A DNA stretch of 64,000 nucleotides, taken from positions 496,001 to 560,000 of the forward strand of contig NZ_CP116005.1 in NCBI RefSeq assembly GCF_027941835.1, read 5' to 3'. This DNA is from Sphingosinicella microcystinivorans (GTDB taxonomy: Bacteria > Pseudomonadota > Alphaproteobacteria > Sphingomonadales > Sphingomonadaceae). This document shows positions 1 through 64,000 of this stretch, one piece after another; the first letter of the stretch is position 1; the number at the start of each line of letters is the position of its first letter. The position numbers and the translations under genes are program-made. The notes below the pieces were generated by a model. It made no database searches. It was not told where the DNA came from and saw only the letters and a list, made by a program, of their open reading frames with translations.

Positions 1-720
1 CAGCCCTATCCGGAGGAGATCAACCGCACGCTGATCGCGCGGCTGGCGACGCTGCATTTCGCGCCGACGCCCGGCGCACGCGTCAACCTCCGCGCCGAGG
101 GCGTGCCGGACGCGGCGATCGCGGTGACGGGCAACACCGTCGTCGATGCGCTGCACCGGACGCTCCGCGACCTGCCCCCGGCGGTGCCCGCCGATCGGCG
201 GCTCATCCTCGCGACGCTGCACCGACGGGAAAACCGCGAGGCGGCGTTCCCGGAGATCATCGGCGCGCTTGCCGCGATCGCGGCGCGCGGCGACGTCGAG
301 GTGCTGCTGCCCCGCCACCCCGGCTGCCCGCCCGGCATCTATGCGCCGCTCGAAGCCTGCCCGGCCGCGCGGCTGGTGCCGCCGATGCCCTACCCCGCGT
401 TCGTCGCCGCGCTCGCCGCCGCGCATCTCGTCGTCACCGATTCGGGCGGCGTGCAGGAGGAAGCCTCCGCGCTCGGCGTGCCGACGCTCGTCGTGCGCGC
501 CCTCACCGAACGGCCCGAAGTGGTCGAGGCGGGCACGGCGCTGGTCGTCGACACGGCGCGCGGCGGCATCCTCGCCGCCGTGACGCGCCTGCTGGACGAC
601 GACGAGGCGCACCGCCGCATGGCGAACGCCTCGACGCGCATCGGAGACGGCAAAGCCGCCGAGCGGATCGCCCGGCGGCTGCATGATGAACTCCACGCCG
701 CGCGGCGCCCGGCTGCCTAG
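1..720 (+). CDS. wecB: UDP-N-acetylglucosamine 2-epimerase (non-hydrolysing), 3' part
   Basis: This is the C-terminal 239 residues of a non-hydrolysing UDP-GlcNAc 2-epimerase; the 5' end lies outside the window, and frame 1 is open from base 1. The enzyme interconverts UDP-GlcNAc and UDP-ManNAc in the cytoplasm, giving precursors for surface polysaccharides. Family landmarks are visible: PYPEEINR near the start, VTGNTVVDAL (about residues 41-50 of the fragment), and the UDP-binding segment TDSGGVQEEA around residues 145-154 followed by the usual GVPTLVVR. The stop codon TAG (718-720) sits inside the left arm of the palindromic element at 719-863. A role in the polysaccharide cluster that starts at 4.1 kb is plausible but inferred from proximity. 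Confidence 0.9.
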   Translation, partial: QPYPEEINRTLIARLATLHFAPTPGARVNLRAEGVPDAAIAVTGNTVVDALHRTLRDLPPAVPADRRLILATLHRRENREAAFPEIIGALAAIAARGDVEVLLPRHPGCPPGIYAPLEACPAARLVPPMPYPAFVAALAAAHLVVTDSGGVQEEASALGVPTLVVRALTERPEVVEAGTALVVDTARGGILAAVTRLLDDDEAHRRMANASTRIGDGKAAERIARRLHDELHAARRPAA

Positions 721-863
721 GACCGGTCGCCGGTCAGGTCAGGCCGAGGCGAAAACGGCGGTTTTCGAGAACCGGAGCGGAGCGTACTTACAGTACGTGA
801 GCCAAGGCAAGCGCAGAAAGCCGTCGTTTGCAGTCCGGCATCACCTGACCGGCGACCGGTCCT
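719..863. repeat. 145-bp long-palindrome element (MITE- or REP-like)
   Basis: The two ends are a perfect 21-bp inverted repeat, 719-739 (beginning aggaccggtcgcc) and 843-863. Inside are two more perfect dyads: cgaaaac/gttttcg at 750-756 and 761-767, and cgtact/agtacg at 783-788 and 792-797. The right half, reverse complemented, also resembles the left half over most of its length, so the whole unit can fold as one long imperfect hairpin. It encodes no transposase. A 60-codon open frame crosses it but looks fortuitous. The element lies between the ends of convergent genes, and its left arm supplies the last two bases of the wecB stop codon. I saw no second copy in this window. Confidence 0.7.
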
Positions 864-868
864 GAGGA

Positions 869-1348
869 TCAGTCCTCGGCGGGCTTGGTCTGGAGCTGGA
901 TATAGTTCTGGATGCCCATCGCCTCGATCAGCGAAAGCTGCGTTTCGAGGAAGTCGACGTGCTCCTCCTCGCTTTCGAGGATGTCCTCGAGGATCTCGCG
1001 GCTGATGTAGTCGCGCACCTTCTCGCAGTGCTGGATGGCATCGCGCAGCGGCGGGATCGCCTCGCGCTCGAGTTCGAGGTCGGCCTTCAGCACCTCCTCG
1101 ACCGACTCGCCGATGCGCAGCCGCCCGAGCAGCTGGAAGTTGGGCAGGCCGTCGAGGAACAGGATGCGCTCGGCGAGCTTGTCGGCGTGCTTCATCTCGT
1201 CGATCGACTCGCCGTACTCATACTTGGCAAGGCGCGTGACGCCCCAGTTGTCGAGCATCCGGTAATGCAGGAAATACTGGTTGATCGCCGTCAGTTCATT
1301 CTTCAGCGCCGCGTTCAGGTGCTTGATAACATCCTTGTCGCCCTTCAT
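869..1348 (-). CDS. bfr: Bacterioferritin
   Basis: A 159-residue bacterioferritin, the usual family length. It forms a 24-subunit haem-containing cage that oxidises Fe(II) and stores it as a ferric mineral in the cytoplasm. All ferroxidase ligands are present at the canonical positions: Glu18, Glu51, His54, Glu94, Glu127 and His130. Met52, the axial haem ligand shared between two subunits, is also present. The start ATG at 1348 has a GGAG Shine-Dalgarno about 8 bases upstream. The bfd gene lies upstream on the same strand (1474-1638), and a 10-bp dyad at 1360-1394 falls in the leader between them. Iron-dependent control is likely from the Fur-like sites upstream of bfd. Confidence 0.95.
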   Translation of the reverse strand: MKGDKDVIKHLNAALKNELTAINQYFLHYRMLDNWGVTRLAKYEYGESIDEMKHADKLAERILFLDGLPNFQLLGRLRIGESVEEVLKADLELEREAIPPLRDAIQHCEKVRDYISREILEDILESEEEHVDFLETQLSLIEAMGIQNYIQLQTKPAED

Positions 1349-1359
1349 GGCGCGACTCC

Positions 1360-1394
1360 TTCATGCTGTTCGTAAGGGAAACTTACAGCATGAA
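1360..1394 (-). promoter_or_regulatory. Dyad in the bfr leader
   Basis: A perfect 10-bp inverted repeat, ttcatgctgt at 1360-1369 and acagcatgaa at 1385-1394, lies 12-46 bases upstream of the bfr start and touches the Shine-Dalgarno region. A second nested pair (gtaag/cttac on the minus strand) sits inside. It could be an operator or an mRNA hairpin that affects bfr translation. The function is unproven. Confidence 0.4.
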
Positions 1395-1473
1395 TCTCAC
1401 GAAAAAAATCGTGCGTCAACAATGACTTGGGATGATGCGAAGCACTATCATCCGCAACAGGGACGCGGCGTTC

Positions 1474-1638
1474 TCAGGCCGCGCGGCCGCCTTTCAGCAG
1501 GCGCCGGGCATGGGGCAGGCACTGCCCGCACTGCGGGCGGGCGCCGAGGCGCGCGTAGGTTTCCACCGGACACCCCTTCGGGCCAGCAGCGGCGCGGACG
1601 TCGTTTTCTCGCAGGGCATTGCACACGCAAAGGATCAT
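1474..1638 (-). CDS. bfd: Bacterioferritin-associated ferredoxin (54 aa)
   Basis: A 54-residue protein read from ATG at 1636-1638 to TGA at 1474-1476. It begins MILCVCNALRENDV and ends in CGQCLPHARRLL, so the four Bfd [2Fe-2S] ligands are present: Cys4, Cys6, Cys37 and Cys40. Bfd binds bacterioferritin and passes electrons to its haem so that stored ferric iron can be reduced and released. The gene is a little shorter than typical Bfd (about 60-64 residues) and is easily missed by gene finders. It is transcribed in the same direction as bfr, 125 bp upstream, which fits a joint iron-storage/mobilisation unit. Confidence 0.88.
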   Translation of the reverse strand: MILCVCNALRENDVRAAAGPKGCPVETYARLGARPQCGQCLPHARRLLKGGRAA

Positions 1639-1668
1639 CGGAACCGGACCATCCCCAAGGGCCTATAA

Positions 1669-1713
1669 TGCGAACGATTAGCAGGTTTGCGAGGCTGCTG
1701 CAAGTCGTTCGCA
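1669..1713 (-). promoter_or_regulatory. Pair of Fur-like operator sites upstream of bfd
   Basis: Two related 15-bp imperfect palindromes lie 31-75 bases upstream of the bfd start: tgcgaacgattagca at 1669-1683 and, in opposite orientation, tgcgaacgacttgca at 1713-1699. They match at 13 of 15 bases. Together they contain a perfect 11-bp inverted repeat (1667-1677 and 1705-1715). The TGCGAA-N-TTGCA layout is similar to 7-1-7 Fur boxes. Assignment to Fur rather than another iron regulator is inference. Confidence 0.5.
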
Positions 1714-1804
1714 TTCGCGTCCGCGCATGAAACGCAACTTTGCCCTTCCCAATCGTTAACGAATTGGTAACCTTCGTTAACAGCAAGCCGTTGGGAGTAA
1801 GGCC

Positions 1805-1945
1805 GTGGCCCCCGAACAAGAGTATATGCAAGAGTATGTGCGGGTTCGCGCGCGCGTTTCACGGGCAACGCTGATCAACGACCTGCGCTTTTTCCTGACC
1901 GCCTACGTCGCCGGAACGGCCTTCGCGCTGGCTTATCTTTTCTAG
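1805..1945 (+). CDS. Small single-span membrane protein (46 aa)
   Basis: A 46-codon gene starting at GTG 1805, with a GGAG ribosome-binding site at about 1794-1797. The N-terminal half is charged and tyrosine-rich (MAPEQEYMQEYVRVRARVSR), and the C-terminal part from about residue 28 is one hydrophobic helix ending in AYLF. The Arg-rich segment before the helix suggests the N-terminus stays in the cytoplasm. It stands alone between bfd (divergent) and aroA (convergent, 9 bp away). I do not recognise a named family. A good Shine-Dalgarno and the clean TM pattern support a real gene; an alternative ATG at 1826 would give 39 residues. Confidence 0.6.
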   Translation: MAPEQEYMQEYVRVRARVSRATLINDLRFFLTAYVAGTAFALAYLF

Positions 1946-1954
1946 CGCGCCACT

Positions 1955-3271
1955 CTAGCACGCCACCGCGCCCATGCGCTGCATGAGCGGCAGGAAATCG
2001 GGAAAGCTGGTCGCGATCGGCCGCGCATCGTCCACCACCACCGGCGCCTCTGCATTGAGGCCGAGCACGGCGAAGCTCATCGCGATGCGGTGATCGAGAT
2101 GGCTGGCCACGGTCGCGCCGCCGGGCACCGGCTCCCCGCCGCTGCCGTGGATGACGATGCCGTCCGCCAGTTCCTCGACCGGCACGCCGCAGGCGGCAAG
2201 GCCCGCCGCCATCACCGCGAGACGATCCGATTCCTTGACGCGCAGCTCCTCCAGCCCGCGCATGACGGTCGTGCCGTCGGCGAAGGCCGCCGCGACCATC
2301 AGGATCGGATACTCGTCGATCATCAGCGGCGCGATCGCCGGATCGACCTCCCCGCCCTTCAGCACCGCGTGGTGCACCCGAAGCGCCCCGACCGGCTCGC
2401 CGCCCGCCTCGCCCGTGTCCTCCACCGCCACGTCGAGGCCGAGCATGGCGAGCGCATCGAGGATGCCGGTGCGCGTGGGGTTGAGGCCGACGTTCTCGAT
2501 GACGACCTCGCTGCCCGGCACCGCCAGCGCTGCGACCAACGGGAACGCGGCCGACGAGATGTCTCCCGGCACCGTGATTCGCTGCGGCTTCAGCTCCGCC
2601 TCGCCGCGCACCGAGATGAGCCGCGCGCCGTCCGGCAGCGTCTCGACCGAGAGGTCCGCGCCGAAGCCGCGCAGCATCCGCTCCGAATGGTCGCGCGTCG
2701 GCACGCTCTCGATGACGCGCGTGATGCCCGGTGCGTTGAGCCCGGCGAGCAGCACCGCGGACTTCACCTGCGCCGAGGCCACCGGCAGGCGGTATTCGAT
2801 CGGCAGCGCCGGACAGGCGCCCTCCACCGTCATCGGCAGGCGGTCGCCGTTCCCCGAAAAGCGCGCGCCCATCTGCGACAGCGGCGTGATGATCCGCTGC
2901 ATCGGGCGCTTCGACAGCGAGGCGTCGCCGACGAAGGTCGCGCGAATCGCATGGGACGCGACAAGCCCCGCGAGCAGCCGCGTCGAGGTGCCGCTGTTGC
3001 CCATGTCGAGCACGCCCGCCGGCTGCAGCAGCCCCCCCACGCCGACGCCGTGCACCCGCCAGCGCCCCCCGGCATCCCGCTCCGCGCGCGCGCCCATCGC
3101 CCGCATCGCGGCGGCCGTGGCGTGGACATCCTCGCCTTCGAGCAGGCCGTCGATCACGGTCTCGCCGACGGCGAGCGCGCCCAGCATCAGCGCGCGGTGC
3201 GAGATGGACTTGTCGCCGGGCACGCGCACGCGGCCGGAAAGCGGCCCGGCAGCGCTCAGGGAAAGCGGCAT
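1955..3271 (-). CDS. aroA: 3-phosphoshikimate 1-carboxyvinyltransferase (EPSP synthase)
   Basis: A 438-residue EPSP synthase of the shikimate pathway, which joins phosphoenolpyruvate to shikimate-3-phosphate in the cytoplasm. The substrate loops are clear: [10 protein letters not shown] near residue 18, [10 protein letters not shown] near residue 91, [10 protein letters not shown] near residue 116, and [10 protein letters not shown] near residue 344. Two inside-out alpha/beta domains of the expected length are present. In many alphaproteobacteria aroA is followed by cmk and rpsA; here neither follows, and the gene ends 9 bp from the small membrane protein gene on the opposite strand. It is divergent from the TIGR02300 gene, a pairing common in the class. 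Confidence 0.96.
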
Positions 3272-3513
3272 GGGCGTGGCGGAAGCGGACAGCGATCGGC
3301 CCCTTCATCGTTGAAGAAACGGTTACGGAAAGCAGCCGGCACGACACCGGCGGCCGCGCCCGGAGGCACCCGGCGCGATTAGGTTTTGACAGCGCCGCAC
3401 GCGCATGGCAAGGCACCGCCCGCGAATCCGCCCCGTGCGGCGCCTTTCTGCGCGCTCGGGTAGCGGCTACACGACATGCAGATGTACGAAATACGAACGT
3501 CCGGAGACATATC

Positions 3514-3837
3514 TTGGTGAAGCCCGAATGGGGAACGAAGCGCACCTGCCCGAAATGCGGCACCCGCTTTTACGATCTCGGCGCCGATGACCCCGTCACC
3601 TGCATCGAATGCGGGACGGCCTGGGCGCCGGAGCCGATCCTGAAGTCCAAGCAACCGCTGCCCTTCGAGGTGGCGAAGAAGGAAGCCGACGAGAGCACCG
3701 ACGACGTCAGCCTCGACGAGGACGACCTCGACGTGGACGTCGACGACGACGTGAACCCGGACGACGAGAACGACCTCGGCGGCGACGACGATCTCGGCGA
3801 GGTCGCCATGACCAAGGAATCCGGCGAAGACGTCTGA
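3514..3837 (+). CDS. TIGR02300-family zinc-ribbon protein with acidic tail
   Basis: A 107-residue protein. The N-terminal third carries a zinc ribbon with CPKCGTRFYD and CIECG, and begins (M)VKPEWGTKR as in the TIGR02300 family of alphaproteobacteria. The C-terminal half is very acidic (runs such as DEDDLDVDVDDDV), which is also typical of the family. Its function is not known. The start is TTG at 3514 or GTG at 3517; GGAG at about 3503-3506 fits both, and the family N-terminus favours TTG. The gene is divergent from aroA and is followed by tRNA-Ala. Confidence 0.85.
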   Translation: MVKPEWGTKRTCPKCGTRFYDLGADDPVTCIECGTAWAPEPILKSKQPLPFEVAKKEADESTDDVSLDEDDLDVDVDDDVNPDDENDLGGDDDLGEVAMTKESGEDV

Positions 3838-3943
3838 TTCTCGCGATTTTTGAAGAAAGCCGCACGAGGCGCTTGCGCACCGCGCGGCTTCTGGACTAAA
3901 TGCCCGCCGCCCGAGACCAGACCGGGCGCGCAAGCAAGCGTGT

Positions 3944-4019
<76 letters not shown>

Positions 4020-4171
4020 GCCTTCCTCCCACATACGCTTTCATCGCTTTCCGTATCGTCGAGGCAGCCACTCCGCGCAGATCACGGCCTTCCGATTGGG
4101 GACTTGCGTTTGCACGGGGTGCTTGCCGTGTTAGACGCTGCTCCACGAGAGCAGGATTGAAATGGCTCGGA

Positions 4172-5143
4172 ATGAACAGCGAACACCATTCTTATACTGC
4201 CGCGGCAAACGCGGATGATGAAATCGATCTCGTAGAACTTGCAAAAACCTTGTGGGCAGGCCGTAAAACAATCGCGATCTGCCTTCTCGTGCCGATACTC
4301 GCCATTCTGACGTATCTGCATGTAGCAACATACAAGTACGAGGCAGTGTTGGCGGTGACGCCTACCCAGTCGGAAACAAATGGCCTTACCACCAAGATGG
4401 GAAATCTTGGCGGCCTTGCCTCGCTTGCCGGCATAAGCATGCCGCAGGATTCGAGTGCCCTGGCATTTTCGCTGTATCTGGAAGGCGTCTACTCTAGGAG
4501 CCTGGCCAGTGCTCTGTCAAAGCACGAAGATCTGATGCGTGTCATCTTCAAAGACGAATGGAACGAAGGTGCGAAGCGTTGGGAGAAACCTTCAGGAATT
4601 GCGTCCGGCGTCGTCAAATTCATCAAGGCGGGCATGGGTGTTCCGGACACCACGTGGCAGCCCCCCGACGGGGCAAGGTTGCAGGAGTATCTGAAGCGCG
4701 AACTGAGCGTTTCCCAGGACCCGAAATCTCCGCTTGCCATCCTTTCGTTCAAGCACAAGGATCCGGACTTCGCGGTTCATTTGCTCAATGCCATGAATAC
4801 GGAAATGGACGCGCTTTTGCGGGCGAAAGCCTTGGCGCGCGCCAACGGCAACATCGCCTATCTCTCGGAACAGCTTGGCAAGGTGACGATCACAGAACAT
4901 CGGGAAGCGATCGCGCGTTCGCTGAGCGAACAAGAAAAAATCCGGATGTCGGCGAGTTCATCGGCACCCTATGCCGCCGAGCCGTTCGGCACCGCCGCGG
5001 CTTCGCTCAAACCGGTGACCCCCAAGCCGGTTTTATCGTTGTTTCTGGGAATCGTGCTTGGTCTGGTGGGCGGCTCTATTCTGGTCTTCGTTCGTTCGCG
5101 GTTACGCCCATACAATCGAGAATCTTCCGATTCTGAACATTGA
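4172..5143 (+). CDS. Wzz/polysaccharide copolymerase-like chain-length protein
   Basis: A 323-residue inner-membrane protein with the Wzz architecture: a short cytoplasmic N-terminus, a first transmembrane helix at about residues 30-49 (AICLLVPILAILTYLHVA), a long periplasmic part, and a second helix near residues 287-308 (LSLFLGIVLGLVGGSILVFV). The first helix is followed by the usual Y-x-A-x-x-x-V segment. No C-terminal Walker kinase domain is present, so it is closer to Wzz/PCP-1 or a kinase-less PCP-2 than to a BY-kinase. It probably sets polymer length for the neighbouring Wzy. ATG 4172 is chosen over TTG 4157. Its 3' end overlaps the convergent glycosyltransferase gene by 68 bp. Confidence 0.8.
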   Translation: MNSEHHSYTAAANADDEIDLVELAKTLWAGRKTIAICLLVPILAILTYLHVATYKYEAVLAVTPTQSETNGLTTKMGNLGGLASLAGISMPQDSSALAFSLYLEGVYSRSLASALSKHEDLMRVIFKDEWNEGAKRWEKPSGIASGVVKFIKAGMGVPDTTWQPPDGARLQEYLKRELSVSQDPKSPLAILSFKHKDPDFAVHLLNAMNTEMDALLRAKALARANGNIAYLSEQLGKVTITEHREAIARSLSEQEKIRMSASSSAPYAAEPFGTAAASLKPVTPKPVLSLFLGIVLGLVGGSILVFVRSRLRPYNRESSDSEH

Positions 5144-6215
5144 CGTCGAACCGCTCCTCGGCGAGACGCCGGCTCTCGGTACCCATGCGTGCAATGAGGT
5201 CCGGGTTCACCAGAAAGCGGCGCATGGCGGCAGCGAGAGTCTGTGGATCGCGGGGGGGGACCATGAAGCCGTTTTGTCCATCGATCACGGTTTCACGACA
5301 GCCCGGCGCATCGGTGGTCACAACGGGCCGGCCCATGGCCATCGCCTCCTGCGTGCTACGCGGAACACCTTCGCGATAGGACGGCAGCACGAAGACGTGC
5401 GCCCGGGCAAGCCAAGGCTCGACAGAGACGTGACCGGGCCATTCGATCAGCCCTTCGTCGACCCAGGACTGTACGTCGGCATGGGAAATGGCCGCGGGAT
5501 TATCGTCGAGTCCGCCAACCAGCAGAAAGCGTGCATCAGGGTGTGAGGTACGCAGGATTCGGGCCGCATCTATATAATCCACGACGCCCTTGTCCCGAAG
5601 CAGGCGAGCAACGAGAATGAAGGTGACGGGGCCGCGGGGCAACGGCATGATACTCCATTCATTCAAATCGACACCAATCGCTCCGACAAGAGCGGCCTTG
5701 TCTCGAGTGATCAGCTTGCGCGTGACGAACTCCTGCAAATCGTCAGGGTTCAAAAACATGAGGCGGTCCAAACGCACCATGGCAAAGCGTGCCAGTGTGG
5801 AGATTATGCCTTGCAGAAGGCGTCGTTGCCTGCCTTGGCCCGGAGCAACCGTGAAGGCGAAGCCCAGCCCTTCAATGAGGCCATAGCGACGGGGAACCTT
5901 TGCCATCCAGGCTGCAATCGTACCGTATATCACGGGCTTGATAAAATAGCTGAAACAAAGATCGGGCTGATGCCGTCGCAACAGGCGATGCAATTCCAGT
6001 ATCGAAGCCATTTCCTGTAGCGGATTGGTGCCGGCCCGAGCCATTTCGCACTCCACAGGCCGGACACCCATTGCACGCAAGGTTGTACGCGAAATCTCGT
6101 CATGATCGGGCGCAAACGCCAGAACCTCGTGCCCGCGCCGGATCATTTCCGCCATCAAGTGACCCCGGAAATTGATCAGGGACAGGGCGCCGTTGGAGAT
6201 CACGGCAATCTTCAT
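5076..6215 (-). CDS. GT4-type glycosyltransferase (RfaG/EpsD-like)
   Basis: A 379-residue GT-B fold retaining glycosyltransferase. The C-terminal donor-binding domain carries the GT4 E(x)7E signature, Glu282 and Glu290 in REGVPRSTQEAM, followed by GRPVVTTDAPG. The N-terminal acceptor domain starts MKIAVISNG. It is expected to add one sugar to a lipid-linked repeat unit at the cytoplasmic face. Which sugar cannot be told. It is last in the minus-strand run of the polysaccharide cluster, 57 bp after the previous glycosyltransferase gene, and its last 68 bp overlap the end of the wzz-like gene on the other strand. Confidence 0.88.
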   Translation of the reverse strand: MKIAVISNGALSLINFRGHLMAEMIRRGHEVLAFAPDHDEISRTTLRAMGVRPVECEMARAGTNPLQEMASILELHRLLRRHQPDLCFSYFIKPVIYGTIAAWMAKVPRRYGLIEGLGFAFTVAPGQGRQRRLLQGIISTLARFAMVRLDRLMFLNPDDLQEFVTRKLITRDKAALVGAIGVDLNEWSIMPLPRGPVTFILVARLLRDKGVVDYIDAARILRTSHPDARFLLVGGLDDNPAAISHADVQSWVDEGLIEWPGHVSVEPWLARAHVFVLPSYREGVPRSTQEAMAMGRPVVTTDAPGCRETVIDGQNGFMVPPRDPQTLAAAMRRFLVNPDLIARMGTESRRLAEERFDVNVQNRKILDCMGVTANERRPE

Positions 6216-6272
6216 ACAGCGTATCCTGTCAGGCCTCGAACTTGAGGCGGTAGGCAATCGGCCGGAGAGGTT

Positions 6273-7424
6273 TCAAACGACATTCTCACGTTTCGACGTT
6301 TCGTGTGACGTTCCAAACCAGACGGTGCGGTAGCTGTCCACCATGCGTTCGATGGAAAAGCGCTCTGCGACGCGTCGTCGGGCCGCCTCCCGACGGGTAG
6401 GGCGGGCTGGGCCGGTCTGCTCGCGCAAACCCTTGGCGATGGCGTCCGCGAGGGCCTCCGGGTCGCGCGGCGGCACGATCCAGCCTGTATCTCCAATGAT
6501 CTCCGCAGCGTCGCCCACGTCTGTCGAAACACAGGGAGTTCCACAGGCCATGGCCTCGGCGAGTACGTTGGGGAAGGCTTCACTGCGCGAGGACATGACA
6601 TGCAGATCGAGGGCGTTCATCACTATGGGCACGTCGCTCCTGCGGCCGAGCAGCCTGACATGCTCTCCAAGACCCATGTCCGAAATCAATCCGGCCAATA
6701 CCTCATTGTCCGCATCCATCCCGCTGCCGATCAGAAGGCAAACGGGTGCCTCGCCATGCGTCTTCAGAACGTTCAAGGCCTGCAACAGGTTGCGGTGGTC
6801 CTTTAGTGGATCATGGCGGGCGACAAAGCCGATCACGGACGCGTCGATACCAAGTCCCAGATCGGCGCGCAGCGCAGCGCCCGCATCAGGATCGGGCTGA
6901 AACACGTTCAGATCATAGCCATTGGGGATCACGTGCATTCGCCCCTCGTCATATCCGAGCCGGGAGTGGACCTCCCGGCTTTTCCGGGCGCAGCAGACGA
7001 TCACGCGGGGAATGAAACGAGACAGGAGGGCACAAAGTTTCGCGACCAGTATGGTGCTGCGCCGACTTTCATTCGGCACGAGCGTGGTGTGGTGGATGCT
7101 CCAGTTGACGTTCCGAATTCCAGCCAACCGCGCACCGACCCCACCCAGAAGATCGGCATGATACATCCACGTCTGCACGACATCCGGGCGCACCTGTCTC
7201 AACAACCGCCACAATCGCCACAGACTGGATAGTTTGATCCGCCCTCTCGGCATATCCAGACAGGTGACAGCGACTCCATGAGCTTCAAGTAACGGCCCAT
7301 ACTTGCCCGCATCCATGAGCGAGACGACATGATGCCGGTCTATCGGATCATGCCTGCACAACCGGTACAGAACGGCCTCGGCGCCACCGTCATCAAGGTC
7401 CGTGATCAGGTGAAGTACAATCAT
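6273..7424 (-). CDS. GT4-type glycosyltransferase
   Basis: A 383-residue GT-B glycosyltransferase. The glycine-rich N-terminal loop DLDDGGAEAVL is typical for GT4 proteins such as those of exopolysaccharide loci, and the C-terminal signature is SEAFPNVLAEAMACGTP, with both glutamates of E(x)7E present. The start ATG at 7424 is preferred over an upstream TTG at 7436 because a GTGAG stretch precedes it. The gene follows the polymerase gene by 29 bp and precedes the next glycosyltransferase, so it belongs to the same transcription unit. Donor and acceptor are unknown. Confidence 0.88.
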   Translation of the reverse strand: MIVLHLITDLDDGGAEAVLYRLCRHDPIDRHHVVSLMDAGKYGPLLEAHGVAVTCLDMPRGRIKLSSLWRLWRLLRQVRPDVVQTWMYHADLLGGVGARLAGIRNVNWSIHHTTLVPNESRRSTILVAKLCALLSRFIPRVIVCCARKSREVHSRLGYDEGRMHVIPNGYDLNVFQPDPDAGAALRADLGLGIDASVIGFVARHDPLKDHRNLLQALNVLKTHGEAPVCLLIGSGMDADNEVLAGLISDMGLGEHVRLLGRRSDVPIVMNALDLHVMSSRSEAFPNVLAEAMACGTPCVSTDVGDAAEIIGDTGWIVPPRDPEALADAIAKGLREQTGPARPTRREAARRRVAERFSIERMVDSYRTVWFGTSHETSKRENVV

Positions 7425-7453
7425 CTCACGTCTCAAATTCTAGAGGAACTGCT

Positions 7454-8485
7454 CTAGATTACCCTGAGCCAGAACAGCCACTGCAAACTGGCGTACGGAA
7501 TAAACAGAAGCGTGATCAGACTGACCGGTTTTGATGGCCACTTATTCATGGAAATGACCAGAGAAGGGAATGCGGCTGCAATAAATCTCGTTGAATATCC
7601 TCCGGTAAAGGCATTAACAATTACAATTGATAATATAATTAATGCATAGCGCCCATCCGCAGACGCCATAATATCTTTCCATCTGAAAAGACAAAAAAAC
7701 CACATCAGAATCCAAAAAAATAAATAGTAGAAAGTACTACTCATATCGTGGTATTCTGCGCGCCGATCCCCGATTGCCCCCAACACCGCCTCTCGCAAAG
7801 GACCAACCAATATAGCAATTAAAAATCCAGTTAAACAGAGCATAATAAGATTTTTAAATCTTGAATCAAAAAATTTATTCACAGAAAAATGCATAATCGC
7901 AAAAAGGAAAATAGATGTGTGTATTGATGCGCAAACCGCATACGCGAAAAATGTTATTACTTTCCCTCTTTGACCTGTCCAAAAGAAAGATATTATAAAT
8001 ATTGCAAATGCAATCCGGAGCTGGGAAAATGCATAATCTATGATCAATGGATTCATAAGAAGAAGAGTATATATCCAACCAGCTCGCGATGCTATCTCAA
8101 AAGAAATCCTCCAAATAACCATTGTAGTAATCAGAAAAAATATTTGATCTACACTTAACCCAATTGATCTGTTCAAATATGATAAGAACATATTCCACAG
8201 AAATTCTGCGGAAAAATACATAATTAAACTATATTCTGATATATAGTCAGTCGGCAAATCAAATCCTGTGACCATCCTTTCATATACGGAACGGTCTGTC
8301 ATTTGATGACCATTCACATATGAAAATATTTCAGGCCACCCCGGCAACTGAAAAGCTATAGAAAATAAAAATGAAAGAAATAATAGTGAAATCGGTTTTC
8401 TTTTTACAAGAATAGAAAATGAGTTAATAAAATTTGATTTTATATTTCCCTTTTCAATAAAATATTGATCAGCAGGTAAATTCAT
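7454..8485 (-). CDS. Wzy/EpsG-like polysaccharide polymerase
   Basis: A 343-residue integral membrane protein with roughly 8-10 hydrophobic helices and little homology that can be read by eye, as usual for Wzy. The topology, and features such as IDYAFSQLRIAFAIFI and CASIHTSIFLFA, resemble the EpsG family, in which a periplasmic loop Arg and a His-Thr/Ser pair recur. It would polymerise undecaprenyl-linked repeat units on the periplasmic side. Base composition is striking, about one third GC against two thirds around it, which points to recent transfer. ATG 8485 overlaps the stop of the upstream glycosyltransferase gene as ATGA, implying translational coupling. Confidence 0.78.
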   Translation of the reverse strand: MNLPADQYFIEKGNIKSNFINSFSILVKRKPISLLFLSFLFSIAFQLPGWPEIFSYVNGHQMTDRSVYERMVTGFDLPTDYISEYSLIMYFSAEFLWNMFLSYLNRSIGLSVDQIFFLITTMVIWRISFEIASRAGWIYTLLLMNPLIIDYAFSQLRIAFAIFIISFFWTGQRGKVITFFAYAVCASIHTSIFLFAIMHFSVNKFFDSRFKNLIMLCLTGFLIAILVGPLREAVLGAIGDRRAEYHDMSSTFYYLFFWILMWFFCLFRWKDIMASADGRYALIILSIVIVNAFTGGYSTRFIAAAFPSLVISMNKWPSKPVSLITLLFIPYASLQWLFWLRVI

Positions 8486-9597
8486 TGCCGTGCCGCACAT
8501 AAATCTAAACTAGCTTCGTATATTTCAATTATTTTCTCAGGGCGAAAGTCAGCTACTCTCTTAAGCACATCGGGGGAAGCGACTTCATCTAATGCTTCCG
8601 CTAGCGCCGTCTCTAGCGCCTCTACATCCCCTACAGGAACCAACCTCCCCCAACGCCCACCTTCTAATATCTCTCTTGGACCATTTCGGCAGTCGGTACT
8701 CACTATGCGTGCGCCGCATGCCATGGCCTGAATCAGACTGTTCGGAAAGCCTTCCGTCCTGGACGAGAGCACATAGAGATCACATGCGGCCATCCAGCCG
8801 AACGGGTTAGATTGAAACCCCGCCAACTCTACAGAATCATTCAAACCCAGCTCTTCAATCCTCTGTTCCAACTCGGGCCGGAGCGGACCTTCGCCAAGAA
8901 TCAGTAATCGGCCATCACGGCTCGTCTTCAGGCGCGCAAAAGCATCGAGTAAAGTTGCATAGTCCTTCTCCGGAACCAAACGCCCAACAGCAAGCAGTAT
9001 AGGAGGCTCACCCGGTTGGAGCCAAGGATGGCGTGGACGCTGCTCTGCCATACGTTGTATCTCGGGGACCGCCACAGGATTTGGAATCGCAGTCACGAGG
9101 CGTGAATCTAGGCAGAAGTCGACGACCAGTTCCATCGCGACACCTTGGGAAACAGCGATAACGCCATCTGCGTAAGGATAAAGGAGACGCATCAGCCAAT
9201 GCATCGTGGTTGTGGCACGATTACCAACAGCACCGGAGGGACTGCTACGCTCACTTACCACCAAGCGCGTTCTCACCCCGGCCAACTTACGCGCAAGAAT
9301 TGCGACAATATTCGCATGATTCAACGCCGAGAGCATCACGTGCGGACGTTCCCTACTCAAGTAGCGAATCAACGGTAACAAACTGGTCAACATCCTGCTG
9401 CGGTTGAGGTCGATCACATTTACGTGTGCAGAAACTTCGGACCGATAAGGACCTTCCGCCTTCGTGAGCACCAGATCGACCCGATGACCGCGTGCCGCAA
9501 AACCATTCGCCAGCGTCACCATCACCCGCTCCGCGCCGCCGCCTTCCAACGACGGCAGAAAGATCGCGATATGGCGAGGTTGCCCGAAATTAGCCAT
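8482..9597 (-). CDS. GT4-type glycosyltransferase with E-to-Q in the E(x)7E motif
   Basis: A 371-residue GT-B glycosyltransferase. The N-terminal loop reads LPSLEGGGAERVM and the C-terminal donor site reads RTEGFPNSLIQAMACG. The first Glu of the E(x)7E signature is kept, but the second is Gln. This change occurs in some active GT4 enzymes, so loss of activity should not be assumed. The gene overlaps the upstream ATP-grasp gene by 8 bp and the downstream polymerase gene by 4 bp, so these three proteins are probably made together. The sugar transferred cannot be predicted. Confidence 0.87.
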   Translation of the reverse strand: MANFGQPRHIAIFLPSLEGGGAERVMVTLANGFAARGHRVDLVLTKAEGPYRSEVSAHVNVIDLNRSRMLTSLLPLIRYLSRERPHVMLSALNHANIVAILARKLAGVRTRLVVSERSSPSGAVGNRATTTMHWLMRLLYPYADGVIAVSQGVAMELVVDFCLDSRLVTAIPNPVAVPEIQRMAEQRPRHPWLQPGEPPILLAVGRLVPEKDYATLLDAFARLKTSRDGRLLILGEGPLRPELEQRIEELGLNDSVELAGFQSNPFGWMAACDLYVLSSRTEGFPNSLIQAMACGARIVSTDCRNGPREILEGGRWGRLVPVGDVEALETALAEALDEVASPDVLKRVADFRPEKIIEIYEASLDLCAARQ

Positions 9598-10624
9598 GAA
9601 CCACGGGCTTCCGGCAGAGAGTTACAAGGACGTCCTCGATCATGAACTGTTCCGGTTTAACCGGCTTTTCGTGCCAGTTCAGAGCCTCATCCCAGAAACC
9701 GGGGCATTTTCTGTAAGCATCCGCCGAGAACGCATAACTGATCTCCACGACAAGCCATGCGTTCTGGCTGCGTACAAAATCAAATGCACAGGATTGTGAT
9801 CGCATTCGAGATGAAATCTCGAATGCTTTTTCGACACACTCCAAGGGAATCTGATCTTCTTCATAAACGATCGCGCCGCTGCCGGAAGCGCGGAAATCCC
9901 CGCTCCGCACGAGTCTTTTTATGGCGAAGGCTCTTTTGCCAATCACGACAACACGGATGTCGAAGTGATTTTCAGGAATAAAATCCTGAAAATAAACGTA
10001 GTTTTTTTCCGGCAGACGATTTCTGTTCGTCTCGTGCGGAAGCAGGCCTCTGATAAAACCCCGGCCGATGTCGATGAACGACCGCACCGTCCGATCACGC
10101 CTGAATTGCCACAGCCGTTCCTGCAAAGCGTACCAGCGTGAATTCGACCATCCCTTCCCGAAGGAGCGCCGGATCAGCCGTCGCGCCTCCGACCTTCGAC
10201 GTACCAGTCGGACGTTCTGGGAACCCGCTCCGCCCCGAAGCTTCCAGACCAGAGGCAAGGGCACATTCTCAACCCATCGCAGGGCAGTGTCCCTGTCATA
10301 GAACACATGGCTGGGAATAAGCGGGGCGCCGATGGCTTCCAGCAGATATTTCTGTCCTACCTTGTCGTCGTAATGCCATGATGAGGCTGTGCTGGGGAAG
10401 ACCACAAGACCCATCGCCTCTGCCGAAGCGATCAGTTGCCGCGCAAAGAGCGCCGCCTGGTAATCGTGATGCTCCCAATGCCAGAGCAACGCTCGGCACC
10501 CTTGCAACTGGCCGATAATATCGGTCGCAAAGCAATCCACGATTTTAAAAGGGATATCGTTTTCTCGACAGTAGGACACCCATTCTGCAAAGAAAGCGCC
10601 CTTTTTCGTGTGAATAGCGATCAC
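9590..10624 (-). CDS. ATP-grasp (RimK/TupA-like) amide ligase in polysaccharide cluster
   Basis: A 344-residue ATP-grasp protein. Segments that fit the fold, in order: a pre-ATP-grasp domain (residues 1-85), DDKVGQKYLLE, the ATP-binding lysine in PLVWKLRGGAGSQNV, the hinge YFQDFIPENHFDIRVV with IGKRAFAIKR, and the metal-binding strand WLVVEISYAF, where the usual Glu-x-Asn is Glu-Ile-Ser. ATP-grasp ligases activate a carboxylate as acyl phosphate and join it to an amine. Those in capsule loci often attach amino acids or build peptides. GTG 10624 overlaps the CapA stop as GTGA. The substrate is unknown; with ugd and CapA nearby, aminoacylation of a uronic acid or oligoglutamate synthesis is possible. 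Confidence 0.75.
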   Translation of the reverse strand: MIAIHTKKGAFFAEWVSYCRENDIPFKIVDCFATDIIGQLQGCRALLWHWEHHDYQAALFARQLIASAEAMGLVVFPSTASSWHYDDKVGQKYLLEAIGAPLIPSHVFYDRDTALRWVENVPLPLVWKLRGGAGSQNVRLVRRRSEARRLIRRSFGKGWSNSRWYALQERLWQFRRDRTVRSFIDIGRGFIRGLLPHETNRNRLPEKNYVYFQDFIPENHFDIRVVVIGKRAFAIKRLVRSGDFRASGSGAIVYEEDQIPLECVEKAFEISSRMRSQSCAFDFVRSQNAWLVVEISYAFSADAYRKCPGFWDEALNWHEKPVKPEQFMIEDVLVTLCRKPVVHG

Positions 10625-11796
10625 GCGCGTTCAGCCTCCTGAAAGTTCTCCAGCGCGCTGACGACGAGCTCCTGATGTGACGCACAGCGCATCAGGTTCA
10701 GGCGATGCAGTCGACGCGTCGGCGAGACCACGAGATCACGCATGAATTTCCATCGCATCAGCCTGCGGAAGCCCCGGAAACGAACGGGTGACGACAAGTC
10801 GATCATGGCCTGAGCCTGCTTGTTCCTGACGAATGCCTTCCATGCATCGAGCCACTTCTGCGGGTGATTTTCCAGCTGGTCCCGCATCTCTTCGATCCGG
10901 GCAAGAAAATCATCACGTGCATGGCCTTGCAATAATTGCATTCCACCCTTTGATGCGGCTTGGTGATATGGATGCAGTTCGATCCGGATATACTCTAGAC
11001 TGGTATCGTTGAAGTCCAGATCAAGACAGGCAAAATATCCTGATTCCCATTCCGGTGGAGGAACGGTGGAATCGAAGATCAGATTGCCAAGACTATAGAC
11101 GATAGGCTTCCCTTTATAGACCTCATAAGCGCCGGGCACGTGCGGGTGATGTCCCATGATGGCATCGGCGCCAATATCGACCAGGTAGTGAAAGAGCCTG
11201 CGCAGGCCGGGCCTTGGCCACGGGAAATATTCATTTCCACCATGAACACAGATGACGATGGCATCGGCCTGTGTACGCTCCTGCATGATCAGTGGCGTTA
11301 GGCTGATCGGGTCCAGCAACGCCGCACCCGCCTGACCGTCATCGGAGATGTTGAACTCCCGCTCCGCAACGGAGAATACGGAAACACGTCGTTCCTTGAG
11401 TTTGATCCGCAGGGGACTTTCGGCGGACAATCGGTCGGGTCCGGCGCCGACATATCTGATGCCTCGCGCATCCAAAGCCGTAAGTGTTTGCGCCAGGCCA
11501 TCTCTACCATAGTCGAAAATATGGTTGTTGGCCAAACAGACAGCATCGATTCCAGCCTGGTTCAAAGCTTGCAGGGCCTCTGGAGCGATATGCATTGCCG
11601 GGCCAATTTTTCGGATAGCGCTGCCCTCAACACGTAAGGGGGCCTCCAAGTTGACCATCGTGAAATCTGCTTGATCTATGAGCTTCAGGGCGGTTCCGAA
11701 TATATCCTCGCCTCTATCAAATATCAGCTTTTCGTATGGTCCGCGCGGTGCGAAATCTCCCCCGAACAGCAGTCGAACAGGGCTTTGCCTATCCAT
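10621..11796 (-). CDS. CapA/PgsA-type metallophosphatase-fold protein
   Basis: A 391-residue CapA-family (poly-gamma-glutamate capsule synthesis, PF09587) protein. Calcineurin-like metal-site motifs are all visible: GGDFAP near residue 12, NLEAPL near 49, NNHIFDYG near 92, HGGNEYF near 186, GHHPHVPGAYE near 216 and YSLGNLIFD near 235. There is no signal peptide or membrane anchor from the chosen ATG at 11796, so this copy looks cytoplasmic, unlike membrane-anchored PgsA. A good AAGGAA Shine-Dalgarno precedes the ATG. It overlaps the flippase gene by 8 bp and the ATP-grasp gene by 4 bp, so it most likely works with the ligase. The biochemical role of CapA proteins is still unsettled. Confidence 0.85.
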   Translation of the reverse strand: MDRQSPVRLLFGGDFAPRGPYEKLIFDRGEDIFGTALKLIDQADFTMVNLEAPLRVEGSAIRKIGPAMHIAPEALQALNQAGIDAVCLANNHIFDYGRDGLAQTLTALDARGIRYVGAGPDRLSAESPLRIKLKERRVSVFSVAEREFNISDDGQAGAALLDPISLTPLIMQERTQADAIVICVHGGNEYFPWPRPGLRRLFHYLVDIGADAIMGHHPHVPGAYEVYKGKPIVYSLGNLIFDSTVPPPEWESGYFACLDLDFNDTSLEYIRIELHPYHQAASKGGMQLLQGHARDDFLARIEEMRDQLENHPQKWLDAWKAFVRNKQAQAMIDLSSPVRFRGFRRLMRWKFMRDLVVSPTRRLHRLNLMRCASHQELVVSALENFQEAERA

Positions 11797-13075
11797 TCGC
11801 AATTTCCTTTCGCTTCCGGTCGAAGTCGACAACGCACCAAGTAAAAGCCAGAATTGATAACGCAATCATGATAGAGCTGGATACTGAGAACCAAACAATA
11901 GCTGTCAGGGCGCTACCCGATAGTGAATAGGCGCTCAGTATGGACAGGGAGCGCACAATCAGCAGCAACAGGTTGAAGCCGAGCAAAAGGTTCTGACGTC
12001 CGATGACCGGGATACTGCGCGTCACAGGCACATTGATGATCATCATCGCAATCCATAGAGACATCCAGCGTGCGTAGTATCCGGCTTCCCTCCACTCCTC
12101 ACCAAAAACAAATGCGAAGATGGCAGGGGAAAACCATGCCGCACCAACGATGGCTGGGGCCAACGCCGACAGGGCCGCGGTCGTTTTCAGCAACAGCGGC
12201 GCAAGCGCTTTGCCTTCACGTGCCAATTCGGCAAAACGCACATAAAGTACGTTTCCCATCGCGTTTCCGATGAGATTCGACGGGAGGTTCAGCACGCTAC
12301 GGGTCAACGTATAGAGCCCTGCCGCCACCGGAGAGAACAAGGCGGCCAGCAGGATCACCGGAACGGATTGCGAGGCAGCATTCAGAACATCGGTCGGCAT
12401 CCGGTAGAGTGGGAAGTCGCTGTGCGCTTTCAAAAGGTTCATGCCACTTGGACTTGTGGACGATGGCATCGTGCGCAAATGCTTGCCGATACCAATACGC
12501 AACAGGACAGCCTGCATGAATGGCGCCAACGCGCTGACCGCGACCAGCACGATCGCCGCCGGAGTGACCAAGCCTCCAAGAATGCGCGCAAGGTTGGTCA
12601 GAAAGGATTGAGCGACGGCCACGAACCCGATCAGTCGGAAGACACCATACCGCGCTGCGCGAAAATCCATAATATCCTGAAGTGCCGTAAAGAACAGCGC
12701 CACGGGCAGGAACCAGACCAGAAGTCCAAGTTCCCCGATCCCCATGAGTATGGCGAACGGTTCCCGAAAACCCAGCAAGAGAAGCGCCACTATGCCTGAG
12801 ACAATCCCGGCGAGGTAAATGCACAGACGAACAAGATCCCGAACTTCCGCTTCCGAGTCAGCCACGACGATGGCCATGGGATAACGCAGCGCAGCAATCG
12901 GAGCGCATATGCTGACCACTCCAAGGAACACACCCTGGATACCGAAGGTCTCGGGTGTGTAGATGCGCGTGATCAGCGGGGAAAACGCAAGAACAATCAC
13001 CTGCGCTGCGGCCGTCCCACTGGTTACGGCCGCGAGATTACGCAAAAGTGGTGAACGGAGCAGGCGCTGCATCAT
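11789..13075 (-). CDS. Oligosaccharide flippase (Wzx/MOP superfamily)
   Basis: A 428-residue membrane protein with about 12 predicted helices. Its start (LLRNLAAVTSGTAAAQVIVLAFSPLITRIYTPETFG by pattern) is that of the polysaccharide-biosynthesis MOP/Wzx family: a helix with Ser/Gly/Thr followed by R-x-Y-x-P-E-x-F-G. It should carry the undecaprenyl-linked repeat unit across the inner membrane. ATG 13075 has only a weak ribosome-binding site. The gene ends 8 bp inside the CapA gene. With the Wzy-like and Wzz-like proteins it completes a Wzx/Wzy-type assembly line; the initiating sugar-phosphate transferase is not in the window. Confidence 0.9.
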   Translation of the reverse strand: MMQRLLRSPLLRNLAAVTSGTAAAQVIVLAFSPLITRIYTPETFGIQGVFLGVVSICAPIAALRYPMAIVVADSEAEVRDLVRLCIYLAGIVSGIVALLLLGFREPFAILMGIGELGLLVWFLPVALFFTALQDIMDFRAARYGVFRLIGFVAVAQSFLTNLARILGGLVTPAAIVLVAVSALAPFMQAVLLRIGIGKHLRTMPSSTSPSGMNLLKAHSDFPLYRMPTDVLNAASQSVPVILLAALFSPVAAGLYTLTRSVLNLPSNLIGNAMGNVLYVRFAELAREGKALAPLLLKTTAALSALAPAIVGAAWFSPAIFAFVFGEEWREAGYYARWMSLWIAMMIINVPVTRSIPVIGRQNLLLGFNLLLLIVRSLSILSAYSLSGSALTAIVWFSVSSSIMIALSILAFTWCVVDFDRKRKEIANG

Positions 13076-13168
13076 CCAACTATATCGCCGCTGCGCCTGT
13101 CATCATAACGACACGTTCCTGACCAAAGGTTCCTTGCGCGCGCCAGACGCACGACCACAACTATTCGG

Positions 13169-14470
13169 TCAGCGTCCGATCGACGCGTAACTCAGCCCTC
13201 TGCGGAGAGGCTCCTCCACCGGATACACGTTCCGCAGGTCCACGAACACCGGCGCTTTCAATCCGTCCCGCACCCGCCCCAGATCCAGCGCGCGGAACTC
13301 ATTCCACTCCGTGAGCAGCACCGCCGCATCCGCGCCGTCCAGCGCCGCATAGGCGTCGCCGCACATCTCCACGCCGGGCAGCAGCGCCGCAGCCGCCCTC
13401 ATCCCTTCCGGATCGAACGCCTTCACTTTCGCCCCCGCCGCCTGCAGCGCCGGGATGATGACGAGGCTTGGTGCCTCGCGCATGTCGTCGGTGTTGGGTT
13501 TGAAGGTGAGGCCGAGGATGCCGATGGTCTTGCCGTCCACTGATCCGCCGCAGGCGGCGATGATGCGGTCGGCCATCGCGCGCTTGCGCTCGTCGTTCAC
13601 CTTCACGGTCGCCGCCACGATCTGCAGGGCGACATCGTTGTCCTCGGCGGTCTTGAGGAGCGCGAGCGTGTCCTTGGGGAAGCAGGAGCCGCCATAGCCG
13701 GGGCCCGGGTGCAGGAACTTCGGGCCGATGCGCTTGTCGAGGCCGATGCCCTTCGCCACACCCTGCACGTCGGCGCCGACCTTCTCGCAGAGGTCGGCGA
13801 TCTCGTTGATGAAGCTGATCTTCACGGCGAGGAATGCGTTCGCGGCGTATTTGATGACCTCGGCGGTCGGCCGGTCGGCGAACAGGATCGGCACCTCGCG
13901 CAAGCTGAGCGGACGGTAGATCGCCTTCAGCACCTCGCGTGCATGGTCGTCGGCGACGCCGCAGACGACGCGGTCCGGGCGCATGAAATCCTCGATCGCC
14001 GAGCCTTCGCGCAGGAATTCCGGGTTCGAGGCGACGCTGATCGCCTTTTCGGGCGCCGCCTCGCGCGCGATGCGCTCCACTTCCGTGGCCGTCCCCACCG
14101 GCACCGTCGACTTGTTGACGATGACGCAGGTCTCGGGCGCGGCCTCCGCGATCTGGCGCGCGGCGGCGTAGACGTAGGAGAGGTCGGCATGGCCGTCGCC
14201 GCGTCGGCTCGGCGTGCCGACGGCGATGAACACCGCGTCGGCATCCTTCACGCCCGCGGCGAGGTCGGTCGTGAAGGTCAGGCGCCCCGCTTTCACGTTG
14301 CGCGCCACCAGATCGTCGAGACCGGGCTCGAAGATGGGGATTTCGCCCGCCTTCAGCCTTTCGATGACGGCGGCGTTGAGATCGACGCACGTGACGCTGT
14401 GACCGAACTCGGAGAAACAGGCGCCGGAAACGAGCCCCACATAGCCCGTCCCGATCATCGCAATACGCAT
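13169..14470 (-). CDS. ugd: UDP-glucose 6-dehydrogenase
   Basis: A 433-residue enzyme that oxidises UDP-glucose twice with NAD+ to UDP-glucuronate. The Rossmann start MIGTGYVGLVSGACFSE and the catalytic-cysteine segment GYGGSCFPKDT (about residues 255-265) are intact, as is NPEFLREGSA. GC content is that of the host, unlike the flippase gene 93 bp downstream, so it marks the right-hand limit of the low-GC island. Being co-directional and upstream, it can supply glucuronate to the cluster. An AGGGG Shine-Dalgarno precedes ATG 14470. Confidence 0.95.
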   Translation of the reverse strand: MRIAMIGTGYVGLVSGACFSEFGHSVTCVDLNAAVIERLKAGEIPIFEPGLDDLVARNVKAGRLTFTTDLAAGVKDADAVFIAVGTPSRRGDGHADLSYVYAAARQIAEAAPETCVIVNKSTVPVGTATEVERIAREAAPEKAISVASNPEFLREGSAIEDFMRPDRVVCGVADDHAREVLKAIYRPLSLREVPILFADRPTAEVIKYAANAFLAVKISFINEIADLCEKVGADVQGVAKGIGLDKRIGPKFLHPGPGYGGSCFPKDTLALLKTAEDNDVALQIVAATVKVNDERKRAMADRIIAACGGSVDGKTIGILGLTFKPNTDDMREAPSLVIIPALQAAGAKVKAFDPEGMRAAAALLPGVEMCGDAYAALDGADAAVLLTEWNEFRALDLGRVRDGLKAPVFVDLRNVYPVEEPLRRGLSYASIGR

Positions 14471-14556
14471 TCATTGGCCCCTGAGCAGCAGACGCCCCAG
14501 CGGGTTAGCGCGCGCCGCCGCGAAATGCAAAGCCGCCGTCACGGCTCGGCCCGCGT

Positions 14557-15987
14557 TCAGCCCGCATGGCCGAACTGCACCGGGTTCGGCCCGCGCTGCT
14601 TCTCGTCGATGATGAGGCTGCTGTTCGCGGGCGGGCGGGCGCGCTGGCGGCAGTGCAGGCGCTCGCAGAGGTCGCAGCCGAGGCCGATCGGCGTCGCCTC
14701 GCCGCTGCCGAGGTCGAGCCCGCGCGCGTAGACGAGGCCGTGCGCGTGGCGCGCCTCGCAGCCGAGCGCGATCGCGTATTCGGGGCGCACCCCGCCGTAG
14801 GGCTGCGCGTAGGCGCGCACGGTGCGGGCGATCGACACGTACTTCGTGCCATCCTCCATCCCGATGAGCTGGCGCAGGATCTGCCCCGGCCGCTCGAACG
14901 CCTTGTGCAGCGTCCACAGCGGGCAGTTGCCGCCGTGGCGCGAGAAGGGGAAGCCGCCCGCCGAGAAGCGCTTGGAGATGTTGCCGGCGCGGTCGACGCG
15001 GACGAGGAAGAAGGGAATCCCGCGCGCGCCGGGGCGCTGCAGCGTGGTCAGCCGGTGCGCGACCTGCTCCAGCCCCGCGCCGAACCGCGCCTGAAGCAGA
15101 TCGAGGTCGTAACCGGTCGCCTCGCAGGCCGTGTGGAAGCGGCCGTAGGGCATCATCAGCGCGGCGGCGAAATAGTTGGCGAGGTTCTGCACCAGCAGGC
15201 GCTCCGACGCCGCGTCCGGCATCCCGGCACGCGCCACGATCGCGTCGATCTCGGCGCGGCCCTCGGACAGCGCGAGCTGATAGGCGGCCTGAAAGCTGCG
15301 CGAGGCGGGGTCGAGCAGCTCGGAAAGCTGGAGCTGGCGGCCGTGGAGATCGAGGCGGCGCAGCAATTCCGGCATCACCTCGGCGGGCAGGATGCGCACG
15401 GTGAGGCCGTGGCGTGCGCGCAGCCGGTCGCTGACCGCGGCGAAGAAGTCCGGCGCGGCGAGGCGCAGCTCGTCGGCCAGCGCCTCGGCGCGCGTCTCGA
15501 GCTCCGGGAAATGGTTGCGCCGGTCCTGGATGAAGGCGCGCACGACCTCGAGCGGCCCTTCGCCTTGCGCCGTTCCGGTTTCGGCGCCACCGCTGCGGGC
15601 ATCGCGCAGCGCGCTCCGCAGCCGCACGATCGCCTGCGCGATGCCGGGCGAGGCGGCGACGAACTCCTGCACCTCGGCGCGGCCGACATCGAGGCCCTTC
15701 AGCAGCGGATCGGCGAGCGCCTCGGCGACGTCGAGCGCCAGCCGGTCGTCGTCCGCGCCGGTGAGCTGGCGCAGGTCGAGATTATACTGGTGCGAGAGCT
15801 TGAGCAGGAACGGCGCGGTCAGCGGGCGCTGGTTGCGCTCGATCAGGTTCAGATAGGAAATCGAGACGCCGAGCTCCTCGGCCATGCGCGTCTGCGTGAG
15901 GCCGAGCTGGCTGCGCAGGCGGCGCACGCGCGGCCCCGCGAAGAGCTTTCCGCGCGGTTCGGCTGTGTCGATTGCAACGCTGGCCAT
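14557..15987 (-). CDS. XRE/ScfR-type short-chain fatty acyl transcriptional regulator
   Basis: A 476-residue regulator. An N-terminal XRE helix-turn-helix occupies about residues 15-75 (RSQLGLTQTRMAEELGVSISYLNLIERNQR). The middle has an IrrE/ImmA-like domain without an obvious HExxH, and the C-terminus matches the ScfR/DUF2083 type with HGGNCPLW and a Cys cluster GCDLCERLHC near the end. Relatives include RamB, which controls the glyoxylate shunt and acetate use. It is divergent from aceA, and the 219-bp gap holds a series of TTTACA-like sites, so direct control of aceA and itself is likely. ATG 15987 is chosen; a TTG at 16014 is possible. Confidence 0.87.
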   Translation of the reverse strand: MASVAIDTAEPRGKLFAGPRVRRLRSQLGLTQTRMAEELGVSISYLNLIERNQRPLTAPFLLKLSHQYNLDLRQLTGADDDRLALDVAEALADPLLKGLDVGRAEVQEFVAASPGIAQAIVRLRSALRDARSGGAETGTAQGEGPLEVVRAFIQDRRNHFPELETRAEALADELRLAAPDFFAAVSDRLRARHGLTVRILPAEVMPELLRRLDLHGRQLQLSELLDPASRSFQAAYQLALSEGRAEIDAIVARAGMPDAASERLLVQNLANYFAAALMMPYGRFHTACEATGYDLDLLQARFGAGLEQVAHRLTTLQRPGARGIPFFLVRVDRAGNISKRFSAGGFPFSRHGGNCPLWTLHKAFERPGQILRQLIGMEDGTKYVSIARTVRAYAQPYGGVRPEYAIALGCEARHAHGLVYARGLDLGSGEATPIGLGCDLCERLHCRQRARPPANSSLIIDEKQRGPNPVQFGHAG

Positions 15988-16027
15988 TTGTACGTCTCTT
16001 TTACTTTTTAACAATCAGAACACGAAA

Positions 16028-16203
16028 TTTACAGACACTTACACACGTTTTTTACACGATTCCCTTGAAGCGAGTACGGGAAACGGGACAAGGCATCAAT
16101 AGCAGATTTACAAGGCACTGCGATTCGTGAGGCCCCCAATCGAAGGGCCCGCTTCCGCACTGCAATGTAAAAAGACTGTGAATGGTTAAAGACGGAGTTA
16201 CAC
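16028..16203. promoter_or_regulatory. Array of TTTACA-type sites between scfR-like gene and aceA
   Basis: Six related hexamer-heptamers occur in the divergent intergenic region: tttacag 16028-16034, cttacac 16038-16044, tttacac 16051-16057, tttaca 16107-16112, the reverse tgtaaa 16166-16171, and gttacac 16197-16203, just before the aceA ATG. The first three are spaced roughly one helical turn apart. This is a plausible binding region for the ScfR-type regulator; the assignment is inference. Confidence 0.4.
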
Positions 16204-16206
16204 AAG

Positions 16207-17499
<1,293 letters not shown>

Positions 17500-17528
17500 G
17501 CCGAACGCATCATCGGGGAGGTGACGAG

Positions 17529-17563
17529 GCGCCCGCCGGGACAACCGGCGGGCGCTTCTTTTT
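17529..17563 (+). terminator. Rho-independent terminator after aceA
   Basis: A perfect 11-bp stem, gcgcccgccgg at 17529-17539 and ccggcgggcgc at 17545-17555, with a 5-base loop, followed by ttcttttt. It lies 30 bp past the aceA stop. Confidence 0.92.
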
Positions 17564-17629
17564 GCGTGTCGCGTATCCGTCACAAACGCGGTGCAAGGAT
17601 GAGGGTCAGATAAAACGCCGGAGCCAGCG

Positions 17630-18103
17630 ATGACCCGTTTCAACCCGAAGCCGCAGGATGCGCCGTGGCTGACCCCCTATCTCGTGCTCACCGACTGGGC
17701 GGACAACCGCCGCTATTACGAGAAGGTGTTCGGCTTCGAGCTGGGGCTGGTGCTGGACGGTCCCGGCCACACGCCGATCCACGCCGAGTTCCGCTACAAG
17801 GGGCAGCTGCTCTTCATGTGCGCCCCCGAGGGCACCGGCGGCAGCCCGATCCGCAGCCCGCGTTCCGAGGCGCTCGCCCATTCGCCGGTCAGCTTCTGCG
17901 TCTATGTCGACGACGTCGACGCCTTCACCAATCATGCGCTCGAGGCGGGCGGCATCATGACCGAGGAGCCCGCCGACCAGTTCTACGGCGAGCGCCGCGC
18001 CGTCTTCACCGACCCGTCGGGCTACACGTGGATGTTCATGTCGAACATCAAGGCGATGAGCGAGGACGAGATCCGGGCGGCCGCTTCAGCGATGGCCGAC
18101 TAG
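17630..18103 (+). CDS. VOC (glyoxalase/bleomycin-resistance fold) family protein
   Basis: A 157-residue protein with two beta-alpha-beta-beta-beta modules of the vicinal oxygen chelate fold: TPYLVLTDWADNRRYYEKVFGF at the N-terminus and SFCVYVDDVDAFTNHALEAG in the middle, then VFTDPSGYTWMF. It resembles PhnB-like uncharacterised VOC proteins. The exact reaction cannot be told. A CCGGAG Shine-Dalgarno precedes ATG 17630. It is convergent with the following regulator gene, and the two overlap by 18 bp. Confidence 0.8.
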   Translation: MTRFNPKPQDAPWLTPYLVLTDWADNRRYYEKVFGFELGLVLDGPGHTPIHAEFRYKGQLLFMCAPEGTGGSPIRSPRSEALAHSPVSFCVYVDDVDAFTNHALEAGGIMTEEPADQFYGERRAVFTDPSGYTWMFMSNIKAMSEDEIRAAASAMAD

Positions 18104-18862
18104 CGCCGCGCGCGTTTCCGCGTCGGCCGGAAAGAACGTCTCCAGCGACAGTTCGGCGAGCGTCACGTCGGCGGGCGTGCCGAAATTCGTGATCGTGCTG
18201 ATGAAGCTGAGCGTGCGCCCGCCCTCGCCGCGCAGCCTCAGCGGCAGGACGATGCCTGCCGTCTCGTGCGCCTCCGCATCGGGCGCATAGGCCGCGAGTT
18301 CGCGCCAGAGATCGGCCAGAACCGGGTCGCCGGTCGCGAAGGCATCGCGCTGCAGGCGCGTCAGCAGGTGGCCGCTCCACGCCGCGCGGTTGACGATGCG
18401 CGGCGCGAGGCCCTCGGGGTGCATCGCGAGGCGCAGCACGTTGACGGGCGGCTCGAGGAGGTGCGGCGCGGCGCCCGCCACCAGCGGACCGATCGCGCCG
18501 TTCGCCGCCACGAGCGTCCAGTGCCGGTCGACGGCGACCGCGGGAAACGGTTCGTGCGCCTTCAGGATATGCTCGACCGCCTGCCGCGCCGCCGCGAGCG
18601 CATCGGAGGTGAAGCCGTGCGCACTGAATGCGGGCGCGTAACCGGCGGCGAGCAACATGGCATTCTGCTCGCGCAGCGGCACGCCGAGCCGGCCCGCCAG
18701 CGTCAGCACCATCTCGCGGCTGGGGCGTGCACGGCCGGTTTCGACGAAGCTCAGATGCCGCGCCGAGATCTCCGCATCGAGCGCGAGATCGAGCTGGCTC
18801 ATGCGCCTGCGGCGGCGCCAGTCGCGCAGGTGATCGCCGATCGTGGAAGCCTGTGTCGCCAT
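18086..18862 (-). CDS. XRE regulator with MmyB-like ligand-binding domain
   Basis: A 258-residue transcription factor. Residues 7-65 form an XRE helix-turn-helix (LRDWRRRRRMSQLDLALDAE then ISARHLSFVETGRARPSRE), and the rest is the MmyB-like PAS-type domain, with features such as LLAAGYAPAF and the closing FFPADAETR. Members bind fatty acids or other small hydrophobic ligands and usually regulate a neighbouring short-chain dehydrogenase or membrane gene. The start is uncertain: ATG 18862 or 18874. It is divergent from the small membrane protein gene at 18976, and a dyad lies between them. Confidence 0.82.
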   Translation of the reverse strand: MATQASTIGDHLRDWRRRRRMSQLDLALDAEISARHLSFVETGRARPSREMVLTLAGRLGVPLREQNAMLLAAGYAPAFSAHGFTSDALAAARQAVEHILKAHEPFPAVAVDRHWTLVAANGAIGPLVAGAAPHLLEPPVNVLRLAMHPEGLAPRIVNRAAWSGHLLTRLQRDAFATGDPVLADLWRELAAYAPDAEAHETAGIVLPLRLRGEGGRTLSFISTITNFGTPADVTLAELSLETFFPADAETRAALVGHR

Positions 18863-18896
18863 ATCCGCGAGCATAGCGGGGACGGGCAGGTTTCCA

Positions 18897-18913
18897 ATTA
18901 CCTGCCGGGTAAT
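18897..18913. promoter_or_regulatory. Dyad between MmyB-type regulator and membrane protein gene
   Basis: An inverted repeat attacc-tgccg-ggtaat occupies 18897-18913, in the 113-bp divergent intergenic region. It is a natural candidate operator for the MmyB-type regulator. No experimental link can be seen from sequence. Confidence 0.4.
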
Positions 18914-18975
18914 CGACACGCCCCCGCCCCGAAAGGCAGCCTTGCCGCATCGAAACGCGATCAAGGAGAAACGTC

Positions 18976-19377
18976 ATGTCCCTCAGCCCCGACAGCTTCA
19001 CCCGGCGCACGCTGCTGCTCGATGCCGCGATGTCCGGCGCCTGCGCCGTCCTTCTGGTTGCGGGCGCGGGTGCGCTTGCCGACCCGCTCGGCCTTCCCGA
19101 AGCGCTGCTGCGCGTCTCGGGCCTCGTCCTCGTCCCCTTCGTCGGGCTTCTCGTCTGGCTGATGCGCGCGGGCAGTCCCTCCGCCATCGGCGTGCGCGCC
19201 GTCGTCGCCATCAATCTCGCGTGGGTCGCGGCGAGCGCCGCCTTGCTGTTCTCGGGCCTCGTCGATCCGACGTCGCTCGGCACGGCGTTCGTGATCGTGC
19301 AGGCGCTCGCCGTGCTGGTGTTCGCCGAGCTTCAGATCGCGGCGCTCAGGCGGACGGCGTCGCTCCGGGCGGCGTGA
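18976..19377 (+). CDS. Small four-helix membrane protein
   Basis: A 133-residue protein with four hydrophobic segments at about residues 16-36, 47-65, 74-94 and 102-124, separated by short charged turns. A clear AAGGAG Shine-Dalgarno lies upstream of ATG 18976. I do not recognise a named family, but small four-helix proteins beside MmyB-like regulators are common in proteobacteria and are likely to be under their control. Its last 32 bp overlap the convergent EamA transporter gene. Confidence 0.75.
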   Translation: MSLSPDSFTRRTLLLDAAMSGACAVLLVAGAGALADPLGLPEALLRVSGLVLVPFVGLLVWLMRAGSPSAIGVRAVVAINLAWVAASAALLFSGLVDPTSLGTAFVIVQALAVLVFAELQIAALRRTASLRAA

Positions 19378-20290
19378 CCGCGCCGCCGCCGGGCGGCACG
19401 CGCTTCTCCACCGGCGGCTGCGCCGCGCTCGGCCGCCGGACGAGGATCATCGCCGCGAACAGGATGGCGATGCCCGGGATATCCGTTGCCGACAGCACCT
19501 CCGCGAACCACAGATAGCCGAGCAGCGCCGCGAACACCGGCTGGATGAGCAGCCCTACGCCGCTGGCGAGCGGCGTGAGATGCGGCAGCGCATAGATGAT
19601 GAGCCCCTGCCCGATCACCTGGCTGCCGAGCGCGAGCAGGATCACCGGCATCCAGTCGTCGGGCCACACATTGCCGGGCGCGATCAGGGCCACCGGCAGC
19701 AGGCAGACCGCGCCCGCCAGCGTCACCGGCGCAAGCGTCGCCATCGCCGAAAGGCCGCCGCGTGCCTTGCCCATCACCACCAGATAGGCCGTGTAGAAAA
19801 CGGCCGCGATGAAGCAGAGCAGATCGCCGAGAAGATGTTCGCCGGACACGCTGGCGGAATCCCCCATCAGCAGGCCGATGCCGAACGCCGCCAGAACGAG
19901 CGCGAGCGCCGCGACAGGCGTCGGCCACCGGCGCGCGGCGAAATAGCCGCAGATCGGGAACAGGAAGGCGGCGGCGTTGCCGAGCAGCGCCGCGTTCGCC
20001 AGTTCCGTCCGCACGATGCCGAGGTGCCAGGCCGCGAGGTCGGCCGCGAAGAAGAGGCCCGCCAGGAACAGCCACGGCACGCTCTTCAGCGGGGGCAACA
20101 GCGGCGCGTCCCGTTCCGTCGCGCGCGCCAGCGCGTAGAGCAGCGGAACAGCCAGCGCGAGGCGCCAGAACGCCGATTGCAGCGCGCCCACGTCCGCGAC
20201 ACGGACGAAGATCGGCCCCGCCGACAGCATTGCGCTGCCTGTCAGAAACATCGGGAAAGCGAAGCGGGGAGTTTTCATTGGCGCGCCCAT
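19346..20290 (-). CDS. EamA/DMT-superfamily transporter
   Basis: A 314-residue inner-membrane protein with ten predicted helices in two five-helix EamA repeats (first repeat about residues 10-135, second about 155-285). Typical features are ALQSAFWRLALAVPLLY in repeat one and a Pro/Gly-rich LASGVGLLIQPVFAALLGYLWFAE in repeat two. The substrate cannot be predicted; the family exports amino acids, metabolites or drugs. The start may be ATG 20290 or ATG 20278. It overlaps the convergent membrane-protein gene by 32 bp. Confidence 0.88.
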   Translation of the reverse strand: MGAPMKTPRFAFPMFLTGSAMLSAGPIFVRVADVGALQSAFWRLALAVPLLYALARATERDAPLLPPLKSVPWLFLAGLFFAADLAAWHLGIVRTELANAALLGNAAAFLFPICGYFAARRWPTPVAALALVLAAFGIGLLMGDSASVSGEHLLGDLLCFIAAVFYTAYLVVMGKARGGLSAMATLAPVTLAGAVCLLPVALIAPGNVWPDDWMPVILLALGSQVIGQGLIIYALPHLTPLASGVGLLIQPVFAALLGYLWFAEVLSATDIPGIAILFAAMILVRRPSAAQPPVEKRVPPGGGAVTPPGATPSA

Positions 20291-20362
20291 ACCTAATCTT
20301 GTTTGTCGCCGCCATCCCGCGCACCCACGTTGCGGGCCGGAGGGACAGCAGGAAGGTTCGTG

Positions 20363-21454
20363 ATGCCGACACTCTTCGACCCCGTTCAGTTCGGCGCGAT
20401 CGCCGCCGACAACCGCATCCTGATGGCGCCGCTCACCCGCGCCCGCGCCGACCGCGACGGCGTTCCGCAGGCGTTCGTGAAGGACTATTACGCCCAGCGC
20501 GCCGGCGCGGGCCTCATCATCTCAGAGGCGACCGGCATTTCCCGTCAGGGCCTCGGCTGGCCGAACGCGCCGGGCATCTGGTCGGAGGCGCAGGTCGCGG
20601 CATGGAAGACGGTGACGACGGCGGTGCACGACGCGGGCAGCAGGATCGTCTGCCAGCTCTGGCACATGGGCCGCCTCGTGCACCCCTCGGTGAGCGGGCT
20701 GGAGCCGGTTTCGTCGAGCGCGATCGCCGCGCCGCATTATGCCCACACCTACGAGGGCAAGAAGGACTATGTGGTGCCGCACGTGCTGACGGCGGACGAG
20801 ATCGCCGGCATCGTCGCCGACTACGCCGCCGCCGCCCGCAACGCCATCAGCGCCGGCTTCGACGGCATCCAGCTCCACGCCGCGAACGGCTACCTGATCG
20901 ACCAGTTCCTGCGCGACAACACCAACAGGCGCACCGACGCATACGGCGGCAGCCCGGAAAACCGCACGCGCTTCCTGAACGAGGTGCTGGACGCGGTGAT
21001 CGCAGAGATCGGCGCCGACCGCACCGCGATCCGCTTCTCGCCGAACGGCGAGACGCAGGGCGTCGACGACAGCGACCCCGCCACGCTGTTCGACATCGTC
21101 GCGCGTCAGCTCGCCGGGCGCGGCCTCGCCTTCGTCGAGCTGCGCGAGCAGCGCCCCGGCGGCACGTTCGGCAAGTCCGATGTGCCGCCCGTGTCGCCGT
21201 CGTTCCGGCGCCTCTACGACGGCCCGCTGGTGCTCAACAACGATATCACGCCGGAAATGGCGGCGGAGATCGTGGAAAGCGGCAAGGCCGACGCCATCGC
21301 CTTCGGCCGCCCGTTCATCGCGAACCCGGACCTGCCGCTCCGCATCAAGGACGGTCATCCGCTGGCGACGGAAGATTACAAGCTCTGGTACGCGAACGGC
21401 CCCGAGGGCTACCTCGACTATCCGACGTGGGAACAGGCGCAGGCCGCAGCGTGA
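20363..21454 (+). CDS. Old Yellow Enzyme family alkene reductase
   Basis: A 363-residue FMN-dependent ene-reductase related to N-ethylmaleimide reductase/xenobiotic reductase. Landmarks: the N-terminal APLTRARAD segment, the substrate-binding His-x-x-Asn in QLHAANGYLIDQFL (about residues 173-186), the motif DAYGGSPENR just after, and the phosphate-binding GRPFIANPDLP near the end. It reduces the C=C bond of activated alkenes with NADPH. ATG 20363 has AGGAAGG upstream. No partner genes are evident. Confidence 0.93.
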   Translation: MPTLFDPVQFGAIAADNRILMAPLTRARADRDGVPQAFVKDYYAQRAGAGLIISEATGISRQGLGWPNAPGIWSEAQVAAWKTVTTAVHDAGSRIVCQLWHMGRLVHPSVSGLEPVSSSAIAAPHYAHTYEGKKDYVVPHVLTADEIAGIVADYAAAARNAISAGFDGIQLHAANGYLIDQFLRDNTNRRTDAYGGSPENRTRFLNEVLDAVIAEIGADRTAIRFSPNGETQGVDDSDPATLFDIVARQLAGRGLAFVELREQRPGGTFGKSDVPPVSPSFRRLYDGPLVLNNDITPEMAAEIVESGKADAIAFGRPFIANPDLPLRIKDGHPLATEDYKLWYANGPEGYLDYPTWEQAQAAA

Positions 21455-21473
21455 TCGCCGACGGCGACCCATT

Positions 21474-22022
21474 CTAGAGCTTCGGCGCGATCACCATCAG
21501 CATCTGGCGCCCTTCGAGCTTCGGATGCTGCTCGACCTTGGCGTACTCGGCGGTGTCGAGCTGAACGCGCTCCAGCAGCTTCATGCCGAGCTGGAGGTGC
21601 GACATCTCGCGGCCCCGGAAACGCAGCGTCATCTTGACCTTGTCGCCTTCCTCGATGAAGCGCTGAACCGCCTTCATCTTGGTGTCGTAGTCGTGGTCGT
21701 CGATGTTCGGACGCATCTTGATCTCCTTGATCTCCTGCGTCTTCTGGTTCTTGCGGGCGGCGTTCGCCTTTTTCTGCGCCTCGTACTTGTACTTGCCGAC
21801 GTCGAGGAACTTGGCGACGGGCGGATCGGCGTTGGGCGAGACCTCGACGAGATCGAGGCCGACTTCGGCGGCCGATTCAATCGCTTCTGCTGTGAGCATC
21901 ACCCCGAGGTTTTCACCTTCGTGGTCGATGACACGGACTTTCGGGGACTGGATGAACTCGTTGTAGCGAGGGCCCGAGAAGTTTTGCGGCACCGGGGGGC
22001 GCCGGGTCAGAGGCGGTCGAAT
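21474..22022 (-). CDS. infC: Translation initiation factor IF-3, ATT start
   Basis: A 182-residue IF-3 that binds the 30S subunit and checks the start codon-initiator tRNA match. N-domain [18 protein letters not shown], the linker rich in Lys/Ala/Arg, and a C-domain ending [14 protein letters not shown] are typical. The start is best placed at ATT (22022-22020). GGAGAG lies 6 bases upstream of it, and the peptide from there (starting with (M)RPPLTRRPP) runs in frame into the conserved part. The alternative GTG at 21992 has no Shine-Dalgarno. ATT/ATA starts are characteristic of infC and allow autoregulation by IF-3. thrS is upstream on the same strand; rpmI-rplT do not follow. Confidence 0.93.
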
Positions 22023-22133
22023 AGCGGTCTCTCCATAGTCATTGGCGAAAATCGAAGGCGCCTATGTAGTCGCTGGCCGCGCTTTCGAAAAGGGCGCGCT
22101 TGCAACAGGTGCGCGGAAAAATTTCGGGGTCGT

Positions 22134-24122
22134 TCAGCGCAGGTCCGGCGGCGTCGCCTCCGACCTCAGCCACGCGGCCGCCGCTTCGAGCGGCATCACC
22201 TTCTGGCGCTCCTCGCCGAGCGTGCGGATGGCGACGGTGCCCTCCTCGGCCTCGCGCTTGCCGACGACGAGGAGGTGGGGGACCTTGGCGAGGCTGTGCT
22301 CGCGGACCTTGTAGTTGATCTTCTCGTTGCGTGTATCCGCCTCGGCGCGGAGGCCGGCGGCGCGGAGCGTCTCGACCACGTCATTCGCGTAGCCGTCCGC
22401 GTCGGACACGATCGTCGCCGCCACCGCCTGCACCGGCGCGAGCCACATCGGCAGCCTGCCCGCGAAATGCTCGATCAGGATGCCGATGAAACGCTCGTAG
22501 CTGCCGAAGATCGCGCGGTGCAGCATCACCGGGCGGTGGCGCTCGCCGTCCTCGCCCACGTAGGACGCATCGAGCCGCTCGGGCATCACGCGGTCGGACT
22601 GGATGGTGCCCACCTGCCACGTGCGGCCGATGGCGTCGGTCAGGTGCCATTCCAGCTTCGGCGCATAGAAGGCGCCCTCGCCCGGCATTTCCTCCCAGCC
22701 GTATTCGGGCGTCGCAAGGCCCGCGGCGGCGACCGCTTCGCGAAGCTCGGCCTCCGCCACGTCCCACACGGCGTCGCTGCCGAAGCGCTTTTCCGGGCGC
22801 AGCGCCAGCTTGATCGCGTAGGTGAAGCCGAAATCCTTGTAGATGCGGTCGGCGAGCTCGCAGAAGGCGCGCACCTCGTCGACGATCTGGTCCTCGCGGC
22901 AGAAGATGTGCGCGTCGTCCTGCGTGAACTGGCGCACGCGCATCAGGCCGTGCAGCGCGCCGTGGGGCTCGTTGCGGTGGCAGCAGCCGTTCTCGTAGAG
23001 CCTGAGGGGCAGGTCGCGGTACGACTTGATGCCCTGCCGGAAGATCAGCACGTGCGCCGGGCAGTTCATCGGCTTCAGCGCCATCCACTCCGCGTCCGCC
23101 GAGACGATCGGCCCCTCGTCCTCGACGTTCGGCACCTCGTCGGGGATCACGAACATGTTCTCGCGGTACTTGCCCCAGTGGCCGGACTGCTCCCACTGGC
23201 GCGCGTCCATCACCTGCGGCGTCTTCACCTCGCGGTAGCCCGCGCCGTCGATGGCGCGGCGCATGTAGGCCTCGAGCTGGCGCCAGACCATGTAACCCTT
23301 GGGGTGCCAGAAGACGCTGCCGTGCGCCTCCTGCTGGAGGTGGAACAGGTCCATCTCCTGGCCCAGCTTGCGGTGATCGCGCTTCGCCGCTTCCTCCAGC
23401 ATGTGGAGGTGCGCGTCGAGCTGCTTCTTGTTCAGCCACGCCGTGCCGTAGATGCGCGAGAGCATCGCGTTCCTCTGGTCGCCGCGCCAGTAGGCGCCCG
23501 ACACGCGGGTCAGCTTGAAGGCCTGCGGATCGAGCTTGCCCGTGGAGGCGAGGTGCGGCCCCCGGCACATGTCGAACCACGTGTCGCCGGACCAGTAGAC
23601 GCTGATCTCCTCGCCTTCCGGCAGCTCCGCCGCCCATTCGGCCTTGAAGGTCTCGCCCATTTCGCGCCAGCGCGCGATCAGCGCGTCGCGGTCCCACACC
23701 TCGCGCCTGAGCGGCTGGTCGGCGCGGATGATGCGGCGCATCTCCTCCTCGATCGCCGGGAGGTCCTCCTCGGTGAACGGCCGCACCGGCGCGAGGTCGT
23801 AGTAGAAGCCGTCATCCGTGGCCGGGCCGAAGGTGATCTGCGTGCCCGGAAACAGGCTCTGCACAGCCTCGGCGAGCACGTGCGCGAAGTCGTGGCGCAC
23901 GAGTTCGAGCGCCTCCGCCTCGTCCTTCACGGTGACGAGCGCGAGGCTCCCATCGCGCTCGATGGGCCGTTCGAGGTCGATGACCTCGCCGTCCACCTTC
24001 GCCGCGAGCGCCGCCTTCGCCAGCCCCGGCCCGATCGCGCGCGCCACGTCGCCGCCCGTCGTGCCGCGCGGCATCTCGCGCACGGAACCGTCGGGCAGGG
24101 TGAGGCGGATCATCTCGGACAT
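22134..24122 (-). CDS. thrS: Threonyl-tRNA synthetase
   Basis: A 662-residue class II synthetase charging tRNA-Thr. Order of domains: TGS (residues 1-62), the editing/SAD domain with [10 protein letters not shown], where the zinc-type HxxxH pattern of editing is seen, the catalytic core with [12 protein letters not shown] (zinc Cys), [18 protein letters not shown] (motif 2) and [11 protein letters not shown] (motif 3), and the anticodon-binding domain from about residue 550 ([12 protein letters not shown]). Length and order are standard. infC follows after 111 bp on the same strand, as in the E. coli thrS-infC arrangement. Confidence 0.97.
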
Positions 24123-24288
24123 GGTCGTTTCTGGGCTTTTCTCGGTTGAATGACGCGGGGCTTATGCCTTTTCCATGCCGAGGCTGGCAACAGGCGCTTT
24201 GCAGCGGGCGCCGGACGGGAGCCACTTGTCACAAGCCGACAATAAGCGCAGCATATCAAGTATTTCCGAATACAGGGGGATTGTATTC

Positions 24289-25395
24289 ATGGACGACGCG
24301 ACTCCGGGTCATACGAGAACCGGCGATTTTTCTGACGGCTTTACTTTCCACGGCCGCTGGCAGGAATTCCTGCCGATCGCCGCGACGAACCTGCTGCTCA
24401 CCATCGTCACGCTCGGAATCTACCGCTTCTGGGCGAAGACGCGCGAACGCAGGTATCTGTGGAGCCGCACGCAGTTCATCGACGAACGGCTCGAATGGGC
24501 GGGCACCGGCAAGGAGATGTTCATCGGCTTCCTGATCGTGATGGCGATCTTCGTGCCGCTGCTCGTCGTCGTGCAGTTCGGCGTGCAGGCGCTTGCGTTT
24601 CGCGGCCACGCCCTTGCCGCGGGCGTGCTGGGCCTCGGCACCTATCTCGCGATCTTCTACCTCGTCGGCCTCGCGCTGTTCCGCGCGCTCCGCTACCGGC
24701 TGAGCCGCACCTACTGGCACGGCATCCGCGGCGGCAGCGACGACGGCGGCTGGAACTACGGCGTCTCGGCGCTGTGGAAATACGTCGTCGGCTTCCTGAC
24801 CTTCGGCCTGCTCATCCCGTGGACGATGGTGACGCTGTGGCGCGAGCGCTGGAGCAAGATGAGCTTCGGCCCCTTCGCCTTCGAAACCGGCGACAGCCCG
24901 CCGACACGGGGGCTGATCGGGCGCTACCTGCTGATCTACGCGACTCCGGTGGTATGGGGATTGATCGTCGCGGTGCTGGGCATGGGCACGATCTTCACGG
25001 CCATGACCGAAGCGAACCCCCGGGCAACGTCCGGCATGGCGGGGATGTTCATCCTGTCCGTGTTCAGCTTTTACATCCTCTTCTCGCTGCTCAGCCTCGC
25101 CTACTACGCGGCGTTCATGCGCAAGGTGATCGGCGAACTCGGCATCGGCGATCTGCGCTTTTCGTTCGAGGCGCGCACGATGGACTGGGTGATGCTGATC
25201 CTCGGCAACTTCGCGCTCGTCATCTTCACGCTCGGCTTCGGCATCATGTACCTCGGCTATCGCCACTGGTCTTTCTACGTCCGGCATCTGAAGGTGCAGG
25301 GCGAGGTCGATCTGGCGACGCTGACGCAGTCGACCACGCGCCTCAGGAGCGATGCGGAAGGTCTTGCCGACGCCTTCGACATCGGGGCAATCTGA
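24289..25395 (+). CDS. DUF898 (YjgN-like) membrane protein
   Basis: A 368-residue integral membrane protein of the DUF898/YjgN type. It starts with FTFHGRWQEFLPI, carries the typical LGIYRFWAKTRERRYLW after the first helix, and repeats this layout (FGLLIPWTMVTLWRERW, and FGIMYLGYRHWSFY near the end). About six to seven helices are predicted. The function is unknown; in many alphaproteobacteria it precedes an M48 metalloprotease gene, as here (6 bp apart). An AGGGGG Shine-Dalgarno lies before ATG 24289. It heads an operon with the protease, hydrolase and TPR genes. Confidence 0.88.
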   Translation: MDDATPGHTRTGDFSDGFTFHGRWQEFLPIAATNLLLTIVTLGIYRFWAKTRERRYLWSRTQFIDERLEWAGTGKEMFIGFLIVMAIFVPLLVVVQFGVQALAFRGHALAAGVLGLGTYLAIFYLVGLALFRALRYRLSRTYWHGIRGGSDDGGWNYGVSALWKYVVGFLTFGLLIPWTMVTLWRERWSKMSFGPFAFETGDSPPTRGLIGRYLLIYATPVVWGLIVAVLGMGTIFTAMTEANPRATSGMAGMFILSVFSFYILFSLLSLAYYAAFMRKVIGELGIGDLRFSFEARTMDWVMLILGNFALVIFTLGFGIMYLGYRHWSFYVRHLKVQGEVDLATLTQSTTRLRSDAEGLADAFDIGAI

Positions 25396-25401
25396 GGCCG
25401 G

Positions 25402-26445
25402 ATGACGCACGCATGGCTGTATGATGGCGAGTCCGCGCTGCGGCGGAGCGTGACGCTCGGTGCCCGCGAAGGTGCGCTGGAGATCGCGGGCGAAGACGGC
25501 AGCGCGCGCGTCTCTCCCGCCGATCTTGTCTTCATCGAGAGCCGCCCCGGCGAGACGATCTACGGCCGCAAGGACAAGCCGGGCTGGCGGCTCGGCGTTG
25601 CGGCGCCCATACCGGGCGGGATCGCCGCGCTGCTCCCGCAGGCCGAGCGCTACGGCGGCTGGATCGACCGCGTCGGCCTGTGGCGGGCAACCGCCATCGG
25701 CCTCGCGGTATCGGCGGCGGTGCTGTTCGCCGTCTACCAGCTCCCGCACTGGCTGGCGCCGCTGGTGCCGGACCGCGTGATGAAGGCCTACGGCAATGCG
25801 ATGGTCGGCGATTTCGGTGGCAAGTTCTGCGCCGGGCCGGGCGGGCAGCAGGCGCTCGACGCGCTGACGCGGCGGCTCGCACCCGGGATCGAAGGTCTCA
25901 ACATCCGCGTCGTCGACCTGCCCGTCGTCAACGCCGCCGCACTCCCCGGCGATAACATCGTGATCTTCGACGAGCTGCTGAAGGAAGCCAAAAGCCCGGA
26001 AGAGTTCGCAGGCGTGCTCGCGCACGAGATCGCGCACATCGAACACCGCGACGTCGCCGAGGCGATGGTGCGCGAGCTCGGCCTCGGCCTCGTGCTGACG
26101 ACGCTCGGCGGCGACGTCGCCGGGAACGTCCACGGCCTCCTCTCGCTCAGCTACAGCCGCGACGCAGAAGCCGCCGCCGACGCCGAAGCGATCGCGATGA
26201 TGAACCGCGCGCGCATCTCGCCCGCGCCGACCGCGGGCTTCTTCGAACGGCTCGCGAAAAGCGAGGATGCGATCGGCCGCGCGGACATGCTCGTCTACCT
26301 CTCCTCGCACCCGGTTTCGAAGGGTCGCGCCGCCGCGTTCCGCAAGGGCGCAGTGGAGGACAACGACTACACCCCCGCGCTTTCCCGCGACGAATGGGAC
26401 GCGCTGGTCGATATCTGCCATAACGACCCCGACCGGCGAGACTGA
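25402..26445 (+). CDS. M48-family membrane metallopeptidase
   Basis: A 347-residue protein with an N-terminal cytosolic beta-rich part, one transmembrane helix around residues 95-113, and an M48 peptidase domain. The zinc-binding HEIAH is at residues 208-212, followed by HRD, and a third ligand is likely the Glu in SRDAEAAADAEA about 45 residues later. The catalytic domain probably faces the periplasm. It follows the DUF898 gene by 6 bp, a conserved pairing that suggests the two work together in membrane-protein quality control; that role is inference. Confidence 0.9.
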   Translation: MTHAWLYDGESALRRSVTLGAREGALEIAGEDGSARVSPADLVFIESRPGETIYGRKDKPGWRLGVAAPIPGGIAALLPQAERYGGWIDRVGLWRATAIGLAVSAAVLFAVYQLPHWLAPLVPDRVMKAYGNAMVGDFGGKFCAGPGGQQALDALTRRLAPGIEGLNIRVVDLPVVNAAALPGDNIVIFDELLKEAKSPEEFAGVLAHEIAHIEHRDVAEAMVRELGLGLVLTTLGGDVAGNVHGLLSLSYSRDAEAAADAEAIAMMNRARISPAPTAGFFERLAKSEDAIGRADMLVYLSSHPVSKGRAAAFRKGAVEDNDYTPALSRDEWDALVDICHNDPDRRD

Positions 26446-26458
26446 CGACAGGAGTTCC

Positions 26459-27181
26459 ATGCCCACGATCACGTCGCGCGGCGGCGTTTCGCTTGCCTAC
26501 GCGCATCGCGCGGGAACCGGCCCGACGCTCGTGTTCCTGCCCGGCTACATGTCGGACATGGAAGGCGGCAAGGCGCTCGCCGTGGATGCGTGGTGCGCCG
26601 AAAACGGCCGTGCCTGCCTGCGGCTCGATTATTCGGGCTGCGGCGCGAGCGGCGGCGCGTTCAGGGACGGTACGCTCGCGCGCTGGCGCGACGACGTGCT
26701 CGACGTCATCACCGCCGCCGCGCCGCAAGGCCCGCTGGTGCTGATCGGCTCGTCGATGGGCGGCTGGCTGATGCTTCTCGTCGCACTGGCGATGCCCGGG
26801 CGCATCGCCGCGCTGGTCGGCATTGCCGCTGCGCCCGATTTCACCGACTGGGGCTTCAGCGACGCGCAGAAGGCCGCTTTCGCGCGCGGCGAGGACCTCG
26901 TCGAGCCCTCCGCCTATTCGGACGAGCCCTATGTCACCACCGCCGCCTTCTGGCGCTCGGGCGAGGCGAACCGGCTGCTGGACGGGCCGATCCCGCTTGC
27001 CTGCCCCGTGCGGCTGCTGCACGGGCAGGCCGACCCGGACGTGCCCTGGTCCGTCTCGCTCCGTCTTGCCGGGGCGCTCGGTTCAGCCGACGTACAGACG
27101 CTGCTGGTGAAAGACGGCGACCACCGCCTGTCGCGGCCGCAGGACATCGCGCTGCTGCTGCGCGTGATCGAGGACCTCTAG
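26459..27181 (+). CDS. Alpha/beta-hydrolase
   Basis: A 240-residue alpha/beta-fold hydrolase resembling palmitoyl-thioesterase/abhydrolase-10-type proteins. The nucleophile elbow is GSSMGGW with Ser99. The likely acid is the Asp in HGQADPDVPW, and the catalytic His is in KDGDHRLSRP near the C-terminus. LRLDYSGCGASGG precedes the elbow as in this family. The substrate is not known. GGAG precedes ATG 26459 by 4 bases. Its stop is immediately followed by the ATG of the TPR gene (27182), so the two are co-transcribed. Confidence 0.88.
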   Translation: MPTITSRGGVSLAYAHRAGTGPTLVFLPGYMSDMEGGKALAVDAWCAENGRACLRLDYSGCGASGGAFRDGTLARWRDDVLDVITAAAPQGPLVLIGSSMGGWLMLLVALAMPGRIAALVGIAAAPDFTDWGFSDAQKAAFARGEDLVEPSAYSDEPYVTTAAFWRSGEANRLLDGPIPLACPVRLLHGQADPDVPWSVSLRLAGALGSADVQTLLVKDGDHRLSRPQDIALLLRVIEDL

Positions 27182-27934
27182 ATGCTGACGCTCGCCGCCC
27201 TCATGCTGATGCAGGTGGTCGCGCCGCTGCCGGGACCGGCCGCGCCCGCCGGCGACCGCGCGCTCTACGCGGACTGCGTGCGCGCCGCGAACGAAGGCGT
27301 ACCGGGCGCCATCGACGCCGCGACGCGCTGGCTGAACGCGAGCGGCGGCGTGCCCGCGCGGCACTGCCTCGGCCTTGCCTACATGGGCGCGAACCGGCCC
27401 GCCGACGCGGCGCGTGCGTTCGAGGACGCGGCGCGCGTCGCCGAATCGAAGGGCGACGCCTCCGCCGCCGAGCTTTACGGGCAGGCGGGCAACGCGCTGC
27501 TGCTCGCGGGACAGTACGCGCGCGCCGAGGTGGTGCTGAACAATGCGCTCGTGCTCGCGGCGCAGCAGGGCAAGGCGAAGGGCGAACTGCTGATCGACCG
27601 CGCCCGCGCCCGCGAGGCGCAGGGCAACAGCACCGGCGCCCGCGCCGATCTCGAACAGGCGGTCACGCTCGCGCCGAACGACGCGGCGGGCTGGCTGCTG
27701 CTGGGCGCATTGGCGCGGCGCGAGGAGCGGCTCGACGACGCGCGCCCGGCAATCGCGAACGCGCTCAGGCTCGCGCCGAACGACCCCGACGTGCAGCTCG
27801 AGGCGGGCAACATGGCGGCGATGGACGGCGACTATGCGAAGGCCCGGGCGTTGTGGAACGCCGCCGTCCGCGCCGGGCGCGACACGCCCGCCGGCAAGGC
27901 CGCCGACGCCGCGCTGCTCAGGAACCCCGAGTAG
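27182..27934 (+). CDS. Tetratricopeptide-repeat protein
   Basis: A 250-residue helical-repeat protein. A hydrophobic N-terminus (MLTLAALMLMQVVAPLPGPAAPA) looks like a signal peptide, so it is probably exported. After it come about five TPR-like helix pairs, clearest at LYGQAGNALLLAGQYARAEVVLNNAL, AREAQGNSTGARADLEQAVTLAPND and AGNMAAMDGDYAKARALW. It is the last gene of the DUF898-M48-hydrolase operon, starting right after the hydrolase stop. A scaffold role for envelope protein assemblies is plausible but inferred. Confidence 0.82.
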   Translation: MLTLAALMLMQVVAPLPGPAAPAGDRALYADCVRAANEGVPGAIDAATRWLNASGGVPARHCLGLAYMGANRPADAARAFEDAARVAESKGDASAAELYGQAGNALLLAGQYARAEVVLNNALVLAAQQGKAKGELLIDRARAREAQGNSTGARADLEQAVTLAPNDAAGWLLLGALARREERLDDARPAIANALRLAPNDPDVQLEAGNMAAMDGDYAKARALWNAAVRAGRDTPAGKAADAALLRNPE

Positions 27935-27936
27935 CG

Positions 27937-28323
27937 CTATTCGCCCTTCGGCGGCAGCTCCCACGGCGTGAACGACGACAGGCCGCAGCTTCCCGTGGTC
28001 ATCTTCGTCGTCGTGTCGAACAGCGTGATGATGTCGCCGCGGCAGTATTGCGCGATCGACGAGCTGTGCCTGAACGCGTCGTTCTTGAGGCCCCGGCAGC
28101 TTTGCGGGAAGTCCATCCGGTACACGCGGCTCCCGCGCATGTGGAAGAAGGCCACATAGTCGTTCACGGCCTCGACGCGATCGACGTCGCGCTGCTGGAT
28201 GCAGGTCACGGGCTCGCCGACGGCCTTGCCGGGCACGGCGCCGAGCGCCTCCTGGCGCGCCGGGCCATCGTTCGCGGCGCACCCCGCGAGGGCGGCCGCA
28301 GTGAGCAGAAACAGGCTACGCAT
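27937..28323 (-). CDS. Small lipoprotein, DUF6491-like
   Basis: A 128-residue protein with a lipoprotein signal peptide (lipobox LAGC, Cys15). The mature part has a pattern of spaced cysteines (CIQQRDVDRV, SCRGLKND, QYCRGD, GSCGLSSF) and YVAFFHMRGSRVYRMDF. This matches, by eye, the uncharacterised DUF6491 type; the same C-x-GL and late C-x-L features occur in the protein at 48885-49295. Function unknown. It is convergent with the TPR gene, 2 bp apart, and lies downstream of the gamma-glutamyltransferase gene on the same strand. Confidence 0.72.
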   Translation of the reverse strand: MRSLFLLTAAALAGCAANDGPARQEALGAVPGKAVGEPVTCIQQRDVDRVEAVNDYVAFFHMRGSRVYRMDFPQSCRGLKNDAFRHSSSIAQYCRGDIITLFDTTTKMTTGSCGLSSFTPWELPPKGE

Positions 28324-28377
28324 GTGTTTGGTCTCCACTGATCCCCACTGCCCGAATCTAGCAGAATCCAAAGGGGT

Positions 28378-30177
28378 TTAGTAGCCCGCCGCCTGCCCGT
28401 CCTTCCGCATTTCGGAGGCGCCGCGATAGACGCCGGTGCCCGGATCGCGCCAGATCGCCTGATAGCCGCCATAGGGGCCGACCGCGTAGCGCACCGTGTG
28501 GCCGCGCGCGCGAAGCGCCTCGGCGACCGCCTGCGGCACGCCCGATTCGATCTCGACGACGCCGCCGTCCGTCATCGGCGCGCCGCCTTCGGGGTCGGTG
28601 GAGCCGCCGTGGTGGAAACGCGCCGCGTCGCCCGCCGCCTGCACGCCCATGCCGAAGTCGACGATGTTGACGACGATCTGCGCGTGGCCCTGCGGCTGCA
28701 TGGCGCCGCCCATCAGGCCGAAGCTCATCAGCGGCTCGCCGTCCTTCGTGAGGAAAGCGGGGATGATGGTGTGGAACGGGCGCTTGCCGGGCGCGTAGGC
28801 GTTCGGATGCTTCGCATCGAGGCTGAACTGTGCGCCGCGGTCCTGAAACATGAAGCCGAGCGTGCGGCCGCTGCCGTCGTCCGGCACCAGCCCCGAGCCC
28901 ATGCCGCGATAGTTGGACTGGATGAGGCTCACCATCATGCCGTCCTTGTCCGCCACGGCCATGTAGATCGTGTCCTTGCCCGCGCCTTCGATGGCAAGGC
29001 CGGGCATGTCCGTCTTCGCGGCGCGGCCCATGTCGATCGCCGCGCGCAGTTTCGCCGCGCGGTCCTTCGAGAGCAGCTCGGCGAGCGGGATCTTCGCGAA
29101 GGCGGGGTCCGCATAGAAGCGCGCGCGGTCGGCGAAGGCGCGCTTCTTCGCCTCGACGAACACGTGCCAGAAGTCGGGCGAAGCGCGGCCCATCGCCTTC
29201 AGGTCATAGCCTTCGAGGATATTGAGCATTTGCAGCGCGGCGATGCCCTGCCCGTTCGGCGGCAGCTCCCACACGTCGTAGCCGCGATAATTGACCGAGA
29301 CGGGATCGACCCATTCGGACCTATGCGCGGCGAAATCCGCCAACCGGTGCGGCGCGCCGATGCGGCGGAAATACCCGTCCATCGCCCGCGCGAGGCTACC
29401 CTTGTAGAAGGCGTCGCGTCCGCCTTCCGCGATCTCGATCAGCGTCAGCGCGAGGTCGGGATTCCGGAAGACCTCGCCTTCCTTCGGCGCGCGGCCGCCG
29501 GGCATGTAGACCCGGCGCATGTTCCCGATCTCCTCGATGACGCCCGCCTTCGCCAGCGTCTCGAAGCTCGCCGTGCCGCGCGCCCAGTACTCCGCGATCA
29601 GCTCGCTGACCGGGAAGCCCTGCTGCGCGTAGCGGATCGCGGGGGCGAGCACGCGCCGCATCGGCAGCCTGCCGAACTTCGCGTGCATCTCGAACCAGCC
29701 GTCGACCGCGCCCGGAACCGTGACGGAAAGCGCACCCCAATCGGGAATCGTGCCGTCCGCGTCCTGCGCGCCGCGCGGCGTCTTCGCGATGCGCGCCTTG
29801 AGCGCGGCAAGGCTCTGCCCCGAAGGCGCGCGGCCCGAGGCGTTGAGGCCGTGGAGCTTCCCCGTCTTCGGGTCCCGGATGATCGCGAACAGGTCGCCGC
29901 CGATGCCGTTCCCGGTCGGCTCCATCAGGCCGAGCGCGGCGTTCGCCGCGATGGCCGCATCGACGGCGCTGCCGCCCTCCTTCAGCACGTCGAGCGCGAC
30001 CTGTGTCGCGAGCGGCTGGCTGGTCGCGGCCATCCCGTTCAGCCCGAGCACGGCAGACCGCGTGGCGTGCGGCGCGCCCGAATAGCGGTCGCCCTGATCC
30101 TTCAGCACGGGCTCAGCCGCGAGGCCGGCCGAGGACAGCATGACGGCACCCATCGCAAGTCCGGCAAGTCGCTTCAT
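28378..30177 (-). CDS. ggt: Gamma-glutamyltransferase family protein
   Basis: A 599-residue Ntn-hydrolase with a signal peptide (residues 1-20, ending SAGLA-AEP). The conserved GGSAVDAAIAANAALGLMEP and GNGIGGDLFAI are present. The autoprocessing site reads KDTIYMAVADKDG with the candidate nucleophile Thr403; classical enzymes have TTH at this place, so this belongs to the divergent bacterial group where Thr-Ile-Tyr replaces it. It would act in the periplasm on glutathione or other gamma-glutamyl compounds. gloB follows upstream on the same strand, so a glutathione-related context is evident. Confidence 0.88.
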   Translation of the reverse strand: MKRLAGLAMGAVMLSSAGLAAEPVLKDQGDRYSGAPHATRSAVLGLNGMAATSQPLATQVALDVLKEGGSAVDAAIAANAALGLMEPTGNGIGGDLFAIIRDPKTGKLHGLNASGRAPSGQSLAALKARIAKTPRGAQDADGTIPDWGALSVTVPGAVDGWFEMHAKFGRLPMRRVLAPAIRYAQQGFPVSELIAEYWARGTASFETLAKAGVIEEIGNMRRVYMPGGRAPKEGEVFRNPDLALTLIEIAEGGRDAFYKGSLARAMDGYFRRIGAPHRLADFAAHRSEWVDPVSVNYRGYDVWELPPNGQGIAALQMLNILEGYDLKAMGRASPDFWHVFVEAKKRAFADRARFYADPAFAKIPLAELLSKDRAAKLRAAIDMGRAAKTDMPGLAIEGAGKDTIYMAVADKDGMMVSLIQSNYRGMGSGLVPDDGSGRTLGFMFQDRGAQFSLDAKHPNAYAPGKRPFHTIIPAFLTKDGEPLMSFGLMGGAMQPQGHAQIVVNIVDFGMGVQAAGDAARFHHGGSTDPEGGAPMTDGGVVEIESGVPQAVAEALRARGHTVRYAVGPYGGYQAIWRDPGTGVYRGASEMRKDGQAAGY

Positions 30178-30192
30178 GATGCCCCTGTCCCC

Positions 30193-30918
30193 CTATCGGA
30201 AATTGTCCTTCGCCGTGCGCCGCGCCGCGAGTTCGGCAACGCCCTCGGCGCGCGTGAACGGGTTCGTGGCGCGTTCGAGGCCGATGGTGGACGGCACGGT
30301 CGGCTCGCCGCGCCCGCGCATGGCGACGACTTCGGCCTGCCGCGCCGCAAGCGCCGCGTTTCCGGGCTCGACCGTCAGCGCGAAACGCCCGTTCGATTCG
30401 GTGTATTCGTGCGCGCAGTAGACGCGCGTCTCGTCGGGCAGCGCCATCAGCTTGCCGAGGCTGTCGAACATCTGCGCGGGCGTGCCCTCGAACAGCCGCC
30501 CGCAGCCCATCGCGAACAGCGTATCGCCGCAGAAGAGGACGCCGTCTTCGGGGAAGCTGTAGGCGATATGCCCGGCCGTGTGGCCGGGCACGTCGATGAC
30601 GCGGCCTTCGGCGCCGCCGATCCGTACCCTATCGCCCTCGCCCACCGCGCGGTCGATGCCGGTGATCTTCGCCTGCTCGCCCCTCGGGCCGGTGACGGCG
30701 CAGCCCGTGGCCGCCTTGATCTCCGCGTTGCCGCCGACATGGTCGGGGTGCCAGTGCGTGTTCAGGATCTGCGTGATCCGCCAGCCGCGCGCCTTCGCCT
30801 CGGCGAGCACCGGCTCTGCGACGGCGGGATCGACCACCGCCGTCTCGCCGCTCGCCGCATCGTGCGCCAGCCAGACGTAGTTGTCGGAAAGCACGGGGAT
30901 GCGGACGATCTCGAGCAT
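30193..30918 (-). CDS. gloB: Hydroxyacylglutathione hydrolase (glyoxalase II)
   Basis: A 241-residue metallo-beta-lactamase-fold enzyme that hydrolyses S-lactoylglutathione to lactate and glutathione. The binuclear metal motif is NTHWHPDHVGGN (His-x-His-x-Asp-His). Further ligands are the His in DVPGHTAGHI, the Asp in LFCGDTLF and the His in VYCAHEYTESN. The C-terminal glutathione-binding helices end in RRTAKDNFR. It lies 6 bp after gloA on the same strand, forming a methylglyoxal-detoxification pair. Confidence 0.95.
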   Translation of the reverse strand: MLEIVRIPVLSDNYVWLAHDAASGETAVVDPAVAEPVLAEAKARGWRITQILNTHWHPDHVGGNAEIKAATGCAVTGPRGEQAKITGIDRAVGEGDRVRIGGAEGRVIDVPGHTAGHIAYSFPEDGVLFCGDTLFAMGCGRLFEGTPAQMFDSLGKLMALPDETRVYCAHEYTESNGRFALTVEPGNAALAARQAEVVAMRGRGEPTVPSTIGLERATNPFTRAEGVAELAARRTAKDNFR

Positions 30919-30924
30919 GGCGGC

Positions 30925-31341
30925 CTACCAGACCCCCGTGTTGGGCATCGAGGCCCACGGCTCGGCGGGCGGCAGGCGCTCGCCCTTTTGCAGAAGCTCG
31001 ATCGAGACGCCGTCCGGCGAGCGCACGAACGCCATGTGCCCGTCGCGCGGCGGGCGGTTGATGGTGACGCCGCCGTCCATCAGCCGCCGGCAGGAGTCGT
31101 AGATGTCGTCCACCGCATAGGCGAGATGGCCGAAGTTGCGCCCGCCCGTGTAGACCTCGGGGTCCCAGTTGAAGGTGAGTTCCACCTGCGCGTCCTCGTC
31201 GCCGGGCGCGGCGAGATAGACGAGCGTGAAGCGCCCGGCCTCGCTGTCCATCCGGCGCACCTCGTCGAGGCCGAGCAAATTGTAGAAGGCGATGCTCGCC
31301 TCGAGATCGCTGACGCGCACCATCGTATGGAGATACTTCAT
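30925..31341 (-). CDS. gloA: Lactoylglutathione lyase (glyoxalase I)
   Basis: A 138-residue VOC-fold glyoxalase I, converting the methylglyoxal-glutathione hemithioacetal to S-lactoylglutathione. Metal ligands fit: His5 (LHTMVRVSD), the Glu in QVELTFNWD, the His in NFGHLAYAVDD and the Glu in GVSIELLQKG. The short length without the extra loops fits the Ni-type bacterial class. Its ATG region overlaps the stop of the upstream thioesterase gene by 4 bp, and gloB follows, so the three genes form one unit. Confidence 0.94.
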   Translation of the reverse strand: MKYLHTMVRVSDLEASIAFYNLLGLDEVRRMDSEAGRFTLVYLAAPGDEDAQVELTFNWDPEVYTGGRNFGHLAYAVDDIYDSCRRLMDGGVTINRPPRDGHMAFVRSPDGVSIELLQKGERLPPAEPWASMPNTGVW

Positions 31342-31790
31342 GCGGCTGCCTTTTCCGCCCTGAGCGGGCGCCCTTCATAATCCTCGAAACAGCGGACGAC
31401 CCAGTCCGGCACCGGCGCGGGGGCACCGCGTGCTTCGGCGACGTTCACCGCCACCTGCTCGCCGACCGCGCGCAGGTCGTCCGCACCCGCGCCGTGAATC
31501 TCGTAGTCGAGGTGGAACGAGCTGTTGCCGATGCGGCGGCAGCGTACGCAGATGTCGATCATCTCGTCGAGCAGCACCGGCTTCTTGTATTCCACGACGT
31601 TGCGCGCGACGTGGAACTCGGGGCCCATGCCGGTCGGCGACAGGGCGTAGATGCCGACCGCGCGCCAGTATTCGGTGATGCCGATGTCGAGATATTCGAG
31701 ATAGCGGGAGTTGAAGACGATGCCCTGCGGATCGCATTCCGCGTAGCGGACGCGCTTGGGGAACGAGAACCGGAAATCGGCGCGCGGCAT
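31338..31790 (-). CDS. Hotdog-fold acyl-CoA thioesterase (4HBT)
   Basis: A 150-residue hotdog-fold thioesterase of the YbgC/4-hydroxybenzoyl-CoA type. The signature YAECDPQGIVFNSRYLEYLD, with the catalytic Asp in D-P-Q-G, is at about residues 17-36. The central helix and sheet follow the family. Acyl-CoA substrates cannot be named. It is the first gene of the unit that continues with gloA (4-bp overlap) and gloB, and is divergent from the SIMPL-domain gene. Confidence 0.9.
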   Translation of the reverse strand: MPRADFRFSFPKRVRYAECDPQGIVFNSRYLEYLDIGITEYWRAVGIYALSPTGMGPEFHVARNVVEYKKPVLLDEMIDICVRCRRIGNSSFHLDYEIHGAGADDLRAVGEQVAVNVAEARGAPAPVPDWVVRCFEDYEGRPLRAEKAAA

Positions 31791-31867
31791 GGAGCCCTTT
31801 CTTCGTTCAGCTGTTGTGCAGCGGCAGGACGCGATAGAGTGCGCCGAAACCGCTTATGGGGCATACA

Positions 31868-32587
31868 ATGGCCGCTGACACCGCCAACCGCAACTCATCA
31901 CTCATCATAGCCGCCGCCATTCTGGCGATCGGCGTCATCCTCGGCGGCTATCTCCTCGGCGACGGGCTGAAGCGCGCGCGCCTCGCCGACCGCGCCGTCA
32001 TGATGCGTGGGCTCGCCGAGCGCGACGTGACCGCCGACCTCGCCACGTGGACGATCCGCACGCTCTCGACGGGCAACAACTTCGCCGCCGTGCAGGCCGA
32101 CGCCGCGCAGGACGCGGAAACGATCCGCACCTATCTCGGCGAGCACGGCTTCACCGCAGCCGACCTCCAGCCCGCGGGCATCAGCGTCAGCCAGTGGAAC
32201 AACAACGGCATCGACCAGATTCAGGTGCGCCAGCAGTTCCGCCTGCGCACCACCAGAATCGCCGAGGCCAAGGCCGCGCACGCCGGGCAGGCGGCGCTGC
32301 TGGCGCGCGGCGTCGCGCTGGAGGACGGCGGGCCCTCGATCGCCTACAGCTTCACGAAGCTGAACGATGTGAAGCCGGCGATGATCGCGGAAGCCACCAA
32401 GGACGCGCGCAAGGGCGCCGAACAGTTCGCCAAGGATTCGGGCGCGAGCGTCGGCAGCATCCGCTCGGCGAGCCAGGGCTATTTCTCGATCCAGTCGCGC
32501 GACGGCGATTCGGGCGGCCCCGCCGACGCATCGCCGGAGCAGAAGGTGCGCGTGGTGACGACGGTGGAGTTCTACCTGAAAGACTGA
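31868..32587 (+). CDS. SIMPL-domain (DUF541) protein
   Basis: A 239-residue protein with an N-terminal membrane anchor at about residues 11-32 (LIIAAAILAIGVILGGYLLG) and a periplasmic SIMPL/DUF541 domain: RGLAERDVTADLATWTI, then paired helices and a late VVTTVEFYL strand. SIMPL proteins are widespread envelope proteins linked to oxidative stress tolerance; the mechanism is unclear. ATG 31868 fits a GGGG ribosome-binding stretch better than ATG 31856. Its 3' end faces dnaA, with a REP-like half-site in the 38-bp gap. Confidence 0.86.
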   Translation: MAADTANRNSSLIIAAAILAIGVILGGYLLGDGLKRARLADRAVMMRGLAERDVTADLATWTIRTLSTGNNFAAVQADAAQDAETIRTYLGEHGFTAADLQPAGISVSQWNNNGIDQIQVRQQFRLRTTRIAEAKAAHAGQAALLARGVALEDGGPSIAYSFTKLNDVKPAMIAEATKDARKGAEQFAKDSGASVGSIRSASQGYFSIQSRDGDSGGPADASPEQKVRVVTTVEFYLKD

Positions 32588-32607
32588 GGGGACATGACCT
32601 CGACGTC

Positions 32608-32626
32608 GTGCGTCCCTCGACTTCGC
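32608..32626. repeat. REP-like half-site at the dnaA stop codon
   Basis: The 19-mer gtgcgtccctcgacttcgc is identical to one arm of the palindrome at 57790-57864 (bases 57866-57848 read on the minus strand). Its last base is part of the dnaA stop codon (TAG, 32626-32628 on the minus strand). No matching second arm is present here, so it is a solo half. Confidence 0.6.
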
Positions 32627-34056
32627 TATGCGTCGATGATCCGCGTCAGCCGCGTGATGTCGGCGTCGAGTTCGCTGTCGTCGGCGCGCAGCTCCTCGAT
32701 GCGCTTCACGGCGTGCATCACCGTGGTGTGGTCGCGCCCGCCGAAGCGGCGGCCGATGTCGGGGAGCGAGCGCGGCGTCAGGCGCTTGGCGAGGAACATC
32801 GCCACCTGACGCGGCCGCGCCACCTCGCGCGCGCGGCGCGCCGACAGGAGATCGCTGAGCTTGATCGCGTAGTAGTCCGCCACCTTGCGCTGGATCTCGT
32901 CGATCGTGACCTTGCGGTCGTGCGCCTTCAGCACGTCCGCCAGCACCTGCCGCGCGAAATCGAGGTCGATGGGTTTGCCCACCAGCGTCGAGTAGGCGAC
33001 GATGCGATTGAGCGCACCCTCCAGCTCGCGCACGTTCGAGGTGATCTTGCGCGCGAGGAAGTCGATCACGTCCTCGCCGACGGTCGCGCCCGGCAGACGC
33101 TTCATCTTCTCGAGGAGGATGCTGAGCCGAAGCTCGTAGTCGGCCGGGTTGATGTCGGCGACGAGGCCCCACGCGAGGCGCGAGAGGATGCGGTTCTCGA
33201 TGCCTTCGAGGTTCTGTGGCGAGCGGTCGGCGGTGATGACCAGCCGTTTCCCCGCCGAGATGATCTCGTTCATCGTGTGGAAGAACTCTTCCTGCGTCGA
33301 ATCCTTGCCCGCGATGAACTGCACGTCGTCGATCATCAGGAGGTCGGCGGAGCGCAGCCGGTGCTTGAACGACAGCGTGTCCTTGTCGCGCATCGCCGAG
33401 ACGAACTCGACCATGAACTTCTCGGCCGACATGTAGACGACCTTCGCGCCCGGCATGGCGCTCCGGATCTGCCAGCCGATGGCGTGCATCAGGTGCGTCT
33501 TGCCGAGGCCCGTGGTGCCGTGGAGGAACAGCGGGTTGAAGTCGATGGGGCCGCCCTCGGCGACCGTGCGCGCGGCGTTGTAGGCAAGCTCGTTCGCCTT
33601 GCCGACGACGAAGCTGTCGAACGTGTAGCGCGGCTCCAGCGCGACGCCGAAAGCCGGTTCCTCGCGCACCGCCGCCGGCGCGGGCGCGGACTCCGCGGCG
33701 GCGGCCCGGAGGCCGTTCTCGACGACGATGCGGACATGCCGGACGGCAGGCGACTGCGCCGCCCAGAGCAGCCGCAGCCGCTCCGCGAAATGGCTCCTGA
33801 TCCAGTCCGCCGTGAAGTGCGTCGGCGAGCCGAGCGTCACCGTGTCGGCATCGACGCTGACGAGGGCGAGCGGCTTCAGCCAGCTGTCGTAGGTGCGCGC
33901 GCCGTACTCGGCGCGCAGGTGCGCGCGAATCGTCTGCCAGATCGATTCGGCCGAATCGGTGCCGGAGAGGAACAGGGAGACGCCCTGCGCCGGGCTGCGC
34001 CCGGCCGCGTCCGTCACCGGCACGCACCGTTTCCCCGCCTGTTTGCCGTGCGTCAT
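32626..34056 (-). CDS. dnaA: Chromosomal replication initiator protein DnaA
   Basis: A 476-residue DnaA. Domain I is near residues 30-100 (SIWQTIRAHLRAEYGARTYDSWLKPL), domain III carries Walker A GTTGLGKTHLMHA and Walker B LLMIDDVQFIAGK, and domain IV has the DNA-binding signature GGRDHTTVMHAVKRIE near the end. It forms ATP-bound filaments that open oriC. ATG 34056 is chosen because a GGGGG stretch precedes it; ATG 34074 is possible. rpsT lies upstream on the same strand, which is common in sphingomonads. The stop codon is within a REP-like half-site. Confidence 0.96.
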   Translation of the reverse strand: MTHGKQAGKRCVPVTDAAGRSPAQGVSLFLSGTDSAESIWQTIRAHLRAEYGARTYDSWLKPLALVSVDADTVTLGSPTHFTADWIRSHFAERLRLLWAAQSPAVRHVRIVVENGLRAAAAESAPAPAAVREEPAFGVALEPRYTFDSFVVGKANELAYNAARTVAEGGPIDFNPLFLHGTTGLGKTHLMHAIGWQIRSAMPGAKVVYMSAEKFMVEFVSAMRDKDTLSFKHRLRSADLLMIDDVQFIAGKDSTQEEFFHTMNEIISAGKRLVITADRSPQNLEGIENRILSRLAWGLVADINPADYELRLSILLEKMKRLPGATVGEDVIDFLARKITSNVRELEGALNRIVAYSTLVGKPIDLDFARQVLADVLKAHDRKVTIDEIQRKVADYYAIKLSDLLSARRAREVARPRQVAMFLAKRLTPRSLPDIGRRFGGRDHTTVMHAVKRIEELRADDSELDADITRLTRIIDA

Positions 34057-34380
34057 ATCCCCCAAACCCAGCATCCTCAGACCAAGGCACACGCACGGCG
34101 ACTCGCCGAACGCCAAACCAACGAAACAGCATCGTCCCGCCGGTCTATCGGCGGGAACGCGGCGTACTCTTGCGTCACTTTGGGGAAGGAGCGAACTCCC
34201 CTTTGGCGCGAAGCCGGGGGCCACCTTAGGCAGGCCCCGGACGGGCTTTCAAGGGCCGCCGGTGCCACGAAAATGAAATAAAAGATTTGACAAGGACGCC
34301 CGCCGATTCGCCGCTCCGGGCCCGCCGAAAGGCATGGTCCGTCACGCAGGCGGAACGAATCGCGAATGTGTCCCAAAGCA
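34057..34380. other. Intergenic region between dnaA and rpsT
   Basis: Some 324 bp between the dnaA start and the rpsT terminator hold no gene that I can support. It should contain the dnaA promoter. I found no clear match to the DnaA box TTATCCACA on either strand, so there is no sign of a chromosomal origin here. An AT-rich run aaatgaaataaaagatttgac lies around 34270-34290 and is a possible promoter or unwinding stretch. Confidence 0.4.
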
Positions 34381-34407
34381 AAACGCCGCCGGAATCCGGC
34401 GGCGTTT
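34381..34407 (-). terminator. Rho-independent terminator of rpsT
   Basis: A perfect 12-bp stem, aaacgccgccgg at 34381-34392 and its complement at 34396-34407, with a 3-base loop, 23 bp past the rpsT stop. On the minus strand it is followed by a T-rich stretch (ttttgcttt). Confidence 0.9.
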
Positions 34408-34429
34408 GATCCTTGAATTCAAAGGATTT

Positions 34430-34693
34430 TCAGGCGAGCGCCTTCACGCGCTTGCTGAGTCGCGAGATGGTCCGCGCCACGGTGTTCTTGTGGAGAACGC
34501 CCTTGGTGACGCCCCGCATCATCTCCGGCTGCGCGGCCTTCAGCGCGGCGGCGGCCTCGTCCTTCTTGCCGCCCTCGAGCGCGGCCTCGACACCCTTCAC
34601 GAAGGTGCGGATGCGGCTGACGCGCGACTTGTTGATCGCCTGGCGGCGGCTGTTGCGACGGATGCGCTTGCGCGCTTGCGGTGTATTCGCCAT
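34430..34693 (-). CDS. rpsT: 30S ribosomal protein S20
   Basis: An 87-residue S20, a 16S-rRNA-binding helical bundle protein. It begins [14 protein letters not shown] and has the typical basic helices with [18 protein letters not shown] at the end. Start ATG 34693. A strong terminator follows at 34381-34407, so read-through into dnaA is probably limited. The gene is divergent from the thioesterase gene at 34898. Confidence 0.97.
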
Positions 34694-34897
34694 CGGGTCC
34701 TCGAATGATCCTGATCCGGACCGGCGCACGGGCCGGCTGGACGCGGGGAGACCCGCGCCCGGGAAAGCGGGCCTCCTACAAGGCGCCGCTGCCGCCGTCA
34801 AGCACGCTTTGCCGCCGCCTTCCTCACAAGTTTCGGGATGTACAGCGTCCGGGCCGCCGATAGTCTCCCGGCGTTTTTGAACGGCAAGGACGGAACC

Positions 34898-35686
34898 GTG
34901 GCAACAAGCCTGGGCGCAATGCTCGCCGCCGCGCGCATCGAGGGGGACGGCGCGGGCTACACGATCACCGGGGAATGGATGCAGGGGCGCACCACCTACG
35001 GCGGGCTTTCGGCGGCGCTGTGCCTTGCCGGGACGCTTGTCGCCCACGCGGACCTGCCGCCGCTCCGCTCGGCGCAGATCGCCTTCATCGGCCCGGCCGG
35101 AGGCGACGTGACGGCGCGCTCGCGCGTGCTGCGGCAGGGCAAGTCGATGACCTATGCGGAGGCCGACCTCCGCCAGGGCGAGGCGCTGGCGACGCGCTGC
35201 GTCTTCGCGTTCGGCAGCGGCCGCGAATCGGCGATCGGCATCGACCATTTCCCGATGCCCGCCGTCTCCGCTCCCGATGCGTGCGAGCCGCTATGGCGCA
35301 AACGCACGCCGCTGAGCTTCCTCCAGCAGTTCGACGCGCGCGTCGGCTTCGGCGGCAGGCCGGGCGACGGCACGGGGAACGGCGACATCGCCTACTGGTT
35401 CCGCCTGCGCGAGCCCGCCGGCATCCCGCCCGCCGTGCGCCTGCTCGCCCTCGCCGACACGCCGCCGCCCGCGGTGATGCCGATGTTCAATACGTTCGCG
35501 CCGATCAGCACCGCGACATGGCAGATCGAGGTGCTCGACACCGGGGCGAGCGGCGAGGGCTGGCACCTCATCCGCTCGACGGCGGAGACCGGCGCGAACG
35601 GCTACACCTCGCAGACGATGGGCATGTGGGATGAGCGGGGCCGCCCCGTGCTGGCGGGGCGGCAGATGGTGGCGCTGTTCGGCTAG
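34898..35686 (+). CDS. TesB-like double-hotdog thioesterase family protein
   Basis: A 262-residue protein with two hotdog modules of the TesB-like (acyl-CoA thioesterase) type. The N-terminal module has [16 protein letters not shown], matching the G-x-x-x-G-G helix start of the family, and the C-terminal module has [31 protein letters not shown], the usual closing strand pair. It would hydrolyse medium- or long-chain acyl-CoA; the substrate is unknown. Start GTG 34898, with AAGGA about 7 bases upstream, is preferred to the ATG at 34838, which has no such site. Confidence 0.84.
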
Positions 35687-35693
35687 ACCCGCG

Positions 35694-36497
35694 CTATTTC
35701 TGGCAGGACGGGCAATAGAAGCTGGAGCGTCCGGACTGGACGATGCGGGCGACCGGCGCGGCGCAGCGCACGCAGGCCTCGCCCTCGCGGCCGTAGACGC
35801 GGAATTCGTGCTGGAAATAGCCGAGCTCGCCCGCCACCTGCCGGTAATCGCGCAAGGTGGAGCCGCCCGCGGCGATGGCGCGCTCCAGCACCTCGGGAAT
35901 CGCGGCGGCGAGCCTTGCAAGCTCGGCGCGCTTCACCTTGCCGCCCTCGCGCGCCGGGTGGACCCCTGCGTCGAACAGCGCCTCGCACACGTAGATGTTG
36001 CCGAGCCCCGCGATCAGCCGCTGGTCGAGCAGCAGCGCCTTCACCGGCGCGAACCGTCCCCTGAAGCCGGAGAGATCGACCGGCGCGCCGAGCGGCTCGG
36101 GGCCGAGGCCCTTCAGCAGGAAATGGCCGTCGAGGTCGCCCGTCCGCACGAGGTGCACCGAGCCGAAGCGGCGCGCGTCGTTGAGCACGGCGCGGCGGCC
36201 CTCGTCCGTCTCGATGACGATATGGTCGTGCTTCTCGTCGGTTTCGGGGTCGACGCGCATCCGGCCCGACATGCCGAGGTGCAGGATCATCGTGTCGCCG
36301 CGGTCGGTATCGACGAGGCCGTACTTGGCGCGCCTGCGGATGCCGGTGACGACCGCGCCCGTCAGCCGCTGGCGGAGGTCCGCCGGGATCGGCCAGCGCA
36401 GGTCCGGCCGCCGCGCCTCGACGCGCGCGAGGCGGCGGCCTTCGAGGACCGGCCGCAGGCCGCGCATCACGGTTTCGACTTCGGGAAGCTCGGGCAT
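35694..36497 (-). CDS. mutM: Formamidopyrimidine-DNA glycosylase
   Basis: A 267-residue Fpg/MutM that removes 8-oxoguanine and other oxidised purines and nicks the strand. The N-terminal catalytic PELPEVETV (Pro2, Glu3) is intact, as are HLGMSGRMR (catalytic Lys neighbourhood) and the C-terminal zinc finger with CVRC and CPSCQ separated by about 16 residues. It is convergent with the thioesterase gene and divergent from ubiE, with 60 bp between the starts. Confidence 0.96.
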
Positions 36498-36557
36498 GGC
36501 CCGAAGCCTCTATGCCGCGTTTACGAAGGGGGCAAGCGTGGGCTAAGGCAACGTCCC

Positions 36558-37289
36558 ATGTCGGAAACAGTCTCATACGGCTTCCAGGAGGTCGCCCCCG
36601 ACGAGAAGACGCGGCGCGTCGGCTCCGTCTTCGCGCGCGTCGCGGCGCGCTACGACCTGATGAACGACCTGATGTCGGGCGGGCTGCACCGGCTCTGGAA
36701 GGACGATTTCGTCCGCGCCGTGAATCCCCGCGCCGGCGAGCGCGTCCTCGATATGGCGGGCGGCACCGGCGACATCGCCTTCCGCATGGCGAAGCGCGGT
36801 GCGAAGGTGACGGTCGCGGACATCAACCCGGCGATGCTCGACGTCGGCAAGGAGCGTGCGGCGAAGCGCGGCATCCCGAACCTCGAATGGTCCGAGCAGA
36901 ACGCCGAGACGCTGAGCTTCGAAAGCGCGCGCTTCGACGCCTACACGATCGCGTTCGGCATAAGGAACGTCACCGACATCCCGGCCGCGCTCCGCGAGGC
37001 GTACCGCGTGCTGACCTTCGGCGGGCGCTTCTTCTGCCTCGAGTTCTCGCGCTGCGAGTGGCCGGTGTTCGCCGACGTCTACGACAGCTATTCGATGAAC
37101 GTGGTGCCGAAGATCGGCAAGGCGGTCGCGCGCGACGAGGAGGCCTACCAGTACCTCGTCGAATCGATCCGCCGCTTCCCCGACATGGGGGCGTTCAAGG
37201 CCATGATCGAAGACGCGGGCTTCGCGCGCGTCTCCGCGCGGCCCATTCTCGGCGGGGTCGTCGCCATGCACGGCGGCTGGAAGATTTGA
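36558..37289 (+). CDS. ubiE: Ubiquinone/menaquinone biosynthesis C-methyltransferase
   Basis: A 243-residue SAM-dependent methyltransferase acting on 2-polyprenyl-6-methoxybenzoquinol in ubiquinone synthesis. The N-terminus [25 protein letters not shown] is the UbiE signature, the SAM loop is [12 protein letters not shown], and the second signature [21 protein letters not shown] follows. Its TGA overlaps the TTG start of ubiB by 3 bases, so the two are translationally coupled. It heads an operon that runs to the dsrE-like gene. Confidence 0.96.
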
Positions 37290-38815
37290 CCGCCTCTCTC
37301 GTCCATGCCTTCCGGATGCTGCGCTGGGGCCGGACGCTCGCGCGGCACGGCGCGCTGCGCGAGCTCGAGACCGCGCCGCAATCGCCGCCGCTGCTGCGCC
37401 GTATCGCGCGCCTCGCCCGCTTCGGCACCGGCGCGCCCGAAACGCCCGGCTATGCCGACGCCTTCCAGGCGCTCGGCCCCGCCGCGATCAAGCTCGGGCA
37501 GGCGCTCGCCACCCGCCCCGACCTCGTCGGGCCGGAGGCCGCGAAGGACCTCACCCGGCTTCAGGACAACCTGCCCCCCGCGCCGTTCGCCGCCGTGAAG
37601 GCCTCGATCGAGGAGGCCTTCGGCGTGCCGCTCGACTCGCTCTATTCGAGCTTCGAGGAAACGCCGGTCGGCTCGGCCTCGGTCGCGCAGGTGCACCGCG
37701 CCGTCACCACCGATGGCCGCGCTGTCGCCGTGAAGGTGCTGAAGCCGGGCATCGAGGCGGATTTCGCGCGCGCCATCGAGACCTACGAATGGGCCGCCGT
37801 CCGCGCCGAAACGATCGGCGGCGAGCTTGCCCGGCTGCGCCCGCGCGCCACCATCGCCTATTTCCGCCGCTGGGTGGAACGCGAGCTGAACCTCCGCATG
37901 GAGGCCGCGTCCGCGTCCGAACTCGCGGCGGCGCTCACCCCCGAGACCGGCTTCGTCGTGCCCGAGGTGGACTGGGCGCGCACCAGCCGCCGCGTGCTCA
38001 CCATCGCGTGGATCGACGGGGTGAAGCTCACCGACCTCGCCGCCGTCGACGCCGCGGGCATCGACCGCAAGCTGCTGTCGCAATCGCTCGTCCGCAGCTT
38101 CCTCAGGCAGGCGATCGCGCACGGCTTCTTCCATGCCGACCTCCATCAGGGCAACCTGTTCGCGCTGCCGGACGGGCGGCTCGCGGTCGTCGATTTCGGC
38201 ATCATGGGCCGCATCAACCGGCAGGCGCGGCTGTGGCTCGCCGAGATCCTGCACGGGCTCCTCACCGGCAACTACGCGCGCGTCGCCGAAATCCATTTCG
38301 AGGCGCAGTACGTGCCGCCGCATCACGACATGGCCGAGTTCGAAACCGCGCTGCGCTCGGTGGGCGAGCCGATCCGCGGCCTGCCCGTGAAGGACATCTC
38401 GATCGGCAACATGCTCGACGGCCTGTTCTCGATCACCCGCCAGTTCGACATGGTGACGCAGCCGCACCTGCTGCTGCTCCAGAAAACGATGGTGATGGTG
38501 GAGGGCGTCGCGCTCGCGCTCGATCCCGACGTCAACATGTGGGAGATTTCCGGCCCCTTCGTACAGGACTGGATGCGCGACGAGCTTGGCCCGGAGGCGG
38601 TCGTCGCCGACCGGATCGTCGAAAGCGTCCGCGCCCTCGCCGGTCTTCCCGACGTCCTCAAGCGGCTGGAAGCGATGGTGCCCAATCCCGGCGCCGCGCC
38701 GCCGCTGCCGCCGCTCGCCCCCCTGCCTGCGCCGCGGGGGCCTTCGCGCACGGCATGGCTGCTGCTCGGCGCCGGAATCGGCGTGGGCCTTGGCTGGCTG
38801 GCGATGACGCTTTAA
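37286..38815 (+). CDS. ubiB: UbiB atypical kinase/ATPase of ubiquinone biosynthesis
   Basis: A 509-residue ABC1/UbiB protein. The family motif KxGQ is in [15 protein letters not shown] (about residues 69-83), the kinase-like core shows [21 protein letters not shown] and VVDFGIMG, and one or two C-terminal membrane helices end the protein ([19 protein letters not shown]). UbiB is thought to act as an ATPase that helps extract quinone precursors from the membrane. The start TTG 37286 overlaps the ubiE stop (TTGA); ATG 37316 is an alternative. Its role fits the ubiE neighbour. Confidence 0.94.
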
Positions 38816-38820
38816 GTCTC

Positions 38821-40053
38821 GTGTTCGTGGGCAAGCGCATCCTTCTCATCATCTCGGGCGGCATCGCCGCCTACAAGGCGCTGGAGCTCGTCCGGCTGCT
38901 GAGGAAGGACGGCATCGCCGTGCGCGCGGTGCTCACCGACGCGGCGCAGCAGTTCGTGACGCCGCTCAGCCTCGGCACGCTCACCGAGGACAATGTCTAC
39001 ACCGATCTCTTCGACCTGAAGGACGAGCGCGAGATCGGCCATATCCAGCTTTCGCGGCAGGCCGACCTCGTCGTGGTCGCGCCCGCGACCGCCAACATCC
39101 TCGCCAAGATGGCGGGCGGCATCGCCGACGACCTCGCCACGACGCTGCTGCTCGCCACCGACAAGCCGGTGCTCGCCGCGCCCGCGATGAACGTCCGCAT
39201 GTGGCTGCACCCGGCGACGCAGCGCAATATCGTGCAGCTTCGCGCCGACGGCGTGACGATCATGGAGCCGGACGAAGGCGACATGGCCTGCGGCGAATAC
39301 GGCCCCGGCCGCCTGCCCGAGCCCGAGGCGATCCTCGTGTCAATCCGCGCCATGCTCGCCGCGCCGCTCGATGAAGCGCAGGGCGCGAGCGCACGCTACG
39401 GCCTCACGCCGCCGCCGCTTGCGGGCAAGCGCGTGCTCGTCACCGCCGGGCCGACGCACGAGCCGATCGACCCCGTGCGCTACATCGCCAACCGCTCGTC
39501 CGGCAGACAGGGTTTCGCCATCGCGGGCGCGCTCGCCGCGCTCGGCGCGGACGTGACGCTCGTCGCCGGGCCGGTGGCGCTCGCGACGCCGCCGGGCGTG
39601 CGCCGCGTGGATGTCGAAACCGCGCGCGAGATGGCCGCCGCCGTCGAGGCCGCGCTCCCCACCGACGCCGCCGTGATGGTCGCCGCCGTCGCGGACTGGC
39701 GCGCCGAGGCTACGAACCAGAAGATCAAGAAGGACAAGGGCGGCCTCGAAGCGTTGCCGCTCGTCGAGAACCCGGACATCCTCGCCGGGCTCTCGAAGTC
39801 CCCGAAACGCCCCGCCCTCGTCATCGGCTTCGCCGCCGAGACCGAGAAGGTCGTCGAGCACGCGCGGGCCAAGCTCGCGCGCAAGGGCTGCGACTGGATC
39901 GTCGCCAACGACGTTTCCGGCGACGTGATGGGCGGCGCGAGGAACCGCATCCACATCGTCAGCGCGCGCGGCGTCGAGGACTGGCCGGACATGGAAAAGG
40001 ACGCCGTCGCCCGGCGCCTCGCACAAAGGATCGCAGATGAGCTCACCGATTGA
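38821..40053 (+). CDS. coaBC: Bifunctional phosphopantothenoylcysteine decarboxylase/ligase
   Basis: A 410-residue fusion enzyme of coenzyme A synthesis. CoaC (residues 1-185) is the FMN-dependent decarboxylase with [13 protein letters not shown] and the PAMNVRMW segment; the catalytic Cys is in [11 protein letters not shown]. CoaB (about 195-410) is the CTP-dependent ligase with [22 protein letters not shown] and VAAVADWR, and [18 protein letters not shown]. Start GTG 38821 lies 5 bp after ubiB. It overlaps dut by 17 bp. Confidence 0.96.
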
Positions 40054-40483
40054 AATCCGCCTGAAGCGCCTTCCCCACGGCAAGGGCCTGCCGGTGCCCG
40101 CGCTCGCGACGCGCGGCGCGGCGGGCATGGACGTGGTCGCCGCCGAGGATGTCATCATCCCGCCGGGCGGGCGGCACGCCGTCGCCACCGGCTTCGCCTT
40201 CGCGATCCCCGAGGGCTACGAGGTGCAGGTGCGCCCGCGCTCCGGCCTTGCGCTCAAGAACGGCATCACCTGCCTCAACACGCCCGGCACGATCGACGCG
40301 GACTATCGCGGCGAGGTGAAGGTCATCCTCGCGAACCTCGGCGCGGAGCCCTTCGCCGTGAAGCGCGGCGAGCGCATCGCGCAGCTCGTCGCCGCGCCGG
40401 TGCAGCAGGCGCGCTTCGCGGAGGTCGACGATCTCGACGAGACGGCGCGCGGCGCCGGGGGCTTCGGCTCCACGGGACGGTGA
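40037..40483 (+). CDS. dut: Deoxyuridine triphosphatase
   Basis: A 148-residue trimeric dUTPase that cleaves dUTP to dUMP and pyrophosphate. All five motifs are present: AAGMDVVAA (1), [12 protein letters not shown] (2), [13 protein letters not shown] (3), RGERIAQLV (4) and the C-terminal [10 protein letters not shown] (5). It overlaps coaBC by 17 bp and its TGA overlaps the next GTG start, a conserved coaBC-dut coupling. Confidence 0.97.
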
Positions 40484-41235
40484 CGCTCACCGACACGCAA
40501 CTCGAACGCTATGCCCGCCACATCATCCTGAAGGAGGTCGGCGGGGCCGGTCAGGCGAAGCTACTCGCCGCGCGCGTCGCCGTGGTCGGCGCGGGCGGGC
40601 TCGGCAGCCCCTGCATCCAGTATCTCGCGGCGGCAGGCGTCGGGCATCTCACGGTCATCGACGACGATGCCGTGGACCTCTCCAACCTCCAGCGGCAGGT
40701 GCTGCACGGCACCGATGACGTCGGCCGCGCCAAGACGGAAAGCGCGGCGGATGCGGTCGCCCGCCTGAACCCGGACGTGACCGTGGCGCAGCATCGCGTG
40801 CGGCTCGATGCCGGGAACGCGGCTGCGCTTCTGGCAGGCCACGACGTCATCGCGGACGGCTCCGACAGCTTCGAGACCCGCCGCGCCGTCGCCGATGCCG
40901 CGCTCGCGCTGCGCATCCCCCTCGTCGCGGCCGCGGTCGGGCCGTTCGAGGGGCAGATCGCCACCTATCGCGGCTGGGAGGCGGACAAACCCTGCTGGCG
41001 CTGCTTCGTCGGCGAGGCCGCGGACCGCGAGGGCGCGACCTGCGCCGAGGCGGGCGTGCTCGGCGCGCTCACCGGCGTGCTCGGCGCGATGCAGGCGCTG
41101 GAGGTGATCCGCGAGATCGCGCCCTTCGGCGATTCGCTTGCGGGGCGTGTTTTGCTGTATGATGCGCTCGGCGCCCGGGTCCGTACCGTGCGGCTGCCGA
41201 AGGATCCCCGATGCCCGTCGTGCGGAAACGTGTGA
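40480..41235 (+). CDS. moeB: ThiF/MoeB/HesA-family adenylyltransferase
   Basis: A 251-residue E1-like enzyme that adenylates the C-terminal glycine of a small sulfur-carrier protein (MoaD or ThiS). The nucleotide loop [17 protein letters not shown], the [11 protein letters not shown] segment, and the zinc Cys pairs CWRC and CPSC are present; a possible catalytic Cys is in [11 protein letters not shown]. No rhodanese domain is fused. Start GTG 40480 overlaps the dut stop by 4 bp. Whether it serves molybdopterin or thiamine synthesis cannot be decided here. Confidence 0.9.
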
Positions 41236-41600
41236 AACAGCAAGGTCTTGCGCTCGTGTTTGCCGAGGCGAACCACACGCGCCTGCACGGCGGCCTCAGC
41301 CTCGCGCTCGCCGCGTCCGCGCTCGGGCGGCCGGTGCGGCTGTTCTTCCAGGGCGAGGCGGTCTGCGCGCTCCAGACCGGACGCCACTGGGCGGGCGACA
41401 AGGCCTGCAAGGCGGGCGGCCTGCCGCTGCTCTCCGACCTTCTCGATCAGGCGGTCGGGGTCGGCCTGCCGATGATGGCGTGCGAATCGGGCATCCACCT
41501 CTGCGGGCTGAGCGCGCCGGGCCTCATCGCGGGCGTCGAGACCGGCGGCCTCGTCGCCTTCCTCGCCGATGCGCGGAACGACGAGCTGCTGTTCGTCTAG
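41211..41600 (+). CDS. DsrE/DsrF-like family protein
   Basis: A 129-residue DsrE-fold protein. It begins with a beta strand GLALVFAEA, followed by a helix of the type HGGLSLALAASALG, then VRLFFQGEAVCAL, and has a candidate sulfur-relay cysteine in MMACESGIHLCGL near residues 86-98. DsrE/TusD-like proteins pass persulfide sulfur between partners. Its ATG at 41211 lies 25 bp inside the moeB-like gene, with AAGGA upstream. The link to a sulfur-carrier-activating enzyme suggests a sulfur-relay job; this is inference. Confidence 0.82.
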   Translation: MPVVRKRVKQQGLALVFAEANHTRLHGGLSLALAASALGRPVRLFFQGEAVCALQTGRHWAGDKACKAGGLPLLSDLLDQAVGVGLPMMACESGIHLCGLSAPGLIAGVETGGLVAFLADARNDELLFV

Positions 41601-42097
41601 TTTATGGTCTCGCCCTTGTAGACGCCCCACAGGTCGACCGCGAGCACATAGCCGTTGCGGCCGCCGAGCGAGAGGCGGCACCAGCCTTCGTCGCAGACCT
41701 GGATGTCCGCGACCACGCCCGGCTCCGCGCGCCACACGGGCGGGCTCGAAAACTCGGCGCGGGCATAGAGGTTCGCGACCTTGCCGCGCACCATCGCCGT
41801 GCGCTTGCCGGAAAGCAGGTTCTTGTTCATCCAGCCGGTCTCGCCGTCCGGGTCGCGGACCTGCCGCCAGATGCCCCATTCGCGGATCACCTCCACGGGG
41901 AGCCCCTTGCGCCTGTAGGTCCACGTCACCGGATAGGCCTCGCCCGGCCCCGCGCGCATGTTGGCCTCGCCCGAGGCGATCGAGACCCAGCGCGGCGTCG
42001 GCAGGCCGGAAAGCCCCTTGGTGGCGTCCGTGTCCTGCGCCGCCGCGGGCGCTCCCGCGAACGCGGCGGCGAGCAGCAAGGCGATGGTGCGTTTCAT
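41597..42097 (-). CDS. Exported SH3-domain protein
   Basis: A 166-residue protein with a signal peptide (residues 1-20, MKRTIALLLAAAFAGAPAAA) and two bacterial SH3 (SH3b) modules: ANMRAGPGEAYPVTWTYRR through WMNKNLLSG, and NLYARAEFSSPPVW through GYVLAVDLWGVYKGE. Such proteins bind cell-wall material or act as adaptors in the periplasm. Start ATG 42097. It is convergent with the dsrE-like gene (4-bp overlap) and divergent from the 2-hydroxyacid dehydrogenase gene, a neighbourhood often seen in sphingomonads. Confidence 0.85.
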   Translation of the reverse strand: MKRTIALLLAAAFAGAPAAAQDTDATKGLSGLPTPRWVSIASGEANMRAGPGEAYPVTWTYRRKGLPVEVIREWGIWRQVRDPDGETGWMNKNLLSGKRTAMVRGKVANLYARAEFSSPPVWRAEPGVVADIQVCDEGWCRLSLGGRNGYVLAVDLWGVYKGETIN

Positions 42098-42189
42098 ACC
42101 GCTATTGAATCGAAACCACCCCGCCATGCAAGCGCCTCCCTCGATCTCGCGGCCTTGACGTCGCTGCGGGGCGATCCTAGCCACGGGAC

Positions 42190-43182
42190 ATGGAAGAACG
42201 CCCCCGCCGCCCGCGCGTCGTCGTCACGCGCCGCCTGCCGCAACCGGTCGAAGCGCGCATGACCGAGCTGTTCGATACCGTTCTCAATGCCGATGACATG
42301 GCGATGACGCCGGATGCCCTCGCCGCCGCGATGGCCGACTGCGACGTCTTCGTCCCCACCGTCACCGACGCCATCGACGCGGACCTCATCGCCGCCGCGC
42401 CGCCGCGGCTGAAGCTGATCGCCAACTTCGGCACCGGCGTGAACCACATTGATCTCGTCGCGGCGCGCGCGAAGGGCATCATGGTCACGAACACCCCCGG
42501 CGTCCTCACCGACGACACCGCCGACCTCGCCATGTCGCTGATCCTGTCGGTGCCGCGCCGCCTCACCGAAGGCAGCCGCCAGCTCTATTCGGGCAAGTGG
42601 GACGGCTGGAAGCCCTGCGACGTGCACGGCCACCGCATCACCGGCAAGAAGCTCGGCATCATCGGCATGGGCCGCATCGGCCAGGCCATCGCGACGCGCG
42701 CGCGCGCCTTCGGCCTGCGCATCCACTACCACAACCGCCGCCCGCTCGCCGACACGGTGGAGGGGATGCTGGGGGCGACCTACTGGGACGATCTCGACGC
42801 CATGATCGAGGCGGTGGACATCGTTTCCATCAACTGCCCGCTCACCGACGACACGCGCCACCTGTTCGACGCCCGGCGCATCGCGCTGCTCGGCCCGGAC
42901 GGCTACCTCGTCAACACCGCGCGCGGCGAGATCATCGACGAGGATGCGCTGGCGGGCGCGCTCGAGAAGGGCATCATCGCGGGCGCCGGCCTCGACGTGT
43001 TCGAGGACGAGCCGCGCATCAACCCGCGCCTGCTGCCGCTGGGCAATGTGACGCTGCTGCCGCACATGGGCTCGGCGACCTTCGAGGGGCGGCAGGCGAT
43101 GGGCGACAAGGTCGTCACCAACATCCGCGCGTGGGCGGACGGGCACCGCCCGCCCGATCAGGTGCTCGAAGGCTGGCTTTAG
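42190..43182 (+). CDS. D-2-hydroxyacid dehydrogenase (glyoxylate/hydroxypyruvate reductase type)
   Basis: A 330-residue NAD(P)-dependent D-2-hydroxyacid dehydrogenase, likely of the GyaR/GhrB type. NAD loop GIIGMGRIGQAIA, catalytic Arg in VNTARGEIID, Glu in LDVFEDEP and His in LLPHMGSAT are all intact. Acting as a glyoxylate reductase it would complement the glyoxylate shunt, but the exact substrate is not certain. The start ATG 42190 is 93 bp from the SH3-protein start on the other strand. Confidence 0.91.
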   Translation: MEERPRRPRVVVTRRLPQPVEARMTELFDTVLNADDMAMTPDALAAAMADCDVFVPTVTDAIDADLIAAAPPRLKLIANFGTGVNHIDLVAARAKGIMVTNTPGVLTDDTADLAMSLILSVPRRLTEGSRQLYSGKWDGWKPCDVHGHRITGKKLGIIGMGRIGQAIATRARAFGLRIHYHNRRPLADTVEGMLGATYWDDLDAMIEAVDIVSINCPLTDDTRHLFDARRIALLGPDGYLVNTARGEIIDEDALAGALEKGIIAGAGLDVFEDEPRINPRLLPLGNVTLLPHMGSATFEGRQAMGDKVVTNIRAWADGHRPPDQVLEGWL

Positions 43183-43328
43183 GACGAACCGCCTCTCCGG
43201 CGCGGTAAAGCGCGGGCGACGCCGCTCCGGTCAGCTTCGGTCAATCCCGCATCCGCGAAACTTTCGGAACACGTCGCGTCGCCCGGACGTTCAGATGTGC
43301 AAGTCTGTGCATTTACAGGAGAGAAGAC

Positions 43329-43616
43329 ATGCGCAAATCCATGATTGTGCTGGCGTCCGGCGCGCTGCTCGTGCTCGGCGCCTGCACCGGCAGCCGCACG
43401 GTGGACAGCGGCCTCATCGGCGCCGGCGTCGGCGCCGCGGCGGGTTCGGTGGTGCCGGGTGTGAGCACCACGGAAGGCGCGATCGCGGGCGGCGCGGCCG
43501 GCGCGATCTACGGCGCGGTGACGGACGGCGACGCCAAGCGCGGCAGCAAGAAATACTGCCGCGACCGCTATCCGCGCGATTCGCGCGAATACGATCGCTG
43601 CCGCCGCGATCGGTAA
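43329..43616 (+). CDS. Glycine-zipper lipoprotein
   Basis: A 95-residue lipoprotein. The signal peptide ends with lipobox LGAC (Cys19). Residues 28-65 are a glycine-zipper (GLIGAGVGAAAGSV, and AIAGGAAGAIYGAV), typical of outer-membrane-associated YMGG/OsmB-like proteins. The tail is basic and rich in Arg/Tyr/Asp (KYCRDRYPRDSREYDRC). The function is not known; related proteins respond to envelope stress. AGGAGAG precedes the ATG 43329. It is convergent with the nitronate monooxygenase-like gene, 3 bp apart. Confidence 0.85.
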   Translation: MRKSMIVLASGALLVLGACTGSRTVDSGLIGAGVGAAAGSVVPGVSTTEGAIAGGAAGAIYGAVTDGDAKRGSKKYCRDRYPRDSREYDRCRRDR

Positions 43617-43619
43617 GGC

Positions 43620-45026
43620 TCAGTCGCCGGTCTGGATGCGTTCGACGAGTTGCTTCACGGTCGGGATGAAGCCGTTCGAATAGAACGGGTCCGTCGAGAA
43701 GTGGTGGGCGCTGTGGCCGGCGAACATGAGGTTGTCCTCGGGCGGCGCGCCGTGCGCGATGTCCTGAAGCGTCTTCTGGATGCAGAAGGAGCGCGGATCG
43801 GCGAGCCGCCCGGTGCTGTTCTTTTCCAGGTGCTCGGCCCACGCGCTGAACCGGCACTGCGACAGGCAGCCCATGCAGTCCGCCTGGTCCTTGCGCACGG
43901 CGCGCGCCGTCTCCGGCGTTTCGAACACCAGCGTGTCGTCGGGCGTCTTCAGCGCCTCGGTATAGCCCTGCGCGTGCCAGCCGCGCGCGTGCAGCAGGTC
44001 GTCGCGCGTGACGTAGTATTTCTTGTTCGCAGGCACGCCCACGTCGAGCAGGTGCGTGCGGTGGTCGTGCGGCTCGGTGGAAATGCCGATCTGCCGCTCG
44101 GAGCGGTGGATCAGCTCTTCGAGGAACGGCGTCTTCACGGCTGACGAGTAGAAGCCGGTCGGCGAGAACGCCTGCAGCAGGATGTCGCCCTCGCTCAGCG
44201 TCGTCAGCTTGCGCTTCCACACGTCCGGGATCGGGCTTTCCTGCGTCAGCAGCGGCCGCGATCCGAACTGGAAGGCGATGGTGCCGAGCTCCGGGTTGTC
44301 GACCCAGTGTTCCCATTCGCGCAGGTACCAGACGCCGCCCGCCATCACGATCGGCACGTCGTCGGAAATGCCGACCTCGCGCATCGTGTCGCGCAGGTCC
44401 TTGACGCGCGGATAGGGGTCCTGCGGCCGAAGCGGGTCTTCGGCGTTGGAAAGGCCGTTGTGCCCGCCCGCAAGCCACGGGTCTTCATAGACCACCGCGC
44501 CGAGCCACTCGGACGCCTTGCTGTACGCGCGCTTCCAGAGCGCGCGGAAGGCGCGCGCCGAGGAGATGATCGGGTAGTAATAGGTGCGGTGCCGCGCAGC
44601 GATCTCGCTCAGCTTGTAGGGCATTCCCGCGCCGCAGGTGACGCCGTCGACGAGTTCGCCGACCTTTTCGAGAACGCCTTCGAGGATGCGCTGCGCGCCG
44701 CCCATTTCCCACAGCACGTTGATGTTGATGCCGCCCGCGCCGCCCGCGATCTCGTGCGCGCGGCGAACCTGCTCGACGCCGCCCGCGATGCCGTAGGCGA
44801 CCAGTTCCTCGTGGCGGTCGCCGCGCGTGCGGCCGCGATAAATCTGGGGGACGATGTTGCCGAGACTGTCATAGCTGTCGGCATTCACCGCCGAAACCGT
44901 TCCGAGACCGCCCGCCGCGGCCCACGCACCCGACGACGCATGGTTGGTTGCGGATACGCCCTTGCCGCCCTCGACGAGCGGAAGCAGCTCGCGCCCGCCC
45001 ATGCGGATGGAATTCAGAAGCTTCAT
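43620..45026 (-). CDS. Nitronate monooxygenase-like FMN protein
   Basis: A 468-residue TIM-barrel flavoprotein of the NAD(P)H-dependent flavin oxidoreductase/2-nitropropane dioxygenase family. It starts GGRELLPLVEGGKGVSATNH, has GITCGAG-like VDGVTCGAGMPY, the FMN-phosphate region VPIVMAGGVWYL with GTIAFQFGSRPLLTQES, and a Cys cluster CMGCLSQC near residue 390. At 468 residues it is longer than classical NMO (about 350) because of the added C-terminal part with the Cys motif. The substrate is unknown. It is convergent with the lipoprotein gene. Confidence 0.83.
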   Translation of the reverse strand: MKLLNSIRMGGRELLPLVEGGKGVSATNHASSGAWAAAGGLGTVSAVNADSYDSLGNIVPQIYRGRTRGDRHEELVAYGIAGGVEQVRRAHEIAGGAGGININVLWEMGGAQRILEGVLEKVGELVDGVTCGAGMPYKLSEIAARHRTYYYPIISSARAFRALWKRAYSKASEWLGAVVYEDPWLAGGHNGLSNAEDPLRPQDPYPRVKDLRDTMREVGISDDVPIVMAGGVWYLREWEHWVDNPELGTIAFQFGSRPLLTQESPIPDVWKRKLTTLSEGDILLQAFSPTGFYSSAVKTPFLEELIHRSERQIGISTEPHDHRTHLLDVGVPANKKYYVTRDDLLHARGWHAQGYTEALKTPDDTLVFETPETARAVRKDQADCMGCLSQCRFSAWAEHLEKNSTGRLADPRSFCIQKTLQDIAHGAPPEDNLMFAGHSAHHFSTDPFYSNGFIPTVKQLVERIQTGD

Positions 45027-45144
45027 CGTAAACTGTGTCGTTTCTCAGCCGCAGCGCCCCTCCGGCGCCTCCCCGTTTCGCGAGCTATAGACCACGAACG
45101 CGCGCTTTGGCGCAAAAAAGTACCGAACCGTGGAATATAGCAGG

Positions 45145-45169
45145 GGGGAGCCGCCCTTGGCGACTCCCC
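45145..45169 (-). terminator. Hairpin downstream of pnp
   Basis: An 11-bp stem (one G-T wobble) with a 3-base loop, ggggagccgcc and ggcgactcccc on the + strand, lies 12 bp past the pnp stop. No T tract follows, so it may be a stabilising or weakly terminating hairpin. Confidence 0.5.
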
Positions 45170-45180
45170 GGATGCCACGC

Positions 45181-47508
45181 TCAGTCGCGGTCGCCGGCGA
45201 TGAAGTCCGGAAGGCCGCCTTCGGCCTCGCCCGACTCCTCGCGGCGGGGGCGGTCGCCGCCACCCTCGCCGCGATCCCGGCGGGGGCCGCGGTCACGGTC
45301 ACGGTCACGGCCACCGCGTCCACGATCACCGCCACGGTCACGGTCGCGTCCGCCGCGATCCCGGTCGTTGCGCTCGCCGCGCGGACGCTCCTCGCGCGGG
45401 GGACGCGTATCCGGCAGCTCCTCGCCCGTCTCCTGGTTGACGAGGCGCATCGACAGGCGGACCTTGCCGCGGTCGTCGACGCCCAGCACCTTCACCTTCA
45501 CCTCCTGGCCTTCGGTCAGCACGTCGGAAACCTTGGCGACGCGCTCGTCCTTGATCTCGGAGATGTGGACGAGGCCGTCCTTGGCGCCCATGAAGTTCAC
45601 GAACGCGCCGAAGTCGACCATCGACACGACCTTGCCGGCGTAGATCTTGCCCACTTCCGGCTCGGCGACGATGCCGATGATCCAGTTCCTCGCGGCCTCG
45701 ATCTTGGCGAGGTCAGACGAGGCGATCTTGATGGTGCCGTCGTCCTCGATGTCCACCTTGGCGCCGGTTTCCGCGACGATCTCGCGGATCACCTTGCCGC
45801 CGGTGCCGATCACTTCGCGGATCTTGTCCTTCGGGATCGTCATCGTCTCGATGCGCGGCGCGTGCGCCGACATCTCGGTGCGCGTGCCGTCGAGCGCCTT
45901 GTTCATCTCGCCGAGGATGTGCGCGCGCCCGGCCTTCGCCTGATTGAGCGCGACGCGCATGATCTCTTCGGTGATGCCGGCGACCTTGATGTCCATCTGC
46001 AGCGAGGTGATGCCGAGCTCGGTGCCCGCCACCTTGAAGTCCATGTCGCCGAGATGATCCTCGTCGCCGAGGATGTCGGAGATCACCGCGAAGTCCTTGC
46101 CTTCGAGGATGAGGCCCATGGCGATGCCCGAAACCGGGCGCTTCAGCGGCACGCCGGCGTCCATCAGGGCGAGGCTGCCGCCGCACACCGTCGCCATCGA
46201 GGACGAGCCGTTCGACTCGGTGATGTCGGCGATGACGCGCATCGTGTACGGGAACTCTTCCTTGGCCGGCAGCACCGGACGCAGCGCGCGCCACGCCAGC
46301 TTGCCGTGGCCGACTTCGCGGCGGCCCGGCGCGCCGAAGCGGCCGACTTCGCCGACCGAGTACGGCGGGAAGTTATAGTGCAGCAGGAAGTTCTCGTGGC
46401 TGATGCCGTAGATGGCGTCGATCATCTGCTCGTCGTCGGCGGTGCCGAGCGTCGTCGTCACGATCGCCTGCGTCTCGCCGCGCGTGAACAGCGCGGAGCC
46501 GTGCGTGCGCGGCAGCACCTGCACTTCGGCCATGATCGGGCGCACGTCTTCCTTGCCGCGGCCGTCGATGCGGCGGCCGTCCTTCAGGATCGCGCCGCGA
46601 ACGATGTCGGCTTCCAGCTTCTTCACGAGCTTGCCGAGCTTCAGCTTCTCGGCGGGCTCGGCGTCGGCGAACGAAGCCTTCGCCTTCTCGCGCGCCGCGT
46701 CGAGCGCGGCGACGCGCGCCTGCTTCACGGTCAGCTTGTAGGCGGCCTCGATGTCCTTGCCGACGAGCTTCTTGAGTGCGGCCTTCTTGGCGTCGGCACC
46801 GTCGTCGAGCTTCAGCTCCCACGGGTCCTTGGCGGCCTTCTCGGCGAGGCGGATGATCGCGTCGATGACCTTCTTGCCGTTCTCGTGAACGAACATCACG
46901 GCGCCGAGCATGACTTCCTCGGAAAGCTCGTGCGCTTCCGATTCCACCATCAGCACGGCGTCCGACGTGCCGGCGGCGACGAGGTCGAGCTTGGACCCCT
47001 CGATGTTGCGGCTGGGGTTCAGCACGTACTCGCCGTCGACATAGCCGACGCGGCCGCCCGCGATCGGGCCCATGAAGGGCACGCCCGACAGCGTCAGCGC
47101 GGCCGAGGCGGCGATGAGCGCCAGCACGTCCGGCTCGTTCTCGCCGTCGTAGCTCAGCACCTGCGCGATGACGTTGATCTCGTTGTAGAAGCCTTCCGGG
47201 AACAGCGGGCGGATCGGGCGGTCGATGAGGCGGCTGGTAAGCGTCTCGTGCTCGGTGGGGCGGCCTTCGCGCTTGAAGAACCCGCCCGGGATACGGCCCG
47301 CGGCCGAGAATTTTTCCTGGTAGTGCACGGTCAGCGGGAAGAAATCCTGGCCTTCCTTCACCGACTTCGCAGCCGTCACGGCGCAGAGCACCACGGTTTC
47401 GCCGAGCGTCGCGAGCACCGCGCCGTCGGCCTGACGGGCAATGCGGCCCGTTTCCAGGGTCAGCGTCTTGCCGCCCCACTGCGTTTCAACCTTGTGGATA
47501 TTGAACAT
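45181..47508 (-). CDS. pnp: Polyribonucleotide nucleotidyltransferase (PNPase)
   Basis: A 775-residue PNPase that degrades RNA phosphorolytically from the 3' end and is part of degradosomes. Two RNase PH domains flank a helical domain (residues about 1-545), and then come KH ([19 protein letters not shown]) and S1 ([20 protein letters not shown]) domains. After about residue 700 the tail is a low-complexity run of [12 protein letters not shown]-type repeats ending in [15 protein letters not shown] 47508 is behind AAGGAAA. rpsO precedes it on the same strand with a hairpin between, a conserved gene order. Confidence 0.97.
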
Positions 47509-47651
47509 CTGTTTTCCGTTTCCTTCGCGGCCGGTCAAAAACGGGCCCTATGCCCGCCCGGCCTCCATCATCCGTCCCCGCGCCTATCGCGGCGGACGGT
47601 TTGCGCACGTCGGCAGGCATTTTCGCGCCCGCCGTACCTTCAATGCGAAAC

Positions 47652-47671
47652 GGGCGCCGTGCGCGGCGCCC
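47652..47671 (-). terminator. Hairpin between rpsO and pnp
   Basis: A perfect 8-bp stem, gggcgccg at 47652-47659 and cggcgccc at 47664-47671, with a 4-base loop, 12 bp past the rpsO stop. On the minus strand it is followed by gtttcg. It could be an attenuator or an RNase III processing hairpin, as known at this junction in E. coli. Confidence 0.6.
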
Positions 47672-47683
47672 GAGACGAACCTT

Positions 47684-47953
47684 TTACTTGCGAAGCCCGA
47701 GCTTCCCGATGAGGTCGGTATACCGCCCCTCGTCCTTCCGCTTCAGGTAATCGAGCAGCGTGCGCCGCTTGTTCACCAGCATCAGAAGGCCGCGCCGCGA
47801 ATGGTTGTCCTTGGCGTGGCTCTTGAAGTGCTCGGTGAGGTTGGCGATGCGCTCCGAAAGGATCGCGACCTGAACTTCGGGGCTGCCGGTGTCGCCTTCG
47901 GCGCGGGCATGTTCCTTGATCAGCGCTTCCTTGCGCTCGGCTGTAATCGACAT
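47684..47953 (-). CDS. rpsO: 30S ribosomal protein S15
   Basis: An 89-residue S15, which binds the three-way junction of the 16S rRNA central domain. It starts [32 protein letters not shown] and carries the conserved [23 protein letters not shown]. The gene sits between truB and pnp on the same strand, as in most proteobacteria. truB ends 17 bp upstream. Confidence 0.98.
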
Positions 47954-47970
47954 CGTGGACTCCTTGTCGT

Positions 47971-48852
47971 CTAGAGGTTGAAGCCCCGCTCCACACGGAC
48001 CGTCCCCGCTTCAACGCGGGCGAGCGCGACGGGCACTTCGTCCAGCATCGCGACCACGAGTCCGTCCGGTTCGGGACGTCCGGCGAGCGTCTGGCCCGAT
48101 TTGAGCCGGGCCGCTTCGCCGGGGTCGACCGCCAGAGCCGGGATGTCGTCCAGCCCTGCGGTCAGCGGCAACAGTGCCGCCATAAGCCGCCGCTCCATAG
48201 CGAGTTCGCCGAGTTTGTCCAGCGATATCGCGCTTTCGAGGCCGAACGGCCCCGCCTTCGTGCGCCGCAGCATGACCACGTGCCCCACCGTGCCCAGCGC
48301 CTCCGCGATGTCGCGCGCGAGGCTGCGGACGTAGGTGCCCTTGGAGCAGGAGACCGAGAACGTCGCCGTCTCGCCGTCCGTCTCCAGAAGCCGCAGGGCG
48401 TGTATGATCACCGCGCGCGGCGGCAGCACGACGGTCTCGCCGGCCCGCGCCCGCGCATAGGCCCGCTCGCCGTCCACCTTCAGCGCCGAATAGGCAGGCG
48501 GGCGCTGCTCTATGGCGCCGGTGAAGCGCGGCAGCACCGCTTCGATCGCCGCGCGGGACGGGCGGATGTCCGAAGTTGTCACCACCGCGCCCTCGGCATC
48601 GTCGGTCTCAGTCGCAATGCCGAAGCGCACGGTAAATTCGTATACTTTGTCCCCGTTCAGCATCCGCCCCGTCAGCTTGGTCGCCTCGCCGAGCGCGATC
48701 GGCAGCACGCCCGTCGCCAGCGGATCGAGCGTGCCGCCGTGGCCGACCTTCGGCCTCGGCAGGCCCGCCTGCCGCCACAGCCGCTTCACGGCGGCGACGC
48801 CCTGCGCCGAGGTCAGGCCCAGCGGCTTGTCGAGGATGATCCAGCCATGCAC
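47971..48852 (-). CDS. truB: tRNA pseudouridine(55) synthase
   Basis: A 293-residue TruB that makes pseudouridine 55 in the T loop of tRNAs. It starts (M)[16 protein letters not shown], has the catalytic Asp in [36 protein letters not shown], and [16 protein letters not shown]. The start is GTG 48852; there is no ATG in the N-terminal region. rpsO follows after 17 bp. The gene upstream (48885) is an unrelated periplasmic protein gene inserted in the usual rbfA-truB order. Confidence 0.95.
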
Positions 48853-48884
48853 GCGGGCGGCTTTAACGCCGCGCGCCGCGGCTG

Positions 48885-49295
48885 TCAGTCTTCTTTGCCG
48901 TCCTCGGCCTTTTCGGCTTTCACCTTTTTGCCGGGGTCTTCCGCGGTCACGAGGCTTTTCAACTGGCAGGTGCGCCCGTCGACGAGGATCTGCCCGAACC
49001 TGTCGAGCGTCCCCGTGCCCTTGGTGATGAAGCCGATCCTGTTCGCGAAGTTGAGGCCGGTGCACGGGCCCAGCGTCTCGGCATAGTACCAGCGCCCGGT
49101 CTGCCCCTCGATGTAAAGGGCCTTGTCGCTTTCGGCGCGGAAGTTGCGGATGCCGGTCGTGTCGGCGAACGGTATGCGCGCCTCTTCGCCCAGTTTTGCC
49201 GGGGGCTTCGCCTGCGGCTCGGCCGCCATCGCCGGAACGGCGGCAAGGAGCGCGGCGATCACGCCTGCTCCGACAGCATGGAACATCGTCTTCAT
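48885..49295 (-). CDS. Small periplasmic protein, DUF6491-like
   Basis: A 136-residue protein with a signal peptide (residues 1-24, ending AMA-AE). The mature part has IRNFRAESDKALYIEGQTGRWYYAETLGPC, then TGLNFANRIGF and RTCQLKSL, which fits the uncharacterised DUF6491 type: two cysteines, WYY-A near the first, and a C-x-L near the end. It has the same arrangement as the lipoprotein at 27937-28323. Lys/Glu-rich tail. Function unknown. It sits between tdk and truB on the same strand. Confidence 0.78.
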   Translation of the reverse strand: MKTMFHAVGAGVIAALLAAVPAMAAEPQAKPPAKLGEEARIPFADTTGIRNFRAESDKALYIEGQTGRWYYAETLGPCTGLNFANRIGFITKGTGTLDRFGQILVDGRTCQLKSLVTAEDPGKKVKAEKAEDGKED

Positions 49296-49355
49296 GCCCT
49301 GTCTCCTTCGCGCCCTTATCCTCCCCGCCGGGTGAACGACGACTGAGCGGCAAGG

Positions 49356-49943
49356 TCAGTCCCCGTTCAGGGCCAGACGCTCCAGAAAATGCTTGCGGCA
49401 CAGGGCGACGTACCGGTCGTTGCCGCCGATATCGGTCTGCGCGCCTTCATGCACCGGCTTCCCGGCTGCATCGACGCGCAGGTTCATCGTCGCCTTGCGA
49501 CCGCACGCGCACACGGATTTCAACTCGACGAGCTTGTCGGCGATCGCGAGCAGCCGCGCGCTCCCCTCGAACAGCTCGCCCCGGAAATCGGTGCGAAGCC
49601 CGTAGGCGAGCACGGGAACGCCGAGCCGGTCGCAGACCGCCGCAAGCTGGTCGACCTGCTTCCGGCTGAGGAACTGCGCCTCGTCGACAAGCACGCAGTG
49701 GATCGGCGCCTGCCCGTGTTCCGCCGAAACGATGGCATCGAGGTCGGTATCGCCCGAAAAGGGGATGGCTTCGGCCTCAAGCCCGATCCGCGAATTGATG
49801 CGCCCGTGCCCGGCACGGTCATCCACCGCCGCCGTGAACAGCAGCGTCCGCATCCCGCGCTCGGCGTAGTTGAAGCTCGATTGCAGTAGCGTCGTCGATT
49901 TCCCCGCGTTCATGGACGCGAAGTAGAAATACAGCTTCGCCAT
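49356..49943 (-). CDS. tdk: Thymidine kinase
   Basis: A 195-residue type II thymidine kinase of the salvage pathway. P-loop [12 protein letters not shown], the DEAQF segment in [18 protein letters not shown], and zinc Cys pairs (CACG, and CRKHF) are present, along with the substrate lasso around NDRYVALCR. Its ATG overlaps the rbfA stop by one base (49943). This insertion between rbfA and truB is a local feature of this genome. Confidence 0.95.
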
Positions 49944-50329
49944 CAGTCCTCGAGGTCGCGCGCCACCTTCGGGTCGCGCAGCAGCGCGTCGATGCGGCTC
50001 GCTTCCTCGTAGCTCTCGTCGAGCCGGAACTTGAGCTCGGGCGTGTATTTCGTGGTCATCGACCGCGCGACCTCGCCGCGCAGGAACTTCGCGTTGCGCC
50101 GCAGCGCCGCGAGTACCTCGTCATCGTCGCCGCCGAGCGCCTTCACGAACGCCGTGGCGATGCGGAGGTCCGGCGAGACGCGCACCTCGCTCACCGAGAC
50201 GATATGCGATTCGAGCACGGGATCGCGCACCTCGCCGCGGCCGAGCACACCCGCGAGCACGTGGCGCACCTGCTCGCCGATCCTGAGCAGCCGGACCGAT
50301 TTGCCCTCGGGGGTCTGCGTCTGCCGCAT
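49943..50329 (-). CDS. rbfA: 30S ribosome-binding factor A
   Basis: A 128-residue RbfA, a KH-type cold-shock assembly factor for the 30S subunit. Family features are [15 protein letters not shown] at the N-terminus and [18 protein letters not shown] in the middle, with [20 protein letters not shown] near the end. Start ATG 50329 is 20 bp after infB. It shares a single base with tdk. Confidence 0.95.
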
Positions 50330-50349
50330 AGGCGCCCGCGCGAAACGCC

Positions 50350-52875
50350 CTAGAGCGTCCGCTCGCGCTCCTCGACCTCGAACGTCTCGAGATAGTCGCC
50401 GGGCTTGATGTCCGTGGTGTTCTCCAGCGTGACGCCGCATTCGAGACCGGCGCGCACTTCGGCGACGTCGTCCTTGAAGCGGCGCAGCGAGGCGACGGCG
50501 CCGTTGTAGATGATGACGTCGTCGCGCAGCACACGCACCTTGAGCGCCTTGCGGATGACGCCTTCCAGAACGAGGAGACCGGCGGCCTTGCCGTGCTTGC
50601 CGGCCTGGAACACTTCCCGGATCTCGGCGCGGCCAACGACGTTCTCGATCTTCTCCGGGCCGAGCTGGCCGGCCATCGCCGCCTTCACGTCGTCCACGAG
50701 GTCGTAGATCACGTCGTAGTATTTGAGCGCGACGCCGCGCTGCTCGGCGATCTCGCGCGCCTTGGCGTTGGCGCGCACGCCGAAGCCGATGATCGGCGCG
50801 TTCGACGCACTCGCGAGCGTCACGTCCGATTCGGTGATGCCGCCGACGCCCGAATGCAGCACGCGCGCCCTGATCTCGTCGGTGGAGATCTTGTTCACCG
50901 CCGCGACGATCGCCTCGACCGAACCCTGTACGTCGCCCTTGATGATGAGCGGGAACTCGAGCGCCTGCTTCTCCTTGAGCGCCGAGAACATCGTCTCGAG
51001 GTTCGCGGGCGCCTGCGTGGTGCGCTTGCGCTGGAGCACGGAGGCGCGATAGGCCGCGATCTCGCGGGCGCGCGCCTCGTTCTCGACGACGGCGAACGCA
51101 TCGCCCGCCATCGGCGTGCCGGAGAGGCCGAGCACCTCGACGGGCTTCGACGGGCCCGCCTCCTTCACCTGCGCGCCGCGATCGTCGACGAGCGCACGCA
51201 CCTTGCCCCACTCGGCGCCGACGACGAAGATGTCGCCCACGCGCACGGTGCCGCGGCTGACGAGCACGGTCGCAACCGGACCGCGGCCCTTGTCGAGCTT
51301 CGCCTCGATCACCGTGCCCTCGGCCGGGCGGTTCGGGTTCGCCTTCAGCTCCAGAAGCTCGGCTTGCAGCAGGATCGCGTCGAGCAGCTTGTCGAGGTTC
51401 GTCTTCTTGAGCGCGGAGACCTCCACGTCCTGCACGTCGCCGCCCATGTCCTCGACGACGATCTCGTGCTGGAGCAGCTCCTCGCGCACCTTCTGCGGCT
51501 TCGCGCCCGGCTTGTCGCACTTGTTGATGGCGACGATCATCGGAACGCCCGCCGCCTTGGTGTGGTTGATCGCCTCGATCGACTGCGGCTTCAGGCCATC
51601 GTCGGCGGCGACCACCAGCACGACGAGATCGGTGACGTTCGCGCCGCGGCCGCGCATCTCGGTGAACGCCTCGTGGCCGGGCGTGTCGAGGAAGGTGACG
51701 AGATCGCCGGTGGCGACCTTCACCTGATAGGCGCCGATGTGCTGCGTGATGCCGCCGGCCTCGCCGGTGGCGACATCGGTGCCGCGCAGCGCGTCGAGCA
51801 GCGAGGTCTTGCCGTGGTCGACGTGGCCCATGATGGTGACGACCGGCGGGCGCGGCAGGAGGTCGGCGGGGTTGTCCGCCTCGCCCTCGAGGCCGAGTTC
51901 GACGTCGGATTCGCTGACGCGCTTGATGTTGTGGCCGAACTCGGTGACGAGCAGCTCGGCCGTGTCCTGGTCGATGGTGGTGTTGATCGTCGCCATCGAG
52001 CCCATCTTGAACAGCGCCTTCACGAGGTCGGCGCCCTTCTCGGCCATGCGGTTCGCAAGCTCCTGCACGGTGATCGCCTCGGGGACAACCACGTCGCGCA
52101 CCTGCTTCGCCTGGTTGGCGCCGCCGATGTGGGCACGGCGTTCCTTCTCGCGCGCGCGGCGGAGCGCGGCGAGGCTGCGGGCGCGGCCGTCCTCGTCGCC
52201 TTCCAGCGCGCGGGTGACGGTGAGCTTGCCGGAACGGCGATGGTCGTCGCCGCGTCCGCGCGCGGGCTTCGGCGCTTCCTTGCGCACGGGCGCGGGCGCG
52301 CCGCGGCGCACGCCGCGGCCGTTGTCGTCGTCGGCGGCGGGCGCGGCCTCGCGCTTCGCCGCCGGGGCGGGCGCGGCCGAAGCCGCGGCTTCCGGCGCAG
52401 GTGCGGCCGCCGGTTCGGGCGCAGGCGGCGCGGCTTCGCGCGCCTCTTCCTCGCGGCGCTTCTCCTCGGCACGGCGGCGCTCGGCGTCGAGCGCCTCGGC
52501 ACGCGCGGCCTCCTCGCGGCGGCGCTGGTCCTCCAGCGTCTTCAGGCGTGCCTCTTCGGCCTCGCGCAGCAGCTGCGCCTGACGCTCCTGACGCGACATC
52601 AGGTCGTTGGGCGCGGCGGCGGGACGCGGCTTCGGCGCCTCGACGGGCTTCGGCGACGCGGCGACGGGCGCCGGGGCTTCCGGCGCGGTCTCTACGACCG
52701 GCGTTTCCTCGGGCGCGCCATCGGGCCGTCCGAGCACGCGCCGACGCTTCACCTCGACGACGACGGACTTGGTCCGGCCGTGGCTGAAGCTCTGCTTGAC
52801 CTTGCCGACGTCGACCGTGCGCTTGATTCCAAGCGGTGCACGCGCGCCCAGCTTCGGTTTGTTATCGTCGCTCAT
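50350..52875 (-). CDS. infB: Translation initiation factor IF-2
   Basis: An 841-residue IF-2 that brings fMet-tRNA to the 30S subunit. A long low-complexity N-terminus (about residues 50-215) is rich in Ala, Glu, Arg and Pro. Then come the N-terminal IF-2 motif ([17 protein letters not shown]), the GTPase domain with [22 protein letters not shown] and NKCDKP, and the C-terminal domains ending [14 protein letters not shown]. It lies in the rimP-nusA-ylxR-infB-rbfA order. The alternative internal starts known in E. coli are not readable here. Confidence 0.97.
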
Positions 52876-52884
52876 TCGTACCCT

Positions 52885-53538
52885 TTACAACTCAAGTCCA
52901 GCGGGCGGTTCGCCGCCCTCAATTCCGATTCCGTCATGCAGGCCGAGATACGCGCGCCAACGGCCGACCGCAGACTCGACGCGAAGCGCCGCCTGCCGGT
53001 CGCGAAGCGCGGCGTGTACCACATTGGCCTGCCCGAGCGCCAAGGACAATTCGTCCCGGCCCGTCGGCAAGGCGATTGCTTTGGCCTTTCCGCCCGCCGA
53101 ATGCAACCGCTGCGCCAGCTTGCGCACCCCGTCCGGGGCCGCGTCGGCCGCGTGCAGCACGAGCGCCGCCTCGCCGCTATCCACCGCCGCAGCGATACGG
53201 TCGCTGCCGAGCAGCAGGTTGCCTGCGCGAAGCTCCAGCCCCAGCCGGTCGAGCGCCGCGCGCTTCAGCCCGGCCTCGATCCGGTCCGCCATGCCTTCCG
53301 GCACGCGCCGCACATCGCCCTTGAAGGCGCGTTGCAGCGCACCCTTCAGCTTGCCCTTGGCTTCGGCCTCCGCGACGAGCGCGCGGTCCGGCTTCACCCA
53401 CGCGCCGCGGCCCGGCGCGCGCGCGCCGATGTCCGGCAGGACCTCGCCGTCGGGGGAAAGGGCAAGACGCACCAGCGCGTCCCGCCCCTCACGCTCACCG
53501 CTTATTATGCAGCGACGTTCGGGCTCATGCTTCGGCAT
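52885..53538 (-). CDS. YlxR (DUF448) protein with L7Ae-like C-terminal domain
   Basis: A 217-residue protein. Residues 5-75 are the YlxR/DUF448 domain (RRCIISGEREGRDALVRLALSPDG with GRGAWV), which binds RNA or the nucleoid. Residues about 100-200 match the L7Ae/L30e-like fold (LELRAGNLLLGSDRIAAAVDSGEAALVLHAAD). This fused form is usual in alphaproteobacteria. It starts inside the end of nusA (14-bp overlap) and lies between nusA and infB; it is probably a regulator of RNA metabolism, but the exact job is not known. Confidence 0.9.
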   Translation of the reverse strand: MPKHEPERRCIISGEREGRDALVRLALSPDGEVLPDIGARAPGRGAWVKPDRALVAEAEAKGKLKGALQRAFKGDVRRVPEGMADRIEAGLKRAALDRLGLELRAGNLLLGSDRIAAAVDSGEAALVLHAADAAPDGVRKLAQRLHSAGGKAKAIALPTGRDELSLALGQANVVHAALRDRQAALRVESAVGRWRAYLGLHDGIGIEGGEPPAGLEL

Positions 53539-55084
53539 CCGCGGGTGCGTCCTCCCCGGATGCGTCTTCGCCCTCGAACCAGTGGGCGCGCGCCGCCATG
53601 ATGATGCGGTTGCCTTCGTCCTCGCCGAGACCGTACTCCTTGAGCACGCCCTCGCGCTTGGAGACGAGTTCGTCGGTCGCGAGATCGCCGAGATCGTCGA
53701 GCGTCTTGATACCGGCCTTGCCGAGCGTGACGAGCATCTTCTCGGAGAGCCCGTCGATGGCAGCGAGATCGTCGGACACGCCGAGCGCACGGCGCTCTTC
53801 GCGGGCGGCGGCCTCGCGGCGCTCCAGCGCCTCGGTGGCGCGGTTCTGAAGCTCGCCCGCGAGGTCCTCGTCGAAGCCCTCGATGGCCGCGAGCTCCTCG
53901 GTCTCGACGTAGGCGACCTCCTCGAGCGCGGTGAAGCCCTCGGCGACGAGCAGCTGCGCCAGCGTCTCGTCGACATCCAGTTCGTTCATGAACAGCTCGG
54001 AGCGCTCGACGAATTCCTTCTGGCGGCGTTCGCTCTCGTCGGCCTCGGTCATGATGTCGATCTGGTGGCCGGTGAGCTGGCTGGCGAGACGCACGTTCTG
54101 GCCGCGGCGGCCGATGGCGAGCGAAAGCTGGTCGTCGGGCACCACCACCTCGATGCGCTGCTCTTCCTCGTCGATCACGACCTTCGCCACCTCGGCGGGC
54201 TGCAGCGCGTTCACCACGAAGGTCGCGATGTCGGGCGACCACGGGATGATGTCGATCTTCTCGCCCTGAAGCTCCTGCACCACCGCCTGCACGCGGCTGC
54301 CCTTCATGCCGACGCAGGCGCCGACCGGGTCGATCGACGAATCGCGGCTGATGACGCCGATCTTGGCGCGGCTGCCGGGATCGCGCGCGACCGCCTTGAT
54401 CTCGATGATGCCGTCGTAGATTTCCGGCACCTCCTGCGCGAACAGCTTCTTCATGTATTCGCCCGCCGCGCGCGACAGGAATATCTGCGGACCACGGTTC
54501 TCGCGGCGCACGTCCTTGATCAGGCACCGGACGCGGTCGTTGACGCGCAGGATCTCGCGCGGGATCTGCTGGTCGCGGCGGATGACGCCCTCGGCGCGGC
54601 CGAGATCGACGACGACGTGCCCGAACTCGACGCGCTTCACGACGCCGGTCGTCACCTCGTTCACGCGGTCCTTGAATTCCTCGTACTGGCGCTCGCGCTC
54701 GGCATCGCGCACCTTCTGCACGATCACCTGCTTCGCCGCCTGCGCGGCGATGCGGCCGAACTCGATCGGCGGCAGCGGATCGACGACGAAATCGCCGATG
54801 GCGGCGCCCTTGTCGCGCTTCTGCGCATCGACGAGGCTGATCTGCTTGAAATAATCCTCGGGCGCCTCGACCACTTCGAGCACGCGCCACAAACGCATCT
54901 CGCCGGACTGCGGGTCGATCTTGGCGCGGATGTCGTTCTCGGCGCCGTAGCGTGCCCGCGCGGCGCGCTGGATGGCCTCTTCCATCGCCTCGATCACGAT
55001 CACGCGATCAATCGACTTCTCGCGCGCAACGGCATCGGCAATCGCCAGCAGCTCGGCCTTGTTGGCGGAAATCGCGGTGGCCAT
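53525..55084 (-). CDS. nusA: Transcription termination/antitermination factor NusA
   Basis: A 519-residue NusA. It starts [26 protein letters not shown]; the N-terminal RNA polymerase domain is followed by S1 (RHPRD-like [18 protein letters not shown]), two KH domains ([39 protein letters not shown]), and two C-terminal helix-hairpin-helix repeats (FTALEEVAY, and [16 protein letters not shown]). It ends with an acidic tail. rimP precedes it, overlapping by one base, and the ylxR gene follows, overlapping by 14 bp. Confidence 0.97.
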
Positions 55085-55617
55085 CAGTTGTCTTCCTCTT
55101 CCTCGTCTAACTCGTCTGCGCCCTCGCTGGAGAGCGGCTTCGTTGCCTTGATGAGTTCGTCCGTCAGCACCAGCTTGGCGCTGGCGATGCCTGCAAACGG
55201 CAGCGCAGCCTCGCCGAGTCCCTCGACCGCGATGCGCACCATAGCATCATCGAGGCCGAGAATGTGCCCCTGAAACCGCTTCCGCCCCTCGACCGGTTCG
55301 GCGAGCTGGATCTTCGCGACATAGCCGGCCCAGTCGGCGAAATCCCGAAGGCGGGTCAGCGGCCGGTCGATGCCGGGCGAACTCACCTCGAGGTTGTACT
55401 CGTCCGGAATCGGGTCGGCCTCGTCGAGCACGTCCGACACGCGGCGGCTGAGCGATGCGCACTGGTCGATGGTGAGCTGCCGCGTCGCGGGGTCTTCCGC
55501 CATCACCTGCAATGTCAGCCCGCCCGGACCGTTCATCAGCGCGACGCGCACGAGATCGAAGCCCATCGCGGTTGCGATCGGCTCCAACAGTGCCTCGAGC
55601 GCCTTCGTGTCCGTCAA
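55084..55617 (-). CDS. rimP: Ribosome maturation factor RimP
   Basis: A 177-residue RimP, needed for 30S assembly. Core features: LEALLEPIATAMGFDLVRVAL, LEVSSPGIDRPLTR near the middle, and an acidic C-terminus (GADELDEEEEDN). The start is best placed at TTG 55617, with GGGAGG 7 bases upstream; the open frame continues further upstream to 55713, but that part is Gly/Pro-rich and unlike the family. It is the first gene of the nusA-infB operon, and its promoter should lie in 55618-55740. Confidence 0.92.
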   Translation of the reverse strand: MTDTKALEALLEPIATAMGFDLVRVALMNGPGGLTLQVMAEDPATRQLTIDQCASLSRRVSDVLDEADPIPDEYNLEVSSPGIDRPLTRLRDFADWAGYVAKIQLAEPVEGRKRFQGHILGLDDAMVRIAVEGLGEAALPFAGIASAKLVLTDELIKATKPLSSEGADELDEEEEDN

Positions 55618-55831
55618 GCTCCAGCCTCCCTTGCGGATACGACCCTTCGGCGCCGGTCCCGAACCTTGGAACCGACCTCCGCTTGGACTACCCATGTGGA
55701 GAATGCCGCCCATATAGGCACAAAACCGCCGTCCCGCAAGAGCAGGCGCGGAGGTGTCATCATGGGCATTTGTCAGCAGCCGAACATCAGGTTAGCCTTC
55801 ACCCATCCCCGCACGATGGAGACATTGCCTC

Positions 55832-56980
55832 ATGATCCGCACCTTCACCGCGCTCGCCCTCGTTTCCGCCGTCAGCCTCGCCGCCTGCGGCGCGAACGGC
55901 AACACGAACCGGGACACCGAGGCCGCCGCACCGACCGCAAAGACGGGCAAGCCCTTCACCGCCGCCGAGATGGGCAAGTTCGAGGAGCCGTGGGCGCTCG
56001 CCTTCCTCCCCGACGGCCGCATCCTCGTCACCGAGAAGAAGGGCGCGCTGAAGCTCGTCCGGCTCGGCGGCGACACGCGGGACGTCGCGGGCGTGCCCAA
56101 GGTCGACTACGGCGGCCAGGGCGGTCTCGGCGATGTCGCGCTCCATCCCGACTTCGCGAACAACGGCTACATCTACCTGAGCTACGCGGAGGCCGGCGAC
56201 GGCGACACGCGCGGCGCGGCGGTGGCGCGCGGCAAGCTGGTGCTGGACGGCGGCGCGCCCCGCATCGAGGCACTGCAGGTGATCTGGCGGCAGGAGCCCA
56301 AGGTCGCCGGACGGGGCCACTACGGCCACCGCATCGCCTTCGGGCCGGACGGCATGATGTACGTGTCGAGCGGCGAGCGGCAGAAGTTCGACCCCGCGCA
56401 AGACCTGAACGCCAACCTCGGCAAGATCGTCCGCCTCTCCGACACGGGCATGATCCCGTCGGACAATCCCTTCTACGATCAGGGCCGCGTGAAGGCGCAG
56501 GTCTGGGCCTACGGCATCCGCAATCCGCTCGGCATCGACTTCGACGACGAGGGCCGCCTGTGGGAGATGGAGATGGGTCCGGCGGGCGGCGACGAGCTGA
56601 ACCTCATCCGCAAGGGCGTGAACTACGGCTATCCGAAAGTCTCGAACGGCGATCACTATGACGGAACGCCCATTCCCGACCATGCGCCGGGCGACGGGTT
56701 CGAGCCGCCGAAGCTGTTCTGGAACCCGTCGATCTCGCCCTCCAGCCTGCTCGTCTACAAGGGCGACCTGTTCCCGGAGTGGAAGGGCGACGCCTTCATC
56801 GGCGCGCTTTCAGGCGAGGCGCTGATCCGTGTCGATCTCGACGGCGAGACCGCGACCAAGGCCGACCAGTGGCCGATGGAAGCCCGCATCCGCGCCGTGG
56901 AGCAAGGCCCGGACGGCGCGATCTGGCTGCTGGAGGACGGCGAGAACGGCCGCCTCCTCAAACTGACGCCCGCGTACTGA
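55832..56980 (+). CDS. PQQ-dependent sugar dehydrogenase family lipoprotein
   Basis: A 382-residue beta-propeller protein of the YliI/soluble-glucose-dehydrogenase type. A lipoprotein signal (lipobox LAAC, Cys19) suggests attachment to the periplasmic face of a membrane. Family landmarks are EEPWALAFLPDGRILVTEK, GGLGDVALHPDFANNGYIYLSYAE, GHYGHRIAFGPDGMMYVSSG, QVWAYGIRNPLGIDFD and EMGPAGGDELNLI. It oxidises aldose sugars if PQQ is bound. Its 3' end overlaps the antisense extension of the crotonase gene by 171 bp. Confidence 0.9.
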   Translation: MIRTFTALALVSAVSLAACGANGNTNRDTEAAAPTAKTGKPFTAAEMGKFEEPWALAFLPDGRILVTEKKGALKLVRLGGDTRDVAGVPKVDYGGQGGLGDVALHPDFANNGYIYLSYAEAGDGDTRGAAVARGKLVLDGGAPRIEALQVIWRQEPKVAGRGHYGHRIAFGPDGMMYVSSGERQKFDPAQDLNANLGKIVRLSDTGMIPSDNPFYDQGRVKAQVWAYGIRNPLGIDFDDEGRLWEMEMGPAGGDELNLIRKGVNYGYPKVSNGDHYDGTPIPDHAPGDGFEPPKLFWNPSISPSSLLVYKGDLFPEWKGDAFIGALSGEALIRVDLDGETATKADQWPMEARIRAVEQGPDGAIWLLEDGENGRLLKLTPAY

Positions 56981-57784
56981 GCGTCGAGAATCGGTCCAGA
57001 CCGGATCGCGCTTCCCGATGAAGGCGCCGATGCCCTCGCAGGCGTCGGCCGCCATCATGTTCTCGGTCATCACCGTGGCCGCATAGGTATAGGCCTCGGC
57101 GAGCGGCATCTCGCACTGCGCGTAGAAGGCGCGCTTGCCGACGCCGACCGTGAGCTGCGAGCGCGCGGCGATCTGGCGGCCAAGCGCCATCGTCTCGGCC
57201 GTGAGCGATTCGTCCGGGACCACGCGGTTGATGAGGCCGATCTCGGCGGCACGCACCGCGTCGATGAGGTCGCCGGTCAGCAGCATCTCCATCGCGTGCT
57301 TGGGCACGACGCTGCGCGTCAGCGCCACCATCGGCGTCGAGCAGAACAGGCCGATGCGCACGCCCGGCGTCGCGAAGCGCGCCGACTCCCCCGCCACGGC
57401 GAGATCGCAGCTCGCGACGAGCTGGCACCCGGCCGCGGTCGCAACGCCCGAGACCTCGGCGATCACCGGGCAGCGATGATTGACGACCTGCTGCATGAGC
57501 TGGCTGCACGCCTCGAACAGCCGAATGAACGCGGCGCGGCCGCCGTCATCCGCAGCGCGCGCGGCATCCATTTCCTTGAGGTCGTGCCCGGCGGAGAACA
57601 CATGCCCGGCCGCCGCGATCACGATGACGCGAACCGACCGGTCCGCATCGGCGGCGCGGAGCGCGGCGCGCAGTGCCTCGATCATGGCGAAGGACAGGCT
57701 GTTGCGGCTTTGGGGCGCATTCAGGGTGAGGCGACAGACACCACCTTCCAGTATGGAGATTACCGGGGTTTCATTTGTAGACAT
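56810..57784 (-). CDS. Crotonase-fold protein (ECHDC3-like) with C-terminal extension
   Basis: A 324-residue protein of the enoyl-CoA hydratase/isomerase superfamily. The oxyanion segment FSAGHDLKEM and ATAAGCQLVASCDLAVAG are clear, as in ECHDC3-type members. At the positions of the two catalytic glutamates of crotonase this protein has Gln121 (CQLV) and Gly141 (ATPG), so it should not act as a classical hydratase. The family usually ends near residue 263 (FIGKRDPVW); about 60 more residues follow here, antisense to the PQQ-type dehydrogenase gene. The Shine-Dalgarno GAGGGA, 8 bases before the ATG, is part of the REP-like palindrome. Confidence 0.85.
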   Translation of the reverse strand: MSTNETPVISILEGGVCRLTLNAPQSRNSLSFAMIEALRAALRAADADRSVRVIVIAAAGHVFSAGHDLKEMDAARAADDGGRAAFIRLFEACSQLMQQVVNHRCPVIAEVSGVATAAGCQLVASCDLAVAGESARFATPGVRIGLFCSTPMVALTRSVVPKHAMEMLLTGDLIDAVRAAEIGLINRVVPDESLTAETMALGRQIAARSQLTVGVGKRAFYAQCEMPLAEAYTYAATVMTENMMAADACEGIGAFIGKRDPVWTDSRRSVRGRQFEEAAVLAVLQQPDRAVRALLHGADAGFHRPLVGLGRGLAVEIDTDQRLA

Positions 57785-57789
57785 GTCGC

Positions 57790-57864
57790 GCGTCCCTCGA
57801 CTTCGCCCGGGATGAAATAGATTTTTACTCTACGTCCGTCATCCCGGGCGAAGTCGAGGGACGC
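57790..57864. repeat. REP-like palindrome with 26-bp arms
   Basis: A perfect 26-bp inverted repeat, 57790-57815 (gcgtccctcgacttcgcccg...) and 57839-57864, with a 23-base loop. It lies between the starts/ends of trmB (57874) and the crotonase gene (57784), touching the ribosome-binding site of the latter. One arm is also found at 32608-32626. Such gtccctcgacttcg palindromes are dispersed extragenic repeats in sphingomonads. Confidence 0.82.
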
Positions 57865-57873
57865 ACCACCATC

Positions 57874-58554
57874 CTACCGCCGCCGATACCGGAAATACCA
57901 GATCGGCCGGCCCTCGCCCGCCGCCCATTCGCCGTAGCGCGTCGGCGGCCAGTCGTCGGGTCGCTTCTCCCAGTCGGACGGACGCTCGGCGAGCCATTCG
58001 AAATCAGCCCGCCGCGTCATCTGCATCACCGACCAGCGCATGTAGACGGGATGGTCGGTGGCGAGCCGGAACTCGCTGCCCGGCTTCAGCTTCGCGGCGA
58101 TGCGGTCGAGCGGCCCCGGATTGACGAAGCGCCGCTTGGCGTGCCGCGCCTTCGGCCACGGGTCGGGATGCAGCAGGTACACGCGCTCCAGCGACGCGTC
58201 CGGCAGGCGTTCGAGGACACCCAGCGCATCGCCGTCATGAACGCGGACATTCCTGAGGCCGTCGTCCTCGATGTGGCCGAGGAGCCCCGTCACGCCGTTC
58301 AGGAACGGCTCGCAGCCGATGAACCCCGTCCCCGGCCGCGCCTTGGCGTGCGCGACCAGATGCTCGCCCTTGCCGAAGCCGATCTCCAGCTCCAGCGGCC
58401 GCGCATCGCCGAACAGGCGCACGCTGTCCAGCGGCCCGTCCTTCGGCACGGCCACCGCGGGCAGCAATTCCTCGACAAGCCGCTGCGCCCGATTGCGCAG
58501 CGCGAAGGCCTGTCGCCGCCCGTAGAGGCGGCGGATGGTGGTCGGATCGGACAT
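57874..58554 (-). CDS. trmB: tRNA (guanine-N7-)-methyltransferase
   Basis: A 226-residue TrmB that methylates G46 in the variable loop of tRNA. SAM-binding LEIGFGKGEHLVAHA, CEPFLNGVTGLLGHI, the signature YLLHPDPWPKARHAKRRFV and the C-terminal TRYGEWAAGEGRPIWYFRY are present. Length is normal. Start ATG 58554. The palindrome at 57790-57864 lies just past its stop and could act as a transcript end or stabiliser. Confidence 0.95.
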   Translation of the reverse strand: MSDPTTIRRLYGRRQAFALRNRAQRLVEELLPAVAVPKDGPLDSVRLFGDARPLELEIGFGKGEHLVAHAKARPGTGFIGCEPFLNGVTGLLGHIEDDGLRNVRVHDGDALGVLERLPDASLERVYLLHPDPWPKARHAKRRFVNPGPLDRIAAKLKPGSEFRLATDHPVYMRWSVMQMTRRADFEWLAERPSDWEKRPDDWPPTRYGEWAAGEGRPIWYFRYRRR

Positions 58555-58568
58555 CGAAACTCGTCGGA

Positions 58569-59060
58569 TCAGTTGGGAGGACGGCAGGCCTTGCCCGCAT
58601 ACTGGTGGCGGTGCAACCGGTATTCCTTGCCGTTCCAGCGTTCGACCGGGAAGCAGAAGCCGGGGCCGCCGATCTCGATGTCGGGCCAGCCGCCCGCGCC
58701 CTTCGTGGCGAGCGTGTTCGGAATGCCGGGCCCACCGGTGATCAGTTTCCAGCCGCCCGCCGCCTGCTTGCTGACGATCGCGTAGCCGGTGCCGGTGTTG
58801 CCGAAGCAATAGCTGCTGCCCTCGGTGATGATGGCTTCCGGCTGGCCGTCGCCGTTCAGGTCGCGCACCGTTTCGATCGCGCCGGGCGTGTACGACATCG
58901 TGCCGGGATCGCCGCAGCCTTCCCAGCGGTTTCCCTTCTTCGCGAATCCCGCCGCCTTGAACGCCGCTGCCGTATCGGCCGGCGACAGCTTCATGTCCGC
59001 CGCCGTCGCGGTGGATACCGAAAACGCAAACACACAAACGCCGAGACAGAGAACACGCAT
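58569..59060 (-). CDS. Small exported protein with Ca-binding-like DLNGDG motif
   Basis: A 163-residue protein with a signal peptide (residues 1-21, ending TATA-AD). The mature part has MSYTPGAIETVRDLNGDGQPEAIITEGSSYCFGNTGTGY, where DLNGDGQPE is a loop like those of FG-GAP/dockerin-type calcium sites. Cys residues (C49, C85, C136, C159) could form two disulfides. No known family is recognised. It lies 14 bp upstream of trmB on the same strand and may be co-transcribed. Confidence 0.78.
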   Translation of the reverse strand: MRVLCLGVCVFAFSVSTATAADMKLSPADTAAAFKAAGFAKKGNRWEGCGDPGTMSYTPGAIETVRDLNGDGQPEAIITEGSSYCFGNTGTGYAIVSKQAAGGWKLITGGPGIPNTLATKGAGGWPDIEIGGPGFCFPVERWNGKEYRLHRHQYAGKACRPPN

Positions 59061-59131
59061 GGCTTCCTCCCTCGCCCTGTTGCGAAGCGCGGAGCCTACG
59101 CCTTTCAAAGCGAAAGCGGAACGATTCGTCC

Positions 59132-60724
59132 CTAGTGCCGGAAGTGGCGCATCCCGGTGAACGCCATCGCGAGGCCCTTTTCGTTCGCCGCCGCGATCAC
59201 TTCGTCGTCGCGGATCGAGCCGCCGGGCTGGATCACCGCGGTCGCGCCCGCATCCGCCGCGGCAAGAAGCCCGTCCGCGAACGGGAAGAACGCGTCGGAC
59301 GCCACCGCCGAGCCGACCGTCTTCGGCTGCGCCCAGCCCGCTGCTTCCGCCGCATCGCGCGCCTTCCACGCGGCGATGCGCGCCGAATCGAGGCGGCTCA
59401 TCTGCCCGGCGCCGATGCCCGCGGTCGCGCCGTCCTTCGCGTAGACGATGGCGTTCGACTTCACGTGCTTCGCGACGCGCCATGCGAACAGCATGTCGGC
59501 GAGTTCCTGCGGGCTCGGCTGACGCTGCGTGACGATCTTGAGATCATCGACGCCGAGCGCGCCGTTGTCCCGCGATTGCAGCAGGTAGCCGCCCGCGATG
59601 GTCTTGAGCGAGAGACCCCCGCGCGCCGGGTCCGGCAGCGCGGTGAGCAGCAGGCGCAGGTTCTTCTTCTTCGCGAAGATGGCAAGCGCGGCCTCGTCCG
59701 CATCGGGCGCCACGACGACCTCGGTGAAGATGCCGGTGATCGCCTCCGCCGCCGCCGCGTCGAGCGGACGGTTCACGGCGATGATGCCGCCGAACGCCGA
59801 GACGGGATCGCACGCGAGCGCCGCCGCATAGGCATCGGCAAGGCTCGCGCCCGTCGCGACGCCGCACGGGTTCGCGTGCTTGATGATGGCGACCGCAGGC
59901 TCCGCGTCCCTGAACTCGGCGATGAGTTCGAGCGCGCCGTCGGCGTCGTTCAGATTGTTGTAGCTGAGTTCCTTGCCCTGCACCTGCCGGGCCTGCCCGA
60001 TGCCCTTCGCGTGCGGTCCGCGCGGCGCATAGAACGCCGCCGTCTGGTGCGGGTTCTCGCCGTAGCGGAGTTCATCGCCGCACGTCATCGCGACCGTCAG
60101 CGTATCGGGGAACGGCACGCCCTGATCGCCGAATGCGAACCACGACGAGATCGCGCTGTCGTAAGCCGCCGTCGCCGCGAACGCCTTCGCCGCGAGCCGC
60201 TTGCGAAGCGCAAGATCGGTCGCGCCGTCGTTCGCGGCGAGCGCCGCGATGAATTCCGCATAGTCGACGGGATCGGTGAGGATCGCGACGTAGCCGTGGT
60301 TCTTCGCCGCCGAGCGCACCATCGACGGCCCGCCGATGTCGATGTTCTCGATGATCTCGTCACGCGCGGCGCCCTTCGCCACGGTCGCCTCGAACGGGTA
60401 GAGGTTCACCACCACCACGTCGATGGCTGCGATGTCGTGGTCGCGCATCGCGGCGGCGTGCTCGGGGTGATCGCGCAGCGCCAGAAGCCCGCCGTGCACC
60501 TTCGGGTGCAGCGTCTTCACGCGCCCGTCCATCATCTCGGGAAAGCCCGTGTGCTCCGACACGTCCTTCACGGCGAGCCCCGCGTCGCGCAGCGCCTTCG
60601 CCGTGCCGCCGGTGGAAAGCAGCTCCACCCCGCGTCCCGCGAGCGCTTTGGCGAGATCGACCACGCCTGTCTTGTCCGAAACCGAAATCAGTGCCCGAGT
60701 GACCTTCACCGGCATCTCGCTCAT
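59132..60724 (-). CDS. purH: Bifunctional AICAR transformylase/IMP cyclohydrolase
   Basis: A 530-residue PurH catalysing the last two steps of IMP synthesis. The IMP cyclohydrolase part is residues 1-200 ([47 protein letters not shown]). The transformylase part follows with [14 protein letters not shown], catalytic KHANPCGVA, and the C-terminal [34 protein letters not shown]. Start ATG 60724. It lies downstream of the heparinase-like gene on the same strand, 17 bp apart. Confidence 0.97.
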
Positions 60725-60741
60725 CGTGACTTTCCTGCCTG

Positions 60742-62478
60742 TTACTTGCTGGCGCGCTTGAACGACCAGTTGACCGTCGCGCCGCCGTCTTCCGTCTCGC
60801 CGCTGATGACGACCTGCGCCACGCCGCGATGCTTGCCGCTTTCGTCGACGAAGATGCTCTCGTCAACCGTCAGGCGGCCGCCGCGCACCTTCATCTGCCA
60901 CACGCGCCCCGCCGCGAGCTTCACGAGCGCGCCCTTGCCGTCCGCGGTCGGCGTCGCCTCGACGCCGGGCGCAAGGTGGAAGCGCACGTCGAAGGGCAGC
61001 GCCCTCCGCCGCCCGAGCAGCCGCGTGACGCGCGCGGGCTCCAGCGCGTCCTCGCCGCGAATGTCGCGCCCGTCGGCCGCGAGGAAGATGCGGCGGCGGT
61101 GGATCACGCCGAAGCGCTTCGCATAGCCGTCGTGCGTCGCGTCGAGCCAGCAGCCCTCCTCGCTTTCGTGGCGCGTGACGACCACCTCGCCGACGCCCTT
61201 GCCGAGCCCGCCGCCGCCGAGCAGCCGCGTCGAATTGGTGTCGTTCACGACGAGCGTCGAATGCGCGGCCGTCGTGCGCAGCAGCCCCGCGAGCGCATCC
61301 GGCAGCGGCACGCCCGCGCCCTCCGCGCCGCCGCAGTTCACGATCATGCGCGCGTCGCCGTCCGACATTTCGAGCGCGAGCGTTCCGGCGTGGGCGCCGC
61401 TGGCGGTATCCTTCGCGGGCGGCGGTCCGGCATCGACGACGATGACGGTCTTGCCCGCGTCCATGCGCTGGAAACCCGATGCCGCGCCGTTGCGCGTCGG
61501 CCGCACGTTGCCGCCGACGAGCGCGAGCGCCTTTGCGATCCGCTCCGGCGCGCAGACGTTGCCGCCGTGGATGGCGGCAAGCCGTCCGTCGCCGAGCGTC
61601 AGTCCCTTGACGCCGGAGGCGAGGCTTTCGATCGCCTCGGCCACCACCGGCGAGACGTCCATCTTCCGCGCCTCGTAGAAGGCGCGCAGCGTCAGCAGGC
61701 GTTCGAGCAGCGCAAGCGCATCGGAAGGCCGCCGGCTGGCAACGCCGCCGCCCGGCAGCAGCACGTCCTCCAGCGCCTTCCTCAAAGCGCTTTCGGCGCG
61801 CACGCTGCGCGCCGCGCCTTCGGGCAGGATCAGCCCCGCCGCGAGCAGGCCCGCGGCGGCTTCGACACGCGGCAACCCTTCCGGCATCTTGTCCTGCGCG
61901 CGGTCCACGTGCCGCGCGGCGCGGGCGAGGTGGTTGAGCACGAGGCTGCGGTAGATGGGCTCGCTGCGCGACAGGATGTAGGGCGCGTAGAGCGGCCAGA
62001 ACATCAGCCGCCGCCCGGCGAGATCGGCGCGCCACGCCAGTTCGTCGTAGTCGCGGTAGCTGGCGAGCCATGCCTCGACCACCAGTTCGGCGACGATGGC
62101 GCCCTTCTTGCGGTCGCTCGCCGCGGCGAGGTCGCGCAGCCATTCGAAGCCGTGCACCCATTCGCGCCACGCGAGCGGCGCGCGCGCGGTCGCGAAGTTG
62201 AGCGTGCGGATCGCCTCGACATGCCCGCCGAAACCGAGCTTGCCCGCCGCGATCTCGCGGCCCGCGACGGCATCGCCCGCGATCGGATCGGCCGGCGTGC
62301 CGAGCAGCTTCAGCGGCGGACGTCCGCGCAGCTTGCGGTTGTGGAGCGGCGTCGCATAGCCGATGCGCGCGAGCTTTTCTGAGAGGCGCGCGCCGAGCGT
62401 CCGCGCGTCGCCGCGCCCGCGCGTCAGCCGCTGGCCCCCGTCGCGCCCGCCGCCGTCCTTGCCGCCCGCATCGCTCAC
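60742..62478 (-). CDS. Heparinase II/III-family protein
   Basis: A 578-residue protein. The N-terminal half (residues about 80-310) is a helical toroid ([26 protein letters not shown] and [36 protein letters not shown]), and the C-terminal half is the heparinase II/III-like beta sandwich (PF07940) with [18 protein letters not shown] and [10 protein letters not shown]. No signal peptide is visible, so it may act in the cytoplasm or be exported another way. It sits between rpe and purH, a conserved placement in sphingomonads. Lyase activity on a polyuronate is possible but unproven. Confidence 0.87.
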
Positions 62479-63146
62479 GCCGCGCCGCCCCCTCTCAGCC
62501 GCGCGATGTTCGCCGCATAGGCGTCCGGCCCGCCGCGGAAGGTCGCCGTGCCCGCCACGAGCACGTCCGCGCCCGCCGCGATGGCGCGCGGCGCGGTCGC
62601 CGTGTCGATGCCGCCGTCCACCTCGAGGTCGATGGTCTTGCCGGTCGCGTCGATCAGCCGCCGGATCGCCTCGATCTTGCGGAGCTGACTGTCGATGAAC
62701 GACTGCCCGCCGAAGCCGGGGTTCACGCTCATCACCAGCACGAGGTCGAGGTCCTCGATCACGTAGTCGAGCACGTCGAGCGGCGTCGCCGGATTGAGCA
62801 CGACGCCCGCCTTCTTGCCGAGCGCGCGGATGGTCTGGACGGTGCGGTGCAGGTGCGGGCCCGATTCGGGGTGCACGGAAAGGATGTCCGCGCCCGCCGC
62901 CGCGAAGGCCTCGAGATACGGGTCCACCGGCGCGATCATCAGGTGCACGTCGAACGGTTTCGCCGTGTGCGGGCGCAGCGCCTTCACGACGCCCGGCCCG
63001 ATGGTGATGTTGGGCACGAAATGCCCGTCCATCACGTCGACATGGATATAGTCCGCGCCCGCCGCGTCGATGCGCCGGACCTCGGCGCCGAGGTCGGCGA
63101 AATCGGCGGAGAGGATGGAGGGCGCGATACGGACGGGCTGCTGCAT
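62475..63146 (-). CDS. rpe: Ribulose-phosphate 3-epimerase
   Basis: A 223-residue TIM-barrel epimerase interconverting ribulose-5-phosphate and xylulose-5-phosphate. Metal- and proton-transfer residues are in [17 protein letters not shown] (His, Asp), FDVHLMI (His) and LEVDGGID (Asp). The phosphate loop is [10 protein letters not shown]. Start ATG 63146. Its stop overlaps the heparinase-like gene by 4 bp. Confidence 0.96.
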
Positions 63147-63190
63147 GTGACCGGCTTTAACATCCCGTGCCGGGAGGTCAAATTCGCGGC

Positions 63191-64000
63191 CTAGTCCCTC
63201 GCGATGCGCGCCATGAAAAACCCGTCGAGCCCGCCTTCGGCGTCGAGATGGCCGGGCAGGGTCCGCACGAAACCCTCGGGATTCGGCATGAGTCCGGCAG
63301 GAAGTTCCCCGGCCTCGACCGGAACCGCCCGCGCCCACGGCGTCCGCGACAGGAACGCCGCGACCTGCGACTCGCCCTCGTCGCGTTCGAGCGAACAGAC
63401 GCAGTAGAGCATCCGGCCGCCCGGCTTCAGCATGGCGAACGCATGGTCCATCAGCGCCGCCTGCATCCGCACGAGTTCGCCGATCTGCCGCGCCGACTTG
63501 AGATGAAGAACGTCCGGGTGCCGCCGGAAGATCCCGGTGCCCGAGCAGGGCGCATCGAGCAGCACCGCGTCGAGCGGCGCGGGCGGTTTCCATTTCAGCG
63601 CATCGCCCGCGACCACCTCCGCCGACAGGCCCGTCCGCGCGAGGTTTTCACGCACGCGGGCAATGCGGTTTTCCGAAATGTCGAGCGCCGTCACGCGCGC
63701 GCCTGCGGCGGCGAGTTGCAACGTCTTGCCCCCCGGCGCGGCGCAGAGATCGGCAACGGATTCGCCCGGCTTCGGCGCAAGCAGCCGCGCCGGCAGCGAC
63801 GCCGCGAGGTCCTGCACCCACCACGCACCCTCTTCGAAACCGGGCAGCGCCTCGATGCGGCCGTGCCGCGCCAGCCGCACATGGCCGGGCATCAGCGACG
63901 TGCCGCCCAGCCGCTCCGTCCACACCGCCGTCTCGCCCGCATCGCGGAGCGTCAGGTCGAGCGGCGGCTCCGCGCCGAGCCCCGCGGCAGCGGCGGCAAC
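63191..64000 (-). CDS. rsmB: RsmB-type 16S rRNA (cytosine-C5) methyltransferase, 3' part
   Basis: The C-terminal 269 residues; the frame is open to the window edge on the minus strand, so the start lies outside. The methyltransferase domain has [22 protein letters not shown] (SAM loop), [17 protein letters not shown] and the catalytic cysteine segment [17 protein letters not shown]. The preceding [23 protein letters not shown] fits RsmB/NOL1 proteins of sphingomonads. It methylates C967 of 16S rRNA. rpe follows after 44 bp. Confidence 0.92.

What the first reader, a model, noticed from the sequence alone, without database searches (positions are those of the whole stretch)
8482..11796. CapA + ATP-grasp ligase coupled to glycosyltransferase and polymerase: possible amino-acid- or peptide-bearing polyuronate
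A RimK/TupA-like ATP-grasp enzyme, a cytoplasmic CapA-family protein, a GT4 and a Wzy are linked by 4-8 bp overlaps, with ugd upstream. ATP-grasp enzymes form amide bonds on carboxylates, ugd makes glucuronate (a carboxylate sugar), and CapA relatives take part in poly-gamma-glutamate export. In bacilli, teichuronopeptide combines polyglucuronate and polyglutamate. A Gram-negative Wzx/Wzy system that builds a peptidyl or aminoacyl repeat unit before flipping would be new or little described. The ATP-grasp metal motif is Glu-x-Ser rather than Glu-x-Asn, and CapA lacks a membrane anchor, so the step may be cytoplasmic.
Basis: inference. Interest (0 to 1): 0.7.

Follow-up and report, generated by a model that had tools for sequence, protein, structure and literature searches.

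The report
Predicted amino-acid-decorated surface sugar locus
A bacterium carries a swappable surface-sugar gene set in which two paired enzymes probably attach an amino acid to an acidic sugar, and perhaps flip its handedness, before the sugar chain is exported; the same pair turns up in several unrelated bacterial groups, so it offers candidate genes for polysaccharides of this kind.

The parts
13169..14470 (-). ugd, UDP-glucose 6-dehydrogenase type: fixed edge of the locus; one of two full-length nucleotide-sugar dehydrogenases over cut-off in the genome
   Evidence: in the same place in congeners G085, G150, G201
11789..13075 (-). wzx, MOP-type flippase
   Evidence: PF13440 62.6 bits, cut-off 23
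10621..11796 (-). CapA (PGA_cap) protein, soluble, MslH-like calcineurin fold; proposed tailoring enzyme (epimerase or hydrolase)
9590..10624 (-). RimK/LysX-like ATP-grasp ligase (GTG start), proposed amino acid-uronate amide ligase
8482..9597 (-). GT4 glycosyltransferase coupled to the ligase
   Evidence: PF13692 and others; adjacent GT4 co-varies with the ligase, r 0.79 in 36 loci
7454..8500 (-). wzy-like membrane protein (polymerase by position and weak EpsG-like kinship)
   Evidence: no Pfam hit itself; L021 member of its cluster matches EpsG at 8.7e-6, under the cut-off
6273..7436 (-). GT4 glycosyltransferase
5076..6257 (-). GT4 glycosyltransferase
4157..5143 (+). Wzz chain-length regulator
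   Evidence: PF02706 44.8 bits, cut-off 25.5

Best explanation
A serotype-type surface polysaccharide locus. Glycosyltransferases build a lipid-linked repeat (about four sugars if each GT4 adds one to a first sugar) that holds a uronic acid. The ATP-grasp ligase activates the uronic carboxylate with ATP and joins it to the amino group of a free amino acid, leaving an N-acyl amino acid with a free alpha-carboxylate; the coupled GT4 then probably extends the modified acceptor. CapA, a soluble metal enzyme of the MslH fold, acts on the new substituent, most likely epimerising its alpha-carbon (L to D), and is optional. Wzx flips the unit and the wzy-like protein polymerises it under Wzz control. 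Shown here: gene order, families, predicted folds, conserved linkage, swapping of the locus. Inferred: substrates, order of reactions, CapA's reaction, the polymerase role.
Against: No biochemistry on any member is known to me; the polymer of the window's organism is unknown. All four PGA_cap hits in the fold search are MslH entries, so the high Z shows family kinship, not the reaction. The CapA metal site differs from MslH: His261 of MslH falls on Gly187/Asn188 (alignments; five relatives have His there), and His217 of an H-x-H pair (31 of 31) is Gly293 in MslH. NCBIfam's MslH model is far under its cut-off (79.1 of 700). The ligase's second metal residue is Ser, not Asn. A sugar dehydrogenase or WecB-like cluster was found in only 26 of 85 loci; L010 and L011 have no dehydrogenase beside the ligase, though their genomes have full-length ones elsewhere. 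58 of 85 loci have no CapA within 3 kb upstream (some contigs end early), and G253 has a ligase relative and two CapA genes that are not in its ligase locus. The permutations ignore shared descent.
Confidence: 0.58

Rival explanations
1. CapA is a phosphatase: the ligase attaches a phosphorylated amine or amino acid and CapA removes the phosphate, as Cj1438C and Cj1435 do with serinol-phosphate in Campylobacter jejuni capsule.
Confidence: 0.15
2. The ligase activates an amino acid or hydroxy acid and N-acylates an amino sugar instead of amidating a uronate.
Confidence: 0.17
3. One reading: a teichuronopeptide-like polyuronate with peptide or polyglutamate chains, CapA taking part in export.
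For: CapA family and ugd nearby; tandem ligases in 6 of 85 loci, four in L027.
Against: One ligase here, three GT4s, no polyglutamate synthase among annotated neighbours, CapA without anchor, ugd is a flank.
Confidence: 0.05
4. Chance neighbours: CapA or the ligase serve something other than the polysaccharide.
For: CapA occurs in 71 of 298 family genomes, of which only 4 have a ligase match; 8 of 85 ligase loci show no annotated polysaccharide cluster.
Against: CapA within 150 bp in 18 of 85 loci; the sole CapA of G000, G189 and G210 lies in the cluster.
Confidence: 0.05

Closest known systems
LysX/ArgX/RimK ATP-grasp ligases
   Different: 17-22% identity in the fold alignment; Glu-x-Ser for Glu-x-Asn; TIGR00768 far under cut-off; sits in polysaccharide loci
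Cj1438C, TupA-like amidoligase of C. jejuni capsule (PMC11800379, passages)
   Same: ATP-grasp enzyme amidating a uronic acid before the next sugar is added; a partner enzyme then removes a group
   Different: Different ATP-grasp family; uses amine phosphates; part of a GT2 fusion protein
MslH, lasso peptide epimerase (PMC10406935, passages)
   Different: Positions of His261 and Gly293 differ; not over the MslH model's cut-off; context is a polysaccharide
CapA/PgsA of poly-gamma-glutamate synthesis (recalled)
   Same: Same Pfam family; works next to an amide ligase
   Different: No membrane anchor here; no polyglutamate ligase among annotated neighbours
Amino-acid-decorated polysaccharides of Microbulbifer, Vibrio alginolyticus, Colwellia
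   Same: Expected product type: amides on uronic acids are stated for Microbulbifer and Vibrio; the Colwellia passages say decorated with Thr or Ala
   Different: The passages I read name no biosynthetic genes; kinship with this locus untested

Membership tests
RimK/LysX-type ATP-grasp ligases | RimK-like ATP-grasp domain PF08443 over cut-off | tested here: met
   32.9 bits, cut-off 21; 35 of 38 aligned relatives match at E 0.001
RimK/LysX-type ATP-grasp ligases | NCBIfam TIGR00768 RimK family cut-off | tested here: not met
   55.1 bits, cut-off 143.4
RimK/LysX-type ATP-grasp ligases | whole-chain fold | tested here: met
RimK/LysX-type ATP-grasp ligases | Glu-x-Asn metal pair | tested here: not met
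   Ser in 90 of 96, Asn in 3; RimK has E-V-N in the alignment
RimK/LysX-type ATP-grasp ligases | amide ligase activity on amino acids | not testable with these tools
   needs an enzyme assay
TupA-like ATP-grasp | TupA-like Pfam domain (accession recalled as PF14305) | tested here: not met
   only PF08443 at E 0.01
PGA_cap (CapA) family | PF09587 over cut-off with its conserved motifs | tested here: met
   202.8 bits, cut-off 27; motif residues 31 of 31
Poly-gamma-glutamate synthase system | membrane-anchored CapA | tested here: not met
   no hydrophobic segment, domain begins near the start
Poly-gamma-glutamate synthase system | CapB/CapC genes beside CapA | tested here: not met
   none among annotated neighbours; rest of the genome not searched for them
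MslH-type epimerase | NCBIfam NF038314 cut-off | tested here: not met
   79.1 bits, cut-off 700
MslH-type epimerase | catalytic dyads and Ca ligands | tested here: inconclusive
   7 of 8 residues have counterparts; His261 does not in the window
MslH-type epimerase | epimerase activity | not testable with these tools
   needs an enzyme assay
Wzx/Wzy locus | Wzx flippase and Wzz | tested here: met
   PF13440 and PF02706 over cut-off
Wzx/Wzy locus | Wzy polymerase | tested here: inconclusive
   no Pfam hit; weak EpsG kinship in its cluster, under cut-off

The most novel reading that the evidence does not exclude
CapA (PGA_cap) proteins are in general metal-dependent epimerases of N-acyl amino acids with a free alpha-carboxylate. 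MslH acts on a peptide C-terminus, PgsA/CapA would act on gamma-linked glutamate, and the soluble CapA here on an amino acid just amide-linked to a uronic acid. That would explain D-Ala and D-Ser on polysaccharides, the mixed D/L make-up of polyglutamate (recalled), and why CapA keeps joining amide ligases yet is optional.
Probability: 0.27. Interest if true: 0.78.

Novelty: new variant of a known kind. Interest (0 to 1): 0.52.

Why it matters
Amino acids on acidic polysaccharides are known by chemistry (ice-active Colwellia polymers, a cosmetic Vibrio polymer), but the passages I read name no genes for them. This ligase family gives a testable gene set found in several phyla, and a soluble CapA on which the unclear chemistry of the CapA/PgsA family could be settled.

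Tried and rejected
MurA-type acceptor idea (lactyl carboxylate): the EPSP synthase-family gene at 1955-3271 is one of two in the genome, so taken as housekeeping; rejected for the window, though the distant relative L013 has accessory MurA/MurB-like genes. ugd as proof of glucuronate: rejected as specific evidence after comparing congeners. Plasmids: no tblastn match to the ligase. Phylum sample: 1 of 398, the own genome, at E 1e-30; family sample: 7 of 298 at E 1e-10, own included, so the family is rare and patchy. Initiating transferase, export and ligase families elsewhere in the genome did not settle whether the polymer is O-antigen or exopolysaccharide. Paper searches bearing on the pair: 5 papers; 21, 20 listed; 129, 15 listed; 0; 24, 12 listed; 103, 12 listed; 1,093, 8 listed; on MslH and PgsA: 42, 100. 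I saw passages, not whole papers, of PMC12419801, PMC4000134, PMC11800379, PMC10406935, PMC3210612, PMC3726653, PMC2824669 and PMC5852497, and the outline with abstract, section 2.4 and passages of PMC4663550; the others only as listings. PMC4000134 lists an ATP-grasp amino acyl ligase in a Clostridium sugar locus; no CapA gene in the passage seen.

Full report
1. What is in the sequence. On the minus strand the window holds ugd (14470-13169), wzx (13075-11789), CapA (11796-10621), an ATP-grasp ligase (10624-9590), a GT4 (9597-8482), a wzy-like membrane protein (8500-7454) and two more GT4s (7436-6273, 6257-5076); wzz lies on the plus strand at 4157-5143. Overlaps are 8, 4 and 8 bases from wzx to the first GT4, and 19 or, with the ATG at 8485, 4 bases into the wzy-like gene. 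The ORF tool starts CapA at 11865 (TTG); 27-29 of 31 full-length sequences have no counterpart of those extra residues (one of the 31 is a duplicate), so 11796 is the better start.

2. A swapped-in locus. G+C from 4 to 13 kb is 0.42-0.61, against mostly 0.64-0.72 around it. In three congeners (G085, G150, G201; G242 and G277, both incomplete, gave no ugd match) ugd keeps its two neighbours on the far side (94-96% and 97-98% identical proteins), while the fetched near side has no tblastn match at 1e-15 to the window's CapA, ligase, wzx or wzy-like gene; G085 and G201 show only distant GT4 and wzz matches of 34-39%. None of these congeners has a ligase match at E 1e-10. So ugd is the fixed edge of a variable, O-antigen-like locus. 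The best-scoring dehydrogenase hits of G189, G147 and G210, similar in score to the window's ugd, lie far from their ligase clusters.

3. Relatives. The ligase is rare: 7 of 298 genomes of the family, 1 of 398 of the phylum sample; in the species collection 535 stretches matched the pattern, 502 were confirmed, and the best 80 were kept. I used 85 distinct loci: those 80 less 2 duplicates (L018, L019), 6, and the window. A few come from one metagenome bin (for example L069, L072, L076) and were not merged, and some contigs end close to the ligase. CapA stands within 150 bp upstream in 18 of 85 (Pseudomonadota, Bacteroidota, Chlorobiota, Campylobacterota, Ignavibacteriota), 9 by a 4-base overlap, and within 3 kb in 27 of 85. 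Two of the 18 are read as two frames (L025, L059). Glycosyltransferase clusters are present in 73 of 85 loci and in 27 of the 29 that hold any CapA; flippase clusters in 26, Wzy-like clusters in 26 (lower bounds); 8 loci show no annotated polysaccharide cluster. Clusters were named from single members. L009 and L010 keep the order wzx-CapA-ligase-GT4-membrane-type gene-GT4, and L011 and L017 the same without CapA; the fifth gene has no Pfam name in L010.

6. Co-variation. Distances of the ligase track those of the adjacent GT4 (r 0.79, 36 loci) more than another GT4 (0.36, 63 loci; in the same 30 loci 0.80 and 0.65), and those of CapA (0.67, 25 loci); 0 of 999 permutations reached each. Shared descent is not removed by this test, and within the same loci the margin over another GT4 is modest.

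7. Known chemistry. GalNAcA6(D-Ala) in Microbulbifer and a mannuronoyl-L-alanine in Pseudoalteromonas (PMC3210612 passages); D-Ala and D-Ser amides on GalA in Vibrio alginolyticus (PMC4663550; in section 2.4 the D form rests on chromatography and shifts); Thr and Ala on Colwellia polymers (PMC5852497 passages). A TupA-like ATP-grasp domain amidates GlcA in C. jejuni capsule and Cj1435 then removes a phosphate (PMC11800379 passages). So the product class is known, one enzyme class for it is known, and this is a second candidate class with an unexplained partner.

8. Verdict. Observation confirmed; interpretation trimmed to one amino acid on a uronate of a mixed repeat, with CapA as a soluble tailoring enzyme. 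Nothing here was shown by experiment.

Noticed in passing
L027:7909-12087: Four ATP-grasp ligases in tandem after a flippase gene; L036, L054, L064, L066 and L084 have two. They may build short peptides or modify several uronates.
   Followed up: partly
L093:8643-9989 and 10 other loci (cluster 16): A DUF362 protein of about 450 aa (one member annotated) directly before the ligase in 8 of 85 loci, in the slot where CapA stands elsewhere.
   Followed up: partly
L063, L073, L078, L079, L089, L090, L053, L072: An asparagine synthase-like amidotransferase cluster directly before the ligase in 8 of 85 loci, in six of these with CapA a little further upstream.
   Followed up: partly
L013:9197-13680: A distant ATP-grasp relative followed by MurA-like, MurB-like and GT4 genes; genome G009 has three PF00275 hits, one of them here. 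The acceptor there may be a lactyl-ether sugar.
   Followed up: partly
L095:9079-9990: A ThiF-family protein next to the ligase.
   Followed up: no
L108:15614-16720, reaching into window 1-720: wecB, UDP-GlcNAc 2-epimerase over cut-off, at the far side of aroA from the cluster; may supply ManNAc.
   Followed up: partly
window 28378-30177: Gamma-glutamyltranspeptidase (PF01019), outside the cluster.
   Followed up: no
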